This document shows positions 1 to 64,000 of a DNA stretch of 64,000 nt, piece after piece (the stretch's first letter is position 1; every line of letters begins with the position of its first letter). The translations under genes were made by a program, and so were the position numbers. A model generated the notes under the pieces. The model searched no databases, had not been told where the DNA came from, and was given only the letters and a program-made list of their open reading frames with translations. The stretch lies in contig NZ_KB904560.1 of NCBI RefSeq assembly GCF_000380085.1, forward strand, positions 1 through 64,000, in the 5' to 3' direction. The DNA comes from Streptococcus merionis DSM 19192. Lineage in GTDB: Bacteria; Bacillota; Bacilli; Lactobacillales; Streptococcaceae.

Positions 1-169
1 GCTTGCATAGAGGAGGTATATAATCTAGTGTAGCTCTGATAAGGATATGGGTATCATATTTCATGATTTCGTTTAGTTTGATATTTTTATCTTTCATTCC
101 GATGAGTTGTGTGGTATGATTGATGTGTTCCATAAGATGCTTTCTAATGAGTTGGTTAGCGCTTTTCAT
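1..169 (-). CDS. ISL3-family transposase, N-terminal 56 residues (partial at window edge)
   Basis: The protein starts MKSANQLIRKHLMEHINHTT and runs on through a QLIGMKDKNIKLNE segment to a final PPLCK. This matches the start of ISL3-family (IS1167/IS1193) transposases, where the terminal Cys opens the N-terminal zinc-binding motif. The remaining helix-turn-helix and DDE domains would lie beyond base 1. An earlier start is not favoured because the next ATG (MEHIN) is 12 codons in and the family usually begins near the upstream one. Whether the full gene is intact cannot be seen. Confidence 0.7.
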   Translation of the reverse strand, partial: MKSANQLIRKHLMEHINHTTQLIGMKDKNIKLNEIMKYDTHILIRATLDYIPPLCK

Positions 170-253
170 TATAAGTCTTATGGGACTTTTTGTGTACTCA
201 AAAAGCCCTATACTATCCAAAGTGGAGTTACCCACTACAGATAGTATAGAGCC
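1..253 (-). mobile_element. End of an ISL3-family insertion sequence (IS1167/IS1193-like), cut by the window edge
   Basis: A minus-strand transposase start (to base 169) is followed outward by about 85 bp ending in an inverted-repeat-like terminus whose outer bases, read on the minus strand from 253, are GGCTCTATACTATC. This terminus folds back on itself: bases 206-218 pair with 241-253, and AGTGG pairs with CCACT inside. Only one end of the element is in the window, so neither its completeness nor a target-site duplication can be judged. The family call rests on the transposase N-terminus. Confidence 0.7.
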
Positions 254-289
254 GTTTTTTATTAAGCATTGACAAAAGTAAGGATATTA

Positions 290-318
290 TTGAAATCGCT
301 TTCTTTTTATGATATAAT
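290..318 (+). promoter_or_regulatory. Promoter for the 516/950 gene pair
   Basis: TTGAAA at 290-295, a 17 bp spacer and TATAAT at 313-318, with an extended -10 TG (TGATATAAT). It points at the two-gene cassette and would give a leader of about 190 nt. The 10-mer AATCGCTTTC occurs here (294-303, inside the spacer) and again at 482-491 just before the first gene, a possible but untested regulatory direct repeat. Confidence 0.6.
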
Positions 319-432
319 TTGGTTATCAAATAAAATTATATGCGATTATCTTTGGTTGTTGAGGAATCTTTTGTAGTAAGTTATAGTAGTTTAGAGCTAA
401 AATTTTGTTATTAAAAGAAGGAGGAAATAAAC

Positions 433-447
433 ATGGACACATCATAA
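433..447 (+). CDS. Possible four-codon leader ORF (MDTS)
   Basis: A near-perfect Shine-Dalgarno (AAGGAGGAAA) stands 5-8 nt before an ATG that is followed by only three sense codons and TAA. It lies in the leader of the 516 gene, about 70 nt before its start. It could be a regulatory micro-ORF or the surviving start of a gene destroyed by deletion. No stem-loop clearly couples it to the downstream gene. Confidence 0.25.
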   Translation: MDTS

Positions 448-515
448 TTTTTGAACATGAAGCTTATGTCAATAGTATAAGAATCGCTTTCATATTGTAA
501 GAAGGGAAAACTAAC

Positions 516-953
516 ATGAAAAGAAGATTTTTAACTTTTGTATGGGTTATGGTATTGTCTATTTTTACTGGGACATCCTTAGTGCATGCATCTAGCGATG
601 CTGGGTTAGTGACTGGTATAAATTCTGCTTTGGATGAAGTTTCAACTGAAGAACAGTCGTTGAATAATGCTTTTGACGTCAATTCACAAATTCGTCCAGT
701 AATGGATGAAGATGGCCCAAGAAATATTAGAAAAACAAATTATAAGCTTAACTCAGGCTGGTATTATGGGCATACAGTAGTTCTAGGTCCTCAGTCTGGT
801 ATCATTTCTATTTACAAGACTTATGACATTTATTATCGTAATGTAGAATATGATTTAGAATATGATGTACACAATAAATACACCGGTAGATTTCTAAGAC
901 ATGTGAAGACACATATTCGTACAACTGAAGAACAGTGGAGATTGAAAAAATGA
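516..953 (+). CDS. Secreted protein of unknown function, 145 aa
   Basis: I do not recognise the family. Residues 1-25 form a clear Sec signal peptide (MKRRF, then a hydrophobic stretch, with probable cleavage after VHA-S). The mature part is about 120 residues, rich in Tyr in its second half (GWYYGH, YYRNVEYDLEYD) and ends in basic residues; it has no cysteines and no membrane segment. The start follows a GAAGGGAAAA ribosome site. Its stop overlaps the start of the next gene (ATGA), so the pair is translationally coupled. A small secreted protein coupled to a small membrane protein resembles bacteriocin/immunity pairs, including lactococcin 972-type loci, but no diagnostic motif is present. 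Confidence 0.7.
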   Translation: MKRRFLTFVWVMVLSIFTGTSLVHASSDAGLVTGINSALDEVSTEEQSLNNAFDVNSQIRPVMDEDGPRNIRKTNYKLNSGWYYGHTVVLGPQSGIISIYKTYDIYYRNVEYDLEYDVHNKYTGRFLRHVKTHIRTTEEQWRLKK

Positions 954-1216
954 CAGTAAAACATTATACTAAGAATCCATTAGTTTTGGTTGTTGCCCTG
1001 TTTATTTATCTCAGTCTACCTCGGATTAGTATTGGCATGTTCAATACTGGGTGTGTTTCGTCGTTCTTGGGGACGATTGTTGGATTTTTATTAGTGCTAC
1101 AGTTTGTTTTTAAAAAATTTCGCAATATACGGATTGATAGCATCATTTTCTCTCTTTATTTGGTTTATATTATTGTTCAGCTAAGCCTACTTACGATTCT
1201 GTCTTTAGTAAGATAA
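950..1216 (+). CDS. Small membrane protein of unknown function, coupled to the secreted protein upstream
   Basis: About 88 residues, starting MTVKHY at the ATG that overlaps the preceding stop (ATGA). An in-frame upstream ATG at 935 is less likely because the overlap gives direct coupling. Three hydrophobic stretches (roughly residues 11-25, 35-50 and 62-85) indicate an integral membrane protein; FKKFRNIR is a basic loop. The family is not recognised. As the partner of a secreted protein it might be an immunity, export or anchoring component, which is inference from arrangement only. Confidence 0.6.
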   Translation: MTVKHYTKNPLVLVVALFIYLSLPRISIGMFNTGCVSSFLGTIVGFLLVLQFVFKKFRNIRIDSIIFSLYLVYIIVQLSLLTILSLVR

Positions 1217-1248
1217 AGGGGTTCAATACAAAACAATTTTCATTTTAA

Positions 1249-1521
1249 AACGATGCTTTTGTTACAGCTCACCGTGCGTACGCATCTAATGTTGGTATCT
1301 CAGCAAACGTTGACAAGGCAGTCATTGGTTTCTTTCTTGAAAATGAAATTGCCTACATCCAAGAAGAAGCCGTTGAAGCATCAGAACGTTTATTCGCAGC
1401 GATCTTTATACGTAATTTACATGTTTTGGGGGTGTGGGGAAAGCCATCATGGTGGTCTGTCCCAGCCTCTTTTTGTCTCATTATATTAAAAGAGGTTATA
1501 GGACATTCACGAGGGCTGTGA
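1249..1521 (+). pseudogene. Fragment of an unidentified gene with no start
   Basis: One open frame, bounded by TAA at 1246-1248 and TGA at 1519-1521, reads [20 protein letters not shown] and on to [20 protein letters not shown]. This composition is typical of a real folded protein, unlike the other frames. It has no start codon or ribosome site, and after about 52 residues turns into unlikely sequence ([13 protein letters not shown]). The parent protein was not recognised. The rest of 1217-1677 holds no gene I can support; a 15-codon ORF at 1550 (MKILFEKIVRAMILS) looks like a truncated start. Confidence 0.3.
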
Positions 1522-1677
1522 GATGGAGCTTGCTAAGAGAGGTTGTCATATGAAAATATTATTCGAAAAAATTGTGAGGGCGATGATTCTGTCATAAGGA
1601 TATTAGTTCTTAAAGAGAAGAGAGAATGGGGTGTATAAGAACGTTGGTCGCTTGCAGCATATCAAGTCAATATCTTT

Positions 1678-4398
1678 CTACGATTTTTTATTAGGTGAGA
1701 GTTTTGATTTAAGATTTTTGAGAAGGTGATTTTGCTTAGACAACCATTTTGAATCAACAATCATATATAGAAAAGATAAAGTAGAAAACACAGCACCCAT
1801 TCGAAAACCCTCTGGTATGAAGCGTAATTCCAATTTATGGTTTCCAGGTGAAAGCTTAAAGGCTATCATTGCGTCCCATACTTTTTCAGTCTTGACATGT
1901 TTTCCATCAACAGTTACCTGCCAACCCTTATTATATGGAATAGAAGTGTAGAGGTATTCTTTTCCTTTTGGTTGGACAACAGAACCTGAAAGTTGTGTGG
2001 CACTAACAGATGTTGGTCGCCATTTTGCTATAGTTGCTTCCGACAAAAATTTTTCAAAAAGCTGGTTATCAAAACGATAAATCATTAGCCCTGATAGATC
2101 AAGTTGTTGATCTTCTGTGATATGGATGGTAAAAACCTGTTGTTGCCCTTCTAATTGATTGGCTAAGTTCCAAATTTGCGGATGACGATATCGGTAAAAA
2201 TAATGGTAAGGTTCATCATTAAGCTTAAAAGATAGCATGCGGGGATTATAACTAGTTATTTTAGGAGCATAAAAGTAGAAGCTATTATTGTCAGTTGGCG
2301 TGAACTTGATAGTAATTTTGCCTTCTTGCTCAGTATTGTTTCTCTGAAAAATAGAGCTGTCTGGCGTTACAGGTTTCATATTCTCCATTTCGACAGAAAA
2401 ACCGTAGGAAGGCTCTAAAATATTTTGGTCAGTTTCAAAAAGCGTTTGAAATATCCTATTTTGGTTGGTAATAGGATCATTAGAGGCTAGCTCTAAATCT
2501 TTCCCGGAGGAAGAACCGGAAAATCCCAATCCCAGTGTATGAGGATTTTCATAAATATCAATCTTATCTGTATCTTTTATTAAATCAAAGGACTTGAGCA
2601 TTTGCTTTCGGCTACTGTAACTCCAAGTCTCTGTTGACGTGTAATACCGCAAGTTAACCAAGGCATCACTAAGTGGAGTTCCCCCTGAATAAACCGACAT
2701 AGCTGTTGATGACGCCAGCCCTAGGCGACCCAAAAATTCAAGATTACGATATTCAACACTTGAAGTGAAGTGATTAATGCCATAAAAGTTGTAGGTAAGA
2801 GGGTCGTTCCATGTTTTTCCAGTGCTTTTTTCAAGTCGATCAAGACTGGTCTGAAAGCCTGGAAGCTCTTTATAAAGCATTTCAAAGTCCTTTTCATCAC
2901 TGAAAGAAAGGGCAGAGTCATGCCATAGGTTGCGATCAATAACTGTTTTAGCATGGTAGCCCAAATCTAATAGACAAACCAGAAGTAGAAAAAGTAGTTT
3001 TTTCGAACGTGGAATGTTAAGGAGAATGATGGCGTTGAAAGCTACCAGCAAAAAAAGCATGATAAACAGCTGATTTTGAGTTACCAAGGGATAATTTCTT
3101 GTTTTCTGCACATTTAAGCCGATCCAACCAATGACAAGAATACCGAGATGTATAAAAAGAAGGTGAATAGGAATAATTTTCTCTAAACTTTTTAGGTAGT
3201 GAAATGTAATGATCAGTAAAAAGAAGCTGATAATCCAAGCGTTTCGATGATAGAAGCCAACAGGCATTTGCCCCATATGCATTAGCCTAATTAATCCAGT
3301 ATTTGAAAAGAGTAATAAGAAGGTTGCTAGAACTAGGCTTGCTGCAATTTTATGACGCTTCGAAAAAGAAGAGCTGACTAAAAAACCAATGAGACCAATA
3401 GCTGATATTAGGCCGACATAGAAGTTGGGGCCTGATAAGTGATTTCCCCATTCTTCTCCATTACTGGAACCTGGAATAAATTTATAGATAATTTCTAGAG
3501 GTGAGTGCACAAAGTTAAATGTCCATGGGACATCGCCTCCACCAGAAGCAGCTTTTGTTCCCAGGAGGGAGAAGAAGACTGGTAGCAGCCAGATAGCACT
3601 GAGGCAAAGGCCAATAATGGAATAACCTGCTGCATTCAGTAATCGTCTGAAAGCTAACTTGAAGGAAAATCCCTCTCTAATCACAAAATAAATAGCATAA
3701 ATAATAACGAAAAAACAAGCCATATAAGCTGTGTAAAACTGCCAGATAATCATTATGGCCAAAATAAAAGAATAAGATTTTGACTTTTGACCGGATAAGA
3801 TTTTTTCTAAGCCGATCATAAGTAGAGGAAGCAGGACAATATTATCTAAAAAGTTTGGATTGATCTGATTGGTGATAAGGAAACCATTTAAACCATAGAT
3901 GCTTGCAATAAGAATGCCTAAAAGTTTGTTTGAATCAATTTGGTATCGCTTAGATAAAAAAAGGTAAAAGGTTAGTGATGCTAGGCTGTGTCTTAACAAA
4001 GTGACCATAAAGACAGCTGCATTCAAGAATTGAGCTGGAACAAGCCCAAGAATCAGGCTGAAAGGTGTGAGGCTATTAAAGCCCCAAACAGGCGCCATCA
4101 CGCCTCCTAAGCCTTTGCTCCAAGACCAGAATAAACCACCCCAATCTCCGCTTGTTGCTAAATTTCCTAAGGCTCGATATAAAGGGATGTACTGAACGAG
4201 GTAGTCTCCGCTTGTTAGGGTTCTATCACCGAATGGATAGAGTCCAAGAATTAAAAAAACGAAAACGAGGACAAGGGCTGGGAACAGAAAAGCAAGCCAA
4301 AATGGAAGCCAAGAGCTTGTATTGATCTTATCGATAATAGTGTTTGAAAATTGATCTAGTTTTCGTCTTAATAATTGTAAGAAATTTTTGACTATCAT
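1678..4398 (-). CDS. YfhO family membrane protein (probable cell-envelope glycosylation factor)
   Basis: 906 residues. About the first 480 hold a dozen or more membrane segments; the N-terminal LYPFGDRTLTSGDYLVQYIP and GLFWSWSKGLGG motifs are characteristic of YfhO proteins. The C-terminal half is a large extracytoplasmic domain (about residues 490-870) rich in aromatic beta-strands, followed by one last membrane segment and a basic tail. In Bacillus and Listeria, relatives act in sugar decoration of teichoic acids, so a polyprenyl-linked sugar transferase or accessory role is likely here. It stands alone on the minus strand, divergent from rplU. No strong ribosome site precedes the ATG, so the start is somewhat uncertain. 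Confidence 0.85.
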   Translation of the reverse strand: MIVKNFLQLLRRKLDQFSNTIIDKINTSSWLPFWLAFLFPALVLVFVFLILGLYPFGDRTLTSGDYLVQYIPLYRALGNLATSGDWGGLFWSWSKGLGGVMAPVWGFNSLTPFSLILGLVPAQFLNAAVFMVTLLRHSLASLTFYLFLSKRYQIDSNKLLGILIASIYGLNGFLITNQINPNFLDNIVLLPLLMIGLEKILSGQKSKSYSFILAIMIIWQFYTAYMACFFVIIYAIYFVIREGFSFKLAFRRLLNAAGYSIIGLCLSAIWLLPVFFSLLGTKAASGGGDVPWTFNFVHSPLEIIYKFIPGSSNGEEWGNHLSGPNFYVGLISAIGLIGFLVSSSFSKRHKIAASLVLATFLLLFSNTGLIRLMHMGQMPVGFYHRNAWIISFFLLIITFHYLKSLEKIIPIHLLFIHLGILVIGWIGLNVQKTRNYPLVTQNQLFIMLFLLVAFNAIILLNIPRSKKLLFLLLVCLLDLGYHAKTVIDRNLWHDSALSFSDEKDFEMLYKELPGFQTSLDRLEKSTGKTWNDPLTYNFYGINHFTSSVEYRNLEFLGRLGLASSTAMSVYSGGTPLSDALVNLRYYTSTETWSYSSRKQMLKSFDLIKDTDKIDIYENPHTLGLGFSGSSSGKDLELASNDPITNQNRIFQTLFETDQNILEPSYGFSVEMENMKPVTPDSSIFQRNNTEQEGKITIKFTPTDNNSFYFYAPKITSYNPRMLSFKLNDEPYHYFYRYRHPQIWNLANQLEGQQQVFTIHITEDQQLDLSGLMIYRFDNQLFEKFLSEATIAKWRPTSVSATQLSGSVVQPKGKEYLYTSIPYNKGWQVTVDGKHVKTEKVWDAMIAFKLSPGNHKLELRFIPEGFRMGAVFSTLSFLYMIVDSKWLSKQNHLLKNLKSKLSPNKKS

Positions 4399-4732
4399 TG
4401 GTATCTTTTATCACTTTCATTTAATGCACTTATATTTTAACATAAAAACATCTTAAACAGATATAAATACCCTAACATATCATCAGTTTTGATAGACTTT
4501 TAGCGTGTTTGAATTTATAAGAAATTTATGTTTAATAACTAAATTATGTTAAATATAGATTTCCTACTGTGATTTGTACTGTCGCCATAAATAGTGCCAT
4601 TATCTGTCTATTGCTTAAATTAGATACAATTGCTGGGAAGGAAGCATATCAAATGTATTAAAAAACGGATAGAAACAGAAAAGAAGTAGAAAGTGTTTTT
4701 TAACAATCGGCATATTTTTTAGATGTTTCTAC
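4399..4732. other. Intergenic, no gene seen
   Basis: An AT-rich spacer between the divergent YfhO and rplU units. TAAAAT-like boxes on the minus strand near 4435-4441 could serve YfhO. I see no repeat, ORF or RNA in it. Confidence 0.5.
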
Positions 4733-4761
4733 TTGCAAATATCAACTTAATGTAGTACAAT
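4733..4761 (+). promoter_or_regulatory. Promoter of the rplU-prp-rpmA operon
   Basis: TTGCAA at 4733-4738, a 17 bp spacer and TACAAT at 4756-4761. Transcription should begin near 4768, giving a structured leader of about 120 nt. Confidence 0.75.
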
Positions 4762-4767
4762 CAAAGG

Positions 4768-4880
4768 GTTGACTTAATGCACTTCTGTGCAACCGCACGA
4801 CTACCGTCTCAAGTAGGGCAACCTCACGGTACTAGGCGAGTCTTCACAAGGAGAATTTTCTCCAAAAAATATTATAGGAG
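4768..4880 (+). promoter_or_regulatory. L21 (rplU) mRNA leader
   Basis: The region before rplU has the block arrangement of the Firmicute L21 leader: GCACTTCTGTGCAACCGCAC, then CGTCTCAAGTAGGGCAACC, then a GGTACTAGGCGAG segment and an AAGGAGAATTTTCTCC hairpin next to the ribosome site. The leader is thought to allow autogenous control by a ribosomal protein of the operon. The identification is by pattern; a covariance-model match would settle it. Confidence 0.7.
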
Positions 4881-4887
4881 GTGCATC

Positions 4888-5202
4888 ATGAGCACATACG
4901 CAATTATCAAAACTGGCGGAAAACAAGTTAAAGTTGAAGCTGGTCAAGCAATCTACGTTGAAAAATTGGACGTTGAAGCAGGTCAAGAAGTTACTTTTAA
5001 CGAAGTTGTTCTCGTTGGTGGTGACAAAACAGTTGTTGGTACGCCACTTGTTGAAGGTGCAACAGTTGTAGGTACGGTTGAAAAACAAGGCAAGCAAAAG
5101 AAAGTTGTTACTTTTAAATACAAGCCTAAAAAAGGTAGCCATCGCAAACAAGGTCACCGTCAACCTTACACTAAAGTTGTTATCAGTGCTATCAATGCTT
5201 AA
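4888..5202 (+). CDS. rplU: 50S ribosomal protein bL21
   Basis: 104 residues, the usual length. It begins [20 protein letters not shown] and ends with the conserved [19 protein letters not shown] block that contacts 23S rRNA. The ATG at 4888 follows a strong TAGGAGGTG ribosome site; the open frame extends upstream into the leader RNA, but that stretch is non-coding. First gene of rplU-prp-rpmA, the standard Firmicute order. Confidence 0.97.
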
Positions 5203-5217
5203 TTTTAGGTTGAATGC

Positions 5218-5583
5218 ATGATTCAAGCCCAATTCACTCGTCAGCATGACGGTCGACTGCAACACGTTCAAATCAGTGGTCATGCAGGAAGTGGACCCTA
5301 TGGTTATGATATCGTGTGTGCAGCTGTTTCTGCCTTGGCAATCAATTTCATCAATTCTTTGACAGAAATTGTAAGAGTTCAGGCGGAAGTCGAAATTAAC
5401 GAGATAGATGGAGGATTCATTAGCATGACTCTTCCAAATCAACTAGAACCCCTAACTAGTCAGAATGCCCAACTCTTATTTGAAGCTTTCTTACTAGGTA
5501 TGAATAATCTGAGTGACAATGCTTCTGATTTTGTCAAAACTCAGGTGATTGAAAAACTCAACGGAGGAAAAACTAATGCTTAA
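5218..5583 (+). CDS. prp: Ribosomal-processing cysteine protease Prp
   Basis: 121 residues of the Prp (YsxB) family. The catalytic pair is visible as His22 in SGHAGSG and Cys34 in [11 protein letters not shown], the same positions as the Staphylococcus enzyme. Prp removes the N-terminal extension of ribosomal protein L27 in Firmicutes; its substrate is encoded by the next gene, which overlaps it by 8 bp, and L21 is encoded just before. All the residues expected for activity are present. Confidence 0.93.
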
Positions 5584-5869
5584 ATTAAATCTTTCTAACT
5601 TGCAAATGTTCGCCCACAAAAAAGGTGGCGGTTCAACATCAAACGGACGTGATTCACAAGCTAAACGCCTTGGTGCTAAAGCTGCTGATGGTCAAACTGT
5701 CTCAGGTGGCTCAATCCTTTACCGTCAACGTGGTACTAAAATCCACCCAGGTGTAAACGTTGGTCGTGGTGGTGATGATACACTCTTCGCTAAAGTTGAA
5801 GGTGTTGTGCGCTTTGAGCGTAAAGGTCGCGATAAGAAGCAAGTTTCTGTCTACCCAATCGCAAAATAA
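5576..5869 (+). CDS. rpmA: 50S ribosomal protein bL27 with a cleavable N-terminal extension
   Basis: 97 residues. The N-terminus [12 protein letters not shown] precedes [14 protein letters not shown], the mature L27 start. The [11 protein letters not shown] junction is the known Prp cleavage site, so the extension should be removed to expose the residues near the peptidyl-transferase centre. The ATG at 5576 lies within the last codons of prp, behind the GGAGGAAAA ribosome site; an in-frame upstream ATG at 5549 would not give the standard extension. Confidence 0.96.
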
Positions 5870-5890
5870 GACTGTAAAACCCTATGAATT

Positions 5891-5921
5891 AAGGCTTTCT
5901 GAGATATCAGAAGGCCTTTTT
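5891..5921 (+). terminator. Rho-independent terminator of rplU-prp-rpmA
   Basis: AAGGCTTTCTGA and ATCAGAAGGCCTT form a stem with one asymmetric base, followed by a T run, 22 bp after the rpmA stop. Confidence 0.8.
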
Positions 5922-6114
5922 GGAGTTGTGGTCTGGTACAAAGCGGCTACCCTAAGACATGTCAGATTCCTTTCTACACTTGGTAAGAAGAGCTATAGCG
6001 TTTCAGTGTATAATCAGAAAACAATAGTCTATGAGTGTCTCTATTGGAAATAAGAAGGGAAAGCGGAAGCAGAAAATGATAATTTCCTTTTGAAATGAGT
6101 CTCTTCGTTTTTTT

Positions 6115-6143
6115 GTGCAATTTTAAAAGCTTTCTGATACAAT
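6115..6143 (+). promoter_or_regulatory. thyA promoter, probably giving a leaderless mRNA
   Basis: GTGCAA at 6115-6120, a 17 bp spacer and an extended -10 TGATACAAT (TACAAT at 6138-6143). The thyA ATG starts only 7 nt after the last T of the -10 box, where RNA synthesis is expected to begin, and no Shine-Dalgarno lies between. Confidence 0.6.
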
Positions 6144-6149
6144 AATCCT

Positions 6150-6989
6150 ATGACAAAAGCAGATCTTATTTTTAAAGAAAACATTGCAACTATTTTAAAG
6201 GAAGGTGTCTTCAGTGAACAAGCCCGTCCTAAGTATAAGAACGGGAAAACAGCTAATTCCAAGTATATTACAGGCGCTTTTGCAAGCTATGACCTGACCA
6301 AGGGTGAATTTCCGATTACAACCTTGCGACCTATTGCCATCAAGTCTGCAATCAAGGAAATTTTCTGGATTTATCAAGATCAGTCCAATGATTTGTCCGT
6401 TCTCAATGATAAGTACGGCGTCAAATACTGGAACGATTGGGAAGTTGGAGAGTCTGGTCACATTGGTGAGCGTTACGGAGCTATTGTAAAAAAACATGAT
6501 ATTATCGATAAATTGCTCAAGCAACTAGAGGAAAATCCTTGGAACCGTCGTAATGTCATCTCCCTGTGGGATTATGAAGCTTTTGAGCGCTCAGAAGGGC
6601 TCTTACCTTGTGCTTTTCAGACGATGTTTGATGTGAGACGTGTGAACGGGGATATTTATCTGGATGCGACTCTGACCCAGCGTTCTAATGACATGCTGGT
6701 GGCGCATCATATCAATGCTATGCAGTATGTCGCTTTGCAGATGATGATTGCTAAGCACTTTGGTTGGAAGGTTGGCAAATTTTTCTACTTTGTCAATAAC
6801 CTTCACATTTATGATAATCAGTTCGAGCAAGCTGAGGAACTTTTGCGCCGTGAACCATCAGACGGACAACCGCGCTTAATCCTCAATGTCCCCGATAAGA
6901 CCAATTTCTTTGACATTAAGCCTGAGGATTTTGAATTAGTTGACTACCATCCTGTCAAACCGCAGTTGAAATTTGACCTTGCCATCTAG
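6150..6989 (+). CDS. thyA: Thymidylate synthase
   Basis: 279 residues, the full streptococcal ThyA length. It converts dUMP to dTMP using methylene-tetrahydrofolate and releases dihydrofolate. Visible motifs are the catalytic cysteine in [13 protein letters not shown], the phosphate-binding RRNVISLWD and TQRSNDM, and folate/dUMP contacts in [11 protein letters not shown]. The next gene is folA, which recycles the dihydrofolate. There is no ribosome site and the -10 box abuts the start codon, so translation probably begins on a leaderless transcript. Confidence 0.97.
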
Positions 6990-7081
6990 ACTGAGAGACA
7001 GCATAAGGTTAGTTCCTAAGTGCTTTTTGGTCGCTATTTTGATATAATGAATAAAAGTATCATGAAGTAGGGAGGAAGCAG

Positions 7082-7591
7082 ATGACTAAAAAAATAGTAG
7101 CTATCTGGGCTGAGGATCAAAATCATCTGATTGGTAAAGATAATGGGTTGCCTTGGCGTCTTCCCGCGGATTTGAAGCATTTTAAAGAAACAACCATGGG
7201 GCACAACATTCTTATGGGGCGTAAGACCTTTGATGGAATGGGTAGGCGTGTCTTGCCAGATAGGACTAGCTTAATTCTGACAACAGATGTCGGCTATCGT
7301 GTAGATAACCCAAATGTGCTTGTGTTACATAGTGTTGATGCGGTTTTAGACTGGTATAATCAGCAGGAGAAAAACCTTTACATTACTGGTGGAGCTGAGA
7401 TTTATGCTCTCTTTTCACCCTATCTAGACCAAGTTATCAAGACAGAAATTCATGGCCAGTTTGATGGAGATACCTATTTTCCAGAGAATTTTGATTGGTC
7501 AGGTTTTGAGGAAGTTAGCGTCAGCCATTTTCCAAAAGACGAAAAAAACGCCTATGACTTTACAGTTAAGGTCTTGGCAAGAAGAGGGTAG
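7082..7591 (+). CDS. folA: Dihydrofolate reductase
   Basis: 169 residues, closely matching the streptococcal enzyme along its length: [18 protein letters not shown] start, substrate-site [16 protein letters not shown] with the catalytic acid Asp30, NADPH-binding [12 protein letters not shown] and ITGGAEIY. It reduces dihydrofolate to tetrahydrofolate and is the trimethoprim target. An extended -10 (TGATATAAT, about 7040-7048) and AGGGAGGAAGC ribosome site precede it. Residue 102 (in YITGG) aligns by eye with pneumococcal Ile100, a site of trimethoprim-resistance change, and is Thr here. Confidence 0.96.
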
Positions 7592-7593
7592 AC

Positions 7594-7764
7594 ATGCAAC
7601 GTAGTATTTTTGGGGTGTTCACCGCTTTTTTATGTGGCATCTGTGTCTTGTGTGCCATGCAAGCTTTTCGGAAAAAACGGACAGGCTTGGGGATTATCTT
7701 CTTGTTTAATGCCTTTACCAATCTTGTCAATAGTATTCACGCCTTTTACAACACGCTGTTCTAA
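7594..7764 (+). CDS. Small conserved-looking membrane protein, 56 aa
   Basis: A 56-codon frame starting MQRSIFGVFTAFL directly after folA (ATG 2 bp past its stop) and ending ahead of clpX. It has two hydrophobic segments (about residues 4-24 and 31-43) joined by the basic loop FRKKRTG, and ends SIHAFYNTLF. Streptococci commonly have a micro membrane protein between folA and clpX, which supports it as real. The ribosome site is weak (GAAGAGGG), so translation may depend on coupling to folA. No function is known to me. Confidence 0.6.
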   Translation: MQRSIFGVFTAFLCGICVLCAMQAFRKKRTGLGIIFLFNAFTNLVNSIHAFYNTLF

Positions 7765-7801
7765 GGACAGCCGAACAATTTGAGAGAAAGTATGGAAAAT
7801 C

Positions 7802-9034
7802 ATGCCAACCAATAAGAAAAATGAAATGATGGTTTATTGCTCTTTTTGTGGCAAAAACCAAGACGAAGTCCAGAAGATTATCGCGGGGAACAATGTCTTT
7901 ATCTGTAACGAATGTGTCGAATTAGCTCAAGAAATTATTCGTGAAGAGATGGCTGAGGAAGTCCTTGCAGACCTGTCTGAAGTCCCAAAACCGCAAGAAT
8001 TGTTGACGATTCTGGACAACTACGTTATTGGACAGGACAAGGCCAAACGTACTTTGGCAGTTGCTGTTTACAATCACTATAAGCGCATTAATTTCCAGCA
8101 CAGCAAGGATGAGAGTCAAGAAGTGGACTTACAAAAGTCTAATATTCTCATGATTGGGCCTACAGGTTCGGGGAAGACCTTATTAGCACAGACCTTGGCG
8201 CGTAGTCTCAATGTACCTTTTGCCATTGCGGACGCGACAGCACTGACAGAGGCGGGATATGTCGGTGAAGATGTGGAGAATATCCTCCTCAAACTTTTGC
8301 AGGCCTCGGATTTCAATATCGAGCGCGCCGAGCGAGGGATTATCTATGTTGATGAAATCGACAAGATTGCTAAAAAAGGGGAGAACGTCTCTATTACTCG
8401 TGATGTTTCAGGCGAAGGAGTGCAACAAGCGCTGTTAAAAATCATCGAAGGTACTGTGGCTAGCGTGCCGCCTCAAGGTGGTCGTAAACACCCGAATCAG
8501 GAGATGATTCAGGTCAATACACAGAATATCCTCTTTATTGTGGGTGGCGCTTTTGATGGTATTGAAGAGATTGTCAAGCAACGCTTAGGCGAGAAAGTTA
8601 TCGGTTTTGGTCACAACAACAAGGGCATTGACGAAGGAGCCTCTTACATGCAGGCTATTGAAGCAGATGATATTCAGAAATTTGGGATTATTCCTGAATT
8701 AATCGGTCGTTTGCCAGTCTTTGCAGCCCTTGAGCAGCTGACAGTAGATGATTTGGTTCGCATTTTGAAAGAGCCGAAAAATGCTTTGGTTAAGCAATAT
8801 CAGACTTTGCTTTCTTACGACGATGTGGAACTTGTTTTTGAAGATGATGCTTTACAAGCCATTGCTGAGAAAGCTTTGTCTCGTAAAACAGGTGCGCGTG
8901 GGCTTCGTTCTATTATCGAAGAAACCATGATGGATGTTATGTTTGAGATACCGAGTCAAGAAGATGTCAAAGTGGTCTATATTACCAAAGCAGCTGTTGA
9001 AGGCCGTGATAAACCCATTTTAGAAACTGCCTAA
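7802..9034 (+). CDS. clpX: ATP-dependent Clp protease ATP-binding subunit ClpX
   Basis: 410 residues, full length. An N-terminal zinc-binding domain carries Cys13, Cys16, Cys35 and Cys38. The AAA+ module shows Walker A GPTGSGKT (about residue 118) and Walker [12 protein letters not shown] (about 180); pore loop GYVGED and the ClpP-contact segment (IGF loop, VIGFGHNN) are present; C-terminal MFEIPSQ is conserved. It unfolds tagged proteins, including those carrying the ssrA tag encoded at 43 kb, for ClpP. It sits between folA and engB as in other streptococci. Confidence 0.97.
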
Positions 9035-9060
9035 AACTCCACCCAGAGTTGGGAATCAAT

Positions 9061-9224
9061 TCTAAATATGATAAGAACCTGTCATTCAAGGCCGCTTTTT
9101 TCGCTACGCATCGTTTGTTTTTTAGCATACAATCAGTATTTCTTTAGAAATTGCCTCGATGATCGAAAAACGACCTCTTGAATTAAAGTATCTCACTTGT
9201 GAATACAGGTTCTTATATCTAAAT
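9061..9224. repeat. Palindromic MITE-like element between clpX and engB
   Basis: Perfect 12 bp inverted ends, ATAAGAACCTGT at 9071-9082 and ACAGGTTCTTAT at 9205-9216, enclose about 120 bp that also pairs imperfectly (TTCAAGGCCGCTTTTTTCG with CGAAAAACGACCTCTTGAA). The 7-mer TCTAAAT stands just outside both ends (9061-9067, 9218-9224), like a target duplication, though offset by 3 and 1 bp. There is no ORF. It may be a non-autonomous mobile element and may also act as the clpX terminator. Confidence 0.5.
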
Positions 9225-9335
9225 TGGTAAAACAATTTATTTTTCGTAGTGGTTTGAAGAAGTGGAGTGGGAAAGGACTCTTTCAAAGTTGGTTGGAGTT
9301 GTTCCCGCTTTTTTGGTGTTAAAGAAAGGATAAAG

Positions 9336-9932
9336 ATGACTATAAATATTCATAATGCTGAGATCGTTTTGTCAGCTGTTTCTCAGGCTCAATATCCAGC
9401 TGATGCTTTGCCAGAAATCGCTATGGCTGGCCGATCTAATGTTGGAAAGTCTAGTTTTATCAATGGGCTTCTCAATCGGAAAAATTTAGCCCGTACCTCT
9501 AGTAAGCCGGGTAAAACCCAGCAGCTTAACTTTTACAACATTGATGATCAATTGCGTTTTGTTGACGTGCCGGGCTATGGCTATGCCAAGGTTTCAAAGA
9601 CTGAGCGTGCTAAGTGGGGGAAGATGATTGAGGAATACCTGACAAGTCGTGAAAATTTACGAGCTGTTGTCAGTCTTGTGGATATGCGTCACGAACCAAC
9701 TGCAGATGATGTGCAGATGTACGAATTTCTAAAATATTATGATCTTCCTGTTATTGTCGTTGCGACCAAATCGGATAAAATCCCTCGTGGTAAATGGAAC
9801 AAGCAGGAATCTGTCATTAAAAAGAGATTAAAGTTTGACTCATCGGACACCTTCATCCCCTTTTCAGCGATCACAAAAGATGGTGTTGAAAAAGCTTGGG
9901 AAGCCATTCTGACTGCTGCAGATTTATCATAA
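9336..9932 (+). CDS. engB: Ribosome biogenesis GTPase EngB (YsxC)
   Basis: 198 residues. The GTPase motifs are G1 GRSNVGKS (residues 32-39), G3 DVPGYG, G4 ATKSDK and G5 FSAITK. EngB is an essential GTPase of large-subunit assembly. The chosen start, MTINIHNAE at 9336, follows AAAGAAAGGATAAAG; an upstream in-frame start at 9267 would add 23 residues not found in the family. It lies downstream of clpX, the usual Firmicute pairing, but a palindromic element separates the two here. Confidence 0.96.
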
Positions 9933-9939
9933 GGAGTGG

Positions 9940-9967
9940 GAAAATCTAGTTTTACTGGATTTTTCTT
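9940..9967 (+). terminator. Terminator after engB
   Basis: GAAAATCTAGT and ACTGGATTTTTC form an 11 bp stem with one mismatch and a short T-rich tail, 8 bp past the stop. Confidence 0.55.
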
Positions 9968-10092
9968 TAGCCTCATTAAAAAAATTTTTTAGTGAAAAAG
10001 GCTCTCTTTTCTTCATATTTAATAACCGATTTCTAAATAGCTATTTTAACTATGATATAAAAGTATTTTATGATGGCGCTTTATTTACCCCC

Positions 10093-10120
10093 TTACAAAA
10101 GGGAAAAATTGTGTTAAAAT
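10093..10120 (+). promoter_or_regulatory. Promoter of the V-type ATPase operon
   Basis: TTACAA at 10093-10098, a 16 bp spacer and TAAAAT at 10115-10120 with an extended-10 TG. The leader of about 50 nt ends in a GAAGGGAGGAG ribosome site. Confidence 0.55.
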
Positions 10121-10177
10121 AGTAAACAGATAGTTTTAATTTTAAAAAATTAGAACACATTAAGAAGGGAGGAGTTT

Positions 10178-10501
10178 ATGGCAAATGCAACATTAGCAAT
10201 GATGCAAGAGATTGAAATGGAAGCACAAGCTGTTTTGGAGAGTTATGATCAAGAGATTGCTGACTTGAGAAAAGCTAGCGAAGAAGATTTGGCAGCACTC
10301 GCTTTGCAATATGATCAAGATACTCAAGCGGAAGTTTCTCAGTTGAAAAACCTTGCAGAAAAAGAAATTGATAAGTTGCGTCAAGAAATCCAAGGCACTA
10401 TTGCACAAAACGAAGCTGCAGTGCGAGAGGCCTTGACCGATAAAAAAGATCAGTTGGTTCAGGCTATTGTAGATAGGGTGGTGGCAAGTTATGGCCATTA
10501 G
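10178..10501 (+). CDS. ntpF: V-type ATPase peripheral stalk subunit (G-type, NtpF)
   Basis: 107 residues, almost wholly alpha-helical coiled coil rich in Glu, Gln, Lys and Ala, without a membrane segment. Its position as first gene before ntpI corresponds to Enterococcus hirae ntpF. NtpF pairs with NtpE to form the peripheral stalks that hold the catalytic head still. The end overlaps ntpI by 11 bp, so translation is coupled. The call depends more on gene order and coiled-coil character than on sequence motifs. Confidence 0.85.
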   Translation: MANATLAMMQEIEMEAQAVLESYDQEIADLRKASEEDLAALALQYDQDTQAEVSQLKNLAEKEIDKLRQEIQGTIAQNEAAVREALTDKKDQLVQAIVDRVVASYGH

Positions 10502-12500
10502 TCAAATGCAGAAACTATCTCTGATTTTGCCAAAGGAGCAACTAGATGATGTTCTTTTAGTGATGCAGGATTTGAGACATGTGGAAGTTCGTGATTTAGG
10601 TCAAGATGCTTCTTGGCAGCTGGCACTGTCTGAAAATCAAGTTCAGCTAGCAGAAGTTTCATCCTTTGATAGAGGAGGTCAAGAAGTTCTTGCTGGTGAA
10701 GAGGCCTTGGCTTATTTCTTAAAGCGGCAGCAGAAACTAGAAAATGCCATTGCGCAATTAAAAACTTATTTGCCTAAGCAAGGACTAATTGCTAGTCTTC
10801 GTCAAAAGCGTCGTCTTCTCGACTTTTCAGATGTGGAAATTCAGGGACGTGAATGCCTTGAGGAAAATGTTCTCAAGAAAGTCCAGTCCTTATTTCGGGA
10901 ACACGACAGTCTTAAAGAACAATTGCAAAAGTTGGAAGACAATCGGACTCAAATTTCTAAATGGTCCAACCTAGAAATCACTCCCAAAGAACTGAGCAAG
11001 TTTAAACATATTAAGGCCCTTGTAGGAACAATCCCAAATACAGAGGACAATCAGTTTCTTAGACAACTTCAAGAAGCTGAAGCGGTTGATTTTCAGGAAG
11101 TCTTTCGTTCGGAGACGGAGTACGGTGTTATTCTTTTTCTTCACCCGCGTGAGGAAAAGAAGGCTCCGATTAACTTTGAAGACTTTCTGTTTAAGCCCTT
11201 GGAATATCCTTACGATTTAGTGCCCGCAGAGCAACTCAAAGAGTTTGATGTTGCAGAAAAGCTCCTGTTAGAGCGTATTCAGGGTATTGAAGGTCAATTG
11301 CGTGATGCACAAGACAGTCTTGAGCAGTTAGAGCTGGAATTAGAAGCTGTAACCAACCATCATGCTCGTGAACTAGCCAAGAAAAAGTTAGCGGCGAGTC
11401 AGTATCTGGTTGCTATAGAAGGTTGGATTGAAACCTCGGAATTGCCTCTATTTAAGCAAAAGTTACAAGCCGAGTATGGTGATAGTATCTTGCTGACAGA
11501 GAGTGAAGTCACTGAAGAGGATTGGGATTATGTTCCAACTCAATTGAGAAACCATCCTCTTATTGAACCGTTTGAAATGATTACAGAGATGTACTCGCTG
11601 CCCAAGTATTATGAAAAGGATCCAACGCCTTACGTAGCCCCATTTTATTTTACCTTTTTTGGGATGATGATTGCGGATGTGGGTTATGGATTGCTCTTAT
11701 TCTTAGCGACAGGCTTGGCACTTAGATTCTTTTCTTTAGCCAAGGGAACCAAGCGATTCTTGCAATTTTTCAATGTGTTAAGTGTCTCAGTCAGTCTTTG
11801 GGGGCTAGTCTATGGGTCATTCTTCGCCTTTGAATTGCCAGTCCAGCTTTTGAGTACAACTGATGATGTTATGGTTATCTTGGTCTTGTCGGTTGCTTTT
11901 GGGTTTATCACCGTCTTGACTGCTCTGTTCTTGAGTGGTCGTCAAAAGATGAGGATGAAAGACTATGCAGAAGCCTACAACGCTGGCTTTGCTTGGCTTT
12001 TAATTCTGGTTGGTGTGATATTTCTGATAGTCGGTATGATGCTTCCTAGTATGGCTTACCTTGCGACCATTGGAAAATGGCTTATGATTCTAAATGCCAT
12101 CGGTATCTTAGTGGTTTCGGTCATTGCGTCTAAGAGCTTAGCTGGTCTTGGTTCTGGTTTGTACAATCTTTACAATGCCACGGGTTATGTCAGTGACTTG
12201 GTCAGCTTTACTCGTCTGATGGCTCTCGGTGTATCGGGCGCTAGTATTGGGACAGCCTTTAATATGATTGTGGGATTGCTGCCAACACCGGCTCGGTTTA
12301 CTGTTGGTATTCTCTTGTTTATCGCGTTGCACGCAGTCAATTTAGCCTTGTCACTTTTGTCAGGTTATGTTCATGGTGCACGTCTCATTTTCGTTGAGTT
12401 CTTTGGTAAGTTTTATGAGGGTGGTGGCCGTGCCTTTAATCCCTTAAGACCTGCTGAGAAATATTTTGATATAAAAAAAGTTCATTTGGAGGACAAATAA
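10491..12500 (+). CDS. ntpI: V-type ATPase subunit I (membrane stator, a-type)
   Basis: 669 residues. The N-terminal 360 are cytoplasmic with coiled coils (about 90-155 and 250-305) that receive the peripheral stalks. From about 375 (YVAPFYFTFFGMMIADVGYG) the C-terminal part has seven or eight membrane segments, and the conserved Arg in SFTRLMALG is the one that faces the rotor glutamate during ion transfer. Starts MAISQM inside the end of ntpF and ends exactly against the ATG of ntpK. Confidence 0.95.
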   Translation: MAISQMQKLSLILPKEQLDDVLLVMQDLRHVEVRDLGQDASWQLALSENQVQLAEVSSFDRGGQEVLAGEEALAYFLKRQQKLENAIAQLKTYLPKQGLIASLRQKRRLLDFSDVEIQGRECLEENVLKKVQSLFREHDSLKEQLQKLEDNRTQISKWSNLEITPKELSKFKHIKALVGTIPNTEDNQFLRQLQEAEAVDFQEVFRSETEYGVILFLHPREEKKAPINFEDFLFKPLEYPYDLVPAEQLKEFDVAEKLLLERIQGIEGQLRDAQDSLEQLELELEAVTNHHARELAKKKLAASQYLVAIEGWIETSELPLFKQKLQAEYGDSILLTESEVTEEDWDYVPTQLRNHPLIEPFEMITEMYSLPKYYEKDPTPYVAPFYFTFFGMMIADVGYGLLLFLATGLALRFFSLAKGTKRFLQFFNVLSVSVSLWGLVYGSFFAFELPVQLLSTTDDVMVILVLSVAFGFITVLTALFLSGRQKMRMKDYAEAYNAGFAWLLILVGVIFLIVGMMLPSMAYLATIGKWLMILNAIGILVVSVIASKSLAGLGSGLYNLYNATGYVSDLVSFTRLMALGVSGASIGTAFNMIVGLLPTPARFTVGILLFIALHAVNLALSLLSGYVHGARLIFVEFFGKFYEGGGRAFNPLRPAEKYFDIKKVHLEDK

Positions 12501-12980
<480 letters not shown>

Positions 12981-13014
12981 TCATCCCTGTCACTAAAGAA
13001 AAGGAGGGGCTGAT

Positions 13015-13596
13015 ATGTCAGATATGACAGGACTGAAAGCATCTGTGTTGGCGCAGTCTCATGAAAAAGGCCGCCTCAATCTCACAGCTGCTAAAGAAAA
13101 AATTCAAGCGGATTTTGAAAAGAAAAAAGAACAACTTATTTTGGAGAAAGAAGCTGTTCGCCGTAATCGCTTGGGAGAAATTAATCGTCGTAAGCAACGA
13201 GATACGCAACAATTAGAAAATCAGGCGCGTCAGTCAAGCCTTGTAACGAAGCAAGAAGTGCTCAAAGAATTGTTTGCCGCTGCTCAGGACAGAATGGCCA
13301 ATTGGTCTGAAGCTGAGCAGGTCGCATTCTTCAAGTCAATCATGACACATTACCAAAATCCAGTAACGATTCAAGTGGGGCAAAAGACAGCGGATAGATT
13401 TTCAGAAGCGACTTGGCAGGAACTTAGCCAAGCATTTCCTAATGTAACTTTTGCAGATGAGCGTGTTGCTGGGGAGGCTGGTTTTCTAATTTCAGACGGA
13501 AAGGTGGACGATAACTACCTTTACAGTACGCTAGTGCAAGAAATTTGGGAATCTGAAAGTTATCGTTTGGCTTCTGAGATTTTCCAAGCAGAATAG
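13015..13596 (+). CDS. ntpE: V-type ATPase peripheral stalk subunit E
   Basis: 193 residues. The N-terminal half (about 10-95) is a charged coiled coil (KEKIQADFEKKKEQLILEKE) and the C-terminal half a globular domain ending EIWESESYRLASEIFQ, the two-part form of E subunits. With NtpF it forms the peripheral stalk. AAGGAGGGGCTGAT lies before the ATG. It stands between ntpK and ntpC as in E. hirae. Confidence 0.93.
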   Translation: MSDMTGLKASVLAQSHEKGRLNLTAAKEKIQADFEKKKEQLILEKEAVRRNRLGEINRRKQRDTQQLENQARQSSLVTKQEVLKELFAAAQDRMANWSEAEQVAFFKSIMTHYQNPVTIQVGQKTADRFSEATWQELSQAFPNVTFADERVAGEAGFLISDGKVDDNYLYSTLVQEIWESESYRLASEIFQAE

Positions 13597-13608
13597 GAGG
13601 TGCTTCGT

Positions 13609-14619
13609 ATGGATGCAAGCCTATTTTCACAAATCAATACAGCAATCAGTGTGCGTGAAGCACGTATGGTGACTAAAGAGCAATTTGATCAACTTTTGTC
13701 TGTAGAGGATAGAGAACGCATGGCGTTGACCTTGCAAGAGACAAATTATAAGCTGGATAAGGAGAGTCTGGCTGATCCCAATGTGATTGAACAGGTCTTA
13801 ATCAAGAACTTAGCAGATGATTATCGTTTTGCTTTTGAAGAAACGCCTGTAGAAGAAGTCACACAACTTTTTGCTCTTCGTTACACGTATCATAATCTAA
13901 AGGTCCTTTTAAAAGCGCGTGCAACGCAGACAGACTTGTCTGAGTTAATCCTTCCAATCGGTCGTTATAGTAAAGAGATTTTAGAACATTTAGTTACGAC
14001 CTTGACAAGTGAAGTTTGTCCTAGTGTGATGGTCGAGGAGGTCTCAGCAACTTGGCTGGAGTTTTTGGACTATCAGGATATGCGGGTTCTTGATATTGGG
14101 ATGGATATGGCTTACTTTAAGCACTTGAAACAGCTAGCAGAAGAACTTGATACACCAGAGTTGACGGACTTTGTGAATTTGACCATTGATTTTTACAATG
14201 TGATTACTGTTAAAAGAGGTCTTAATCAGGATAAACCCAATAGTTTTATGCGCCAGCTCTTGTCTGACGATGCTTTGATGAAGGCGCGTGATTACCTCAA
14301 ACTTTATGAAGATCAATCTTTATTGACTTGGTTTAATCAGGTTTATCCTAATAGCTTTGATTTGTCGACTAAATCTTTTGAGTCAGGACTTGCGCAAGCA
14401 GATATTTCTGCTGTGGAATTGGAGTATTTGATGGATCTGTTGCGATTCCAAGTTCTGGAACAGGGACGTTTTGAGACACAAGGTCCACTTCCCTTGGCCC
14501 GTTACCTTTGGGGCAAGGAATTGGAGGTGAAAAACCTGCGCTTAATTTTAACAGGGCGTAGTAATGATCTTAGCTCAGAAGTTTTGAAAGAAAGGATGAG
14601 ACCCGTTTATGGCCAGTAA
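13609..14619 (+). CDS. ntpC: V-type ATPase subunit C (d-type, central stalk cap)
   Basis: 336 residues of the V-ATPase d/AC39 family, which sits on the rotor ring and links it to the central axis. It is helical without membrane spans; the ARMVTKEQFDQLL start and TYHNLKVLLKAR and EVKNLRLILTGR near the ends are typical. The ATG at 13609 (MDASLF) is preferred over an in-frame GTG at 13600 because AGGAGG at 13595-13600 is correctly spaced from it. It overlaps ntpG by 11 bp. Confidence 0.93.
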   Translation: MDASLFSQINTAISVREARMVTKEQFDQLLSVEDRERMALTLQETNYKLDKESLADPNVIEQVLIKNLADDYRFAFEETPVEEVTQLFALRYTYHNLKVLLKARATQTDLSELILPIGRYSKEILEHLVTTLTSEVCPSVMVEEVSATWLEFLDYQDMRVLDIGMDMAYFKHLKQLAEELDTPELTDFVNLTIDFYNVITVKRGLNQDKPNSFMRQLLSDDALMKARDYLKLYEDQSLLTWFNQVYPNSFDLSTKSFESGLAQADISAVELEYLMDLLRFQVLEQGRFETQGPLPLARYLWGKELEVKNLRLILTGRSNDLSSEVLKERMRPVYGQ

Positions 14620-14929
14620 AACCTATAAAATCGGTATTGTTGGAAATCGTGACGCCATCCTTCCCTTTCGAATGATCGGATTTCAAACGTTTCCTGTTAC
14701 GGATTCTCAGCAAGCCGTTAACACTTTGCGCAAACTCGCTCGGGAAGATTATGGGATTATCTATTTAACAGAAGATATTGCTGTAGAGATTCCAGATACT
14801 CTTGACTATTATGACAGTCAATTGACACCAGCTGTCATCCTCTTGCCAACTCACAAAGGAAGTCTCGGACTCGGTATTCAACGTGTCCAAGATAATGTTG
14901 AAAAAGCAGTTGGACAAAATATACTTTAA
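14609..14929 (+). CDS. ntpG: V-type ATPase subunit F (NtpG, central axis)
   Basis: 106 residues with the Rossmann-like fold of V-ATPase F subunits: YKIGIVGNRDAILPFRMIGF at the start, then DYGIIYLTEDIA. It binds NtpD in the central axis. It begins inside the end of ntpC. In most genomes ntpA follows at once, but here 850 bp without a gene intervene, so how ntpA translation and transcription are kept in step is open. Confidence 0.92.
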   Translation: MASKTYKIGIVGNRDAILPFRMIGFQTFPVTDSQQAVNTLRKLAREDYGIIYLTEDIAVEIPDTLDYYDSQLTPAVILLPTHKGSLGLGIQRVQDNVEKAVGQNIL

Positions 14930-15212
14930 CATAACAATGGGCGTTTGGTTATTGTTAATGCGTGGAAAAAACTTATAAATATATGTACTGGTGGTGCGGT
15001 TACCGTTAAGAGTGGCTAATACCGATAGTTTTGTAGAGATTTGATGTTCCAACAATCGCTTCCAGACTGTTGAGCACTCATCTTTGCAAAGCTGAACAGA
15101 GCTATAACATTTGAGTCATCAATATATGAGAGGCAACTCAGCAAAGATTCATTGGTTCTGAAATACCTAATGAACTGTGTAGGGAAAAACTAAGTTAGAT
15201 TAGTCAAACGTC
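14930..15212. other. First part of the ntpG-ntpA gap, no gene seen
   Basis: No coding frame, terminator or clear promoter could be supported here. It leads into the repeat cluster that fills the rest of the gap. Confidence 0.5.
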
Positions 15213-15763
15213 CTTTGCATCTTAGAATTGAATTCGGCCTAAAAAGTTAAATGGCATTTGGTATGGTTAGGGTCGTAGCCGTCTGGATTTTCTTCGATTT
15301 CATCTGTGAAAATCCTAGTCGTCTTGACCGGGGTGCGTCAACGTCATCGAAGATGACTGACTTACCGCCATTTTTCAACGCTTTTCTTGACGGGCTTTGT
15401 ATCTTAGTAACTGAATTCGGGCTAAAAGCTTGGAAAAAAGAGACGCAGATGTTGTGAGCTTTGCTCACTATACAGATGCGGCTACCTTTAGGCATAAATC
15501 TTCCTAGAGCGCGGACACTCTTCGTCAGATTTTCTGTTTTTCAGTCGCTTTTTACACACCCTCATATCTTAAAACTGAACACGGGCTAAAATGCTCGGTA
15601 AAATGCGTGAGTTCCCTTGAGTCTTCGGACTCATCGGTCACTCCCTTATTTTCCATCGCATTTCTACACGCCCTTTGTATCTTGAATTAAATTCGGCCTA
15701 AAACCCTAGTGAAAATGATAATTTCTTATTTTTATATGGTTTTCTATATGGCCTCGTATCTTA
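15213..15763. repeat. Cluster of four palindromic repeat units inside the V-ATPase operon
   Basis: Five copies of a short junction, consensus TTTGTATCTTA followed by AACTGAATTCGGSCTAAAA, occur at about 15213, 15392, 15559, 15670 and 15751 (the last only the first half). Between them lie four units of about 60-165 bp whose ends pair (GGCCTAAAA-type left ends with TTTTC...GGGC right ends). Each of the first three cores carries a small perfect hairpin of different sequence: GTCATC/GATGAC (15343-15357), GTGAGC/GCTCAC (15454-15468), GAGTC/GACTC with a TTCG loop (15619-15632). Another unit lies before parC. ORFs inside are by-products. Confidence 0.65.
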
Positions 15764-15779
15764 ACAAGGAGGGGAACTC

Positions 15780-17570
15780 TTGAATCAGGGTAAAATTATT
15801 AAAGTTTCGGGTCCCTTAGTGATTGCTTCTGGAATGCAGGAAGCAAATATACAGGACATTTGTCGTGTCGGAGACTTGGGCTTAATTGGCGAAATTATTG
15901 AAATGCGCCGAGACGAAGCCTCTATACAGGTTTATGAAGAAACATCTGGTCTTCGTCCAGGCGAGCCTGTGATCACTACAGGTCGCCCGCTTTCTGTGGA
16001 GTTGGGTCCAGGGCTCATTTCACAAATGTTTGATGGGATTCAACGTCCCTTGGAAAGTTTCAAAGAAGTAACACAGTCAGACTTCTTGATTCGTGGGGTT
16101 GAATTACCAAACTTGAACCGTGAAGCTAAATGGAGCTTCAAACCAAGTCTTTCAGTTGGCGATCATGTTATCGCTGGGGATGTATTGGGAACCGTTCAGG
16201 AAACAGAAGTGATTGAGCACCGTATCATGGTGCCTTACCAAATTGAAGGAAAAGTGATTGCCATCGCAGAAGGTGATTTCACGGTTGAAGAGACTATCTA
16301 TGAAATTGAGCAGGTCAATGGGGAGATCTACAAAGGAACCTTGATGCAAAAATGGCCGGTTCGTCGTGGTCGTCCAATTGCTCAAAAGCTGATTCCAGTT
16401 GAACCCATGGTGACAGGTCAGCGGGTCATTGATACCTTCTTTCCTGTAACTAAAGGGGGAGCTGCTGCTGTACCTGGACCTTTCGGAGCTGGTAAGACCG
16501 TTGTGCAACACCAGATTGCTAAATTTGCCAATGTGGATATTGTTATCTATGTTGGTTGTGGCGAACGTGGTAACGAGATGACGGATGTACTGAACGAATT
16601 TCCTGAGCTGATTGACCCGGCAACTGGACAATCCATCATGGCCCGTACGGTATTGATCGCAAACACTTCTAACATGCCTGTGGCGGCTCGTGAGGCATCT
16701 ATCTACACAGGTATCACAATTGCGGAATACTTCCGTGATATGGGCTACAACGTAGCTATCATGGCTGACTCCACTTCTCGTTGGGCTGAAGCCCTCCGTG
16801 AAATGTCTGGGCGTTTGGAAGAAATGCCTGGTGATGAAGGTTACCCAGCTTATCTAGGAAGCCGTATTGCTGAGTATTACGAACGTGCTGGCCGTGTTGT
16901 GACTCTGGGAAGCCAAGGGCGTGAAGGAACTATTACAGCTATTGGTGCTGTATCGCCTCCTGGTGGAGATATTTCAGAGCCTGTTACCCAGAACACCTTG
17001 CGTATTGTTAAAGTCTTCTGGGGCTTAGATGCACCTCTTGCGCAACGTCGTCACTTCCCAGCGATTAACTGGCTTAGCTCATACTCACTCTACGTGGATG
17101 AGATTGGTCAATACATCAACCAACGCGAAAACATGCAGTGGGCTGAAAAAGTTACTAAGGCCATGAACATTCTCCAAAAAGAGAGTGAGTTGGAAGAAAT
17201 CGTCCGTTTGGTCGGTATCGATTCTCTGTCTGAACGCGATCGTTTAACCATGAATGCCGCGAGGATGATTCGCGAAGACTACTTGCAGCAAAATGCCTTT
17301 GACGATGTGGATACCTATACATCTTTCCGCAAGCAAGTGGCAATGCTCAGCAACATCTTGCTCTTTGATGACGAAGCTAACCGTGCTTTGGAACTTGGAG
17401 CTTACTTTACAGAAATTATGGATGGTACGGTAGAATTACGTGACCGTATTGCCCGTAGTAAATTTATCTCTGAGGACCGAATCGCTGAGATTGAAGGTCT
17501 GTCAGAACAAATCAAGACAATCTTGCACGAGATTGTCGCAAAAGGAGGGGTGACTCATGAAGGTTATTAA
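15780..17570 (+). CDS. ntpA: V-type ATPase catalytic subunit A
   Basis: 596 residues. The P-loop GPFGAGKT (about 233-240) and the extra 'non-homologous' segment before it distinguish A subunits from F-type beta. [21 protein letters not shown] and [10 protein letters not shown] are the catalytic and arginine-contact motifs. It hydrolyses ATP in the A3B3 head. The start is TTG at 15780 behind ACAAGGAGGGG, directly after the repeat cluster. It overlaps ntpB by 14 bp. Confidence 0.97.
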
Positions 17571-18957
17571 AGAATATCGGACCGTCAGTGAAGTTGTTGG
17601 CCCCTTGATGATCGTTGATCAGGTTGAAGGGGTGCGCTACAACGAGCTGGTCCACATCAAACTCCACAATGGTGAGATGCGCCAAGGTCAGGTCTTGGAA
17701 GTTCAAGAAGACAAAGCTATGGTTCAGCTTTTTGAAGGATCTAGCGGCATTAACTTGGAGCAAGCTAAGGTTCGTTTTACCGGTCGTCCTTTGGAATTGC
17801 CGGTATCTGAGGATATGGTTGGTCGTATCTTTAATGGTATGGGAAAACCTATCGATGGTGGTCCAGATTTGATTCCAGAGAAATTCTTGGATATCGATGG
17901 GCAGGCTATTAATCCAGTAGCACGTGACTATCCTGATGAATTTATCCAGACAGGAATTTCAGCCATCGATCACCTCAATACCCTTGTTCGTGGTCAAAAG
18001 TTGCCAGTGTTTTCTGGCTCAGGCCTTCCTCATAAGGAATTAGCAGCGCAGATCGCTCGTCAAGCAGCTGTCCTCAACTCAGAAGAAAACTTTGCTGTGG
18101 TTTTTGCTGCGATGGGAATTACCTTTGAGGAAGCTGAATTCTTTATGAATGACCTACGTGAGACAGGTGCCATTGACCGCTCTGTTTTGTTCGTGAACTT
18201 GGCCAATGACCCCGCGATTGAGCGTATCGCGACACCGCGTATCGCCTTGACAACAGCGGAGTATCTGGCCTATGAAAAAGATATGCACGTGCTGGTTATT
18301 ATGACCGATATGACCAACTACTGTGAGGCTCTTCGTGAAGTCTCTGCAGCGCGCCGTGAGGTTCCAGGTCGTCGGGGTTATCCAGGTTATCTCTATACCA
18401 ACCTCTCAACGCTTTATGAGCGTGCTGGACGTCTGGTCGGCAAAAAAGGTTCTGTCACACAGATCCCGATCCTTTCCATGCCTGAGGATGATATTACCCA
18501 CCCAATCCCGGACTTGACAGGTTATATCACTGAAGGACAGATTATCCTTTCTCGAGATCTCTACAACAGTGGTTATCGCCCACCGATCAACGTTTTGCCA
18601 TCACTTTCACGGTTAAAAGACAAAGGATCTGGTGAAGGCAAGACACGTGCAGACCATGCAGCAACCATGAACCAGCTCTTTGCGGCCTATGCCCAAGGAA
18701 AACAGGCCAAGGAATTGGCAGTCGTGCTAGGTGAATCAGCCTTGTCTGAAACAGACAAGCTCTATGTCAAATTCACCGATCGTTTTGAGAAAGAATACAT
18801 CAACCAAGGTTTCCAAACCAACCGAACCATTCAAGAGACACTTGATTTGGGCTGGGAACTCTTGTCTATCTTGCCTCGTACGGAATTGAAGCGGATTAAG
18901 GATGAGATGATTGACCAGTATTTGCCAAATGCAGCGTCTCAAGAGGCTGATGCTTAA
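17557..18957 (+). CDS. ntpB: V-type ATPase regulatory subunit B
   Basis: 466 residues. It has the head-subunit fold but a degenerate P-loop ([19 protein letters not shown]), the mark of non-catalytic B subunits, plus [33 protein letters not shown] with the arginine finger. It begins within ntpA (ATGAAGGTTATT behind AAAAGGAGGGGTG), so the two head subunits are translationally coupled. Confidence 0.97.
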
Positions 18958-19002
18958 TGCAAAGTCTCTTGTTAATGACTTGGAACCTATGGAGGACAAA
19001 CG

Positions 19003-19635
19003 ATGGCACGTTTAAATGTTAAACCAACTCGGATGGAGTTGAGTCGTCTTAAGGATCGCTTAAAGACTGCTGTCCGAGGTCATAAATTGCTCAAGGACAA
19101 GCGTGATGAACTGATGCGCCGGTTTATCGAATTGATTCGTGAAAACAACCGCCTCCGACAAGAAGTGGAAGCAGGTATGGTAGATAGTATGCAGGATTTT
19201 GTCTTGGCTAAGTCATTGGAGAATGACAAGATGGTACAGCAAATCTTTGCTGTACCGACGAAAACAGTAGAGCTTCACATTGAGACTGAAAATATCATGA
19301 GTGTCAATGTTCCTCGCATGCATATGAACGTTACCAATCCATACGGGGATGATGAGGGCGATGTCGTGTACAGTTACTTGGCTTCTAACTCTCAGATGGA
19401 TGCTGCCATTGAGCAAATTGAGAACTCACTACTTAAATTATTGCGCTTGGCAGAGATTGAAAAATCCTGCCAGCTCATGGCGGATGAAATTGAGAAAACG
19501 CGTCGCCGTGTTAACGGCCTTGAGTACTCAACCATTCCGCAACTCAAAGAGACCATTCATTACATCGAAATGAAACTCGAAGAAGCTGAACGCGCTAACG
19601 TTGTTCGCATGATGAAGGTCAAAGACATGGGATAG
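19003..19635 (+). CDS. ntpD: V-type ATPase central axis subunit D
   Basis: 210 residues, a long helical hairpin: N-terminal [20 protein letters not shown] and C-terminal [21 protein letters not shown] are the conserved coiled arms that turn inside A3B3. It binds NtpG and NtpC. Ribosome site ATGGAGGAC. It is the last gene of the operon; the E. hirae ntpH and ntpJ genes do not follow. Confidence 0.95.
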
Positions 19636-19653
19636 CTTTCGGGCTATCTTTTT
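19631..19653 (+). terminator. Terminator of the V-ATPase operon
   Basis: GATAGC and GCTATC pair around a TTTCGG loop and are followed by five Ts; the stem begins within the ntpD stop codon. Confidence 0.8.
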
Positions 19654-19768
19654 GATTGAGTTGTCATTTTATACTTTTAAAAATGTCTGTGGGAACAATA
19701 GTTGACAACCTTAAACATTTGCGGTATTCTAGTCACTGTTTGAAAAAATGAACTGTTTTTAGGAGAAA

Positions 19769-21118
19769 ATGATGCATGATTTAACCAAGGGAAGTCCCAT
19801 TAAAGTGATTCTTCTCTTTACGATTCCACTGGTTGTAGGGAGTATTTTTCAGCTACTGTATAATTTTGCAGATTCGATGATTGTCGGCCACACTTTGGGA
19901 GAGCAATCCTTTGCAGCGGTGGGAGCGACGGGAAGTATTACGTTTTTAATTCTTGGTTTTGCGCAAGGTCTGACAGGTGGCTTTTCAGTGATTCTTGCTC
20001 AGAGATTCGGAGCCAAGGATACAGTGGGGATTAAGCGCTCTTACGCGACAGGGTTGGTACTCTCAATTGGAGTTGGCCTTGTTTTGACAGTTCTTTCTTT
20101 AGCCTTTTTACGAACATTTTTGACCATCATGCAAACGCCTGAAGAATTGATTGAACAATCTCATCGGTTTCTTAAAGCTATCTTTGGCGGAATGATTGCC
20201 ACTATTTTGTACAATTATCTGTCCAATAGCATTCGTGCTTTGGGAGATAGTCGGACGCCACTTTTGGCCTTGATTGTAGCTGTCATTCTCAATGTTATTT
20301 TGGATTTTGTTTTTATCTTGACTTTCAAAATGGGTGTTTTTGGAGCTGGTGTTGCAACGATTCTAGCACAAATGGTGTCCGTCTTCTTCTTGTTTTGGCA
20401 TATCAAAAGGCGAGTACCTCAATTGCAGCTGTCTAAGAATGATTGGCAATTGTTGACAAAAAAGGAGAGCAAACGCCACCTCCAACTAGGTCTTCCTATG
20501 GGCTTTCAAGCGTCAATTATCGCTATTGGTGCTATGACCTTGCAGTATGCTCTCAATCAACTGGGAACTGAGGCAATTGCTGCGCAAGCTATTGCTAGTC
20601 GCACTGATCAACTGGCTATGTCACCTATGGTCAATCTTGGGCAGGCTATTTCAACTTTTACCGCTCAAAATTACGGTGCTAAGGCTTATCGGCGTATTTT
20701 TGAAGGGGTTAAGAAAACAGTTGCGTTGTCTGTTGCCTGGTCTGTCTTCTTTGCAGTGATTTTACTTCTTGGAAATCGGACTTTCTCAACACTATTTTTA
20801 CCAGAAGGTTCGGAAGGGATTTACAAAATGGCCTTTTCCTACTACCTCATCAATGGGCTTTGCTACTGGATTTTGGCCATTCTTTTTGTTCTAAGAGGTT
20901 TTATCCAAGGACTTGGTAAAAGCTTTGCGCCGACTCTGGCAGGCGTCATGGAGCTGGTGATGCGAGCGGCAGTGGCCTTGATTGGTCTTCATTATTTTGG
21001 ATTTGCCGGTGTCGCAGCAGCAAATCCAGCAGCTTGGATAGGAAGTGTGATGGTTCTTATTCCCACAACCTACATTGTCGTGAAGCAGATAAAAGTTGCT
21101 ATGGTACAAGGCGTGTAA
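19769..21118 (+). CDS. MATE family multidrug/Na+ antiporter
   Basis: 449 residues with twelve membrane segments in two six-helix halves, typical of MATE exporters. The LTKGSPIKVILLFTIPLVVGS opening and NFADSMIVGHTLGEQSFAAVG are characteristic of the DinF/NorM-like branch. The family exports cationic compounds using Na+ or H+ gradients; a Na+ coupling would fit the sodium-type ATPase upstream, though that is inference. The start is one of two tandem ATGs (19769, 19772) behind TTAGGAGAAA. Confidence 0.9.
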   Translation: MMHDLTKGSPIKVILLFTIPLVVGSIFQLLYNFADSMIVGHTLGEQSFAAVGATGSITFLILGFAQGLTGGFSVILAQRFGAKDTVGIKRSYATGLVLSIGVGLVLTVLSLAFLRTFLTIMQTPEELIEQSHRFLKAIFGGMIATILYNYLSNSIRALGDSRTPLLALIVAVILNVILDFVFILTFKMGVFGAGVATILAQMVSVFFLFWHIKRRVPQLQLSKNDWQLLTKKESKRHLQLGLPMGFQASIIAIGAMTLQYALNQLGTEAIAAQAIASRTDQLAMSPMVNLGQAISTFTAQNYGAKAYRRIFEGVKKTVALSVAWSVFFAVILLLGNRTFSTLFLPEGSEGIYKMAFSYYLINGLCYWILAILFVLRGFIQGLGKSFAPTLAGVMELVMRAAVALIGLHYFGFAGVAAANPAAWIGSVMVLIPTTYIVVKQIKVAMVQGV

Positions 21119-21138
21119 CGTTAGTGCAATTCAGTTTA

Positions 21139-21225
21139 ATACTCAATAAAAATCAAATTCAAACGTCGTCAGCGTCGCCTCGCCGTACGTCAATGCAGCT
21201 TCCTAGTTTGTTTTTTGATATTAGA
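21139..21225. repeat. BOX element (boxA-boxC, no boxB)
   Basis: TACTCAATAAAAATCAAATT, then CGTCAGCGTCGCCTCGCCGTA, matches the streptococcal boxA core, and CAGCTTCCTAGTTTG with TTTTTTGAT matches the end of boxC. The outer end has decayed. BOX elements are short non-coding mobile repeats of streptococci, here lying between convergent genes. Confidence 0.8.
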
Positions 21226-21280
21226 CAAATGAAGGTACGGTTTATAAATTGAAACACTGTAATGTTTCTCTAAATACGAA

Positions 21281-21308
21281 AATGACCTGGATTTCCAAGT
21301 CATTTTTT
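21281..21308. terminator. Bidirectional terminator between MATE gene and ypfJ
   Basis: AATGACCTGG/CCAAGTCATT stem with a TTTTTT tail on the plus strand and an A-rich left flank that gives Ts on the minus strand, between two convergent genes. Confidence 0.7.
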
Positions 21309-21373
21309 CTGTCTGCAACTGAAATAGCTACCGTTCATTGCTCCACTATTCAGGAATAATCAAACTTAACACC

Positions 21374-22294
21374 TTAAATATCTCCGCTGAAAGTATCTCC
21401 ATGGGATAAATCGCCATACTGGTAGCCGCGGTCAAACCATTTACGGCGTTGTTCTGAAGTGCCGTGGGTAAAGCTGTCTGGCACAACTCGGCCGTAGGCT
21501 TTTTCTTGAAGAGTATCATCACCGACGGCATGGGCCGCAGCCATCGCTTCATCGATGTCGCCAGCTTCTAATAGGCCTTGACCGTCAACATACTTGGCCC
21601 AAGCGCCTGCATAGTAGTCTGCTTGAAGTTCGAGACGAACAGTTAGGGCATTCGCCTTTTTTTCAGAAAGTTGCTGGCGAGTACGGTTAAATTCAGTCAT
21701 AGTACCGAGTTCTGTCTGCACATGATGGCCGACCTCGTGTGCGATGACATAGGCCATGGCAAAGTCACCTGAGGCATTGTATTTGGTCGTCAGGTCTCGA
21801 TAGAAGGAGAGATCAATATAGACTTTTTTATCTCCGGGACAGTAGAAGGGACCTGTAGCAGCATCTCCGAGGCCACAAGCTGTCTTAGTGCGTCCGCTGT
21901 ATAGGACAAGCGTCGGTGGATTATACGTTCTGCTATTGCGAGCAAATTCTTCTGTCCAGAAGTCTTCTGTACTTTGGAAAACCTTACTGAGAAAAACAGC
22001 CTCATCATCGGTCACATCTGTCTGGCTTGATTCTGCAGCTTCTTGATAAGTATTAGAATACCCACCTGAATCAAAACCAAACAAATTGCCCAGACCAGAA
22101 CCTCCACCTACAAGGGTCAGGAGCAAGAGACCTAAAATCAACCATTTTCCTCTACCTGAAGAAAGGAGCAGTTGAAGGAGAATATTTGTTCCAAGGCCAC
22201 CTCCACCTGTGCTCCGACCAAATCCACCACCGGTCGAACCTTGCCCACGGCGGTCTTCCACTCGGTTGCTCTTTTTGAGATCATCTATTTTCAT
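21374..22294 (-). CDS. Neutral zinc metallopeptidase, YpfJ family
   Basis: 306 residues. A Gly-rich cytoplasmic N-terminus (about 1-45) precedes one membrane segment (about 49-65), then an outer zinc-peptidase domain with HEVGHHVQ and downstream LQADYYAGAW, the zinc and catalytic residues of this family. ACGLGDAATGPFYCPGDKKVY is also diagnostic. Substrates are not established. Ribosome site AAAAGGAAATAGG precedes the ATG. Confidence 0.88.
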   Translation of the reverse strand: MKIDDLKKSNRVEDRRGQGSTGGGFGRSTGGGGLGTNILLQLLLSSGRGKWLILGLLLLTLVGGGSGLGNLFGFDSGGYSNTYQEAAESSQTDVTDDEAVFLSKVFQSTEDFWTEEFARNSRTYNPPTLVLYSGRTKTACGLGDAATGPFYCPGDKKVYIDLSFYRDLTTKYNASGDFAMAYVIAHEVGHHVQTELGTMTEFNRTRQQLSEKKANALTVRLELQADYYAGAWAKYVDGQGLLEAGDIDEAMAAAHAVGDDTLQEKAYGRVVPDSFTHGTSEQRRKWFDRGYQYGDLSHGDTFSGDI

Positions 22295-22368
22295 AAAGCT
22301 ATCCTATTTCCTTTTCATTAACTAATAATAGTATAACCTAGAATCCTAAAAAAAGGAACTAAGTCTTC

Positions 22369-23244
22369 TCATTCTTTCAAAATAGACGAAGACGCACTGC
22401 GATCTACCTCCAGAATACGTGATGCCTCAATGCGAAGTCTGGTGTTATGGTCATAATCAAGTGAAAAAACACAGGCGTAGAGCGTGTCTAGAAGGTAAAG
22501 GATAGACTCATCTGTCGCAAAAGAGCTTATTTTGGAATAGAGTTTTTCCCGTGTTGATAAGCGGAGAATAAGGTCAGTATACTGGGTCATCTGGTTTTCA
22601 CCAAGACTTGTGATGAGAACCATCGGGATTTTCTTGTCTTTTAGAATCTTTGCAGATCTGATAACGCTCAGATTCTCACCAGAGTAGGAAATCATCAGTG
22701 CACAACTGTTTTCTTGAGCGAAGTAAGCATTAAAATAAGTCTCACCACTGAGATCGTGGACGCGGACATCTTTTCCAATACGATTCATCTGGAGAGCAAA
22801 TTCTTTTGTCAGAAGCAGATTATTACTGGTTGCAAAGATGTGAATGGTCTGAGATTTAGCAAGGACTTGGATAATTTTTTCCAAGTGATTAGGGTCTAAG
22901 AGTTCAAGTGTTTCAGTGGTAACTTCTTGTTTTAGCTTGGCTATTTTGCTGGCGATGCGCTGAAAACTGTCATAGCGTCCGAACGGATAGTTGGCATCCA
23001 CATAATTGACAGTTTTGTCTAAGTAGTCTATCTCGGAGAGAAAAGCTTCTTTGAACTCTTTCCAACCAGAAAATTGAAGTTTTTGGGCAACGCGAACCAG
23101 TGTTGACTTTGATGAGAATGTTTCTTCAGCGATTTGTGTAGTGGTCAAGTCTTTGATACGGTGCGGGTGTTGCAGTAAAAAATCAACAATGATCCCCTCA
23201 CTGGCAGAAAAATGTTGGGTTTCTAACTTTTCAGTAATTAGCAT
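22369..23244 (-). CDS. MurR/RpiR family transcriptional regulator
   Basis: 291 residues. An N-terminal RpiR helix-turn-helix domain (about 1-77; TTQIAEETFSSKSTLVRVAQKL) is followed by a sugar-isomerase (SIS) sensing domain (about 125-250; FATSNNLLLTKEFALQMNRIG, SYSGENLSVI). Such regulators bind sugar phosphates. It is divergent from the MFS-acetyltransferase-GH1 genes, which it probably controls. The start at 23244 follows AAGGAGG; a longer frame to 23313 is unlikely. Confidence 0.88.
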   Translation of the reverse strand: MLITEKLETQHFSASEGIIVDFLLQHPHRIKDLTTTQIAEETFSSKSTLVRVAQKLQFSGWKEFKEAFLSEIDYLDKTVNYVDANYPFGRYDSFQRIASKIAKLKQEVTTETLELLDPNHLEKIIQVLAKSQTIHIFATSNNLLLTKEFALQMNRIGKDVRVHDLSGETYFNAYFAQENSCALMISYSGENLSVIRSAKILKDKKIPMVLITSLGENQMTQYTDLILRLSTREKLYSKISSFATDESILYLLDTLYACVFSLDYDHNTRLRIEASRILEVDRSASSSILKE

Positions 23245-23403
23245 AAAGCCTCCTTGCAACAACTTTTTCAAAATAATCACAGAAATAGAGCAATCTGATG
23301 AACAGTGTTCCAATTTGTAACCCTGTTATCGTTTTTAACTGATTTTATGGTATCATAATTAGAAGAATTTCTCAAAATTGAAAAAGACCAAGGAGAATAA
23401 AGG

Positions 23404-24579
23404 GTGCGAGTGTTTAAAAATTCCTATCTGGCCTACTTATTGATGTACATGTGTTATTATCTATCATGGGCGCTGTTTTCATCTTTGATTTCAGTCTATT
23501 TATTGGATTTGGGCTATAAGGCTAGTCAGGTCTCAGCTGTTGTTTCGACTTCCTTTATAGCGTCTATGCTCAGCCAACCCTTGATAGGCTGGCTGAATGA
23601 TCGCATGGGCATCAAAAAAGTGACTTGGCTTCTCTTGTTTCTGACTATACCTGGTGCTCTTTTGATGATAGCCACGCAAAATCTGTTACTCATTACTTTG
23701 GCTTACAGCTGGGTTTTGCTTTTGGTGAATGGGTCTATTCCTGTCATGGAAAAAATAGCGACCAGCAGCCCCTTTACCTACGGAAAAATTAGGATTTGGG
23801 GAACGATAGGTTTTGCACTGGGAAGTCAGTTTGCAGGGCTGATATATGAGCGTATTGCTCCTTATGCTGTATTTCTTGCCTTTATCATAAGCATGCTCCT
23901 CACACTTCTAGGTATTTGGGGAACAGAGGTAGACGAGGATGTTCATCTAGCTAAAACGCCTCAGTTGTCTGCACCTGATTCTACCAGAAAGGCTTTGTTT
24001 CATAATCAAACTTATCTCTTTTACCTTTTTATAGCCATGCTCTTTTCAGGAGTAACCAATGCAGGGCATACCTACATTCCAGCGATGCTAGAAGCTAGTG
24101 GTTTTACTGTTCAAAGGGTCAGTTCGATTGTAGCGCTTGCAGTCCTGTTTGAAACACCTTTGACCCTGTTTTCCTATAAATTCATGGACCAGCTGTCTTC
24201 CAGTCGTCTCTTTAAACTAACCACTTTGTTTGTGATGCTACAATTCATGATCTATGCTTTGGAGCTTGGTCCCATGTCTAAAGTAATAGTCACTCTGTTA
24301 GGAAAACATACGACTGGCATGCTTTTTATCATGCTGAACATGAAGATTGTGAGCTCCTTGGTTGATAAACGTTACTTGATTACAGCACTGTCTTTGGTTC
24401 AGGTCTTTCGCAGTCTAGGCTCTATTTTAACGCAAAGCGTTGTTGGCCAGATTATTGATCGTTGGTCATACAGTGCCATGTGCTGGTTTTTAGCTATGGT
24501 TGCCCTAATCGTTTACGGCTTACTTCATAAGATCTCCTTACCAGACGGGCGGAACCAAAATCTCTTTAGCAAGTCCTGA
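23404..24579 (+). CDS. MFS transporter, probably for a sugar or glycoside
   Basis: 391 residues, twelve membrane segments, with the MFS loop motif GWLNDRMGIKKV after segment 2. The NSYLAYLLMYMCYYLSWALFSS opening resembles the oligosaccharide/nucleoside-symporter branch of MFS. It starts with GTG behind AAGGAG. The divergent RpiR regulator and the downstream acetyltransferase and 6-phospho-beta-glucosidase suggest a beta-glucoside-related substrate, but MFS uptake does not phosphorylate the sugar, so the pairing is imperfect. Confidence 0.8.
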   Translation: MRVFKNSYLAYLLMYMCYYLSWALFSSLISVYLLDLGYKASQVSAVVSTSFIASMLSQPLIGWLNDRMGIKKVTWLLLFLTIPGALLMIATQNLLLITLAYSWVLLLVNGSIPVMEKIATSSPFTYGKIRIWGTIGFALGSQFAGLIYERIAPYAVFLAFIISMLLTLLGIWGTEVDEDVHLAKTPQLSAPDSTRKALFHNQTYLFYLFIAMLFSGVTNAGHTYIPAMLEASGFTVQRVSSIVALAVLFETPLTLFSYKFMDQLSSSRLFKLTTLFVMLQFMIYALELGPMSKVIVTLLGKHTTGMLFIMLNMKIVSSLVDKRYLITALSLVQVFRSLGSILTQSVVGQIIDRWSYSAMCWFLAMVALIVYGLLHKISLPDGRNQNLFSKS

Positions 24580-24703
24580 ACACCGTTCTAACTTTCTCGG
24601 CTTAAATCTGTCTGCTTTTGAAACCTTGTTCCAAAACTCCTATATGGGCTTACATCATATGACAACAAATGATAAACTAGAGGTAAATAAATCGGAGGTA
24701 GAA

Positions 24704-25276
24704 ATGATGACGGAACTTGAAAAATTAAAAGCTGGCTTACCGTATAATTTTTACGATGCTGAGGTCGCTGCTGTAAAGGCAAATGCTGTAAGACTGTGTC
24801 AGGAATACGATGCTATTGCCTTTGATGATGAAGTTGCACTTGATGCTAAGATTCGTGAATTATTTGGTTCTTGTGCTGGGGCAGTTTCTGTCCAGCAAGG
24901 ATTCAGATGCGATAATGGTCAAAATATTCATATCGGAAAAGACTTTCTGACGAATTACAATGTGACTATTTTAGATATTGCACCAGTTCATATTGGGGAT
25001 TATTGCATGATTGGCCCTAATACACTAATCTCAACAGTGGGACATCCTTTAAATCCAAAAGGAAGACGAGATAAGCTTGCTCAGGCAAAGCCAATTCATA
25101 TCGGAAATGATGTTTGGATGGGTGGCAATGTTACTATACTACCTGGTGTCACGATTGGGAATAACGTCGTTATTGCAGCTGGTGCTGTTGTTTCCAAAGA
25201 TGTTCCAGACAATAGCCTAGTAGCAGGTGTGCCAGCCAAGGTTATTCGTCCTCTCGACAATAATATTGAAAATTAG
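24704..25276 (+). CDS. Sugar O-acetyltransferase (maltose/galactoside acetyltransferase family)
   Basis: 190 residues with an N-terminal Mac domain (LKAGLPYNFYDAEVAAVKANAVRL) and a left-handed beta-helix of hexapeptide repeats (IHIGKDF, VHIGDYCMIGPN, IHIGNDVWMGGNVTILPGVTIG, VVAGVPAKVIRPL). The catalytic His lies in STVGHPLNP. It acetylates sugars with acetyl-CoA. GGAGG at 24694 supports either of two tandem ATGs (24704/24707). ACACCGTTC at 24580-24588 and its complement at 25295-25303 flank the gene. Confidence 0.88.
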   Translation: MMTELEKLKAGLPYNFYDAEVAAVKANAVRLCQEYDAIAFDDEVALDAKIRELFGSCAGAVSVQQGFRCDNGQNIHIGKDFLTNYNVTILDIAPVHIGDYCMIGPNTLISTVGHPLNPKGRRDKLAQAKPIHIGNDVWMGGNVTILPGVTIGNNVVIAAGAVVSKDVPDNSLVAGVPAKVIRPLDNNIEN

Positions 25277-25324
25277 CCATTAAACTCGATTGACGAACGG
25301 TGTCAAAAGATAACCCATTTCTAA

Positions 25325-26800
<1,476 letters not shown>

Positions 26801-26816
26801 AATTTCCAGAAGATAG

Positions 26817-26855
26817 TCACTTTCCTCAGAGTTATGGGGGAAGGTGATTTTTTTG
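26817..26855 (+). terminator. Terminator after the GH1 gene
   Basis: TCACTTTCCT pairs with GGGAAGGTGA around an 11 nt loop, followed by seven Ts. Confidence 0.8.
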
Positions 26856-26889
26856 TTTTTCGAATATGCTTTAACCTCTATCTCTTAGT

Positions 26890-26917
26890 TTGCATGAGAG
26901 CGTTTTTAGTGTATAAT
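26890..26917 (+). promoter_or_regulatory. Promoter of the first esterase gene
   Basis: TTGCAT at 26890-26895, a 16 bp spacer and TATAAT at 26912-26917, about 30 bp before the ATG. Confidence 0.6.
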
Positions 26918-26948
26918 CTAGAAAAGAACCTTGCAGAGGGATTGACCT

Positions 26949-27776
26949 ATGAACAAACATTATTTTTATTTGGAGATGGAAGAACACTACTTAGAAGTGC
27001 CTTATTTAGGTGAAAAGAGGCGTGTGCGTGTGCTTTTGCCTAAAAATTACAGGAAAGATACGAATCGTCGTTATCCTGTGGTCTACATGCACGATGGGCA
27101 AAATATTTTTTACAGCAAAGAGGCCTTTACGGGTTACTCGTGGAAGGTGATTCCAACCATCAAGCATAATCCAGATATTCCCCGCATGATTGTGGTAGGG
27201 ATTGATAATCACATTTCTCGGATGAATGAGTATGCACCGTGGCGGTTTTCCAATATCCATCATGAAGCTGATCAGAACATGGGAGGCAAGGGTCAGGAGT
27301 ACTCCGAGTTTGTCATGGATATCGTCAAGCCTTTTATTGACAAGACCTACCGCACTAAGGCTGATAAAAAGCATACTGCTATGGTTGGCTCGTCTCTCGG
27401 TGGCAATATTACTCAGTTTATGGGGGTGCTTTATCAGGATCAAATCGGTGGCCTGGGAGTCTTCTCCTCAGCGAATTGGCTCAATCGCTCGGAGTTTGAT
27501 CGCTTTGTGAAGCGTCAACCCTTGGATAAGGAACAGCGAGTTTACATCCAAGTTGGAACAGATGAAGGTGATGATACGGATTCGACCCTAACCAAGTCCA
27601 ATATTAAACAGTTGTACATTGATGAGTCCTTGCTGTATTATCGACAATTGCTGGAAGGTGGTTTGCCGCTAGATCATATTAAGCTCAATGTAGTGGTCGG
27701 TGCTATCCATCACGAGCGTGTCTGGGGAACCTATTTGCCAGAGTGCCTAAGATTTCTCAGTGAAGGTTGGGATTGA
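26949..27776 (+). CDS. Alpha/beta-hydrolase esterase (PF00756-type)
   Basis: 275 residues. MHDGQNIF after the first strands and the nucleophile elbow VGSSLGGN (Ser about 141) mark a putative-esterase fold; the likely acid and His are in VGTDEGDD and GAIHHERVWG. There is no signal peptide, so it is cytoplasmic. Relatives include enterochelin-esterase-like and carboxylesterase proteins. Another esterase of this type and an ATP-grasp gene follow within 1.5 kb. The physiological ester is unknown. Confidence 0.82.
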   Translation: MNKHYFYLEMEEHYLEVPYLGEKRRVRVLLPKNYRKDTNRRYPVVYMHDGQNIFYSKEAFTGYSWKVIPTIKHNPDIPRMIVVGIDNHISRMNEYAPWRFSNIHHEADQNMGGKGQEYSEFVMDIVKPFIDKTYRTKADKKHTAMVGSSLGGNITQFMGVLYQDQIGGLGVFSSANWLNRSEFDRFVKRQPLDKEQRVYIQVGTDEGDDTDSTLTKSNIKQLYIDESLLYYRQLLEGGLPLDHIKLNVVVGAIHHERVWGTYLPECLRFLSEGWD

Positions 27777-27861
27777 TTTTAGGTTTGCTTAAGTTTTTTC
27801 TGAGATTTCTTTAAGCTATTGGAGATATACTTGAATCATCAAGAAGAAACGAGGTATCCTT

Positions 27862-27945
27862 ATGGCAATCGAAGTAATTTACAATACAGAATTTCAAACA
27901 GCGACCGACCAAGAGACCTATGGTCAGGAACATAAAATCGATTGA
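27862..27945 (+). CDS. Possible 27-aa ORF or gene remnant
   Basis: MAIEVIYNTEFQTATDQETY and seven more residues, then TGA, behind a weak AACGAGG ribosome site. Composition is protein-like, but nothing continues the frame after the stop, so this may be the start of a lost gene. Confidence 0.25.
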   Translation: MAIEVIYNTEFQTATDQETYGQEHKID

Positions 27946-28038
27946 ATCGAAAATGATATAACTTTGCTTTAGAAAGGCATGCAAGATGACATTCTGATTT
28001 TGAGACAACTGTGTTCTAATCTCGTGCCAATCTACTAT

Positions 28039-28072
28039 AAAACAGCTCAGACGCTATGAACTGAGCTGTTTT
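28039..28072 (+). terminator. Strong hairpin terminator
   Basis: Perfect 12 bp stem AAAACAGCTCAG / CTGAGCTGTTTT with a 10 nt loop. As A and T tails flank both sides it can work in either direction. Confidence 0.75.
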
Positions 28073-28297
28073 CTGTTGCAAAAGTAAGGCTAAGCAGGTA
28101 AGAAAGCAGAAGGAGTTTCCAACGGGCTGTAGTCAGTTTAGACAAGCAGACCTGTTTTTCAAAAATATGTAAAGATCTAATAATATAGGAATCTGACGAT
28201 AAATCAGCTTTGGCTCAGGCTAAATCCTTTATTCTAAAGCTTTTCCGCTTATGATTGGGGGTTAGAGTAATACGTGTGAATTTTCTGAATATATTTG
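28073..28297. other. Intergenic, no gene seen
   Basis: With 27946-28038 this makes the main non-coding part between the two esterases. I see no ORF, repeat copy or RNA signature. Confidence 0.45.
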
Positions 28298-28325
28298 TTG
28301 CAAATCAATCTTTTTGTGGTAAAAT
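28298..28325 (+). promoter_or_regulatory. Promoter of the second esterase/ATP-grasp operon
   Basis: TTGCAA at 28298-28303, a 16 bp spacer and TAAAAT at 28320-28325 with an extended -10 TG. Confidence 0.65.
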
Positions 28326-28357
28326 AGGATAAATAAGTAAGAGTTAGAGGTATTGTG

Positions 28358-29098
28358 ATGCATTTTGAAGCGTTGAGTCACTGGTCTGGCCAATTGGGGC
28401 GAGAAATGTTTTTAAACCGTTATGGCCATGCAGGCCTTCCTGTTGTGGTTTTTCCCTCTTCGGGTGGGACGCATAATGAATATGCAGATTTTGGCATGAT
28501 TGAGGCCTGTCAGACTTTTATTGAAGCTGGGAACATTCAATTTTTCACGTTAAGTTCGTTTGATAGTGAGAGTTGGCTGGCGGAGGAGAAATCAATGCAT
28601 GATAAGGCACTTGCCCATCAGGCTTATGATCGATACCTTATTTCTGAAGCTATTCCATTTATTAAGCATAAGACGGGGTGGTTTGACCCCATGATGACGA
28701 CAGGCTGCTCTATGGGAGCTTACCATGCAGTCAATTTTTTCCTTCAGCACCCAGATGTCTTTAATAAAGTGATTGCTCTGTCTGGCGTTTATGATGCTCG
28801 GTATTTTGGTGGAGATTTTGGAGATGATTTAGCTGTTTATTACAATTCTCCATCGGATTATATTTGGCAGCAGAATGACGGCTGGTTTATCGACCGTTAT
28901 CGTCAAGCAGACATCATCGTTTGCACAGGTCTAGGAGCTTGGGAGCAGGACGGTCTACCATCTTATCACCAACTCAGACAAGCCTTTGCAGAGAAAAATA
29001 TCCCTGCTTGGTTTGATCAGTGGGGTGGTGATGTTGCCCATGACTGGGAATGGTGGCGCGTGCAGATGCCTTACTTTTTGACAGCACTTGGATTCTAG
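28358..29098 (+). CDS. Alpha/beta-hydrolase esterase, second copy in the cluster
   Basis: 246 residues of the putative-esterase fold: VVVFPSSGGTHNEYADFGM at the oxyanion side, nucleophile GCSMGAYHA, and C-terminal GGDVAHDWEWWR with the likely His. No signal peptide. It differs clearly from the esterase at 26949. A GTG three bases upstream (28355) is an alternative start; ATG at 28358 is better spaced from AGAGG. Nine bases separate it from the ATP-grasp gene, so they form an operon. Confidence 0.82.
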   Translation: MHFEALSHWSGQLGREMFLNRYGHAGLPVVVFPSSGGTHNEYADFGMIEACQTFIEAGNIQFFTLSSFDSESWLAEEKSMHDKALAHQAYDRYLISEAIPFIKHKTGWFDPMMTTGCSMGAYHAVNFFLQHPDVFNKVIALSGVYDARYFGGDFGDDLAVYYNSPSDYIWQQNDGWFIDRYRQADIIVCTGLGAWEQDGLPSYHQLRQAFAEKNIPAWFDQWGGDVAHDWEWWRVQMPYFLTALGF

Positions 29099-29107
29099 GA
29101 GGTTTCT

Positions 29108-30271
29108 ATGAATTATTTGGTTTTATCGCCTTTTTATCCAGAGAATTTTCAGCAATTTTATATTGAATTAGCTAAGAAAGGGATTAGCGTACTGGCCATT
29201 GGTCAAGAGCCCTACGAGCAGCTGGGGCAAGGCTTGCAGGCTGCCATCACAGAATATTTCCGAGTGAATGATCTGGAGGACTTGGATGAAGTCAAGCGTG
29301 CGGCGGCTTTTCTTTTTTACAAACACGGGCCATTTGATCGGATTGAGTCTCAAAATGAGTACTGGCTAGAGCACGATGCGGCTTTGCGTGAGCAGTTCAA
29401 TGTCTTTGGCATGCGCTACAAACACTTGGAAAAGACCAAGTTTAAGTCAAAGATGAAGGACTATTTCAAAAAAGCAGGCGTGCCAGTGGTTCCAGGTAAG
29501 GTTGTTGATGCGATTAAAGATGTTGATCAGGTAGTCAGCGACTTAGGGCTTCCTTTGATTGCTAAACCAGACAATGGTGTTGGTGCTTCAGGTGTTTTTA
29601 AGTTGACAGATGAAGCCTCTATCCAGAACTTTAAAGAAACTTGGGATGGGAAGACGCCTTATTTCTTGGAAGCGTTTGTTGATAAGGCTGTTGTTTGTAC
29701 GTACGATGGTCTGGTTGATATTGAGGGCAATATCATCTACGAAACAAGTTTGACTTATAACAAGACCCCTTTTGAAATGGTCGAAAATCAGCTGGATATG
29801 GGTTATTTTGTGGAGAAAACGATCGATCCCGTTCTTCGTGACTATGGTCAGGCCATCGTCAAATCGTTTCAAATGCGTGAACGGTTCTTTCATATTGAGT
29901 TTTTCCGCTATGAAGATGGTTCTTATGTGGCGCTTGAATACAATAATCGTGCAGCTGGTGGCTACACGGTTGATGCCTATAATCACAGCCAACGCATTAA
30001 TCTCTTCCGTGATTATGCAGCTATGATTGCTGGCGAGGAGCTGCCAGAACACGATTTTGCTCAGTATTCTTTAGTATGCTCTAGGCGTGATGGGTATGAC
30101 TATAGACACACTGATGATGAGATCAAGGCAGTTTATGGCGATAAACTGATTGACCGCAAAGCTTTGTCGGGTGCTTTCGCTGAGCTATTAGGCAATGTAA
30201 ACTATTTCTTTGTCTTTGATGATCGAGCAGAAGCCGATGCCATCTATGAATTTGTCACTAAACGTAAATAA
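29108..30271 (+). CDS. ATP-grasp ligase (short carbamoyl-phosphate-synthase-like)
   Basis: 387 residues. The ATP-grasp core spans about residues 110-300: LPLIAKPDNGVGASGVFKL binds nucleotide, and the metal ligands are in FFHIEFFRYEDGSYVALEYNNRAAGG. Members ligate a carboxylate to an amine or thiol through an acyl-phosphate; databases often label these 'carbamoyl-phosphate synthase large subunit, short form', a misnomer because there is only one ATP-grasp unit. Ribosome site TAGGAGG. The substrate is unknown; co-transcription with an esterase suggests ligated and hydrolysed forms of one metabolite. Confidence 0.8.
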   Translation: MNYLVLSPFYPENFQQFYIELAKKGISVLAIGQEPYEQLGQGLQAAITEYFRVNDLEDLDEVKRAAAFLFYKHGPFDRIESQNEYWLEHDAALREQFNVFGMRYKHLEKTKFKSKMKDYFKKAGVPVVPGKVVDAIKDVDQVVSDLGLPLIAKPDNGVGASGVFKLTDEASIQNFKETWDGKTPYFLEAFVDKAVVCTYDGLVDIEGNIIYETSLTYNKTPFEMVENQLDMGYFVEKTIDPVLRDYGQAIVKSFQMRERFFHIEFFRYEDGSYVALEYNNRAAGGYTVDAYNHSQRINLFRDYAAMIAGEELPEHDFAQYSLVCSRRDGYDYRHTDDEIKAVYGDKLIDRKALSGAFAELLGNVNYFFVFDDRAEADAIYEFVTKRK

Positions 30272-30282
30272 AAAAGGAGTCC

Positions 30283-30318
30283 TTTGAAGCCATCGTGTAA
30301 AAAGCTGTGATTTCAAAG
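30283..30318 (+). terminator. First of two related hairpins after the ATP-grasp gene
   Basis: TTTGAA and TTTCAAA close a loop containing GAAGCCATCGT (30286-30296) and ending GATTTC; same frame and length (29 nt from GAAGCC to GATTTC) as the second hairpin. A weak terminator on its own. Confidence 0.4.
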
Positions 30319-30412
30319 AAATCCATTCAATGGTTTTCAGACAATAAACAAACCGCTTGAAAACTATGTGGAAAAATAGTTAAAGAGCTGAACAAAGTTT
30401 CTAAAAACAATA

Positions 30413-30461
30413 AAACTGCATGAAGCCATCGTTAGGTAAACGTTGATTTCGTGCAGTTTTC
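30413..30461. terminator. Bidirectional terminator between the ATP-grasp gene and mnmE
   Basis: AAAACTGCATGAA pairs with TTTCGTGCAGTTTT. The inner 30423-30451 segment repeats the GAAGCCATCGT...GATTTC pattern of the hairpin 137 bp upstream. It serves convergent genes. Confidence 0.7.
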
Positions 30462-30507
30462 GTATTTTAGCAGGGTGAAATGACCCAGTGAGTTGCAGAC
30501 CTAGAGA

Positions 30508-31881
30508 CTATTTCCCAAGACAGAATTGGCTAAAGAGCTGTGTGATGAGTTCATCTGGAGCAGCATCGCCTGTGACTTCACCCAAGATTTCCCAGCAGCG
30601 GGTCATGTCCACCTGAAGAAGATCCACAGGCATACCGAGTTCAAGACCTTCGTTGACACTGTTGAGGGCTTCGAGTGCTTTTTCAATGAGGGAAATATGG
30701 CGGGCGTTAGACAGATAGGTCGCGTCTTGCTCAACAAGGCCAGCATTGTCAAAGAAAATCTGGTTAATACGGTCTTCAATCTGGTCAATGTTTTGATTTT
30801 GCAGGACGGAGATAGGGATAACATCGTCAGGCAAAAATTCGCGCTCAATAGCCTGATGAAGGTCAGTTTTATTCAGTAAGATAATGCGGTTGCTAAACTG
30901 GCTGATATCAAGAAGAACCTTGTCTTGAGGTGTCAGAGGTTCTGCACTGTTGAGGACGAGAAGGACAAGATCAGCTTCTTCAAGTGCTTTTTTAGAGCGT
31001 TCAACACCGATTTTTTCGACAACATCATCGGTCTCTCGAATACCAGCTGTGTCAATTAATTTTAGCGGAACGCCCTTGATATTGACGTATTCCTCAATGA
31101 CATCGCGAGTTGTTCCTGCAATGTCGGTGACAATGGCCTTGTCCTCACGAAGCAGATTATTGAGCAGGCTTGATTTGCCAACATTGGGGCGCCCGATGAT
31201 AGCAGTAGACAGTCCCTCGCGGAGGATTTTTCCACGCTTGGCTGTGCGGAGGAGATCTGATAAGAGCTTGGCAAACTCTTCGGTTTTCTCACGGAGTAAT
31301 TGAGTGGTCATCTCTTCAACGTCGTCGTATTCTGGGTAGTCAATGTTGACCTCAACCTGAGCCAAGGTGTTCAGGATTTCCTGCCGTGTGGTATCAATGA
31401 GATTTTTCAGAGAACCATCCAGCTGTTTGACCGCAATATTCATAGCTTTGTCCGTTTTAGCACGAATAATGTCCATAACAGCCTCAGCCTGGGTCAGATC
31501 GACACGGCCATTTAGAAAAGCGCGCTTGGTAAATTCGCCCGGCTCAGCCATGCGTGCGCCTTCTCGAATGAGGAGTTGAAGGATTTCGTTGGTTACTGCA
31601 ATTCCGCCGTGGGTGTTGATTTCGACCACATTTTCCCGAGTGAAGGTACGGGGAGCCAGCATGACTGTGACCATGACCTCATCAAGCACCTTATCTACCA
31701 GTGGGTCAACGATGTGACCATAGTTAATGGTGTGGCTGGTAACAGTTGTTAAGTCCTTTCCACGAAAGACGCGGTTAGCAATAGTGAGCGCATCTGTACC
31801 AGACAAACGGACAATCCCGATCGCCCCTTCGCCAAGAGGTGTAGAAATAGCAGTAATCGTATCAAATTCTTTGGTAATCAT
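30508..31881 (-). CDS. mnmE: tRNA modification GTPase MnmE
   Basis: 457 residues, the normal length. N-terminal formyl-THF-binding domain ([17 protein letters not shown]), helical domain, inserted G domain ([23 protein letters not shown]) and C-terminal FCLGK, whose Cys is functionally required. With MnmG it makes the (c)mnm5 group on wobble U34 of tRNA. The ATG at 31881 is chosen; a TTG 18 bp further up lies inside the promoter. TACAAT ends 6 nt before the start and no usable ribosome site exists, so the mRNA looks leaderless. Confidence 0.96.
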
Positions 31882-31887
31882 AGCCCT

Positions 31888-31916
31888 ATTGTAGCGCAAA
31901 ATCAGGGCAGTTGCAA
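31888..31916 (-). promoter_or_regulatory. mnmE promoter, probably leaderless
   Basis: On the minus strand TTGCAA (31916-31911), exactly 17 bp, TACAAT (31893-31888), then 6 nt to the ATG. This is the best-formed example of the leaderless pattern in the window. Confidence 0.7.
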
Positions 31917-32098
31917 GGTTCGAGGTTGAGTTGTGAGGAGTTATGCACTATTTGGAAATCAACTCATTAATCATATGATTTATGAAGAAAGTATCAGTTA
32001 CTTGGTTATATATAAATTATAGTAATCCAAGCTTTGATTTGCTAATACTTATCAGGTTTGACTATAGCTATCACTGTCCCGAAATAATTTTCCTCTAA

Positions 32099-32142
32099 AC
32101 TTAACTTATCTCCAATCCTCTGCTACAATACCAAAGTTAAGT
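32099..32142 (+). promoter_or_regulatory. Promoter and possible autoregulatory operator of the recombinase gene
   Basis: TTAACT (32101-32106), 17 bp, TACAAT (32124-32129, extended -10 TGC). The 9 bp inverted repeat ACTTAACTT (32099-32107) / AAGTTAAGT (32134-32142) covers the -35 box and the start region. A dimeric protein bound there would block transcription; self-regulation by the recombinase is inference. Confidence 0.5.
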
Positions 32143-32156
32143 AAAAGGAGAAATCA

Positions 32157-32843
32157 GTGGCAACATATTATGCTAAGAAATTCAAAAATCGAACTCATAT
32201 CAAAATCGGCTACGCCCGCGTCAGCTCAACGGACAACCGCCAAGAATTGGGCTTGGAAGTCCAAAAGGAAGCTCTTAAAAACTGCGATATTGTCTTTATT
32301 GAGAAAGATTCTGGTGGCAAGCAAGACCGCCCGAAACTCAAAAAAGCCTTCGAACTCGCAAGGCAGTGTTCGAACAATGGCATAGACACAACGCTTGTCG
32401 TTTACAAATTAGACCGCCTCACTCGGAAAATGTTTCAGCTGTCGGACATCATTCAAGACCTCACCAGCCACAACATTAAGCTCAAAAGCATTCAGGAAAA
32501 TATCGAAACAGATTCGCTAACGGGTAAGTTTTTCTGCCTGATTCTCGGCTATGTGGCGGAATGGGAACTAGAAGCGATTCGAAATCGCACCAAAGACGGA
32601 CTGCGAAAAGCCCGCGAGCGCGGTGTAAAGCTTGGTAATAAAGGCATTTCTAAGAATCTTGAACGGCTAATCATTTCCGAATACCTCTCGGCAAACATGT
32701 CGGTTCGCAAACTGTCTCAAAAGCTCAAAATATCCACTGCGACCATTTACAGCGTTTTGCGGCGCAATAGTATCCCAATAAATCGTCAAAAAGCACATAA
32801 TGTGTTGACGAAACCTCAAAAAAATGGTAAAGTAAACATGTAA
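32157..32843 (+). CDS. Small serine recombinase (resolvase/invertase family)
   Basis: 228 residues, GTG start behind AAAAGGAG. The catalytic Ser23 lies in GYARVSSTDNRQ; VVYKLDRLTRKM carries the active-site arginines; LILGYVAEWELEAIRNRTKDGLRKARERG is the E-helix and arm. A C-terminal helix-turn-helix (about 165-205, SVRKLSQKLKISTATIYSVLRR) binds DNA. It is longer than Tn3 resolvase (about 185) at both ends. No transposase accompanies it. Two matching 30 bp palindromes follow the stop at 3 bp and 120 bp, plausible binding or crossover sites. Confidence 0.92.
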   Translation: MATYYAKKFKNRTHIKIGYARVSSTDNRQELGLEVQKEALKNCDIVFIEKDSGGKQDRPKLKKAFELARQCSNNGIDTTLVVYKLDRLTRKMFQLSDIIQDLTSHNIKLKSIQENIETDSLTGKFFCLILGYVAEWELEAIRNRTKDGLRKARERGVKLGNKGISKNLERLIISEYLSANMSVRKLSQKLKISTATIYSVLRRNSIPINRQKAHNVLTKPQKNGKVNM

Positions 32844-32845
32844 AC

Positions 32846-32875
32846 TGTTTTAGTAGACGGTCGTTTATTAAAACA
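32846..32875. repeat. 30 bp palindrome, copy 1 (candidate recombinase site)
   Basis: Half-site TGTTTTAGTAGACGG and, inverted, TGTTTTAATAAACGA. Both match the half-sites of copy 2 (consensus TGTTTTARTWRACGR). It begins 3 bp after the recombinase stop. Confidence 0.65.
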
Positions 32876-32902
32876 ATCAAAGTCATCCATAAGAAATAAA
32901 TG

Positions 32903-32952
32903 AAATGCTGATTTGACAAGGTTTTTAGGATTTTGTCAGGTTGGCATTTTTT
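32903..32952 (+). terminator. Terminator between the two palindromes
   Basis: A 17 bp stem with G-U pairs (AAATGCTGATTTGACAA with TTGTCAGGTTGGCATTT) and a T run. It should end recombinase transcription before the downstream cassette. Confidence 0.8.
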
Positions 32953-32962
32953 GATTTTTCAG

Positions 32963-32992
32963 TGTTTTAGTTGACGACCGTTAACTAAAACA
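32963..32992. repeat. 30 bp palindrome, copy 2 (candidate recombinase site or operator)
   Basis: Half-site TGTTTTAGTTGACGA and, inverted, TGTTTTAGTTAACGG. It lies 117 bp from copy 1 and overlaps a possible -35 (TTAACT 32981-32986; TATTGT 33004-33009, 17 bp spacer) for the downstream genes, so it could be an operator. Confidence 0.65.
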
Positions 32993-33048
32993 CGCCAAAA
33001 CCCTATTGTAGCAGGGATTTTGGGGTGAAAAATAAAAAGGAGATTTTT

Positions 33049-33525
33049 ATGCGGATTCCTATTAGATATATACCATTTATTATTGTTTTTGCGGTTGTTG
33101 TTTTCGGTGCTGCCGCTATTATTATCAATTATCAAAACAAGAAACTTATTGAAGCTGGCATTATGCGTAAGCGTGCCTTATATTTCTTTAAACGCAAGTA
33201 TATTTTTAAGTCAAAGTTATTGGATTTAAAATCAATATACGATGCAATTGATAAGTCTTATATGGATTCCGAAGGCATTGTATGCCAATTAAAGGAGAGC
33301 CAATCCAGTATTGTTATGTGGGGAAAATCTGTAGACAATGAAACAACCGTTGTCTTTACTTCTAAAGGTGGCAAAAATTATGATGTTGAATTTGAGTTCT
33401 ATGTTGAGGACGTCGAAGGTTACCCAATAGAACGATATATTAACGTTTTCTTAACCTCCGTAGAAAAAGCATTTGAGCAGCTTGATCCTGATTACAAGGG
33501 ATCTTCTGAGCCTTTTTTGAAGTAA
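33049..33525 (+). CDS. Membrane-anchored protein of unknown function
   Basis: 158 residues. After MRIPIRY comes one hydrophobic segment (about 8-29), then a basic stretch (KRALYFFKRKYIFKSK) and a mixed alpha/beta domain of about 110 residues (VVFTSKGGKNYDVEFEF). The family is not recognised. The ATG at 33049 follows AAAAAGGAG; an in-frame GTG at 33025 lies before that site and is rejected. First of six genes on one strand after the recombinase. Confidence 0.7.
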   Translation: MRIPIRYIPFIIVFAVVVFGAAAIIINYQNKKLIEAGIMRKRALYFFKRKYIFKSKLLDLKSIYDAIDKSYMDSEGIVCQLKESQSSIVMWGKSVDNETTVVFTSKGGKNYDVEFEFYVEDVEGYPIERYINVFLTSVEKAFEQLDPDYKGSSEPFLK

Positions 33526-33564
33526 GCTCTTAAAGTTAAAATACCAAAAAAGAAAGATAATATT

Positions 33565-34731
33565 ATGACAAAATTCAGAAAAATAGCAAAGTATCTATTA
33601 TCCATTTCTGTTGTTACTGCCTTATCTCTATGCTTTATGGGATGCCATAAACAAACAACCACCATCGAAACGGTAGAATCTATCGACGAAATTATTGAAG
33701 AATCTTCAAATGATGCTACGGAAGACGAGGTTGATTTTAAAAACCAGTATTCTCCATATCAAGTTTATACGCGTAAAGATAGTATTAACATCACAGATAC
33801 TCAGCCTTATGTGGCGCCTGCCAATGTAGATAATTATGTCGGTTATTATGAAATAATCCCACATGACTCTGTAGATAAAGATACCGAAACAGAAAAAAGA
33901 TATCTTGAAATCAAAGAAAATGGTTACTATACATTATATAAGGAAGATATTTTCACAGGTATTATTCACCAAGAAAATGTTAAGTATATCCAATCCGATG
34001 ATTCTTATGTTAGATCTGATGAACTCACAAAACACTTAAGGATAGAATCAGGCGTTCTCACATCGGAGTTTACTACACTTAAACTACGGCCTATCTCAAT
34101 ATTTAGCAACTATACTTACGATTTTAATTTAGAATGGGTTTACGATATGGAAGGCAAACGAGAAACATTAGCCTTTACGGCTGGTGAGGTAAAAAAGGAC
34201 GACGATGGCAATCTCACAGTTTCAAATGTACCTCTTTTAGGCGAAATGTCTTATACGATCTATATAGGTCCATACAGCGATTTTAGTGGAACCGTCACCG
34301 CAGTGGATAATGGCGAAATTGTTTTTGAGGATAATAGTCAACATGCGACACGTAGATTCAAAAAGACAGACGATATTCCTGAATACGTTAAACGAAGTGT
34401 CTTTCAGCAGTATTATGACTGGCTGGAAAATTATGATACAAAATTCAAGAATAAGAATGAATTTCTCCAAGCGTTAAGAACTGAAGGAATTCAAACTAAG
34501 GGTGATAAAGCATTAGATGATGAATTTCTTTCTAAAAAAGGATATACGGCATCAGGTGAAAAAATACAAATGAAATATCTTTTCTGTCCAGGAAATTCTT
34601 ATGCTGACTGTTATGGATATGATGGAAATAAGGTATATAAAGGGGATCTTAATGAAAATGCCGATATTATAGAATGGGAAGAAATGACATTAAACACAGA
34701 AGCTGTGAAGAATGCAATCGCTAATCATTAA
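33565..34731 (+). CDS. Large lipoprotein of unknown function
   Basis: 388 residues. A lipoprotein signal (about 1-27) ends in LCFMGC; the Cys would be lipidated and the protein held on the outer face of the membrane. An acidic linker (IDEIIEESSNDATEDEVD) follows, then beta-rich domains with repeated short strands (YVGYYEIIP, YLEIKENGYYTLY) resembling lipocalin-like sensor or binding lipoproteins, and a C-terminal part with two further Cys (FCPGNSYADCYG). No family recognised. Weak ribosome site (AAGAAAGATAA). Confidence 0.75.
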   Translation: MTKFRKIAKYLLSISVVTALSLCFMGCHKQTTTIETVESIDEIIEESSNDATEDEVDFKNQYSPYQVYTRKDSINITDTQPYVAPANVDNYVGYYEIIPHDSVDKDTETEKRYLEIKENGYYTLYKEDIFTGIIHQENVKYIQSDDSYVRSDELTKHLRIESGVLTSEFTTLKLRPISIFSNYTYDFNLEWVYDMEGKRETLAFTAGEVKKDDDGNLTVSNVPLLGEMSYTIYIGPYSDFSGTVTAVDNGEIVFEDNSQHATRRFKKTDDIPEYVKRSVFQQYYDWLENYDTKFKNKNEFLQALRTEGIQTKGDKALDDEFLSKKGYTASGEKIQMKYLFCPGNSYADCYGYDGNKVYKGDLNENADIIEWEEMTLNTEAVKNAIANH

Positions 34732-34762
34732 TGATTCTCATTAACGAGGAGGTAGAAATAGC

Positions 34763-35218
34763 GTGAAAAGATTATTGAATATTGTTTTTGCGGGATTGAT
34801 TGGAATTTGTCTTTTCGGTTGTCAAAGTCGCGCCAACTATGTTGGTCAATGGCAAACTGATATTTTCGACCAAGGTAATAGTCGTAAAGCTGGTGCTGGA
34901 TTTGCTGGTAGTGCATTTGGAGGTGGTGTATGGAATAGTATCTCTTCTGCTATTGCTAATCAGCTCCATTGGAATGCGACGTTAACCTTAAACGAAGATG
35001 GCACTGCGGTTATGGATAATGGTATGAAGTTTAGTGCGACTTGGCGTGAAGAAGGCGGACATATCGTTATCGAAGGAGATAATATTGAAGGAACGGCGAC
35101 TCTTTCTGATGACAACAATACCCTGTACTTCAAAAATAACCTTAGTGATGAGCCTTCATCAAACGGTATGACAATCGGTCAAAACTATTTAGAGTTCGAA
35201 TTTAAACGAGTGGAGTAA
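34763..35218 (+). CDS. Lipoprotein of unknown function with a beta-barrel-like domain
   Basis: 151 residues, GTG start behind GAGGAGGT. The lipobox is CLFGC (Cys about 20). The mature part begins YVGQWQTDIFDQGN, then a Gly/Ala-rich insert (GAGFAGSAFGGGV), then alternating strands (NATLTLNEDGTAVM, FSATWREEGGHIVIEG, ATLSDDNNTLYF) like lipocalin-type 'extracellular endo-sensing' domains. The fold is inferred from pattern only. Three bases separate it from the next lipoprotein gene. Confidence 0.75.
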   Translation: MKRLLNIVFAGLIGICLFGCQSRANYVGQWQTDIFDQGNSRKAGAGFAGSAFGGGVWNSISSAIANQLHWNATLTLNEDGTAVMDNGMKFSATWREEGGHIVIEGDNIEGTATLSDDNNTLYFKNNLSDEPSSNGMTIGQNYLEFEFKRVE

Positions 35219-35221
35219 GTA

Positions 35222-35584
35222 ATGAAGAAGAAATTATTATCTATTTTAGCCTTAGGTCTGACGATTCTTTTAGTTGCCTGTGGGCAAAGAAATAACCTAA
35301 CTACGGATGATTTTCCATCAATTGGTTCTGGTTTGACTAAAAGTTCCTTAGAGCAAGCTGTCGGTAAACCACATGAATCCTCTAAAAGTCCTCTGGATGT
35401 TGCTAAGATGATGTTACAAATATTTGATGCGTCCAAAGAAGTTGACCCTAAGTGGAACCCTGAAAATACACCAACAGAGTATTATCTCTATAAATTGTCT
35501 GATGGTAACACTGCTATGGTAGCGATTCTGGTAGATGACCAAGTCGTTGAAATTACAACTAATCCGTTGAGGTACGAAGAATGA
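35222..35584 (+). CDS. Small lipoprotein of unknown function
   Basis: 120 residues. Lipobox LLVAC (Cys about 20), then QRNNLTTDDFPSIGSGLTKS and a small domain with repeated strand/turn pattern (YYLYKLSDGNTAMVAILVDD). LEQAVGKPHE resembles the turn region of SmpA/OmlA-type small beta-lactamase-inhibitor-like lipoproteins, a weak similarity. It overlaps the next gene by 4 bp (ATGA). Confidence 0.75.
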   Translation: MKKKLLSILALGLTILLVACGQRNNLTTDDFPSIGSGLTKSSLEQAVGKPHESSKSPLDVAKMMLQIFDASKEVDPKWNPENTPTEYYLYKLSDGNTAMVAILVDDQVVEITTNPLRYEE

Positions 35585-35931
35585 TTGTAGATGAATTTAA
35601 AAAGCTAAAAGCAAGTATTCGTTGGCGAATAACAGCTGTGTTAATAGTGGCTTTTCTTGGATTTATATTTTTATTAAAAGATAATGGATCAATAAATTAT
35701 GGTGGTTTCTCTTACGAGGTTGGCTCTGTTTTTGATCCTGCGTCATATACCAGCTATGGTTTCTTTAAAACTGCTGAGAGTGAAATAAATCAATTAGCCT
35801 CTCAAAAACGTAATGGCAGTCTGGCTGGGTTTATCTTCTGTATTTTAGCAGAGGGTGTCTTAGTCTATTCTCTGTGGAAAGAAGATGATATTAAAGATAT
35901 CATTTTGAAAATAAAGAATGGAGAGATATAG
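35581..35931 (+). CDS. Two-span membrane protein of unknown function
   Basis: 116 residues with hydrophobic segments at about 19-34 and 83-98, an outer loop of about 50 residues (GGFSYEVGSVFDPASYTSYG) and basic or charged ends. Start ATGA overlaps the preceding stop; its own stop abuts the next start. Family not recognised. Confidence 0.65.
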   Translation: MIVDEFKKLKASIRWRITAVLIVAFLGFIFLLKDNGSINYGGFSYEVGSVFDPASYTSYGFFKTAESEINQLASQKRNGSLAGFIFCILAEGVLVYSLWKEDDIKDIILKIKNGEI

Positions 35932-36114
35932 GTGGATAAGGTTTTAGGGATTATTATTTTCGTTATTGCTTGTTTTGTGATCGTTAAGATGTGGGAGCTT
36001 CTTGAAACGGTAATAGCTGGAATTTTAAGATTTTTTGGTGGTCTCATTGGAGGTGCATTTACCAGAAGTCTCGAAAAATATGAAGAAAGTAAGAACCAAG
36101 AAAACAGAGATTAA
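35932..36114 (+). CDS. 60-aa membrane protein of unknown function
   Basis: GTG start immediately after the preceding stop, with GGAGAGAT as ribosome site. One long hydrophobic N-terminus (LGIIIFVIACFVIVKMW), a Gly-rich FFGGLIGGAF stretch and a charged tail. Last gene of the cassette. Family not recognised. Confidence 0.55.
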   Translation: MDKVLGIIIFVIACFVIVKMWELLETVIAGILRFFGGLIGGAFTRSLEKYEESKNQENRD

Positions 36115-36452
36115 GTTTTTTATCGGCGACTCCCAATCGCATCGCTGTCCGCTTCGGGTAGTTTAAGAAATGGCGATAGTCCCTGACAATTTGCCATTTT
36201 TCAAGCAAACCGTCAGGCAACTTACTGCGTATTTTTATATCTTTTCGTTAGCTTCTTAGCGACACAATTAAGTCAGCTTCGTTTTTGGGAGCTGGCTTGA
36301 TTTTTTATTCTAGACTCCAGAGCTTAAAATGTCGGAGAAAATTTATCCTGAAAACGAATCGTGCTTAGCTATCAGAATAATTGAATAAGGCGAGGCTAAA
36401 CAAGCAACACAAATTGAGCCTTTTTACAAGGTTATGAGAGGCGGTTGGTTGT
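36115..36452. other. Intergenic after the lipoprotein cassette, no gene seen
   Basis: CCTGAC/GTCAGG pairs at about 36192-36234. No third copy of the 30 bp palindrome was found here, so the right border of the putative cassette is not marked by one. The terminator at 36266-36306 is listed separately. Confidence 0.45.
36266..36306 (+). terminator. Terminator of the lipoprotein cassette
   Basis: AATTAAGTCAGCTTC and GGGAGCTGGCTTGATT pair with G-U pairs, followed by TTTTTT. Confidence 0.75.
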
Positions 36453-36481
36453 TTGGACTGCTGAGGGAGGTGTGGTATAAT
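36453..36481 (+). promoter_or_regulatory. Promoter of the DUF2200/fol operon, probably leaderless
   Basis: TTGGAC (36453-36458), 17 bp, extended -10 TGGTATAAT (TATAAT 36476-36481), then six bases to the ATG of the DUF2200 gene. Confidence 0.65.
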
Positions 36482-36487
36482 AAATTC

Positions 36488-36832
36488 ATGAAAATTTTTA
36501 CGATGTCATTTGCTAGTGTCTATCCTTTGTATGTTCAAAAAGCGGAGCGAAAGGGACGAAGCAAGGAAGAAGTCGAGGAGTTGATTTTTTGGTTGACTGG
36601 CTATGATGACGAGAGCTTGCAAGACGTACTTGACCAAGGCCTAGATTTCCAGACGTTTTTTGATCAGGCACCAGCCTTAAATCCTAAGGCAAAACTTATC
36701 AAAGGCGTTATCTGTGGTTACCGTGTTGAAGAGATTGAAGACCCTCTTATGCAAAAGATTCGCTATCTGGACAAGATTATTGACGAGTTAGCCAAGGGCA
36801 AAGCTATGGCTAAGATCAAACGGGAAGTTTGA
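36488..36832 (+). CDS. DUF2200 family protein
   Basis: 114 residues. [20 protein letters not shown] and [19 protein letters not shown] are the hallmark of DUF2200, a cytoplasmic family without assigned function. [44 protein letters not shown] completes the domain. It lies 9 bp before folC and appears to share its transcript. A longer frame to 36434 would run through the promoter and is rejected. Confidence 0.88.
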
Positions 36833-36841
36833 GGAAAGAAG

Positions 36842-38131
36842 ATGACAAAACCAATTAGCTATGAGGAATGCCTTGACTGGATACACAGTAAGTTGAAATT
36901 TGGCATTAAGCCAGGCCTTCAACGAATGGAATGGATGTTGGGCCAATTAGGAAATCCTCAGGATAAGATTCAAGGGATTCACATCGTTGGTACCAATGGT
37001 AAGGGCTCAACAGTGGCTAATCTCCAGCAGATTTTTACCACCTCTGATTATCAAGTGGGTTCTTTTACGTCGCCCTTTATTCTGGATTTTCGAGAACGGA
37101 TTTCGGTCAATGGTCGTATGATTAGTCAGGCAGATCTGATCAATCTGGTAGATCGTGTCTATGCAATCGTTGAAGCCTTGCCTGAGGAAACGGGACTTGA
37201 ACCTGCGACGGAGTTTGAGATTATCACGGTTATGATGTTTCTTTACTTTGCGGAAATACATCCCGTTGATCTCGTTCTTGTTGAGGCGGGGCTTGGTGGG
37301 CGTCTGGACTCGACGAATGTCTTCACGCCACTCATGGTGGTCTGCCCGTCTATTGGGCTAGATCATCAAGCCATTCTGGGAAATGCCCATGTTGAGATTG
37401 CAAGGGAAAAGGCTGGCGCGATCAAGTCAGGCGTGCCTTTTGTCTATGCGACGGAGCGTGAGGATGTCGCTCAAGTTTTTGAAGATGTCTGCCTTGACAA
37501 GCGTGCCCCAATTTACCGTTTAGGAGCTGATTTTAGCCTGAAGAATGGACTTTATAGTGACAGGGCTGGTCATGTGCTTGAAACTATCGTTCCAGGTCTG
37601 CCTGGCCAACACCAGATTAGCAACGCTGGTCTAGCGATTAAAGCCAGCTTGCTTTTGCAGGAGCAGTTTCCTCGAGTGACGAAAGAGACCATTCGACAAG
37701 GTTTAGCGCAGACCAGCTGGGTTGGTCGGACAGAATTACTGGCTTCTAATCTCATGATTGACGGTGCCCATAACGACGAGTCTGTCAAAGCCCTCTGCGA
37801 CCTGCTTAAGTCAGATTACGCCGATAAGACTATTCATATCTTGTTTGCAGCGATTGCTGGCAAGCCAGTAGAGACCATGTTGGCGCAATTGGCAGAAGTC
37901 GGTCAGGTTACGGTGACCAGTTTTGATTACCCTACAGCCTTATCATTAGAGCAATACCCAGCAAATTTTGCAGAGATTACCGATTTTAGACAGTGGCTGG
38001 CCAACACAAACTTCACAGCTTCGCACGATTTTTATGTTGTTACAGGATCTCTGTATTTTATTTCCCAAGTGCGAAATCACCTAATCCCTTTTGAAGAGTC
38101 AGAAAGGGAGCAGAAAAAGAGGAATTTATGA
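36842..38131 (+). CDS. folC: Folylpolyglutamate synthase / dihydrofolate synthase
   Basis: 429 residues of the Mur-ligase fold. P-loop [11 protein letters not shown] (about residues 43-53), [14 protein letters not shown] with Mg-binding residues, and [12 protein letters not shown] at the start of the C-terminal domain. It adds glutamate to dihydropteroate and to tetrahydrofolate. First of the folate genes; its TGA overlaps the folE ATG (ATGA). Confidence 0.95.
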
Positions 38132-38694
38132 CGATAAATCAAACACAAGTAGAAGATGCTGTGCGCCAGCTTTTAGTGGCTATGGGGGAAAATCCTGACC
38201 GCGAAGGGCTTTTGGACACGCCAAAGCGCGTGGCTAAAATGTACCAAGAGATGTGGTCTGGTTTAGGTAAAGATCCGAAAGATGAATTCACTGCGGTCTT
38301 TTCAGAAGGTCACGAAGAAGTGATTTTAGTCCGAGATATTCCTTTTTATTCCATGTGCGAGCACCACTTAGTGCCTTTTTACGGCCTTGCTCATGTGGCC
38401 TATATTCCGAGTAGGGGGCATGTGACAGGACTTAGCAAGCTCGCGCGTGCGGTAGAAGTCGCTAGCAAGCGCCCACAGTTGCAGGAACGTTTAACCGCTC
38501 AGGTGGCAACAGCCTTAGATGAAGCGCTGTCTCCAGAAGGTGTCTTTGTCATGGTTGAGGCCGAACATCTGTGTATGACCATGCGAGGGATAAAAAAGCC
38601 AGGAGCTAAGACTGTCACAACGGTTGCTAAGGGTGTCTTTAAGGATAATATCGACCAGCGCAAGGAGATTCTTGCCATGATACAGAACGGGTGA
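38128..38694 (+). CDS. folE: GTP cyclohydrolase I
   Basis: 188 residues. Zinc ligands are in [12 protein letters not shown] and [10 protein letters not shown]; the [12 protein letters not shown] and SRRPQ-like [11 protein letters not shown] motifs are catalytic. It makes dihydroneopterin triphosphate from GTP, the first step of folate synthesis. Confidence 0.97.
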
Positions 38695-38698
38695 AAAG

Positions 38699-39499
38699 AT
38701 GATAACGACGAACTATTTAACTGATAATGCCACAATCATGGGAATTTTGAATGTCACACCAGATTCCTTTTCAGATGGTGGGAATTATGTGACTATCGAA
38801 AGTGCCTTAGCGCAGGTGGAAAAGATGTTGACCGATGGTGCAACGGTCATTGACGTTGGCGGTGAATCAACACGACCAGGTGCAGACTTTGTCACGGTTG
38901 AAGATGAGATTGCCCGTGTTGTGCCTATTATCAAAGCAATCAAAGCAAAGTTTGACTGTCTCGTCTCCATCGATAGCTACAAGACAGAAACTGTAGCTGC
39001 GGCTTTGGATGCTGGAGCAGATATCATCAACGATGTCTGGGCAGGTCTTTATGATGGTCAAATGTTGCAGCTAGCAGCTGAGCGGAACGTGCCAATCATT
39101 CTCATGCACAATCAAGCCGAGGAAGCTTATGGCAACGTTGTTGAGGAAGTCTGCAGTTTTCTTTCTGAGCGAGCACAGGCAGCGCGCGACGCGGGTGTTT
39201 CAGCTGATAACATTTGGCTGGATCCTGGCTTTGGCTTTGCCAAAAATCCTCAACATAACATTGACTTACTCAAAGGTCTGGATCGCGTTTGTCAGCTAGG
39301 CTATCCTGTCCTCTTTGGTATTTCTCGTAAACGAGTGGTGGACTATCTGCTGGGCGGAGGAACGAAGCCCTTGGAGCGCGATCAAGCGACAGCAGCTCTT
39401 TCTGGTTATGCCATTGAAAAAGGGTGTCAGATGGTCAGAGTGCATAATGTTGCAGCTAATAATGATGTGGTTAAAACCGTGGCGCAGCTCAGAAAGTGA
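38699..39499 (+). CDS. folP: Dihydropteroate synthase
   Basis: 266 residues. IMGILNVTPDSFSDGG, DVGGESTRPGAD and DIINDVWAG bind pterin diphosphate, and GISRKR binds the leaving group; VRVHNVA is at the end. It condenses the pterin with p-aminobenzoate and is the sulfonamide target. The STRPG loop carries no insertion of the sort found in some sulfonamide-resistant streptococci. Confidence 0.96.
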   Translation: MITTNYLTDNATIMGILNVTPDSFSDGGNYVTIESALAQVEKMLTDGATVIDVGGESTRPGADFVTVEDEIARVVPIIKAIKAKFDCLVSIDSYKTETVAAALDAGADIINDVWAGLYDGQMLQLAAERNVPIILMHNQAEEAYGNVVEEVCSFLSERAQAARDAGVSADNIWLDPGFGFAKNPQHNIDLLKGLDRVCQLGYPVLFGISRKRVVDYLLGGGTKPLERDQATAALSGYAIEKGCQMVRVHNVAANNDVVKTVAQLRK

Positions 39500-39502
39500 G
39501 AC

Positions 39503-39865
39503 ATGATGGATAAGATTTTTTTAACCGATTGCCGGTTTTACGGCTATCACGGAGCCTTTGCAGAAGAGCAAACCTTAGGGCAAATCTTTGTAGTGGATTG
39601 TGAACTGTCACTTGACTTGACTAGAGTGAGTCAGTCTGATGCTTTGGCAGATACGGTTCACTATGGGCATGTGTTTGATACGATTAAAGCTCAAGTGGAG
39701 AACAATAAATATCAGCTGATTGAACGCTTAGCAGGAGCCATCATTGAGGATCTTTTAGCACAATACCCTACTGTTCAGGCGATTAAAATCACCATCAAGA
39801 AAGAGAATCCGCCGATTGCAGGACACTATGCTCATGTCGGTGTGACCTTGGAGAGACAAAGATGA
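39503..39865 (+). CDS. folB: Dihydroneopterin aldolase
   Basis: 120 residues. DCRFYGYHGAFAEEQTLGQ carries the conserved YHG and Glu of the aldolase; LIERLAGAI and IKKENPPIAGHYAHVGV (catalytic Lys) complete it. It forms 6-hydroxymethyl-dihydropterin. Two ATGs (39503 and 39506) are possible. It overlaps folK by 4 bp. Confidence 0.95.
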   Translation: MMDKIFLTDCRFYGYHGAFAEEQTLGQIFVVDCELSLDLTRVSQSDALADTVHYGHVFDTIKAQVENNKYQLIERLAGAIIEDLLAQYPTVQAIKITIKKENPPIAGHYAHVGVTLERQR

Positions 39866-40350
39866 GTCAATTTTACCTCAGTCTGGGAAGCAATATAGGT
39901 GATCGAGAAACCTACTTACGCTCAGCAGTGGAGGCGATTTCGCAAATGCCTGCGACAGCGATCAAGGCCGTCTCATCCTTTTATCAGACAGCCGCTTGGG
40001 GCAAGACTGACCAAGAGGACTTTCTCAATCTCTGCGTTCATGCGGTATCTGACTTGTCACCTCAAGAGTTTTTGGCGCATACCCAGACTATTGAAAAAAA
40101 TTTGGGCCGCGTCCGCCACGAGCATTGGGGGCCGCGGACATTGGATATTGACACGCTGTTAATTGATAATTTGGTCATTGATGAGCCTAATCTCATAGTT
40201 CCCCATCCCTATATGACAGAGCGTGCCTTTGTTCTCAGACCTTTGGCTGAAATTGCTAGCGCAGTTATCCACCCTGTGGAAGGACAAAGCATTGCCAAGT
40301 TATTGAGTCAACTAGCAGAAGAAGGAGTTGTGCGCTATAAAGCTTACTAA
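39862..40350 (+). CDS. folK: 2-amino-4-hydroxy-6-hydroxymethyldihydropteridine pyrophosphokinase
   Basis: 162 residues. LSLGSNIGDRETYLR start, pterin-site FYQTAAWGKTDQEDFLNL, and the signature WGPRTLDIDTLLI with Mg-binding Asp residues. It feeds FolP. Last gene of the folate operon; I see no clear terminator in the 135 bp before uvrC. Confidence 0.96.
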   Translation: MSQFYLSLGSNIGDRETYLRSAVEAISQMPATAIKAVSSFYQTAAWGKTDQEDFLNLCVHAVSDLSPQEFLAHTQTIEKNLGRVRHEHWGPRTLDIDTLLIDNLVIDEPNLIVPHPYMTERAFVLRPLAEIASAVIHPVEGQSIAKLLSQLAEEGVVRYKAY

Positions 40351-40449
40351 CTTGGACAGCAAGGGGATGACATCAAAACGAGTAAACTTGATTAAACCAA
40401 AAGTGGCTCGCCATTCTCATATGGTCTACGTTGGAGTAGCTTAACGTTT

Positions 40450-40478
40450 TTTAAAAAGCGCGATCTCTGTGGTATAAT
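40450..40478 (+). promoter_or_regulatory. uvrC promoter, probably leaderless
   Basis: TTTAAA (40450-40455), 17 bp, extended -10 TGGTATAAT (TATAAT 40473-40478), then seven bases to the chosen ATG. The alternative ATG at 40477 lies inside the -10 box and cannot be on the transcript. Confidence 0.65.
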
Positions 40479-40485
40479 GAAATCT

Positions 40486-42273
40486 ATGAACAAAACGATT
40501 CAAGCCAAACTGGAGCTGCTACCGACCAGTCCAGGCTGCTACTTGCATAAGGATAAGCACGGGCAGATTATCTATGTCGGCAAGGCCAAAAATCTACGTA
40601 ATCGGGTGCGTTCCTACTTTCGAGGAAGTCATGACACCAAGACGGAGCTTTTGGTATCTGAGATTGAGGATTTTGAGTTTATTGTCACTACTTCAAATAT
40701 TGAAGCGCTCTTGTTAGAAATTAATTTGATTCAGGAGAATAAGCCTAAGTATAATATCTTGCTCAAGGACGACAAGTCCTATCCTTTTATCAAGATTACT
40801 AACGAGCGTCACCCAAGGATTATCATTAGTCGTCAGGTCAAAAAAGGCACGGGGACTTATTTTGGTCCTTATCCTGATGCGCATGTCGCAAACCAAATTC
40901 AGAAGCTTCTCAACCGCCTTTATCCGTTTCGGAAGTGCAAACTGCCTGAAAATAAATACTGCCTTTATTATCACTTAGGGCAGTGTCTGGCTCATGGCGA
41001 TCACATGCCATCTCAAGAAGACTACGCTCAGATGACTCGTGAAGTTGGCCAGTTTTTAAATGGACAAGATGACAAGATTATCCATGACATCAGAGACAAG
41101 ATGGACAAGGCATCGGAAAATTGGGAATTTGAGCGAGCAGCAGAATATCGCGACATTCTTGAGGGAATTTCAACTCTGAGAACCAAGCAACGGGTCATTG
41201 CTCAGGATATGCAGGATCGTGATGTCTTTGGTTATGCTGTGGATAAGGGCTGGATGTCTGTCCAAGTTTTTTTTGTTCGTCAAGGCAAATTGATTGAGCG
41301 CAATAGCCAGCTCTTTCCTTATTATGGTGATGCAGAAGATGACTTTTTGACCTATCTCGGTCAATTCTACAGGGATAGTCAGCACCTCATGCCAAAGGAA
41401 ATTTTACTCCCTCGGAACATTGATGTAGAGTCAGCAGAAGCTCTCGTTTCTGCCAAAATTGTCCAGCCCCAAAAAGGGGAAAAAAAGCAATTGGTTCAAT
41501 TAGCTATCAAGAATGCCACTGTCAGTCTTCAACAGAAATTCGATTTACTAGAAAAAGATGTGGCTAAAAATCAAGGTGCTATTGAGCAACTTGGACAAGC
41601 TCTTGGATTAGATAAGCTTCGCAGGATTGAAGCCTTTGATAACTCCAACATTATGGGAACCAGTCCAGTTTCAGCTATGGTAGTTTTTATTGATGGCAAG
41701 CCCAGCAAGAATGACTACCGCAAATACAAAATCAAGACGGTGTCTGGGCCAGACGACTATGCTAGTATGCGAGAAGTCATCAGCAGACGTTATAGCCGTG
41801 TCCAACGGGATGGACTTGCTGAGCCAGATTTGATTATCATTGATGGTGGCCAGGGGCAGGTGAATGCTGCCAAAGAAAGTTTGCGTGCTATCGGCATGGC
41901 TCATATCCCTGTCGCTGGTCTACAAAAGAATGATCGTCACCAGACTCACGAGTTGCTCTATGGCAATCCGCTTGAGGTTATTGAGCTTAAGCGAAATTCT
42001 CAGGAATTTTTCCTGCTTCAGCGCATTCAGGATGAGGTTCATCGGTTTGCTATCACTTTCCACAGGCAACTACGTAGCAAGAATACCTTCTCCTCAAAGC
42101 TTGATGATATTGAGGGCTTGGGTCCCAAGCGAAGGCAAAAACTTCTCAAACATTTCAAATCCCTTATCAAGATTAAGGAAGCTAATGTTCAGGAAATCGC
42201 AGAAGCTGGTGTACCTTACAAGGTAGCTGAGCGAGTCAAGGACAAGCTAAATGCCGATGAGGAGAAGAATTAG
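40486..42273 (+). CDS. uvrC: Excinuclease ABC subunit C
   Basis: 595 residues. N-terminal GIY-YIG nuclease ([20 protein letters not shown]), UVR domain ([15 protein letters not shown]), RNase H-like nuclease ([30 protein letters not shown]) and C-terminal helix-hairpin-helices ([14 protein letters not shown]). It makes the two cuts in nucleotide excision repair. No ribosome site precedes the start, agreeing with a leaderless transcript. Confidence 0.96.
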
Positions 42274-42346
42274 AACTTTTAGATTATCAAATCCATTTTA
42301 GTCTCCCCCTCCCGCAAGACTGATTAGGGTTTAATTGTTTAATGAT

Positions 42347-42394
42347 GACAAAAAGGAGATTGAGATGCTTTTTATCCCAATCTCCCTTTGTGTC
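42347..42394. terminator. Strong hairpin between convergent uvrC and DedA-like gene
   Basis: A stem of about 20 bp (GACAAAAAGGAGATTGAGAT with ATCCCAATCTCCCTTTGTGTC, one or two mismatches) around a 7 nt loop; the stem ends are A/T-rich on both strands. Confidence 0.75.
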
Positions 42395-42410
42395 TATAAA
42401 AGTTTTAGCA

Positions 42411-43004
42411 CTAAAGAAGTAAATTTTTGATAAATTCGCCACCATTAATCAAAAGGTAACTGTAAACGACAATGGAAATTGGGCGGCACAGCAGAGCAAT
42501 CAGGAAAAATTTGCGGTAGGACATGCTGGTCAAACCAGTAATCATCACCACGATGTCTGCGGGTGCCATGGGAGAAATCATGCAGAAAATAAAGAAAATC
42601 TCAAAGCCACGTTTATTGTCAATCTTACGCTCGTATTTGTAAAATGTTTCCTCAGACATAAAGAGAAGACAGAATTTTTTACCGTAGATACGCGCAAGGT
42701 GAAAGAGAATGAGTGAGCCTATGATTATCCCTGAAGAATTGATAAAGAAAGCCAGAAGTGGCTGAAAAATAAGAAAGCCGACAACTGTTGTGACACCGCC
42801 TGGAATGATAGGGAAGACAACTTGTACCACTTGGACTAAGAAAAAAGCAAAAGGTGCTATGACAGGGTAGCGCAAAGCCCAATCTTTCATCGCGTTTTGA
42901 TCGTTAAGAATACCTTGTTTGTAGAGCCATATGACTGCTAGACCAGAGGCAATCAGAGCTACAATGCCAAGGATCTTAAAGGTTTTTTGCCAGAACTTAT
43001 ACAT
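42411..43004 (-). CDS. TVP38/TMEM64 (DedA-like, VTT domain) membrane protein
   Basis: 197 residues with about five membrane segments. FPIIPGGVTTVVGFLIF and GSLILFHLARIYGKKF match the conserved VTT/SNARE-associated core, and ISPMAPADIVVMITGLTSMSYRKF matches its second half. Families of this fold translocate or scramble lipids, or affect membrane homeostasis; the specific role is unknown. The start at 43004 (MYKFW) is set by the promoter: the -10 ends 6 nt earlier, with no ribosome site. Confidence 0.85.
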   Translation of the reverse strand: MYKFWQKTFKILGIVALIASGLAVIWLYKQGILNDQNAMKDWALRYPVIAPFAFFLVQVVQVVFPIIPGGVTTVVGFLIFQPLLAFFINSSGIIIGSLILFHLARIYGKKFCLLFMSEETFYKYERKIDNKRGFEIFFIFCMISPMAPADIVVMITGLTSMSYRKFFLIALLCRPISIVVYSYLLINGGEFIKNLLL

Positions 43005-43010
43005 GTTTTC

Positions 43011-43019
43011 ATTATACCA
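43011..43019 (-). promoter_or_regulatory. DedA-like gene -10 box, probably leaderless
   Basis: Minus-strand TGGTATAAT (TATAAT 43016-43011), six bases before the ATG. The -35 region overlaps that of the divergent ssrA promoter, so the two may compete. Confidence 0.6.
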
Positions 43020-43034
43020 TGACATAGTAAAATT

Positions 43035-43063
43035 TTGTATTTTGAACTGTTATTTGATATAAT
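43035..43063 (+). promoter_or_regulatory. ssrA promoter
   Basis: TTGTAT (43035-43040), 17 bp, extended -10 TGATATAAT (TATAAT 43058-43063), about 16 bp before mature tmRNA. Confidence 0.65.
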
Positions 43064-43079
43064 GAGAACATCTCATTTT

Positions 43080-43424
43080 GGGGTCGTTACGGATTCGACA
43101 GGCATTATGAGGCATGTTCTGCAACTCGTGTGGCGACGTAAACGCTCAGTTAAATATAACTGCAAAAAATACAAACTCTTACGCTTTAGCAGCTTAATAA
43201 CCTGCGGGCGTGACCAAGGGCTGTTTGCTTACGGCAGCCTAAGGTCTTAAAAATAGTAAGCTGGTGTCTGGAGGGTGTCTCACCTCAGGTCACGAGATCT
43301 TGAGACTCGCCAATGCTAGGCTTGAACCTTGTGTCGAGCCTTGGTTAAACGAATACAAGGTCTATGGTTGTAGACGAATATGTTGGCAGGTGTTTGGACG
43401 TGGGTTCGACTCCCACCGGCTCCA
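43080..43424 (+). ncRNA. ssrA: tmRNA (transfer-messenger RNA)
   Basis: About 345 nt. The 5' end GGGGTCGTTACGGATTCGAC and 3' end GGGTTCGACTCCCACCGGCTCCA-type T-arm and acceptor form the tRNA-like domain, with CCA encoded. The tag frame at 43162-43197 starts with a GCA resume codon and reads AKNTNSYALAA, then tandem TAA stops. It rescues stalled ribosomes and marks proteins for ClpXP; clpX is at 7.8 kb. Confidence 0.97.
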
Positions 43425-43458
43425 TATTGACTTCCGATAGTTTCGGTTAGTTTCATTT

Positions 43459-43481
43459 AACGTTGATTTATCAGCGTTTTT
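43459..43481 (+). terminator. ssrA terminator
   Basis: AACGTTGAT / ATCAGCGTT stem with one G-U pair, then a T run. Confidence 0.75.
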
Positions 43482-43639
43482 CTTATGGCTTCAAGTCTTA
43501 AAAATATCAAGTTGACGAAAGCATCGTTTCCTTTGCTTGTTACGACTAATTTTTGCTATTTCAGAATAAGTAAGTGAAGGTTTTTGTCATAACTTTATCT
43601 TGAAGCGTGATGGATTTTTTAAACTTAGTTCCGCGCTTA

Positions 43640-43648
43640 TGATATAAT
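43640..43648 (+). promoter_or_regulatory. dinG -10 box, near-leaderless
   Basis: Extended -10 TGATATAAT (TATAAT 43643-43648) with nine bases to the ATG, leaving at most two or three untranslated nucleotides. The -35 is poor. Confidence 0.55.
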
Positions 43649-43657
43649 GGGAACACT

Positions 43658-46141
43658 ATGGTACAAGAAATAAGAACGAAGAAGTATGCCATCGTGGATT
43701 TGGAGGCGACATCTGCTGGTGTTGATGCGCAGATTATTCAAGTAGGGATTGTCCTAGTTCAAGATGGCCGTATTCTTCAAACCTATGAAACGGATGTCAA
43801 TCCGCATGAAAAGTTGACGCCGCACATCAAACAACTAACAGGAATTACCGATTCTCAATTGGCAAAGGCGCCTGACTTTTCGCAGGTGGCGCGTGAGATT
43901 TATGAATTGCTCAAAGATGCTGTTTTTGTTGCGCACAATGTCAAGTTTGACGCTAATTTATTAGCTGAAAGCCTCTTTCTTGAAGGATTTGAGTTGCGAA
44001 CGCCGCGCGTGGACACGGTCGAACTCAGCCAAGTTTTCTTTCCGACCTTAGATCGCTACAACTTAGGCTATCTGGCAGAGGAGTTGGAACTGAACTTGAC
44101 AGCGGCTCATACTGCGATTGCAGATGCGATGGCGACTGCGCAGCTTTTTCTAAAAATTCAGGAAAAGATCCTCAGTCTTCCTCAAGTGACTCTGGCAAAG
44201 ATTAACCAATACGCAGACCATCTCGTCTATGAGTCCTCCCAAGTCATTACCGAGCTACTGCCTTATGCGCCAGTGAAGCTGGATGAAAATCTGGAGCGAA
44301 TCATGGATCTTGTCCTGCGTAAACCAACTTATTATGCCAAGGCCCGTCACTTAGCCAAAGAATTTGAGCATAATTTGGCCCTATTAGATTTAGAGAATCG
44401 TCCTCAGCAAGCTGAGTTTGCTAATTTGGTGAGCGAACATTTGACCGATACTCAGGTCAATTTTATCCAAGGCCAAGCAGGTATCGGTAAGACCTACGGT
44501 TATCTTCTGCCTATTTTGGCGCAAGATCCTCAGAAAAAGGTCGTTATTGCCACACCGACCAAGATTCTTCAAGATCAAATGTTGCAAACCGAGGTGCGTC
44601 AATTAGGAAAAGTATTCCACATTAATTGCCATAGCCTTAAAGGTTATGAGAACTACATCAAGCTGGATCGCTTTTGGGCGACTTTGGAGCGTGAGGACGA
44701 CAATCGTCTGGTCAATCGTTACAAAATGCTTGTCCTCGTCTGGCTGACAGAAACAGAGACGGGGGATTTAGATGAGATCAAGCAGAAAAATGGCTACGCT
44801 TCTTATTTTGATGAGCTTCGTCATGATGGTCAAAATTTGAAAACAAGTCTGTTTCGGGATGTGGATTTTTGGCAGCGTAGCTATGACCTAGCGCAAGTCA
44901 GTCAAGTCATTATTACCAATCAGGCCTACCTTTTGACAAGAATAGTCGATGATAAGAGCTTTTTAGAGGATGCCATTCTGATTGTTGATGAGGCGCAGAA
45001 AATGCCATCACAGCTGGAGAATTTCTCACGTAGGCGAGCGCGTTTGACTAGTTTAGTCAGTGATGTGGAAGTTCTCTATCGTCAGAGTCCTGATCTTTTG
45101 ACTAGACGCATTTTAGAGAATACTTCTTTTCATCTGGAGCAGTTGGCAGATCTTGTCGGTAAGTCTGGACGACAGGCTCAGATTGACCGCAGCATTTTGC
45201 AACTGCGGCAGGATTTACAGGAAATTGGTTCGCATCATCTGCCTCGTCTGGCAGAAGTTTTGGCGCCACAGTTTGACGATTTCTGGCTGACTCAGGAGTC
45301 TACAGAGGAGAAGCGGATTCGTTTTCTTAACGCTGCTAGCCTTGATTTTCTCTTTTTTAAGGACTTGATACCAACTTCAACGAAGGTGTTTTGTATCAGT
45401 GCAACTTTAACCATCAGCCGACGGGTCAATCTAGCTCAGTTGCTTGGTTACACTGAGGAGGATGTCACCTTTGATCAGATGCCTCAGTCCAAGCAAGAGC
45501 ATCAGAAAGTCTGGATCTTGTCAGATATACCTGAACTTCAGGAATTGACGCCTCAGCGTTATGCTAATCTCATCACTCAGGAGATTGTTCGACTCAGTCG
45601 TCTTGGAAGACCGACCTTGGTTTTATTTAATGCCAACCAGAATTTGCAGGCTGTTTCGACGCTTTTGAATGAAAATGGGATCAATCACCTAGCCCAGCAT
45701 GGTCACGGAACAGCTGCTAATATTCGGAAGCGGTTTGAGCGGGGTGAATCCAAGATTCTGCTAGGTTCTGGAGCGTTTTGGGAAGGTGTTGACTTTGCCA
45801 ATCAGGACCAGATGCTTGTCCTTGTGACCCGCTTGCCTTTTGATAATCCTCAGGATAAATTTGTCCAGAAGATTAATCGTTATTTAAGAGAGTCTGGTCG
45901 TAGACCTTTTGAGGATTACCATCTACCCTTGACTATCCTCAAGCTCAAACAGGCTATCGGTCGTACTAGTCGAAAACCGCTTCAAAGCTCTGCTATTGTC
46001 CTTTTGGATAACCGCATCCTGACTAAAAACTATGGCAAGGCCTTCCGAGACATGCTGGAGACTGTTTGTGAGGTGGAAGCCATTAGGACGAAAGATGTGG
46101 TTCAAGGTATTCAAGAGCATTTTAAAATTGAGGAAAAGTAG
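43658..46141 (+). CDS. dinG: DinG-family bifunctional 3'-5' exonuclease / helicase
   Basis: 827 residues. The N-terminal DnaQ-like exonuclease (about 1-175) has the DEDDh residues Asp14 and Glu16 (IVDLEATS), AHNVKFDANLL and HTAIADAMATA. The helicase part has Walker A GQAGIGKT, a DEAQ box (LIVDEAQKM) and, near the end, QAIGRTSRKP. The four cysteines of the iron-sulphur cluster in E. coli DinG are not evident, as in other Firmicute DinG proteins, where nuclease activity dominates. It acts in DNA repair or nucleic-acid turnover. Confidence 0.92.
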   Translation: MVQEIRTKKYAIVDLEATSAGVDAQIIQVGIVLVQDGRILQTYETDVNPHEKLTPHIKQLTGITDSQLAKAPDFSQVAREIYELLKDAVFVAHNVKFDANLLAESLFLEGFELRTPRVDTVELSQVFFPTLDRYNLGYLAEELELNLTAAHTAIADAMATAQLFLKIQEKILSLPQVTLAKINQYADHLVYESSQVITELLPYAPVKLDENLERIMDLVLRKPTYYAKARHLAKEFEHNLALLDLENRPQQAEFANLVSEHLTDTQVNFIQGQAGIGKTYGYLLPILAQDPQKKVVIATPTKILQDQMLQTEVRQLGKVFHINCHSLKGYENYIKLDRFWATLEREDDNRLVNRYKMLVLVWLTETETGDLDEIKQKNGYASYFDELRHDGQNLKTSLFRDVDFWQRSYDLAQVSQVIITNQAYLLTRIVDDKSFLEDAILIVDEAQKMPSQLENFSRRRARLTSLVSDVEVLYRQSPDLLTRRILENTSFHLEQLADLVGKSGRQAQIDRSILQLRQDLQEIGSHHLPRLAEVLAPQFDDFWLTQESTEEKRIRFLNAASLDFLFFKDLIPTSTKVFCISATLTISRRVNLAQLLGYTEEDVTFDQMPQSKQEHQKVWILSDIPELQELTPQRYANLITQEIVRLSRLGRPTLVLFNANQNLQAVSTLLNENGINHLAQHGHGTAANIRKRFERGESKILLGSGAFWEGVDFANQDQMLVLVTRLPFDNPQDKFVQKINRYLRESGRRPFEDYHLPLTILKLKQAIGRTSRKPLQSSAIVLLDNRILTKNYGKAFRDMLETVCEVEAIRTKDVVQGIQEHFKIEEK

Positions 46142-46216
46142 AATTTACTTTTTTCTTTCTTAATTGTATAATAAAGATGACAACGCTTACTTTTACTTTG
46201 TGATGAGGAGGTTTTT

Positions 46217-46972
46217 ATGTTTCGGTTAAATGGTCAAGTTGCAGTGGTGACTGGTGGTGCAAAAGGTATCGGGAAAGGGATTGTCTCAGCCTTACTTAAG
46301 CAAGAGGCTCAGGTGATTGTACTAGATAAAGATGTGGTGGCAGGCCAAGCTTTGGCTGAGCAGCTACCAATTACTTTTTTAGAGCTTGATGTTACTCAGG
46401 CTAAGCAAATATCCTGCGTTTTCTCTGAGATAATAGACAAGTTTGGACGCATTGATATTTTGGCGTCAAATGTTGGAATCTTTCCTCAAAAATCATTAGA
46501 AGAGATGACAGAAGAGGACTGGGATTTTATCCAATCAGTCAATCTCAAAGGAACTTTTCTAATTGTCAAAGAAGCTTTAAAATATATGAAAAATCAAGGC
46601 TATGGACGCGTTGTATTGACCTCGTCAATTACAGGACCTATTACAGGCTTTCCGGGCTGGTCGCACTACTGTGCTACTAAGGCAGGTCAGTTAGGTTTTA
46701 TGCGGAGCATTGCCTTAGAATATGCTAAGTTTGGCATTACAGTTAATGCTGTTCAACCTGGCAATATTTTGACGGAAGGCTTGCTAGAGCAAGGCGAAGA
46801 CTATCTTAATCAAATGAAGGCAACTATACCGACTCATAGTTTGGGAGAGCCTATTGATATTGGTGCTGCTGTTGCCTTTTTAGTCAGTCCAGAGGCACGT
46901 TTTATTACTGGTCAATCCCTTGTGGTTGATGGAGGACAAATTCTGCCAGAGTCGCTAGACGCCATTTTATAA
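46217..46972 (+). CDS. Short-chain dehydrogenase/reductase
   Basis: 251 residues of the classical SDR family. NAD(P) loop TGGAKGIGKG, NVG (in LASNVGIF) and the catalytic Ser in TSSITGP with Tyr/Lys in HYCATKAGQ. C-terminal ITGQSLVVDGGQILPES is typical. The length fits FabG-like or sugar-alcohol dehydrogenases, and the substrate cannot be told. Ribosome site GATGAGGAGG; promoter TTACTT-16-TATAAT at about 46145-46172. Confidence 0.88.
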   Translation: MFRLNGQVAVVTGGAKGIGKGIVSALLKQEAQVIVLDKDVVAGQALAEQLPITFLELDVTQAKQISCVFSEIIDKFGRIDILASNVGIFPQKSLEEMTEEDWDFIQSVNLKGTFLIVKEALKYMKNQGYGRVVLTSSITGPITGFPGWSHYCATKAGQLGFMRSIALEYAKFGITVNAVQPGNILTEGLLEQGEDYLNQMKATIPTHSLGEPIDIGAAVAFLVSPEARFITGQSLVVDGGQILPESLDAIL

Positions 46973-47123
46973 ATCATTTAAACCAATTGAAACATTTAAA
47001 ATATAAATGCAGTAGCTGATTGATTTTTAGTTACGAAAGTAGGACAAAAGAACTTATCTTGCTCAAGTGGGTCAGTTATCATCCTTTGAGCCCAGTTTGA
47101 ATAACAAGCTTGATCAACCTTGC

Positions 47124-47169
47124 GGGAGCAGAGCTACAAAATCGTTTTGATTTTGTCTCGCTCCTTTTT
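47124..47169 (+). terminator. Terminator after the SDR gene
   Basis: GGGAGC and GCTCC with inner AAAATC/GATTTT pairing, followed by five Ts. Confidence 0.65.
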
Positions 47170-47179
47170 GTCCCTCGTT

Positions 47180-47208
47180 TTGGATTAAATGGTATTCTTG
47201 TGCTATAA
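47180..47208 (+). promoter_or_regulatory. Promoter of the desulfurase-thiI operon
   Basis: TTGGAT (47180-47185), 17 bp, extended -10 TGCTATAAT (47203-47208). Confidence 0.65.
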
Positions 47209-47255
47209 TTTGAAGATATGGCAATTCTACCTCGAAGATTAGAAAGACAGAAATC

Positions 47256-48398
47256 ATGATTTATCTTGACAATAGTGCAACAACCCAGCCTTATCCTGAG
47301 GTTTTACACACTTACAAAGAAGTGTCTGAAAAAATCTGGGGAAATCCTAGCTCTCTTCATCGTTTGGGAACGCAGGCAACACGGATTTTAGACGCGTCAC
47401 GCAAGCAAATTGCTGATCTATTAGGGAAGTCGCCCGAGGAGATTTTCTTCACATCGGGCGGTACTGAAGGGGATAATTGGGTCATCAAGGGTGTAGCTTT
47501 TGAAAAACAAGCCTTTGGCAAGCACATCATCGTGTCAGCTATCGAGCACCCCGCAGTCAAAGAGTCCGCTCTTTGGCTTAAAACTCAAGGATTTGAGGTG
47601 GATTTGGCGCCAGTGACTAAAGACGGATTTGTGGATCTAGAGGCTTTGGAGAAGCTTATCAGATCCGATACGATTTTGGTATCGATCATGGCTGTCAATA
47701 ATGAAATCGGTGCCATTCAGCCGATTCCGCAAATTTCAAAACTTCTGGAAGATCGACCGACCATTTCCTTTCATGTTGATGCTGTCCAAGCTGTTGGGAA
47801 GATTCCAACGGAAATGTATTTGACCCCTCGAGTGGATTTTGCGACCTTTTCTAGTCACAAATTCCATGGTCCAAGAGGCGTTGGCTTTATCTACAAAAAA
47901 GCCAGCAAAAGGCTAACTCCACTTTTAACAGGTGGTGGTCAAGAGCAGGATTTGCGATCAACGACAGAAAATGTTGCTGGCATTGCAGCGACAGCCAAGG
48001 CGCTTCGCATGACAATGGAGCGATTTGAGGTGGTCAATAATCGTCAAAAAGCCATGAAGCAAGTTATTTTAAAGGCGTTAGCGACCTATCCCGACATCAC
48101 AGTCTTCTCAGGTCAGGAGAATTTTACAGATAGTATTATTACCTTTGGTCTCAAAAATGTACGTGGTGAAGTTGTTGTTCATGCTTTTGAAAGTCATGAG
48201 ATTTACATTTCGACGACCTCTGCTTGTTCCTCTAAAGCAGGCAAGCCTGCTGGAACCTTGCTTGCCATGGGAGTGCCACAAAAATTGGCTCAAACCGCTG
48301 TGCGAGTCAGTCTAGGAGATGACACGGATATGAGCCAGATTGAGCATTTTTTGACCATTTTAGGGCAGATTGATCACCAAACACAGAAAATCAGATAA
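47256..48398 (+). CDS. Cysteine desulfurase (NifS/IscS family) partnered with ThiI
   Basis: 380 residues, class V aminotransferase fold with PLP. The PLP lysine is in FSSHKFHGPRGVGF; TGGTEGDNWVIKG binds cofactor; the sulfur-accepting Cys lies in TTSACSSKAGKP. It takes sulfur from cysteine. Only 12 bp separate it from thiI, and in Bacillus subtilis the enzyme in this position (NifZ) feeds ThiI directly, which is the likely job here. Confidence 0.92.
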   Translation: MIYLDNSATTQPYPEVLHTYKEVSEKIWGNPSSLHRLGTQATRILDASRKQIADLLGKSPEEIFFTSGGTEGDNWVIKGVAFEKQAFGKHIIVSAIEHPAVKESALWLKTQGFEVDLAPVTKDGFVDLEALEKLIRSDTILVSIMAVNNEIGAIQPIPQISKLLEDRPTISFHVDAVQAVGKIPTEMYLTPRVDFATFSSHKFHGPRGVGFIYKKASKRLTPLLTGGGQEQDLRSTTENVAGIAATAKALRMTMERFEVVNNRQKAMKQVILKALATYPDITVFSGQENFTDSIITFGLKNVRGEVVVHAFESHEIYISTTSACSSKAGKPAGTLLAMGVPQKLAQTAVRVSLGDDTDMSQIEHFLTILGQIDHQTQKIR

Positions 48399-48410
48399 GA
48401 AAGTAAAACC

Positions 48411-49625
48411 ATGCAATACTCAGAAATTTTAATCCGTTATGGCGAACTCTCAACCAAGGGTAAAAACCGCATGCGGTTTATTGGAAAACTTAGACGCAAT
48501 GTCGCAGATGTTTTAACGATTTTTCCAGAGGTTACCGTAACAGCCGATCGCGATCGTGGTCATGTTTACCTCAACGGCGCTGATTACAAGGCTGTTTCAG
48601 AAGCTTTGTCCAACGTTTTTGGCATTCAAACCTATTCACCGTCTTATAAGGTGGAGAAGTCCGTACCGGCCTTGAAGAAGGCTGTTCAGACGATCATGAA
48701 GACTGTTTACCAGCCAGGGATGACCTTTAAAGTCGTGACTAAGCGCAGCGATCACAGCTTTGAATTGGATTCCGTCGAACTTAACCATACGCTAGGTGCA
48801 GCTGTTTTTGAGGTCATTCCTGAGATTCAGGTGCAAATGAAAGGAGCGGATGTTGTACTTCGTGTGGAAATCCGTACAGATGCGGCTTATATCTCCCACG
48901 AAACCCTTCGAGGAGCTGGTGGCCTGCCTGTCGGAACTTCTGGTAAAGGCATGCTCATGCTCTCTGGTGGAATTGACTCTCCAGTGGCGGGCTATCTAGC
49001 TCTCAAACGTGGGGTGGATATTGAAGCGGTTCATTTCGCTAGCCCTCCTTATACCAGTCCAGGTGCGCTCAAGAAAGCTCATGATTTGACCCGCAAATTG
49101 ACTAAATTTGGTGGGAATATTCAGTTTATCGAAGTGCCCTTTACGGAAATTCAGGAGGAAATCAAGGAAAAGGCTCCAGAAGCTTATCTGATGACCCTGA
49201 CCCGCCGTTTTATGATGCGGATTACAGATGCTATCCGTGAAAAACGCGACGGTATGGTGATTATAAATGGTGAAAGTCTTGGACAGGTAGCGAGCCAGAC
49301 CTTGGAGTCTATGCAGGCTATCAATGCCGTAACCAGCACGCCTGTCATTCGTCCTGTAGTGACCATGGACAAGTTGGAAATTATTGATTTGGCTGAGAAA
49401 ATAGATACCTTTGAGATTTCAATTCAGCCTTTCGAGGACTGTTGTACGATTTTTGCACCTGATCGGCCCAAGACGAATCCTAAGCTAAAAAATGTAGAGC
49501 AGTATGAAGCACGCTTGGATGTTGAGGGGCTTGTTAAGCGAGCAGTAGCAGGTATTGTGGTTACAGAGATTACTCCTGAAGCAGAAGTGGATCAGGTTTC
49601 TGAACTGATTGATGAGCTGCTGTAG
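48411..49625 (+). CDS. thiI: tRNA 4-thiouridine synthase ThiI
   Basis: 404 residues. An N-terminal ferredoxin-like/THUMP region (about 60-165) binds tRNA; the PP-loop [12 protein letters not shown] (about 185) activates U8. There is no C-terminal rhodanese domain, so sulfur must come from the adjacent desulfurase by another route, as in Bacillus. [15 protein letters not shown] holds conserved cysteines. Confidence 0.95.
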
Positions 49626-49844
49626 CAATAGACTTATTCCGAAACGCGATATTTATTGAGAAATCCTATCCTCAAAGCAAATCAAGAGTAGCAAGAATCC
49701 GATTTTAGAAAATGGAGTCCATTAAAACGAACTGACGATGACTTTTTTTGAATTTCAAAAAGTGCTTCTACTCAAGCTGCTCAAGAAAACTCTTGTTCGG
49801 AGTTATGTAGTCTCTGAATTATTCTAACGGTCAAATGGCATCAA

Positions 49845-49878
49845 AAAACACTGTGCTCAATTGGTGACACAGTGTTTT
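49845..49878. terminator. Terminator between convergent thiI and plsY
   Basis: AAAACACTGTG pairs with CACAGTGTTTT perfectly around a 12 nt loop; usable in both directions. The rest of 49626-49899 shows no gene. Confidence 0.8.
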
Positions 49879-49899
49879 AACGTGATGTAAAATTGAAAG

Positions 49900-50538
49900 T
49901 TACTTAACATGAGGTTTCTGATTGGTTATATTCAGTCCCCAAGGAATCAAATTTTCCCGTTTTTGCCGAATGCGCTGAGTATTTTCCCGATGGCGGACAA
50001 TGACAATGCTGGCGACAACAAGTACCACTACGGTAAGCACCCAATCCTTGGGTAGCAGAATGCCCAGTTGAGGAAGGATAAGGACAGATACAATAGCTGT
50101 CACAGCTGCTACCACGCTAGAATAGGAAATCATAGATGTCAGGTAAAGCGTTCCTGCAAAAACCGCAATGAGCAAGAGACAATAGATTGGAATAAAACCA
50201 AAGAGCATACCAGCGCTGGTCGCTACAGCCTTCCCGCCTTTGAACTGCGCAAAAATCGGAAAAGTGTGCCCGATGACGGCTAGCATTCCAAAAATCAATG
50301 GAGACAGCTCGGTCACTCCAAACCAGATAGGAAGCAGCGTTGCCAAAGTTCCTTTGAAAAAATCGAGCAAGAAGACGATAATACCGGCTTTTTTGCCCAA
50401 AATCCGAAAGGTATTGGTAGTTCCGGTATTTCCTGAGCCATAGTCGCGTAAATTAACCTTAAAAAAGATTTGGCCGATCCAAAGGCCAGAAGGTATCGAA
50501 CCTAGCAAATAGGCTATAATTAAGAGTAAAATAGTCAT
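49900..50538 (-). CDS. plsY: Glycerol-3-phosphate acyltransferase PlsY
   Basis: 212 residues, five or six membrane segments. [34 protein letters not shown] and [21 protein letters not shown] are the three conserved PlsY motifs. It uses acyl-phosphate to make lysophosphatidic acid, the start of phospholipid synthesis. It is divergent from parE, the streptococcal arrangement. The -10 box ends 6 nt before the ATG and there is no ribosome site. Confidence 0.95.
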
Positions 50539-50544
50539 AAGGTG

Positions 50545-50553
50545 ATTATAACA
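50545..50553 (-). promoter_or_regulatory. plsY -10 box, probably leaderless
   Basis: Minus-strand TGTTATAAT (TATAAT 50550-50545), six bases before the start codon. Confidence 0.6.
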
Positions 50554-50584
50554 TAGAACTTGAGGGATTAACTAGTGAAAACTT

Positions 50585-50613
50585 TTGCATTTTCTGGAAA
50601 AAATCGGTAAGAT
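50585..50613 (+). promoter_or_regulatory. parE promoter
   Basis: TTGCAT (50585-50590), 17 bp, TAAGAT (50608-50613), 30 bp before the TTG start. Confidence 0.55.
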
Positions 50614-50642
50614 AGTACAGATGATAATTCTGGAGGGAAGCC

Positions 50643-52592
50643 TTGGCTAAGAAAGAGATTAATGTAAATAATTATAATGACGATGCCATTCAGGTTTTAG
50701 AGGGTCTGGATGCCGTCCGTAAGCGTCCTGGTATGTATATCGGGTCAACCGATGGCACCGGTCTTCATCACCTGGTTTGGGAAATTGTTGACAATGCGGT
50801 TGATGAAGCCCTATCAGGCTTTGGTGATCGCATTGATGTGATGATCAATAAGGACGGTTCTCTGACCGTCACTGACCACGGGCGGGGGATGCCGACAGGT
50901 CTTCATGCGATGGGGATTCCTACGGTTGAGGTTATTTTTACCGTGCTTCACGCAGGCGGAAAATTCGGTCAAGGTGGCTATAAGACTTCTGGTGGTCTCC
51001 ACGGGGTTGGCTCTTCGGTGGTCAATGCCCTGTCTAGCTGGTTGGAAGTTGAAATCACAAGGGATGGCCATGTTTATCGACAACGTTTCGAAGACGGTGG
51101 TAAGCCAGTAACGACCTTGAAAAAAATTGGCACGGCTCCTAAGTCGAAATCAGGCACCAAAGTCAGCTTTATGCCTGATAAAACCATTTTCTCAACCACA
51201 GATTTTAAGTATAATACCATTGCAGAACGACTGAACGAATCAGCTTTCTTACTAAAAGACGTGACCTTGTCTTTGACCGATGAGCGTATCGGCGAGTCTG
51301 TCGAGTTTCATTATGAAAACGGGGTTCAAGATTTTGTGGAGTATCTGAACGAAGATAAGGAAACCTTAACCCCAGTCCTTTATTTTACGGGCGAAGAGTC
51401 GAACTTCCAAGTCGAAGTGGCTATGCAGTACAATGATGGCTTCTCAGACAATATCTTATCCTTTGTCAACAATGTCCGCACCAAAGACGGTGGCACACAC
51501 GAAACAGGATTGAAAACAGCCATCACTAAGGCCATGAACGATTATGCCAGAAAGACAGGACTTTTAAAAGAAAAGGACAAAAATCTGGATGGTTCTGATT
51601 ATCGTGAGGGCCTGTCTGCTGTTTTGTCAATTCTGGTTCCTGAGGAGCATTTGCAGTTTGAAGGTCAAACCAAGGACAAGTTAGGGTCTCCTTTAGCTCG
51701 TCCCATTGTCGATGGGATTGTTTCGGAAAAACTTATCTTTTTCCTAATGGAAAACGGAGAGTTGGCAGCAAACCTTATTCGCAAAGCTATCAAGGCGCGT
51801 GATGCCAGAGAAGCTGCCCGCAAGGCTCGCGATGATGCTAGGTCTGGCAAGAAGACTAAGAAAGATAAGGGGCTCTTGTCTGGGAAATTAACGCCAGCAC
51901 AGTCTAAAAATCCTCAGAAGAACGAACTTTACCTCGTCGAAGGGGATTCTGCCGGTGGATCTGCCAAGCAAGGCCGTGACCGCAAGTTCCAGGCCATCCT
52001 TCCCCTACGTGGTAAGGTCCTCAACACTGAGAAAGCCAAGATGACGGATATCCTCAAAAATGAGGAAATCAACACCATGATTTATACGATTGGTGCAGGA
52101 GTAGGGGCAGATTTTAGCCTTGATGACATCAACTACGATAAAATTATCATCATGACAGATGCTGATACCGATGGTGCCCATATCCAGACCTTGTTGTTAA
52201 CGTTCTTTTACCGTTACATGCGACCACTAGTTGAAGCGGGTCATGTTTACATTGCTCTACCGCCGCTTTATAAAATGTCCAAAGGCAAGGGCAAGAATGA
52301 GATAATTGAGTATGCCTGGTCTGACGGTGAACTTGATGATCTGCGCCAGCAATTTGGTAAAGGAGCTTTGCTTCAACGCTACAAAGGTCTCGGCGAGATG
52401 AATGCTGATCAACTTTGGGAAACAACCATGAATCCAGAAACTCGCACTCTGATTCGCGTAACCATTGATGATTTGGCGCGTGCTGAGCGTCGTGTCTCCG
52501 TTCTCATGGGAGATAAGCCCGCGCCGCGCAGACAGTGGATCGAGGACAATGTACGCTTTACATTAGAGGAAAATACAGCATTTTCAAAATAG
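50643..52592 (+). CDS. parE: DNA topoisomerase IV subunit B
   Basis: 649 residues, GHKL ATPase type II topoisomerase subunit. EIVDNAVDEALSG, DHGRGMPTGLHA and GLHGVGSSVVNALS bind ATP; EGDSAGGSAKQGRD, PLRGKVLNTEKAK and IIMTDADTDGAHI form the Toprim domain. Its neighbour parC marks it as ParE and not GyrB. The start is TTG behind TGGAGGGAAG. Confidence 0.96.
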   Translation: MAKKEINVNNYNDDAIQVLEGLDAVRKRPGMYIGSTDGTGLHHLVWEIVDNAVDEALSGFGDRIDVMINKDGSLTVTDHGRGMPTGLHAMGIPTVEVIFTVLHAGGKFGQGGYKTSGGLHGVGSSVVNALSSWLEVEITRDGHVYRQRFEDGGKPVTTLKKIGTAPKSKSGTKVSFMPDKTIFSTTDFKYNTIAERLNESAFLLKDVTLSLTDERIGESVEFHYENGVQDFVEYLNEDKETLTPVLYFTGEESNFQVEVAMQYNDGFSDNILSFVNNVRTKDGGTHETGLKTAITKAMNDYARKTGLLKEKDKNLDGSDYREGLSAVLSILVPEEHLQFEGQTKDKLGSPLARPIVDGIVSEKLIFFLMENGELAANLIRKAIKARDAREAARKARDDARSGKKTKKDKGLLSGKLTPAQSKNPQKNELYLVEGDSAGGSAKQGRDRKFQAILPLRGKVLNTEKAKMTDILKNEEINTMIYTIGAGVGADFSLDDINYDKIIIMTDADTDGAHIQTLLLTFFYRYMRPLVEAGHVYIALPPLYKMSKGKGKNEIIEYAWSDGELDDLRQQFGKGALLQRYKGLGEMNADQLWETTMNPETRTLIRVTIDDLARAERRVSVLMGDKPAPRRQWIEDNVRFTLEENTAFSK

Positions 52593-52601
52593 GAGGATCC
52601 T

Positions 52602-53015
52602 ATGCCAAAAACCATTTCAAAGCAAGCAGCCTTTGATGAACTCAAGAAACGCTATGCTAAAGCTGAAAACTTACTCAATGACGATGCTAAGGTTGAAACA
52701 TTTTTAACCAAATTAGAACGAAAAATCAAATGGATTCCCTTTATCAGTAAGGAATTAAAGTCTGTTCCAACCTTAATTGGCATGTTGAGAAGCTACTGGA
52801 AAAAGGACTATACTAAAGTTCCGTTTAAAACGATGGTAGCTATTGTCAGTGCTCTACTTTATTTTCTGTCGCCACTTGATGTCGTTCCAGACTGGATTCC
52901 AATCCTTGGCCAATTAGACGATGCTCTTGTCATTGGTACTTGTTGGAAGCTGGTCAATGATGACATTGACGCCTATCGGAAATGGAAGGCAAAGCAAGGT
53001 AAAGCAAAGCATTAG
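52602..53015 (+). CDS. YkvA (DUF1232) family membrane protein
   Basis: 137 residues. The DUF1232 core is ALLYFLSPLDVVPDWIPILGQLDDALVIG (about 85-115), a hairpin of hydrophobic segments with acidic turns; the N-terminal 60 residues are charged and helical, the C-terminus is basic. No function is established. It follows parE by 9 bp (AGGAGGATCC ribosome site) and so is co-transcribed with it, separating parE from parC. Confidence 0.88.
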   Translation: MPKTISKQAAFDELKKRYAKAENLLNDDAKVETFLTKLERKIKWIPFISKELKSVPTLIGMLRSYWKKDYTKVPFKTMVAIVSALLYFLSPLDVVPDWIPILGQLDDALVIGTCWKLVNDDIDAYRKWKAKQGKAKH

Positions 53016-53049
53016 AAACCATCGTGTTATCAAAGGTAGAAGGCTTAAT

Positions 53050-53084
53050 TAGCTTTCATCAAAATGATTATTTGATGAAAGCTA
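53050..53084 (+). terminator. Perfect 14 bp hairpin after ykvA
   Basis: TAGCTTTCATCAAA (53050-53063) and TTTGATGAAAGCTA (53071-53084) with a 7 nt loop. No T run follows, so it may be an RNA-stabilising or processing hairpin, not a terminator. From here to 53298 I see no gene. Confidence 0.5.
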
Positions 53085-53298
53085 CCAACTCCATTTTAAA
53101 CGCTATTTTTGTGGTGAGAATCATTGTTTAAAAAGAGAGCAATGGAGCTGTGCGACAAGGACTTGTTGGAACATTATCGAGCAATTGCGGATATCTATCG
53201 TCATCTACTTTAAAGCCTTAGGAATATAAAGAAAGCAAAGAAGGAATAATTCCTTTAATACCAAGAAACAAAGAAAGGATTGTTCAGCTAGCTCTCCT

Positions 53299-53450
53299 AA
53301 CTGAACACGCCCTAAAGAATGTGTCAAAAAGAGACACAGGTGTTTAAATTTTTACAGCTGTGTCTGCTTTAGTGTAAATCGCCTAGAAAATCAGGATTTT
53401 CCGTCGATTTTCTATTTTGACTTTGTCTTTTCAACGGGCTTTGTATCTTA
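53299..53450. repeat. Single unit of the palindromic repeat family, just before parC
   Basis: The left end AACTGAACACGCCCTAAAG and right end GGGCTTTGTATCTTA match the units in the V-ATPase operon; the right end is identical over 15 bases to 15392-15406, and CTGAACACG recurs at 15575. The core has its own perfect hairpins, AGACACAG/CTGTGTCT (53332-53365) and GAAAATC/GATTTTC (from about 53385). It ends 3 bp before the parC ATG. Confidence 0.65.
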
Positions 53451-53453
53451 ATT

Positions 53454-55910
53454 ATGTCAACAATTCAAAACATGTCCCTTGAGGACATCATGGGAGAGCG
53501 CTTTGGGCGCTACTCTAAGTATATCATTCAGGAGCGGGCGCTTCCTGACATTCGTGACGGGCTAAAACCCGTTCAGCGTCGTATTCTTTATTCTATGAAT
53601 AAGGACGGCAATACTCACGACAAAGGCTACCGCAAGTCGGCTAAATCAGTCGGGAATATCATGGGTAACTTTCACCCCCACGGTGACAGTTCTATTTATG
53701 ATGCCATGGTCCGCATGTCCCAAGATTGGAAAAATCGTGATATTCTTGTTGAAATGCACGGAAATAATGGTTCTATGGACGGAGATCCGCCAGCCGCTAT
53801 GCGTTACACGGAAGCTCGTCTTTCAGAGATTGCAGGCCACCTTCTTCAGGATATTGACAAAAAAACTGTCCCTTGGGCTTGGAACTTTGACGATACCGAG
53901 AAAGAACCAACAGTCTTGCCAGCTGCCTTCCCTAATCTTCTTGTCAATGGAGCAACAGGGATCTCAGCAGGTTATGCGACGGACATTCCACCTCATAACT
54001 TGGCAGAAGTCATCGATGCTGTCATTTACATGATTGACCATCCAAAAGCCAAGTTAGACAAGCTCATGGAGTTTTTACCTGGTCCAGATTTTCCGACAGG
54101 AGCCATTATTCAAGGGCAAGACGAAATCAAAAAAGCCTATGAAACAGGTAAAGGTCGTATCGTGGTTCGCAGTCGGACGGAGATTGAAAACCTAAAAGGT
54201 GGTAAGGAGCAGATCGTTGTCACAGAGATTCCTTACGACATCAACAAGGCAGTTCTGGTCAAGAAAATTGACGATGTCCGTGTCAATAACAAAGTGCCTG
54301 GCATCGTGGAAGTCCGCGATGAATCTGACCGAACAGGTCTTCGCATTGCTATCGAGCTAAAAAAAGATGCCGACAGCCAGACAATTCTGAATTACCTGTT
54401 CAAATACACGGATTTGCAGGTTAATTACAACTTCAATATGGTAGCCATTGACAATTTCACTCCGCGTCAAGTTGGTCTCCAGAAGATTTTGTCCAGTTAC
54501 ATTGCTCACCGCAAAGATATCATCGTTGCACGTTCTAAATTTGACAAGGCCAAGGCAGAAAAACGCCTTCACATTGTTGAGGGATTGATTCGGGTTATTT
54601 CCATTTTGGACGAGGTGATTGCGCTTATTCGTGCCTCGGAGAATAAGGCTGACGCCAAGGAAAATCTTAAAATCAGCTACGATTTCTCTGAGGAGCAGGC
54701 AGAAGCCATCGTGACCTTGCAGCTTTATCGTTTGACCAATACCGACATTGTCACTTTGGAAAATGAAGAAGCAGAGCTGCGTGACACAATCCAAACACTG
54801 GCTGCTATTATTGGTGATGAAGCGACCATGTTTAATCTCATGAAGCGCGAATTGCGTGAAGTCAAGAAAAAATTTGCGACACCGCGCCGTTCTGAATTGC
54901 AAGCAGAAGCAGTAGTGATTGAAATTGATACTGCTAGCCTCATTACTGAGGAAGAAACCTATGTCAGTGTGACGCGTGGTGGTTATATCAAGCGTACTAG
55001 TCCACGGTCCTTCTCAGCTTCTCAGTTAGAGGAAATCGGCAAACGAGACGAGGATGATTTGATTTTCTATCAATTAGCTAAGACAACTCAGCACCTCTTG
55101 CTTTTCACCGATCTTGGCAATGTCATCTATCGACCGGTTCATGAGTTAGCTGACATCAAGTGGAAAGACATCGGCGAACACCTGAGCCAGAGCATCACAA
55201 ATTATGATACTGCAGAAAACGTTATTCGTGCAGAAATCGTAGATAGCTTTGATGAGATGACGACATACTTCGCAGTAACTAAATTAGGTCAAATCAAGCG
55301 TGTGATTCGAAAGGAATTCACACCGTGGAGAACTTACAAATCTAAATCCGTCAAGTATGCGAAACTCAAAAATACTGATGATCTGATTATCACGGTTGCT
55401 CCAATTCAGCTAGATGATGTTCTGTTGATCACGACAAAAGGCTACGCTTTGCGCTTTAATATCGAGGAAGTTCCTGTGGTCGGTGCCAAGGCGGCAGGTG
55501 TTAAGGCTATCAATCTCAAGGGTGACGACACTGTAGCAGCAGTCTTGCTTGTCAATACATCGTCATTCTACCTTCTGACGCAACGTGGTAGCCTCAAGCG
55601 CATGGCCTTTTCTGATATTCCTGCGACCAGTCGTGCTAATCGTGGTTTGCAAGTCTTGCGGGAGTTGAAAAATAAACCTCATCGTGTATTTGCAGCTGGA
55701 AATGTCATGACTGATCAAACGGGAGATCTAAACCTTTTTGTGACAGAAGTGACGGAATCTGATAGTCAGATTTTAGTTATCACTTCAACAACGGGACAGA
55801 CTGTAGAAGTTGCTCTTGATCATCTTAGTCTATCAGAGCGAACTAGTAACGGTTCCTTTGTCTCAGATACCATCTCTGATCAAGGTGTTTTTGCGGCCAA
55901 AATCAAATAA
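53454..55910 (+). CDS. parC: DNA topoisomerase IV subunit A
   Basis: 818 residues. The active-site Tyr118 lies in AAMRYTEARLS. The quinolone region reads HPHGDSSIYDAMVR with Ser79 and Asp83, the sensitive forms. The C-terminal half carries the beta-propeller DNA-wrapping repeats. The ATG stands 3 bp after the repeat unit, and no clear Shine-Dalgarno is seen (preceding bases TATCTTAATT), so translation start efficiency may depend on the repeat RNA. Confidence 0.96.
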   Translation: MSTIQNMSLEDIMGERFGRYSKYIIQERALPDIRDGLKPVQRRILYSMNKDGNTHDKGYRKSAKSVGNIMGNFHPHGDSSIYDAMVRMSQDWKNRDILVEMHGNNGSMDGDPPAAMRYTEARLSEIAGHLLQDIDKKTVPWAWNFDDTEKEPTVLPAAFPNLLVNGATGISAGYATDIPPHNLAEVIDAVIYMIDHPKAKLDKLMEFLPGPDFPTGAIIQGQDEIKKAYETGKGRIVVRSRTEIENLKGGKEQIVVTEIPYDINKAVLVKKIDDVRVNNKVPGIVEVRDESDRTGLRIAIELKKDADSQTILNYLFKYTDLQVNYNFNMVAIDNFTPRQVGLQKILSSYIAHRKDIIVARSKFDKAKAEKRLHIVEGLIRVISILDEVIALIRASENKADAKENLKISYDFSEEQAEAIVTLQLYRLTNTDIVTLENEEAELRDTIQTLAAIIGDEATMFNLMKRELREVKKKFATPRRSELQAEAVVIEIDTASLITEEETYVSVTRGGYIKRTSPRSFSASQLEEIGKRDEDDLIFYQLAKTTQHLLLFTDLGNVIYRPVHELADIKWKDIGEHLSQSITNYDTAENVIRAEIVDSFDEMTTYFAVTKLGQIKRVIRKEFTPWRTYKSKSVKYAKLKNTDDLIITVAPIQLDDVLLITTKGYALRFNIEEVPVVGAKAAGVKAINLKGDDTVAAVLLVNTSSFYLLTQRGSLKRMAFSDIPATSRANRGLQVLRELKNKPHRVFAAGNVMTDQTGDLNLFVTEVTESDSQILVITSTTGQTVEVALDHLSLSERTSNGSFVSDTISDQGVFAAKIK

Positions 55911-55912
55911 TA

Positions 55913-56009
55913 GACTGGCTCGAAAATCTAAAGCTGAGGCTTCTCAATCGTTTTAAGTAACAGTGACCTGACAATTTAAAACGATAAAAATGGATTTTCG
56001 AACAAGTCT
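55913..56009. repeat. 97 bp imperfect palindrome after parC
   Basis: The ends AGACTGGCTCGAAAATCTA and TGGATTTTCGAACAAGTCT pair at 16 of 19 positions, and inside ATCGTTTTAA (55949-55958) pairs perfectly with TTAAAACGAT (55976-55985). It is unrelated in sequence to the 9 kb and 15 kb elements. Confidence 0.5.
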
Positions 56010-56019
56010 CGTGATACCG

Positions 56020-56052
56020 ACATCTCATTCAGCAAGTTTGAGATGTTTTTTT
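56020..56052 (+). terminator. parC terminator
   Basis: ACATCTCA / TGAGATGT stem, 11 nt loop, then seven Ts. Confidence 0.8.
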
Positions 56053-56094
56053 ATTCGGAAATTTGGAAATTTGTGCGAAAATTATGAAAATAAT

Positions 56095-56122
56095 TTGCAA
56101 TCTTTAGTGAAAAGGGTAAAAT
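56095..56122 (+). promoter_or_regulatory. ilvE promoter
   Basis: TTGCAA (56095-56100), 16 bp, TAAAAT (56117-56122). No T-box leader is present. Confidence 0.65.
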
Positions 56123-56149
56123 AGAGTAAAACTAATTGAGGAGGCAGCT

Positions 56150-57178
56150 ATGACAAAAGCATTAGATTGGGAAAATTTAGGATTCAGTTACATGAAATTA
56201 CCCTATCGTTACTTGGCATATTACAAAGATGGACAATGGCAAAAAGGTGAGTTAACAGAGGATGCGACCCTGCATATTTCTGAGTGTTCTACCAGTTTGC
56301 ACTATGGTCAGCAAGCATTCGAAGGACTGAAGGCTTATCGAACCAAGGATGGATCGATTCAGCTCTTTCGACCAGATCAGAATGCGAAACGTTTGCAACG
56401 TACAGCAGAACGTCTCATGATGGCACCAGTGCCGGAGGATATGTTTATTGATGCTTGTAAGCAAGTGGTTCAGGCCAATCAAGACTATGTTCCACCTTAC
56501 GGTAGTGGGGGTACTCTCTACATTCGTCCACTTTTACTTGGTATTGGAGATATTATTGGTGTGAAGCCGGCAGATGAATACATTTTTACCGTCTTTGCTA
56601 TGCCGGTAGGAAATTATTTCAAGGGTGGCTTGCAACCAACGAATTTCCTTATCCAAGATGACTATGACCGTGCGGCTCCTCATGGAACAGGTGCAGCCAA
56701 GGTTGGCGGAAACTATGCGGGAAGTTTTGTTCCAGGTCAGTTGGCGAAGGAACGTGGTTTCTCAGATGTTATCTATCTTGACCCTGCTACTCATACCAAG
56801 ATTGAAGAAGTGGGCTCTGCGAATTTCTTTGGGATTACAGCAGACAACGAATTTATTACCCCACTCAGCCCGTCTATCTTGCCATCTATCACCAAGTATT
56901 CCTTGCTTTATTTAGCAGAGCATCGCTTGGGAATGAAGGCGATTGAAGGAGATATTTTCCTAGATGATTTAGATAAATTTGTCGAAGCAGGTGCCTGTGG
57001 AACAGCCGCCGTCATCTCACCTATTGGTGGGGTACAACACGGTGATGATCTTCATGTCTTTTACAGTGAAACGGAAGTTGGACCTGTTACCCGTCGTCTC
57101 TATGACGAGTTGACTGGCATCCAGTTTGGAGATGTGGAAGCCCCAGATGGCTGGATTGTTAAAGTAGACGAACAATAG
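56150..57178 (+). CDS. ilvE: Branched-chain amino acid aminotransferase
   Basis: 342 residues, fold-type IV PLP enzyme. The PLP lysine is in GTGAAKVGGNYAGS; LHYGQQAFEGLKAYR and EEVGSANFFGI are conserved substrate and cofactor contacts. It interconverts Leu, Ile and Val with their keto acids. It follows parC as in other streptococci but has its own promoter. Ribosome site TTGAGGAGGC. Confidence 0.96.
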   Translation: MTKALDWENLGFSYMKLPYRYLAYYKDGQWQKGELTEDATLHISECSTSLHYGQQAFEGLKAYRTKDGSIQLFRPDQNAKRLQRTAERLMMAPVPEDMFIDACKQVVQANQDYVPPYGSGGTLYIRPLLLGIGDIIGVKPADEYIFTVFAMPVGNYFKGGLQPTNFLIQDDYDRAAPHGTGAAKVGGNYAGSFVPGQLAKERGFSDVIYLDPATHTKIEEVGSANFFGITADNEFITPLSPSILPSITKYSLLYLAEHRLGMKAIEGDIFLDDLDKFVEAGACGTAAVISPIGGVQHGDDLHVFYSETEVGPVTRRLYDELTGIQFGDVEAPDGWIVKVDEQ

Positions 57179-57181
57179 ATT

Positions 57182-57202
57182 GCTGGCACTTGCCAGCTTT
57201 TT
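57182..57202 (+). terminator. ilvE terminator
   Basis: GCTGGC / GCCAGC with a 4 nt loop and five Ts. Confidence 0.8.
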
Positions 57203-57239
57203 AATTTTCAGGTAAAATGGAAAAAGTGAGGTGACAGAC

Positions 57240-57473
57240 ATGAGTAAAAAAGATAAGAAAATTGAAATTCAGTTAGCAGATGCTAAGGTGTTGGTTAGTG
57301 GTCAAAGTTATGAAGGCTATGCTTTAACGCTTGGCAAAAAAGAAATTGGACAGGTTGCAGAGTTATCTGATAACCAATTTGCAGTTGTCAAAAATGGAAA
57401 TGCCGAAATATTTTTCAAGTCTCTTGAAAAAGCAGTAGGAAATATCATCGAAAATTATAATCTAACTCACTAA
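57240..57473 (+). CDS. DUF2969 family protein
   Basis: 77 residues: MSKKDKKIEIQLADAKVLVS, then alternating strand segments (GYALTLGKKEIGQVAEL, FAVVKNGNAEIFFKSLEKAVG). Small cytoplasmic proteins of this family follow ilvE in streptococci and have no known function. The ATG at 57240 is spaced 6 nt from GAGGTG; the GTG at 57231 lies inside that site. Confidence 0.8.
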   Translation: MSKKDKKIEIQLADAKVLVSGQSYEGYALTLGKKEIGQVAELSDNQFAVVKNGNAEIFFKSLEKAVGNIIENYNLTH

Positions 57474-57478
57474 AATGC

Positions 57479-57507
57479 TTGTAAAGTCAAGAAAACCATG
57501 GTATAAT
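57479..57507 (+). promoter_or_regulatory. Promoter of tRNA-Gln
   Basis: TTGTAA (57479-57484), 17 bp, extended -10 TGGTATAAT (57502-57507). About 115 nt of leader precede the tRNA and hold a perfect hairpin AAATGTCAG/CTGACATTT (57592-57613). Confidence 0.6.
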
Positions 57508-57628
57508 GAATAAGTTAGTGTTAGATATGGTCATTTCAAGTCCTCCTTTGGATTCTGTGATTTGGACTTCTCTCTTCACTAAGATACACAGAAATGTCAG
57601 CTTACTGACATTTCCGTAGTAACATTTT

Positions 57629-57700
57629 GGGGTATAGCCAAGCGGTAAGGCAAGGGACTTTGACTCCCTCATGCGTTGGTTCGAATCCAGCTACCCCAGT
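57629..57700 (+). tRNA. tRNA-Gln (anticodon TTG)
   Basis: 72 nt cloverleaf: acceptor TGGGGTA / TACCCCA, D arm with AGCGGTAAGGCA, anticodon loop CTTTGAC carrying TTG, T arm GGTTCGAATCC. CCA is not encoded. The family reads CAA codons. Confidence 0.95.
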
Positions 57701-57708
57701 CAAGGTAT

Positions 57709-57803
57709 CAGGCTTTGCCTGACGTCGTTTAAAAAGCGTTGTTGTCGTTGCGGGTGCCTTAAATAAAATATATTTTTATCAGTTAGCAATCGGGCTAGCT
57801 GAT
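57709..57803 (+). promoter_or_regulatory. Two hairpins between tRNA-Gln and rpsA
   Basis: TCAGGC/GCCTGA (57709-57723) directly follows the tRNA and could aid its 3' processing. ATCAGTTAGC/GCTAGCTGAT (57778-57803) is followed by GTTGGAGGTTTTTTT, so the same segment holds the rpsA ribosome site and a terminator-like T run. It could end tRNA transcripts or attenuate rpsA. No separate rpsA promoter is obvious. Confidence 0.45.
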
Positions 57804-57822
57804 GTTGGAGGTTTTTTTCATA

Positions 57823-59022
57823 ATGAACGAATTTGAAGATTTGTTGAACAGTGTAAGTGAAGTTAACACAGGTGATGTGGTAACTGCAGAAGTTTTGACC
57901 GTTGATGACGATCAAGCTAATGTTGTTATCTCTGGCACAGGTGTTGAGGGCGTATTGACACGTCGAGAGTTGACTAGCGATCGCGACACAAGCGTTGCTG
58001 ACTTGGTTAAACCAGGTGAAACACTTGAAGTTTTGGTGCTTCGCCAAGTTGTTGGCAAAGACACTGACACTGTGACTTATCTTGTTTCTAAGAAACGTTT
58101 AGAAGCTCGCAAGGCATGGGACAAGTTGATTGGTCGTGAAGATGAAGTCGTTACAGTTACCGTGACACGTGCGGTCAAAGGTGGCCTTTCAGTTGAGTTT
58201 GAAGGACTTCGTGGTTTCATCCCAGCATCAATGATCGACACGCGCTTTACACGTAACACTGAACGTTTTGTAGGTCAAGAGATTGAAGCTAAGATCAAGG
58301 AAGTTGACCCAGCTGAAAACCGCTTTATCCTTTCACGTCGTGATGTTGTGGAAGCTCAAGCCGCTGAAGCACGTGCTGAAGTATTTAGCAAACTTGAAGT
58401 TGGTTCAATCGTAACTGGTAAGGTTGCTCGTATCACAAGCTTTGGTGCATTTATTGACCTTGGTGGTGTTGACGGTTTGATTCACTTGACAGAATTGTCA
58501 CATGAGCGCAACGTTTCACCAAAATCAGTTGTAACTGTTGGTGAAGACGTAGAAGTGAAAGTATTGGCTATCGATGAAGAAGCAGGTCGCGTGTCATTGT
58601 CTCTTAAAGCAACTACCCCTGGACCATGGGATGGTGTAGAGCAAAAGTTGGCAGCTGGTGATGTGATCGAAGGTAAGGTTAAACGTTTGACTGACTTCGG
58701 TGCTTTCGTTGAAGTACTACCAGGTATTGATGGTTTGGTTCACATCTCACAAATTTCACACAAGCGTGTTGAAAATCCAAAAGATGCTTTGTCAGTTGGT
58801 CAAGATGTAACTGTCAAAGTTCTTGAAGTGAATGCAGAAAACGAACGTGTTTCGCTTTCTATCAAAGCCTTGGAAGAGCGTCCAGCACAAGCTGAAGGTG
58901 AACAATCAGAAAAACGCCAATCACGTCCGCGTCGTCCACGTCGTGAAAAACGTGACTACGAATTGCCAGAAACACAAACAGGTTTCTCAATGGCAGACTT
59001 GTTCGGCGATATTGAATTGTAA
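57823..59022 (+). CDS. rpsA: 30S ribosomal protein bS1
   Basis: 399 residues, the four-domain Firmicute form. S1 domains lie at about 15-85, 105-170, 190-260 and 275-345, the last two near-identical in pattern ([40 protein letters not shown]). A basic tail ([14 protein letters not shown]) follows. It aids mRNA binding to the 30S subunit, though its role in Gram-positives is less clear than in E. coli. Start at 57823 (MNEFEDLL). Confidence 0.95.
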
Positions 59023-59031
59023 TATAGACAG

Positions 59032-59058
59032 AAGGAGTTGGTTTTCCAGCTCCTTTTT
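59032..59058 (+). terminator. rpsA terminator
   Basis: AAGGAGTTGG / CCAGCTCCTT stem, TTTT loop, T run. A smaller AGGCC hairpin follows at about 59070. Confidence 0.8.
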
Positions 59059-59185
59059 TGTACACAAAAAAAGGCCATTAAGGCCTCTATTGCGATTGCC
59101 CGAGAAACTTTTTTGTCTGAGCATGAGACGGATATAAAGCAAGGCAGCCCCTTTCTTAGTTAGTAAGAGTTTCTCCCACTCTTGT

Positions 59186-59368
59186 TTACTTCCGTTTCAT
59201 TTCACCGTGTGGGAAATAGGTCCCTTCCATCAGATCATTGATGAAGACATGGACAGCTTCACGGTTTGCGCCAGTATGTTTCATGACAACCTCCGTTATT
59301 TCCTTGGCAAGTGCAATCTTTTGTTCGTCTGTGCGGCCTTCGAAAAGGTCAATTTTAACAAATGGCAT
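59186..59368 (-). CDS. 4-oxalocrotonate tautomerase family protein
   Basis: 60 residues. Two tandem ATGs exist; the second (59368) is chosen because it gives MPFVKIDLFEGR, where removal of Met leaves the catalytic Pro1, and because it is 6 nt from AAGGAG instead of 3. The length and REAVHVFINDL fit the small tautomerase (DmpI/XylH) family. Its streptococcal role is unknown. Single minus-strand gene between rpsA and tdk. Confidence 0.88.
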   Translation of the reverse strand: MPFVKIDLFEGRTDEQKIALAKEITEVVMKHTGANREAVHVFINDLMEGTYFPHGEMKRK

Positions 59369-59371
59369 CAT

Positions 59372-59690
59372 AAACTCCTTTTTCTTTTGTAGAACTATTC
59401 TAACTTAAAAGTGAGAAAATTACCATTGCAGAAAGAGTTTTCACACGACAGACACATGAAGGACATCAATTATTGAAAATGGCAAAATAATGCTTGGGGG
59501 ATTTTGAACTCATATTTCTTTTGTCATTTCAAAATACTTTCGATTGCTTCTGAAAAACTAGGAGAAGATGTCTGCATGCGCTTGTCTTGGCTTCTTCATA
59601 TATACATTTTCATTCTTTATCAAGGATGCGAAATTTTTCATTTTATGATACAATAAAGAGTAAATTTTTGGATAAGAGGATTTTAGTGAG
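59372..59690. other. Intergenic before tdk
   Basis: Holds the tdk promoter (extended -10 TGATACAAT, TACAAT at 59649-59654, weak -35) and otherwise no gene, repeat or RNA that I can support. Confidence 0.5.
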
Positions 59691-60284
59691 ATGGCACAAT
59701 TATATTACAAGTATGGGACAATGAATTCTGGTAAGACCATCGAGATTTTAAAGGTTGCCTACAATTATGAGGAGCAAGGGAAGTCTGTTGTTCTGATGAC
59801 TTCGGCCATTGATACGCGTGATGGATTCGGAGTTGTCTCTTCACGTATTGGCATGAAGCGGGATGCGATTGCTATTGACGATGAGATGAATATTTATGAT
59901 TTTGTCAATGCTCTTTCTCCAAAACCATATTGTGTCCTAGTTGATGAAGCTCATTTCTTGTCGCGGAAATCCGTGTATGAACTGGCTCAGATTGTGGATG
60001 AATTAAACATCCCTGTCATGGCATTTGGCCTTAAAAATGATTTTCAAAACCATCTATTTGAAGGTTCAGAGCAATTGCTACTGCTAGCAGATAAGATTGA
60101 TGAAATCAAGACAATTTGCTACTTTTGTAAAAAGAAAGCAACCATGGTACTTCGTACAGAAAATGGCAAGCCTGTCTATGAAGGCGCTCAGATCCAAATT
60201 GGTGGTAATGAGAGTTATACGTCGGTTTGTCGCAAACACTATTTCCATCCAGAATTTGGCAAAATGGATATTAATAAGTCATAG
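59691..60284 (+). CDS. tdk: Thymidine kinase
   Basis: 197 residues, type II thymidine kinase. P-loop [17 protein letters not shown] with the catalytic Glu, and a C-terminal zinc site ([16 protein letters not shown]). It salvages thymidine to dTMP, parallel to ThyA. Ribosome site AAGAGGATTTTAGTG is spaced for the ATG. Next genes prfA-prmC-sua5-glyA follow closely. Confidence 0.95.
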
Positions 60285-60293
60285 GAGTGTACA

Positions 60294-61373
60294 ATGAATA
60301 TTTACGATCAACTACAGGCTGTAGAAGACCGTTACGAGGAGCTTGGAGAATTACTGAGCGACCCAGATGTGGTTTCAGACACCAAGCGGTTTATGGCGTT
60401 ATCGCGCGAGGAAGCTAGTAGTCGTGAGACTGTTGCTACTTACCGTGAGTACAAGCAAGTCATTCAGGCTATCGCTGACGCTGAAGAAATGATTAAAGAT
60501 GCTAGTGGAGACGCAGAGCTTGAAGAAATGGCTAAGGAAGAGTTAAAAGACTCCAAAGTTGCCAAAGAAGAGCTGGAAGGACGCCTTAAAATTTTACTGT
60601 TACCAAAGGATCCCAATGACGATAAGAATATCATCTTGGAAATTCGTGGTGCTGCGGGTGGTGATGAGGCAGCGCTTTTTGCGGGCGATCTTCTGGCTAT
60701 GTACCAAAAGTATGCAGAAAGTCAGGGATGGCGCTTTGAAATTATGGAAACCTCTCTAAATGGTGTCGGTGGCTTTAAAGAAGTCATTGCCATGGTTTCT
60801 GGTCAGTCCGTCTATTCAAAATTAAAGTATGAATCAGGCGCCCACCGTGTTCAACGTGTCCCTGTGACAGAAAGCCAAGGGCGTGTTCACACTTCAACAG
60901 CAACAGTACTCATCATGCCAGAGGTTGAAGAAGTTGAATACGACATTGATCCTAAAGACCTTCGTGTTGATATCTACCATGCCTCAGGTGCTGGTGGGCA
61001 GAACGTCAACAAGGTTGCGACTGCAGTGCGTATTGTTCACTTGCCAACAAACATCAAGGTTGAAATGCAGGAAGAACGTACTCAGCAAAAAAACCGTGAC
61101 AAGGCTATGAAAATCATTCGTGCTCGTGTTGCTGATCATTTTGCCCAAATTGCCCAAGACGAGCAGGATGCGGAACGTAAGTCAACTATTGGTACAGGAG
61201 ATCGTTCGGAGCGCATTCGAACTTATAATTTCCCACAAAACCGAGTGACTGACCACCGAATTGGTCTGACCCTGCAGAAGTTGGATACGATTCTGTCAGG
61301 TAAGATGGACGAAGTCATAGATGCTTTGGTTTTGTATGATCAAACGCAAAAACTGGAATCTTTGAATCAATAA
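60294..61373 (+). CDS. prfA: Peptide chain release factor 1
   Basis: 359 residues. The GGQ loop [10 protein letters not shown] triggers peptide release, and [12 protein letters not shown] holds the stop-codon-reading segment (PxT). It recognises UAA and UAG. Its last base overlaps the prmC ATG region, giving tight coupling with the enzyme that methylates its GGQ glutamine. Confidence 0.97.
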
Positions 61374-62203
61374 TGACTTACGGTCAACTATTTGCCCAGT
61401 TAGAACAAGAGTTAGTTACCTGTGGCGAAGAAAGAGAAGCGCTAAAGATTGTTTTTCGTGAGTTGAAAGGCTGGTCTTTGACGGACTTGGTGCTTTCTTT
61501 GCGTGATGAAGTGTCCGCGCAGGATAGCAAGCTTATTGATACTATCTTTCATCAATTGAAAAATCATCGGCCAGCTCAGTATATTCTTGGCTATGCGCCT
61601 TTTGCAGGTATGGAACTTAAGGTAGATGAACGGGTTCTCATTCCGCGTCCTGAGACGGAAGAGTTGGTAGAGTTGATTTTAGCTGAAAATTCGCAGAAGA
61701 CTTTAAAGGTTTTAGATCTCTGCACGGGGTCTGGGGCTATCGCTTTAGCCTTAAAAAAAGGAAGTCCAGAGTGGTCTGTGCTAGCTAGCGATATTTCGGA
61801 AAAAGCGCTTGAAGTGGCTATTGAAAATGCGAATGTTCAGAATTTGTCTGTAAGGTTTATGCTTTCAGATCTTTTCGATGCGATTTCTGGAAAATTTGAT
61901 ATCATAGTATCTAATCCTCCCTATATTGCCTACGAAGATAGGGAGGAAGTAGGTGTTAATGTCCTTGCTTCGGAACCTCACTTAGCACTCTTTGCTAAAG
62001 AGGACGGTCTGGCTATTTACCGTCAGATTATCGATAAGGCTTCTGCTCACCTGACAAGGAACGGTAAACTTTACTTTGAGATCGGGTACAAACAAGGGAA
62101 GGCTGTGTCTCACTTACTGACTGAGCATTTTCCGAAAAGTCGTGTCCGTATTTTACAAGACCAATTTGGCAAAGATCGAATGGTGGTGATGGATCGTGGC
62201 TGA
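61373..62203 (+). CDS. prmC: Release factor glutamine methyltransferase PrmC
   Basis: 276 residues. N-terminal helical domain, then an AdoMet domain: LDLCTGSGAIALAL (motif I) and the signature NPPY in IVSNPPYIAYED. PRPETEELVE is also conserved. It methylates the GGQ glutamine of release factors, encoded next door. The ATG overlaps the prfA stop (TAATG). Confidence 0.96.
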   Translation: MTYGQLFAQLEQELVTCGEEREALKIVFRELKGWSLTDLVLSLRDEVSAQDSKLIDTIFHQLKNHRPAQYILGYAPFAGMELKVDERVLIPRPETEELVELILAENSQKTLKVLDLCTGSGAIALALKKGSPEWSVLASDISEKALEVAIENANVQNLSVRFMLSDLFDAISGKFDIIVSNPPYIAYEDREEVGVNVLASEPHLALFAKEDGLAIYRQIIDKASAHLTRNGKLYFEIGYKQGKAVSHLLTEHFPKSRVRILQDQFGKDRMVVMDRG

Positions 62204-62807
62204 TAATCGTGATACTGCTGACTTAATACAGGTCATCAAAAGTGGTGGTGCAGTGATTTTGCCGACAGAAACGGTTTACGGTCTCTTTGCAAAAGCGCTT
62301 GAAGAGTCATCAGTTAATCGTGTTTACGATCTGAAACAACGTCCAAGAGATAAGGCCATGAACTTGAATGTTGCTAGTCTTGAGGAGATATACCGTTTTT
62401 CGAAAAACCAACCAGATTTTTTGCCTCAACTTTTCGAAGCCTTTTTACCAGGTCCATTGACCATCATTTTACAGGCCAACGACAGAGTTCCGACTTGGGT
62501 TAATTCTGGCTTAGAAACAGTCGGCTTTCGATTGCCAAACCATCCTGTGACTCAAAAAATTATCAGAGAAACCGGCCCCTTGATTGGGCCTTCTGCCAAT
62601 ATTTCTGGTGAGAGTAGTGGAAAAATCTTTGAAGAAATCGTTTCTCAGTTTGGTCAAGTTGTTAAAGGACTTGCTGATGATAAGGCTTTGACAGGTCAGG
62701 ATTCAACGATATTGGATTTATCGGCAGAGAAAGCTAAAATCCTCAGACGAGGTGCGATTACCGAGGAGGACTTAAAAACGCGTTGTCCTCAAATCGTTTT
62801 GAGCTGA
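62196..62807 (+). CDS. L-threonylcarbamoyladenylate synthase (Sua5/YciO/YrdC)
   Basis: 203 residues. VILPTETVYGLFA, LKQRPRDKAMNL and LIGPSANISGESSG are the conserved nucleotide and threonine-site motifs. It makes threonylcarbamoyl-AMP for the t6A tRNA modification. It starts with GTG within the last codons of prmC. Often called sua5, tsaC or ywlC; at 203 residues it lacks the extra Sua5 C-terminal domain. Confidence 0.92.
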   Translation: MADNRDTADLIQVIKSGGAVILPTETVYGLFAKALEESSVNRVYDLKQRPRDKAMNLNVASLEEIYRFSKNQPDFLPQLFEAFLPGPLTIILQANDRVPTWVNSGLETVGFRLPNHPVTQKIIRETGPLIGPSANISGESSGKIFEEIVSQFGQVVKGLADDKALTGQDSTILDLSAEKAKILRRGAITEEDLKTRCPQIVLS

Positions 62808-62890
62808 TATTAAGAACACTTCTAAAAACTATTTGTGAAATTTTGAAATGCTGATATTAAAAGCTTTTCAGTCAATCAAAGTTGAAAATA

Positions 62891-62914
62891 CTAGAGTTTT
62901 CAGAGATACTCTAG
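62891..62914 (+). terminator. Hairpin after the threonylcarbamoyl-AMP synthase gene
   Basis: CTAGAGT / ACTCTAG with a 10 nt loop; no close T run, so a weak terminator at best. The remainder of 62808-63043 shows no gene. Confidence 0.4.
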
Positions 62915-63043
62915 AACTATAGGATGTTTTTTAAGATAAGGGAAGTTTGCCTGTCTAAATGGTTAAATTTGCTGAATAAGACACAGTCGTTGGGAGTCAG
63001 GCTGACTTGGTCTGATTCTAGCGCAAGATGAAAGGAGATATTG

Positions 63044-64000
63044 ATGATTTTTGATAAACCAGATTACAAATCTTTTGACCCAGAGGTTTGGGAGGCTATT
63101 GCTAACGAGGAAATCCGTCAACAAGACAATATTGAGCTAATCGCTTCTGAAAATATCGTTTCTAAAGCTGTCATGGCCGCTCAAGGTTCCATTTTGACGA
63201 ACAAGTATGCCGAAGGCTACCCTGGCAAGCGTTATTATGGGGGAACAGATGTTGTCGATGTGATTGAAAATCTAGCGATTGACCGTGCTAAGGAAATTTT
63301 TGGCGCTAAGTTTGCCAATGTTCAACCGCACTCAGGAAGTCAAGCCAATGCTGGTGCTTATCTTGCCTTGGTTGAGCCAGGCGATACCATTCTTGGGATG
63401 GATTTATCTGCTGGTGGGCATTTAACGCATGGATCTCCAGTGAATTTCTCAGGTAAGACCTATAACTTTGTCCCTTATACAGTTGATAAGGAAACGGAGG
63501 AGTTGGACTACGACCAGATTGCAGCAACCGCTAAAGAAGTGCAGCCTAAGTTGATTGTAGCTGGTGCTTCAGCCTATTCACGGACGATTGACTTTGCCAA
63601 ATTCCGTGAGATTGCTGATAGTGTGGGTGCCAAGCTCATGGTAGATATGGCTCATATCGCGGGTCTTGTGGCAGCTGGTCTCCATCCAAATCCTGTTCCT
63701 TTTGCAGATATTGTGACGTCAACGACTCATAAAACCCTTCGTGGCCCTCGCGGTGGCTTGATTTTGACTAATGATGAAGATTTGGCTAAGAAAATCAACT
63801 CGGCGATTTTCCCCGGAATTCAAGGCGGACCACTTGAGCATGTGGTTGCTGCCAAAGCTATCGCTTTCAAAGAATGTCTGGATCCAGAATTTAAGATTTA
63901 CGCAGCTAATGTGATTGAAAATGCCAAGGCTATGGCTGAGGTCTTTAACCAGCATGACAAGCTACGAGTTATTTCAGGTGGTACAGACAATCATCTCTTC
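63044..64000 (+). CDS. glyA: Serine hydroxymethyltransferase, first 319 residues (runs off the window)
   Basis: The frame starts [19 protein letters not shown] at an ATG behind AAAGGAGATA and is open to the last base. [25 protein letters not shown] and [17 protein letters not shown] (PLP lysine) identify SHMT. It converts serine to glycine, loading tetrahydrofolate with the carbon used by ThyA. About 100 residues of the usual 415-420 are missing only because of the window edge. Confidence 0.97.

Follow-up and report, generated by a model that had tools for sequence, protein, structure and literature searches.

What does a serine recombinase do directly in front of six short genes that sit between the housekeeping gene mnmE and the DUF2200/fol genes in Streptococcus merionis DSM 19192, does it move these genes or control them? 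We analyzed this locus in a window of 64,000 nucleotides (the whole stretch under study, contig NZ_KB904560.1) together with related loci. As judged from sequence comparison, the locus is very probably an acquired phase-variation module in which a terminator-inversion switch would precede a lipoprotein and membrane protein operon, and the most fitting role for the recombinase is that of the switch's invertase, which would control the cassette rather than move it.

The module as an insertion

The first-pass annotation had proposed to check whether mnmE and the DUF2200 gene are contiguous where the cassette is absent, and this is indeed the case, as both genes are adjacent in three relatives without it, with a spacing of 99, 100 and 16 bp versus 4571 bp in the window genome. 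The insertion between them has its outer limits at 31920–36472 (no strand). At this site the module is present or absent as one block and the site is empty in 3 of 3 relatives; the site of another locus, L077, is likewise empty in 6 of 6 genomes compared, and the recombinase module is found at differing chromosomal locations. A search of 284 genomes placed ORF3, the third gene of the run, at 7 places, all of them next to this recombinase. From the earlier idea of a mobile surface cassette, the acquisition and the linkage to the recombinase are thus retained on the basis of the empty sites, the varied locations and the co-occurrence of ORF3, while the recombinase as its mover is better read as a switch invertase. 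A right-end motif, absent from the window module, was found in 12 of 41 distinct loci.

The recombinase, already noticed upstream of the run, is a serine recombinase of the resolvase/invertase family (PF00239, E 1.2e-32) and a predicted invertase. Its gene (32157–32843, + strand) begins with a GTG start behind a promoter predicted by promoter scan (TTAACT-17-TACAAT with extended -10, 32101–32129, + strand), and the protein shows the small serine recombinase architecture with PF00239 at 17–157 followed by HTH_38 at 169–204, both above cut-off. It matches a PHROG DNA invertase (4.1e-47) and its nearest solved chains are the DNA invertases 4m6f and 3uj3 (2.2e-20), of the Gin and Hin type. The recombinase is carried by 43 of 284 Streptococcus genomes, with two copies in the window's genome and two or three in some genomes, and a catalytic-type motif was not seen in 6 of the 53 aligned recombinase ranges, three of these six being truncated.

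Two inverted crossover sites

Behind the recombinase gene lie two 28-bp palindromic crossover sites, site 1 at 32847–32874 (+ strand, core GT at 32860–32861) and site 2 at 32964–32991 (+ strand, core AC at 32977–32978), which enclose from core to core a segment of about 117 bp (32860–32978, no strand). As the cores GT and AC are reverse complements, recombination should invert this segment. Both sites are kept in 51 of the 53 distinct Streptococcus places read, and the cores, of which four kinds exist, are reverse-complementary in all 51 loci with both sites; these distinct counts leave out L041, the same S. minor locus as L002, and also dropped were L113, where a run of N covers the region, L123, which has a truncated recombinase and one remaining site, and a partial match to the recombinase within the L066 region. 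In 4 of the 51 loci, which share descent, the segment is inverted with its half-sites exchanged (by rows 48 in orientation A and 4 in orientation B of 52, one A row being a duplicate). The best inverted pair, L115 versus L079, agrees at 109/110 when flipped and at 72/118 when compared directly, with 71/73 in both flanks, site 2 of L115 being below the palindrome threshold of the finder and placed by eye. Comparison of the loci demonstrates the sites, their cores and both orientations in nature and strongly supports an inversion of the segment, which the recombinase, as its adjacency suggests, would catalyze.

These data also bear on the reading of the recombinase as a mobility enzyme, a resolvase or integrase for which the palindromes would serve as res or att sites, with the hairpin between them as its own terminator. 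Its protein family includes Tn3-type resolvases and several places carry the module as an insertion, but the sites are located between recombinase and cargo instead of at the ends, and they occur nowhere else in the 2.36-Mb genome than in two pairs, each behind a recombinase copy (site 2 identical in both copies, site 1 one base apart). Directly repeated res-type sites were not found, the cores being inverted in 51 of 51 loci, and neither resolution nor integration accounts for flipped segments or for the constant inversion of the cores. As the conserved promoter facing the hairpin (see below) would also be unnecessary, a mobility enzyme appears quite unlikely.

With an invertase as the preferred reading, the switch of the window might still be a relic, once active and now fixed, leaving the operon constitutively attenuated. 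Inverted loci number 0 of 32 in the clades including the window, and all four belong to a single other clade with 19 usable loci, as judged from branches read by eye and a group table covering two labelled groups only; moreover, decayed modules exist (L122–L124). Yet the recombinase of the window is intact along its 228 aa and 92% identical to the second intact copy in its own genome, and conservation extends to the sites, the promoter and the hairpin, which makes a relic unlikely.

Predicted promoter and one-way terminator

A predicted promoter for switch and operon (TTGACG-17-TAAAGT, 32805–32833, + strand, promoter scan) lies inside the 3' end of the recombinase gene and points rightward into the invertible segment. 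The comparison demonstrates that each of the 51 distinct loci has an equivalent ahead of site 1, as against 1.2% in shuffles, with the -10 always 12–16 nt away from the site. Small invertible regulatory elements are most often promoters, and a flipped segment holding the cargo promoter was accordingly considered. Against it stand the conserved position of the promoter outside the segment, the conserved feature of the segment itself, which is a hairpin with a T tract, and the result that 32875–32963 contains no promoter-like match on either strand, so that an invertible promoter is very unlikely.

The 89 bp between the two crossover sites contain an intrinsic terminator (32902–32951), which the terminator scan detected on the + strand only (-25.7 kcal/mol versus -14.8 kcal/mol when flipped) and which is predicted to act in one orientation only. 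The 23 pairs of its stem comprise 14 Watson–Crick, 9 G-U and 0 A-C pairs, and flipping the segment turns the 9 G-U pairs into A-C mismatches. As the flipped strand still folds (z -2.97), read-through may be partial. Such direction dependence is also demonstrated across the loci: 37 of 39 distinct segments as found fold better than their complement, by 6.5–22.6 kcal/mol, the remaining two coming from inverted loci; stems in state A hold 216 G-U versus 23 A-C pairs, with the pattern reversed in state B. A strand difference of 6.2 kcal/mol is likewise reached by 25% of 262 ordinary terminators. In this comparison the orientation of each switch segment was chosen by its energy, a procedure biased towards asymmetry, and its Mann–Whitney value is set aside because the loci share descent; the as-found comparison of the 39 segments is unbiased.

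We therefore propose a model in which the promoter at the end of the recombinase gene would transcribe rightward into the segment of about 117 bp between the inverted sites. In orientation A, the predicted state of the window, the RNA would form the intrinsic terminator and the lipoprotein/membrane operon would be OFF; the recombinase would then invert the segment between the two cores, and A-C mismatches would replace the G-U pairs of the stem in orientation B, so that the weaker terminator would let the polymerase enter the operon (ON). ON/OFF control of the operon by flipping is well supported, and termination in the cell would presumably proceed as drawn here.

Site 2 is followed by the recombinase -10 motif in inverted form (TGCTACAAT, 33001–33016, - strand), which may be a leftward promoter or a repeat. 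It occurs in 28 of 51 distinct loci and could mean that the flip mainly controls the recombinase, via leftward antisense transcription or via the 3' end of its mRNA, similar to fimE of E. coli, which is subject to a phase-variable terminator according to PMC2784873. However, 23 of the 51 loci lack the motif and retain the rest of the switch, and the cargo consists mostly of envelope genes, as phase variation predicts; recombinase control as the main role is thus highly improbable compared with control of the operon. In the leader no Rfam RNA family was found at E up to 1. The paired sites, the terminator and the promoter between recombinase and operon had been missed in the first-pass annotation.

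The operon and the module in other streptococci

The cargo consists of six short genes on the + strand, and the description given of them from the sequence holds: the translations of ORF2, ORF3 and ORF4 show the lipoboxes FMGC, LFGC and LVAC, the last four genes are linked by a 3-bp gap, an ATGA overlap and an abutting stop/GTG, and hydropathy agrees with three membrane proteins. ORF1 (33049–33525), membrane-anchored by one hydrophobic segment, has a weak relative in the cargo of L045 (E 1.2e-4 among 100 proteins) and in 279 genomes one weak match besides itself (E 0.0013). The lipoprotein ORF2 (33565–34731; structure model with pLDDT 36.8) was found in its own genome only, among 97 searched. 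For the lipoprotein ORF3 (34763–35218) a weak lipocalin/FABP-like barrel was modelled (pLDDT 65.5), for which the PDB gave no match with an E value at or below 0.001. The lipoprotein ORF4 (35222–35584) has relatives in L060, L063 and L064, where small genes resembling ORF6 stand at the same position as ORF6; the two-segment membrane protein ORF5 (35581–35931) has relatives at six switch loci, and the small one-segment membrane protein ORF6 (35932–36114) clusters with genes of L052, L058 and L065. A terminator-like hairpin closes the operon (36266–36302, + strand, terminator scan, fold z -3.72).

As noted before, the six proteins fit no known family, with no match above the curated cut-off in Pfam or NCBIfam. 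Against PHROGs only weak matches were obtained. The best weak matches overall both concern ORF4, one to the LptM signal region (4.4e-4) and one to phrog_3135, a family of unknown function (0.0018). Known anti-phage defence proteins were rejected, as PADLOC gave no match for the six at E up to 1. A phage origin was rejected as well, since ORF2 had no match in phage records and viral contigs contained neither a recombinase relative nor a match to the site-2 pattern, and so was a plasmid origin, the 4.4 kb sharing just 118 bp of intergenic similarity with one S. salivarius plasmid. The products would act at the surface; any more specific function is hardly supported at all, and the earlier suggestion of a sensor or protective complex is neither favoured nor disfavoured.

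By the same comparisons, other streptococci carry the recombinase with its switch ahead of differing surface genes. From 41 loci classified, 25 carry LPXTG proteins and 12, including the window, genes for lipoproteins or other small proteins. Seven loci outside Streptococcus, for which the site pair was picked by requiring complementary cores, support the arrangement but are no test of core complementarity; among them, L126 and L133 show little strand asymmetry, L134 shows a slight reversal of it, and L130 has AT cores, which are self-complementary.

Comparison with known switches

The nearest known mechanism is the terminator-inversion switch of cwpV in C. difficile, and because the window switch has a serine instead of a tyrosine recombinase it is cwpV-like in its working but not a member of this type. 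According to PMC2784873, cwpV has an outside upstream promoter, an inverting untranslated segment (195 bp, 21-bp repeats) with a terminator proposed for the OFF transcript, a downstream surface protein that is mostly OFF with about 5% of cells expressing it, and the tyrosine recombinase RecV, which is unlinked to the locus. The streptococcal switch shares the promoter outside and upstream of the inverting DNA (51 of 51 loci), the inverted repeats around an untranslated segment with both orientations among the loci and, for the window by prediction, the terminator in one orientation only. It differs in its adjacent serine recombinase, its 28-bp palindromic sites around about 117 bp and its presence at many loci with many cargos, whereas cwpV is one gene in one species. 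The C. difficile flg switch (PMC7446863) also has an invertible leader between promoter and operon but depends on RecV and Rho factor, in contrast to the intrinsic hairpin of the window.

With Gin/Hin-type invertases the window switch has in common the small serine recombinase, the inverted sites and the asymmetric 2-bp cores. Those enzymes, aided by an enhancer, flip kilobase segments bearing genes or a promoter; here the inverting DNA is about 117 bp long and holds a terminator. Mpi, which flips promoters in Bacteroides in trans, is likewise a serine recombinase in DNA-inversion phase variation, but the window recombinase scores far below the cut-off of the Mpi master invertase family (NF009949, E 2.5e-13, 50 versus 272 bits). 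In the synthetic transcriptor, an engineered asymmetric terminator is reportedly flipped by large serine integrases; the window module similarly would use a serine recombinase to flip a one-way terminator and gate polymerase flow, but it is natural and has a small recombinase and inverted palindromic sites.

Phase variation sets which surface proteins bacterial populations present to phages and hosts. We see an even chance that the module is a natural, self-contained 'transcriptor' uniting a small serine invertase, the sites belonging to it and a one-way terminator encoded by G-U pairs, and that, as an exchangeable head unit able to precede almost any envelope gene, it spreads through Lactobacillales. 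As some genomes hold two or three copies, one invertase may act on several surface genes in trans, which would lead to combinatorial surface states. The literature found on DNA inversion in streptococci concerned hsdS methylation loci. In Streptococcus the switch would make for an additional class of surface antigens with ON/OFF expression and could account for such surface proteins seeming unexpressed in culture; being compact, natural and based on a one-way terminator, it would also be of use for study and engineering.

Results and Discussion

Between mnmE and the DUF2200 gene, six short genes on the plus strand (ORF1 to ORF6, 33049–36114) follow a gene for a small serine recombinase (32157–32843), whose closest solved relatives are DNA invertases. 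From the reading frames and hydropathy we could confirm the intergenic spacing and the three lipoboxes described in the first-pass annotation as well as the terminator closing the operon, found at 36266–36302, and its statement that the cargo proteins match no known family agrees with our profile searches, in which nothing exceeded the curated cut-offs of Pfam and NCBIfam. Matches to PHROGs were weak, PADLOC gave none, and ORF3 had a sub-threshold match to Lipocalin_3 (0.017); its predicted structure is a small eight-strand barrel with weak lipocalin- or FABP-like matches. As for the mobility proposed for the cassette, mnmE and the DUF2200 gene adjoin where it is absent, being 99, 100 and 16 bp apart in the three other genomes whose DUF2200/folC region matches best (G208, G209 and G271; loci L110–L112) versus 4571 bp in the window. 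Judged by this comparison, the module is an insertion. Another member of the family, locus L077, carries about 2.3 kb of extra DNA between two genes, presumably for an O-methyltransferase and a PrsA-like lipoprotein, which adjoin in all six relatives compared (L138–L143, out of 28 non-own loci fetched). A 118-bp stretch 3' of the operon (36137–36254), single-copy in the own genome, shows 73% identity to an intergenic stretch of the S. salivarius plasmid pIKMIN-B501.

Of 284 Streptococcus genomes, 43 contain relatives of the recombinase (E up to 1e-36), distributed over 54 places; 53 of these places, counting the window, were analyzed with their flanks. Between recombinase and cargo, 51 of the 53 distinct places possess two 28-bp palindromic sites, located at 32847–32874 (site 1) and 32964–32991 (site 2) in the window; the two others are masked by N (L113) or decayed (L123). 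Although the central dinucleotides (cores) vary (26 GT/AC, 19 AC/GT, 4 TT/AA and 2 AA/TT, leaving out the duplicate L041), they are mutually reverse-complementary in 51 of 51 distinct loci, and core complementarity was no criterion of the site finder, which used palindromic arms and a CG-flanked centre. For serine recombinases of the Hin/Gin type, sites with such cores are inverted relative to each other, and recombination flips the intervening DNA, a reaction presumably catalysed here by the adjacent recombinase. The sites are spaced by 107–109 or 115–119 bp in Streptococcus and by 105–106, 116–118 or 127 bp in other genera; these spacing classes (105–109, 115–119 and 127 bp) differ by about one helical turn.

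The segment between the sites of the window forms a stem of 23 pairs with a T tract behind it and was listed by a terminator scan on the plus strand only, with a fold z against dinucleotide shuffles of −3.96 on this strand versus −2.97 on the other. The stem consists of 14 Watson-Crick and nine G-U oppositions with no A-C opposition, so that the flipped transcript would contain nine A-C mismatches; hairpin energies are −25.7 kcal/mol as found versus −14.8 kcal/mol flipped. Among the first 42 loci, 37 of 39 distinct segments as found fold better than their own reverse complement (margin 6.5–22.6 kcal/mol), the exceptions being L071 and L072, in which the segment is inverted. With the terminator facing the cargo (orientation A, predicted OFF), the stems of 43 distinct segments hold 216 G-U versus 23 A-C oppositions, with G-U outnumbering A-C in 41 segments and equalling it in two. 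A strand difference of 6.2 kcal/mol was reached by 25% of 262 ordinary terminators drawn from the same loci, versus 46 of 46 distinct switch segments, the latter oriented by energy. L068 and L070 share the architecture with a seemingly unrelated hairpin sequence.

All 51 distinct loci, versus 1.2% of shuffles, have a promoter matching TTG[AC]NN-N16-19-TANANT at most 62 nt before site 1, its −10 element always being 12–16 nt from the site. In the window the predicted promoter (32805–32833) is situated within the 3'-terminal codons of the recombinase gene, and the promoter scan found no promoter-like match inside the segment. After site 2 follows, at 33001–33016, an inverted copy of the extended −10 motif of the recombinase, TGCTACAAT, which is present in 28 of the 51 distinct loci. 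This copy could be a terminal repeat bounding the recombinase-switch unit or else a leftward promoter into the switch, and its gating would be the reverse of that of the cargo.

Both orientations occur in nature, as four of the 51 loci (L071, L072, L115 and L122) carry the segment inverted relative to their relatives (orientation B, predicted ON), and their stems show an A-C excess. The clearest flanks are those of L115 and L079, where 109 of 110 positions match core-to-core when flipped versus 72 of 118 directly, with 71/73 matches in each outer flank; the pairs L122/L076 (119/121 flipped), L072/L120 (107/110) and L071/L118 (109/121) have less similar flanks. The four are scattered inside one clade of the recombinase tree, which implies several flips, and make up four of its 19 usable loci versus none of 32 in the remaining tree, the window included. 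A bias towards OFF would explain this absence by analogy with cwpV, reported to be expressed in about 5% of cells (PMC2784873), while switching may also be rare or absent in that part of the tree, including the window.

In the mechanism we propose, transcription would begin immediately upstream of site 1 and, in orientation A, terminate after about 110 nt (OFF). Recombination at the cores would invert the segment and place the poorly folding strand in the transcript, so that the polymerase could run on into the operon (ON); the efficiency of termination and the level of the ON state we infer. As the window is in orientation A, most cells in the culture that was sequenced are predicted not to express its operon.

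The same genome contains a second copy (L040, G000:C2:130878–131537), whose recombinase is 92% identical to that of the window and whose DNA is 94% identical over 841 bp spanning recombinase and switch; its site 2 is the same as in the window, and its site 1 deviates at a single base. Allowing three mismatches, sites occur in the 2.36 Mb genome at four places only, namely these two pairs, and the window recombinase may also act in trans on the L040 switch. The L040 cargo is a 615-aa LPXTG-type protein, unlike the window operon. Since the window is sister to L040 in the recombinase tree and small-protein cargo is found on several separate branches, it seems that the cargo is exchanged while the recombinase-switch head in front of it is conserved. 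In our own classification of the first 41 distinct loci, assigned from translations, the next long gene encodes an LPXTG-type sorting signal in 25, 12 including the window carry lipoprotein, membrane or other small-protein cargo, and in four (L056, L068, L070 and L072) the protein is of the secreted type but lacks a sorting signal in the listed frame.

ORF3 matched at seven places in six of 284 genomes, own included, with two copies in G255. All six other places (L004–L009) have the recombinase just upstream, the co-occurrence that the first-pass annotation had suggested checking, and an ORF5 relative downstream; three have an ORF4 relative, and a small membrane protein takes the position of ORF6, clustering with it by sequence in three of six. 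By this conservation ORF3–5 belong together with the recombinase. ORF2 was found in the own genome only among 97 searched, and ORF1 has a weak relative within the L045 cargo. By analogy, phase-switched lipoproteins and membrane proteins suggest a role at the surface selected by phages or hosts; CwpV itself is reported to confer phage resistance (PMC4737114).

The cwpV switch, as far as described in the sources consulted, is similar in having an outside promoter, an inverted untranslated segment and an OFF transcript for which an intrinsic terminator has been proposed. It differs in its tyrosine recombinase RecV, 21-bp repeats and length of 195 bp. The streptococcal module is thus cwpV-like in its working yet no member of that system, which is the closest known one. 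Titles and abstract openings in the open-licence literature revealed no serine-recombinase terminator switch, nor any terminator switch before streptococcal surface genes, which may be described elsewhere; the word 'terminator' is absent from the main text of a 2025 phase-variation review.

In 246 genomes spread evenly over the order, which included the own genome and further streptococci, the recombinase (E up to 1e-36) was found in nine, five of them outside Streptococcus with seven loci. In all seven a hairpin is flanked by a pair of sites whose cores are complementary, the criterion by which these site pairs were selected; the cores of L130 are AT and self-complementary. L127 has an LPXTG-type protein next, and L133, by eye, a lipoprotein-like start. 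The strand difference is 5–10.5 kcal/mol in L127, L128, L130 and L131, 2.5 in L126, 2.2 in L133 and −1.0 kcal/mol in L134, so that coding of direction by G-U pairs is a tendency there and no rule.

Serine and arginine motifs, which we take to be catalytic-type motifs of the recombinase family, are present in 47 and 52 of the 53 recombinase ranges, respectively. The recombinases of L122, L123 and L124 are N-terminally truncated; L123 lacks site 1, while L122 (orientation B) and L124 (orientation A) are thus possibly locked ON and OFF, respectively. The rare TT/AA cores occur in both copies of genome G022 (L057 and L061), and as the recombinase ORF of L057 is split, the intact one may work on both switches. 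Behind unrelated cargo, similarity ends with a shared motif, GTGTGAACTCAGATTATTTAGACTGCTGAGTGTCA, in 12 of 41 distinct loci (L002, L047, L049, L052, L054, L055, L058, L059, L060, L064, L065 and L066), which is possibly the right end of the element.
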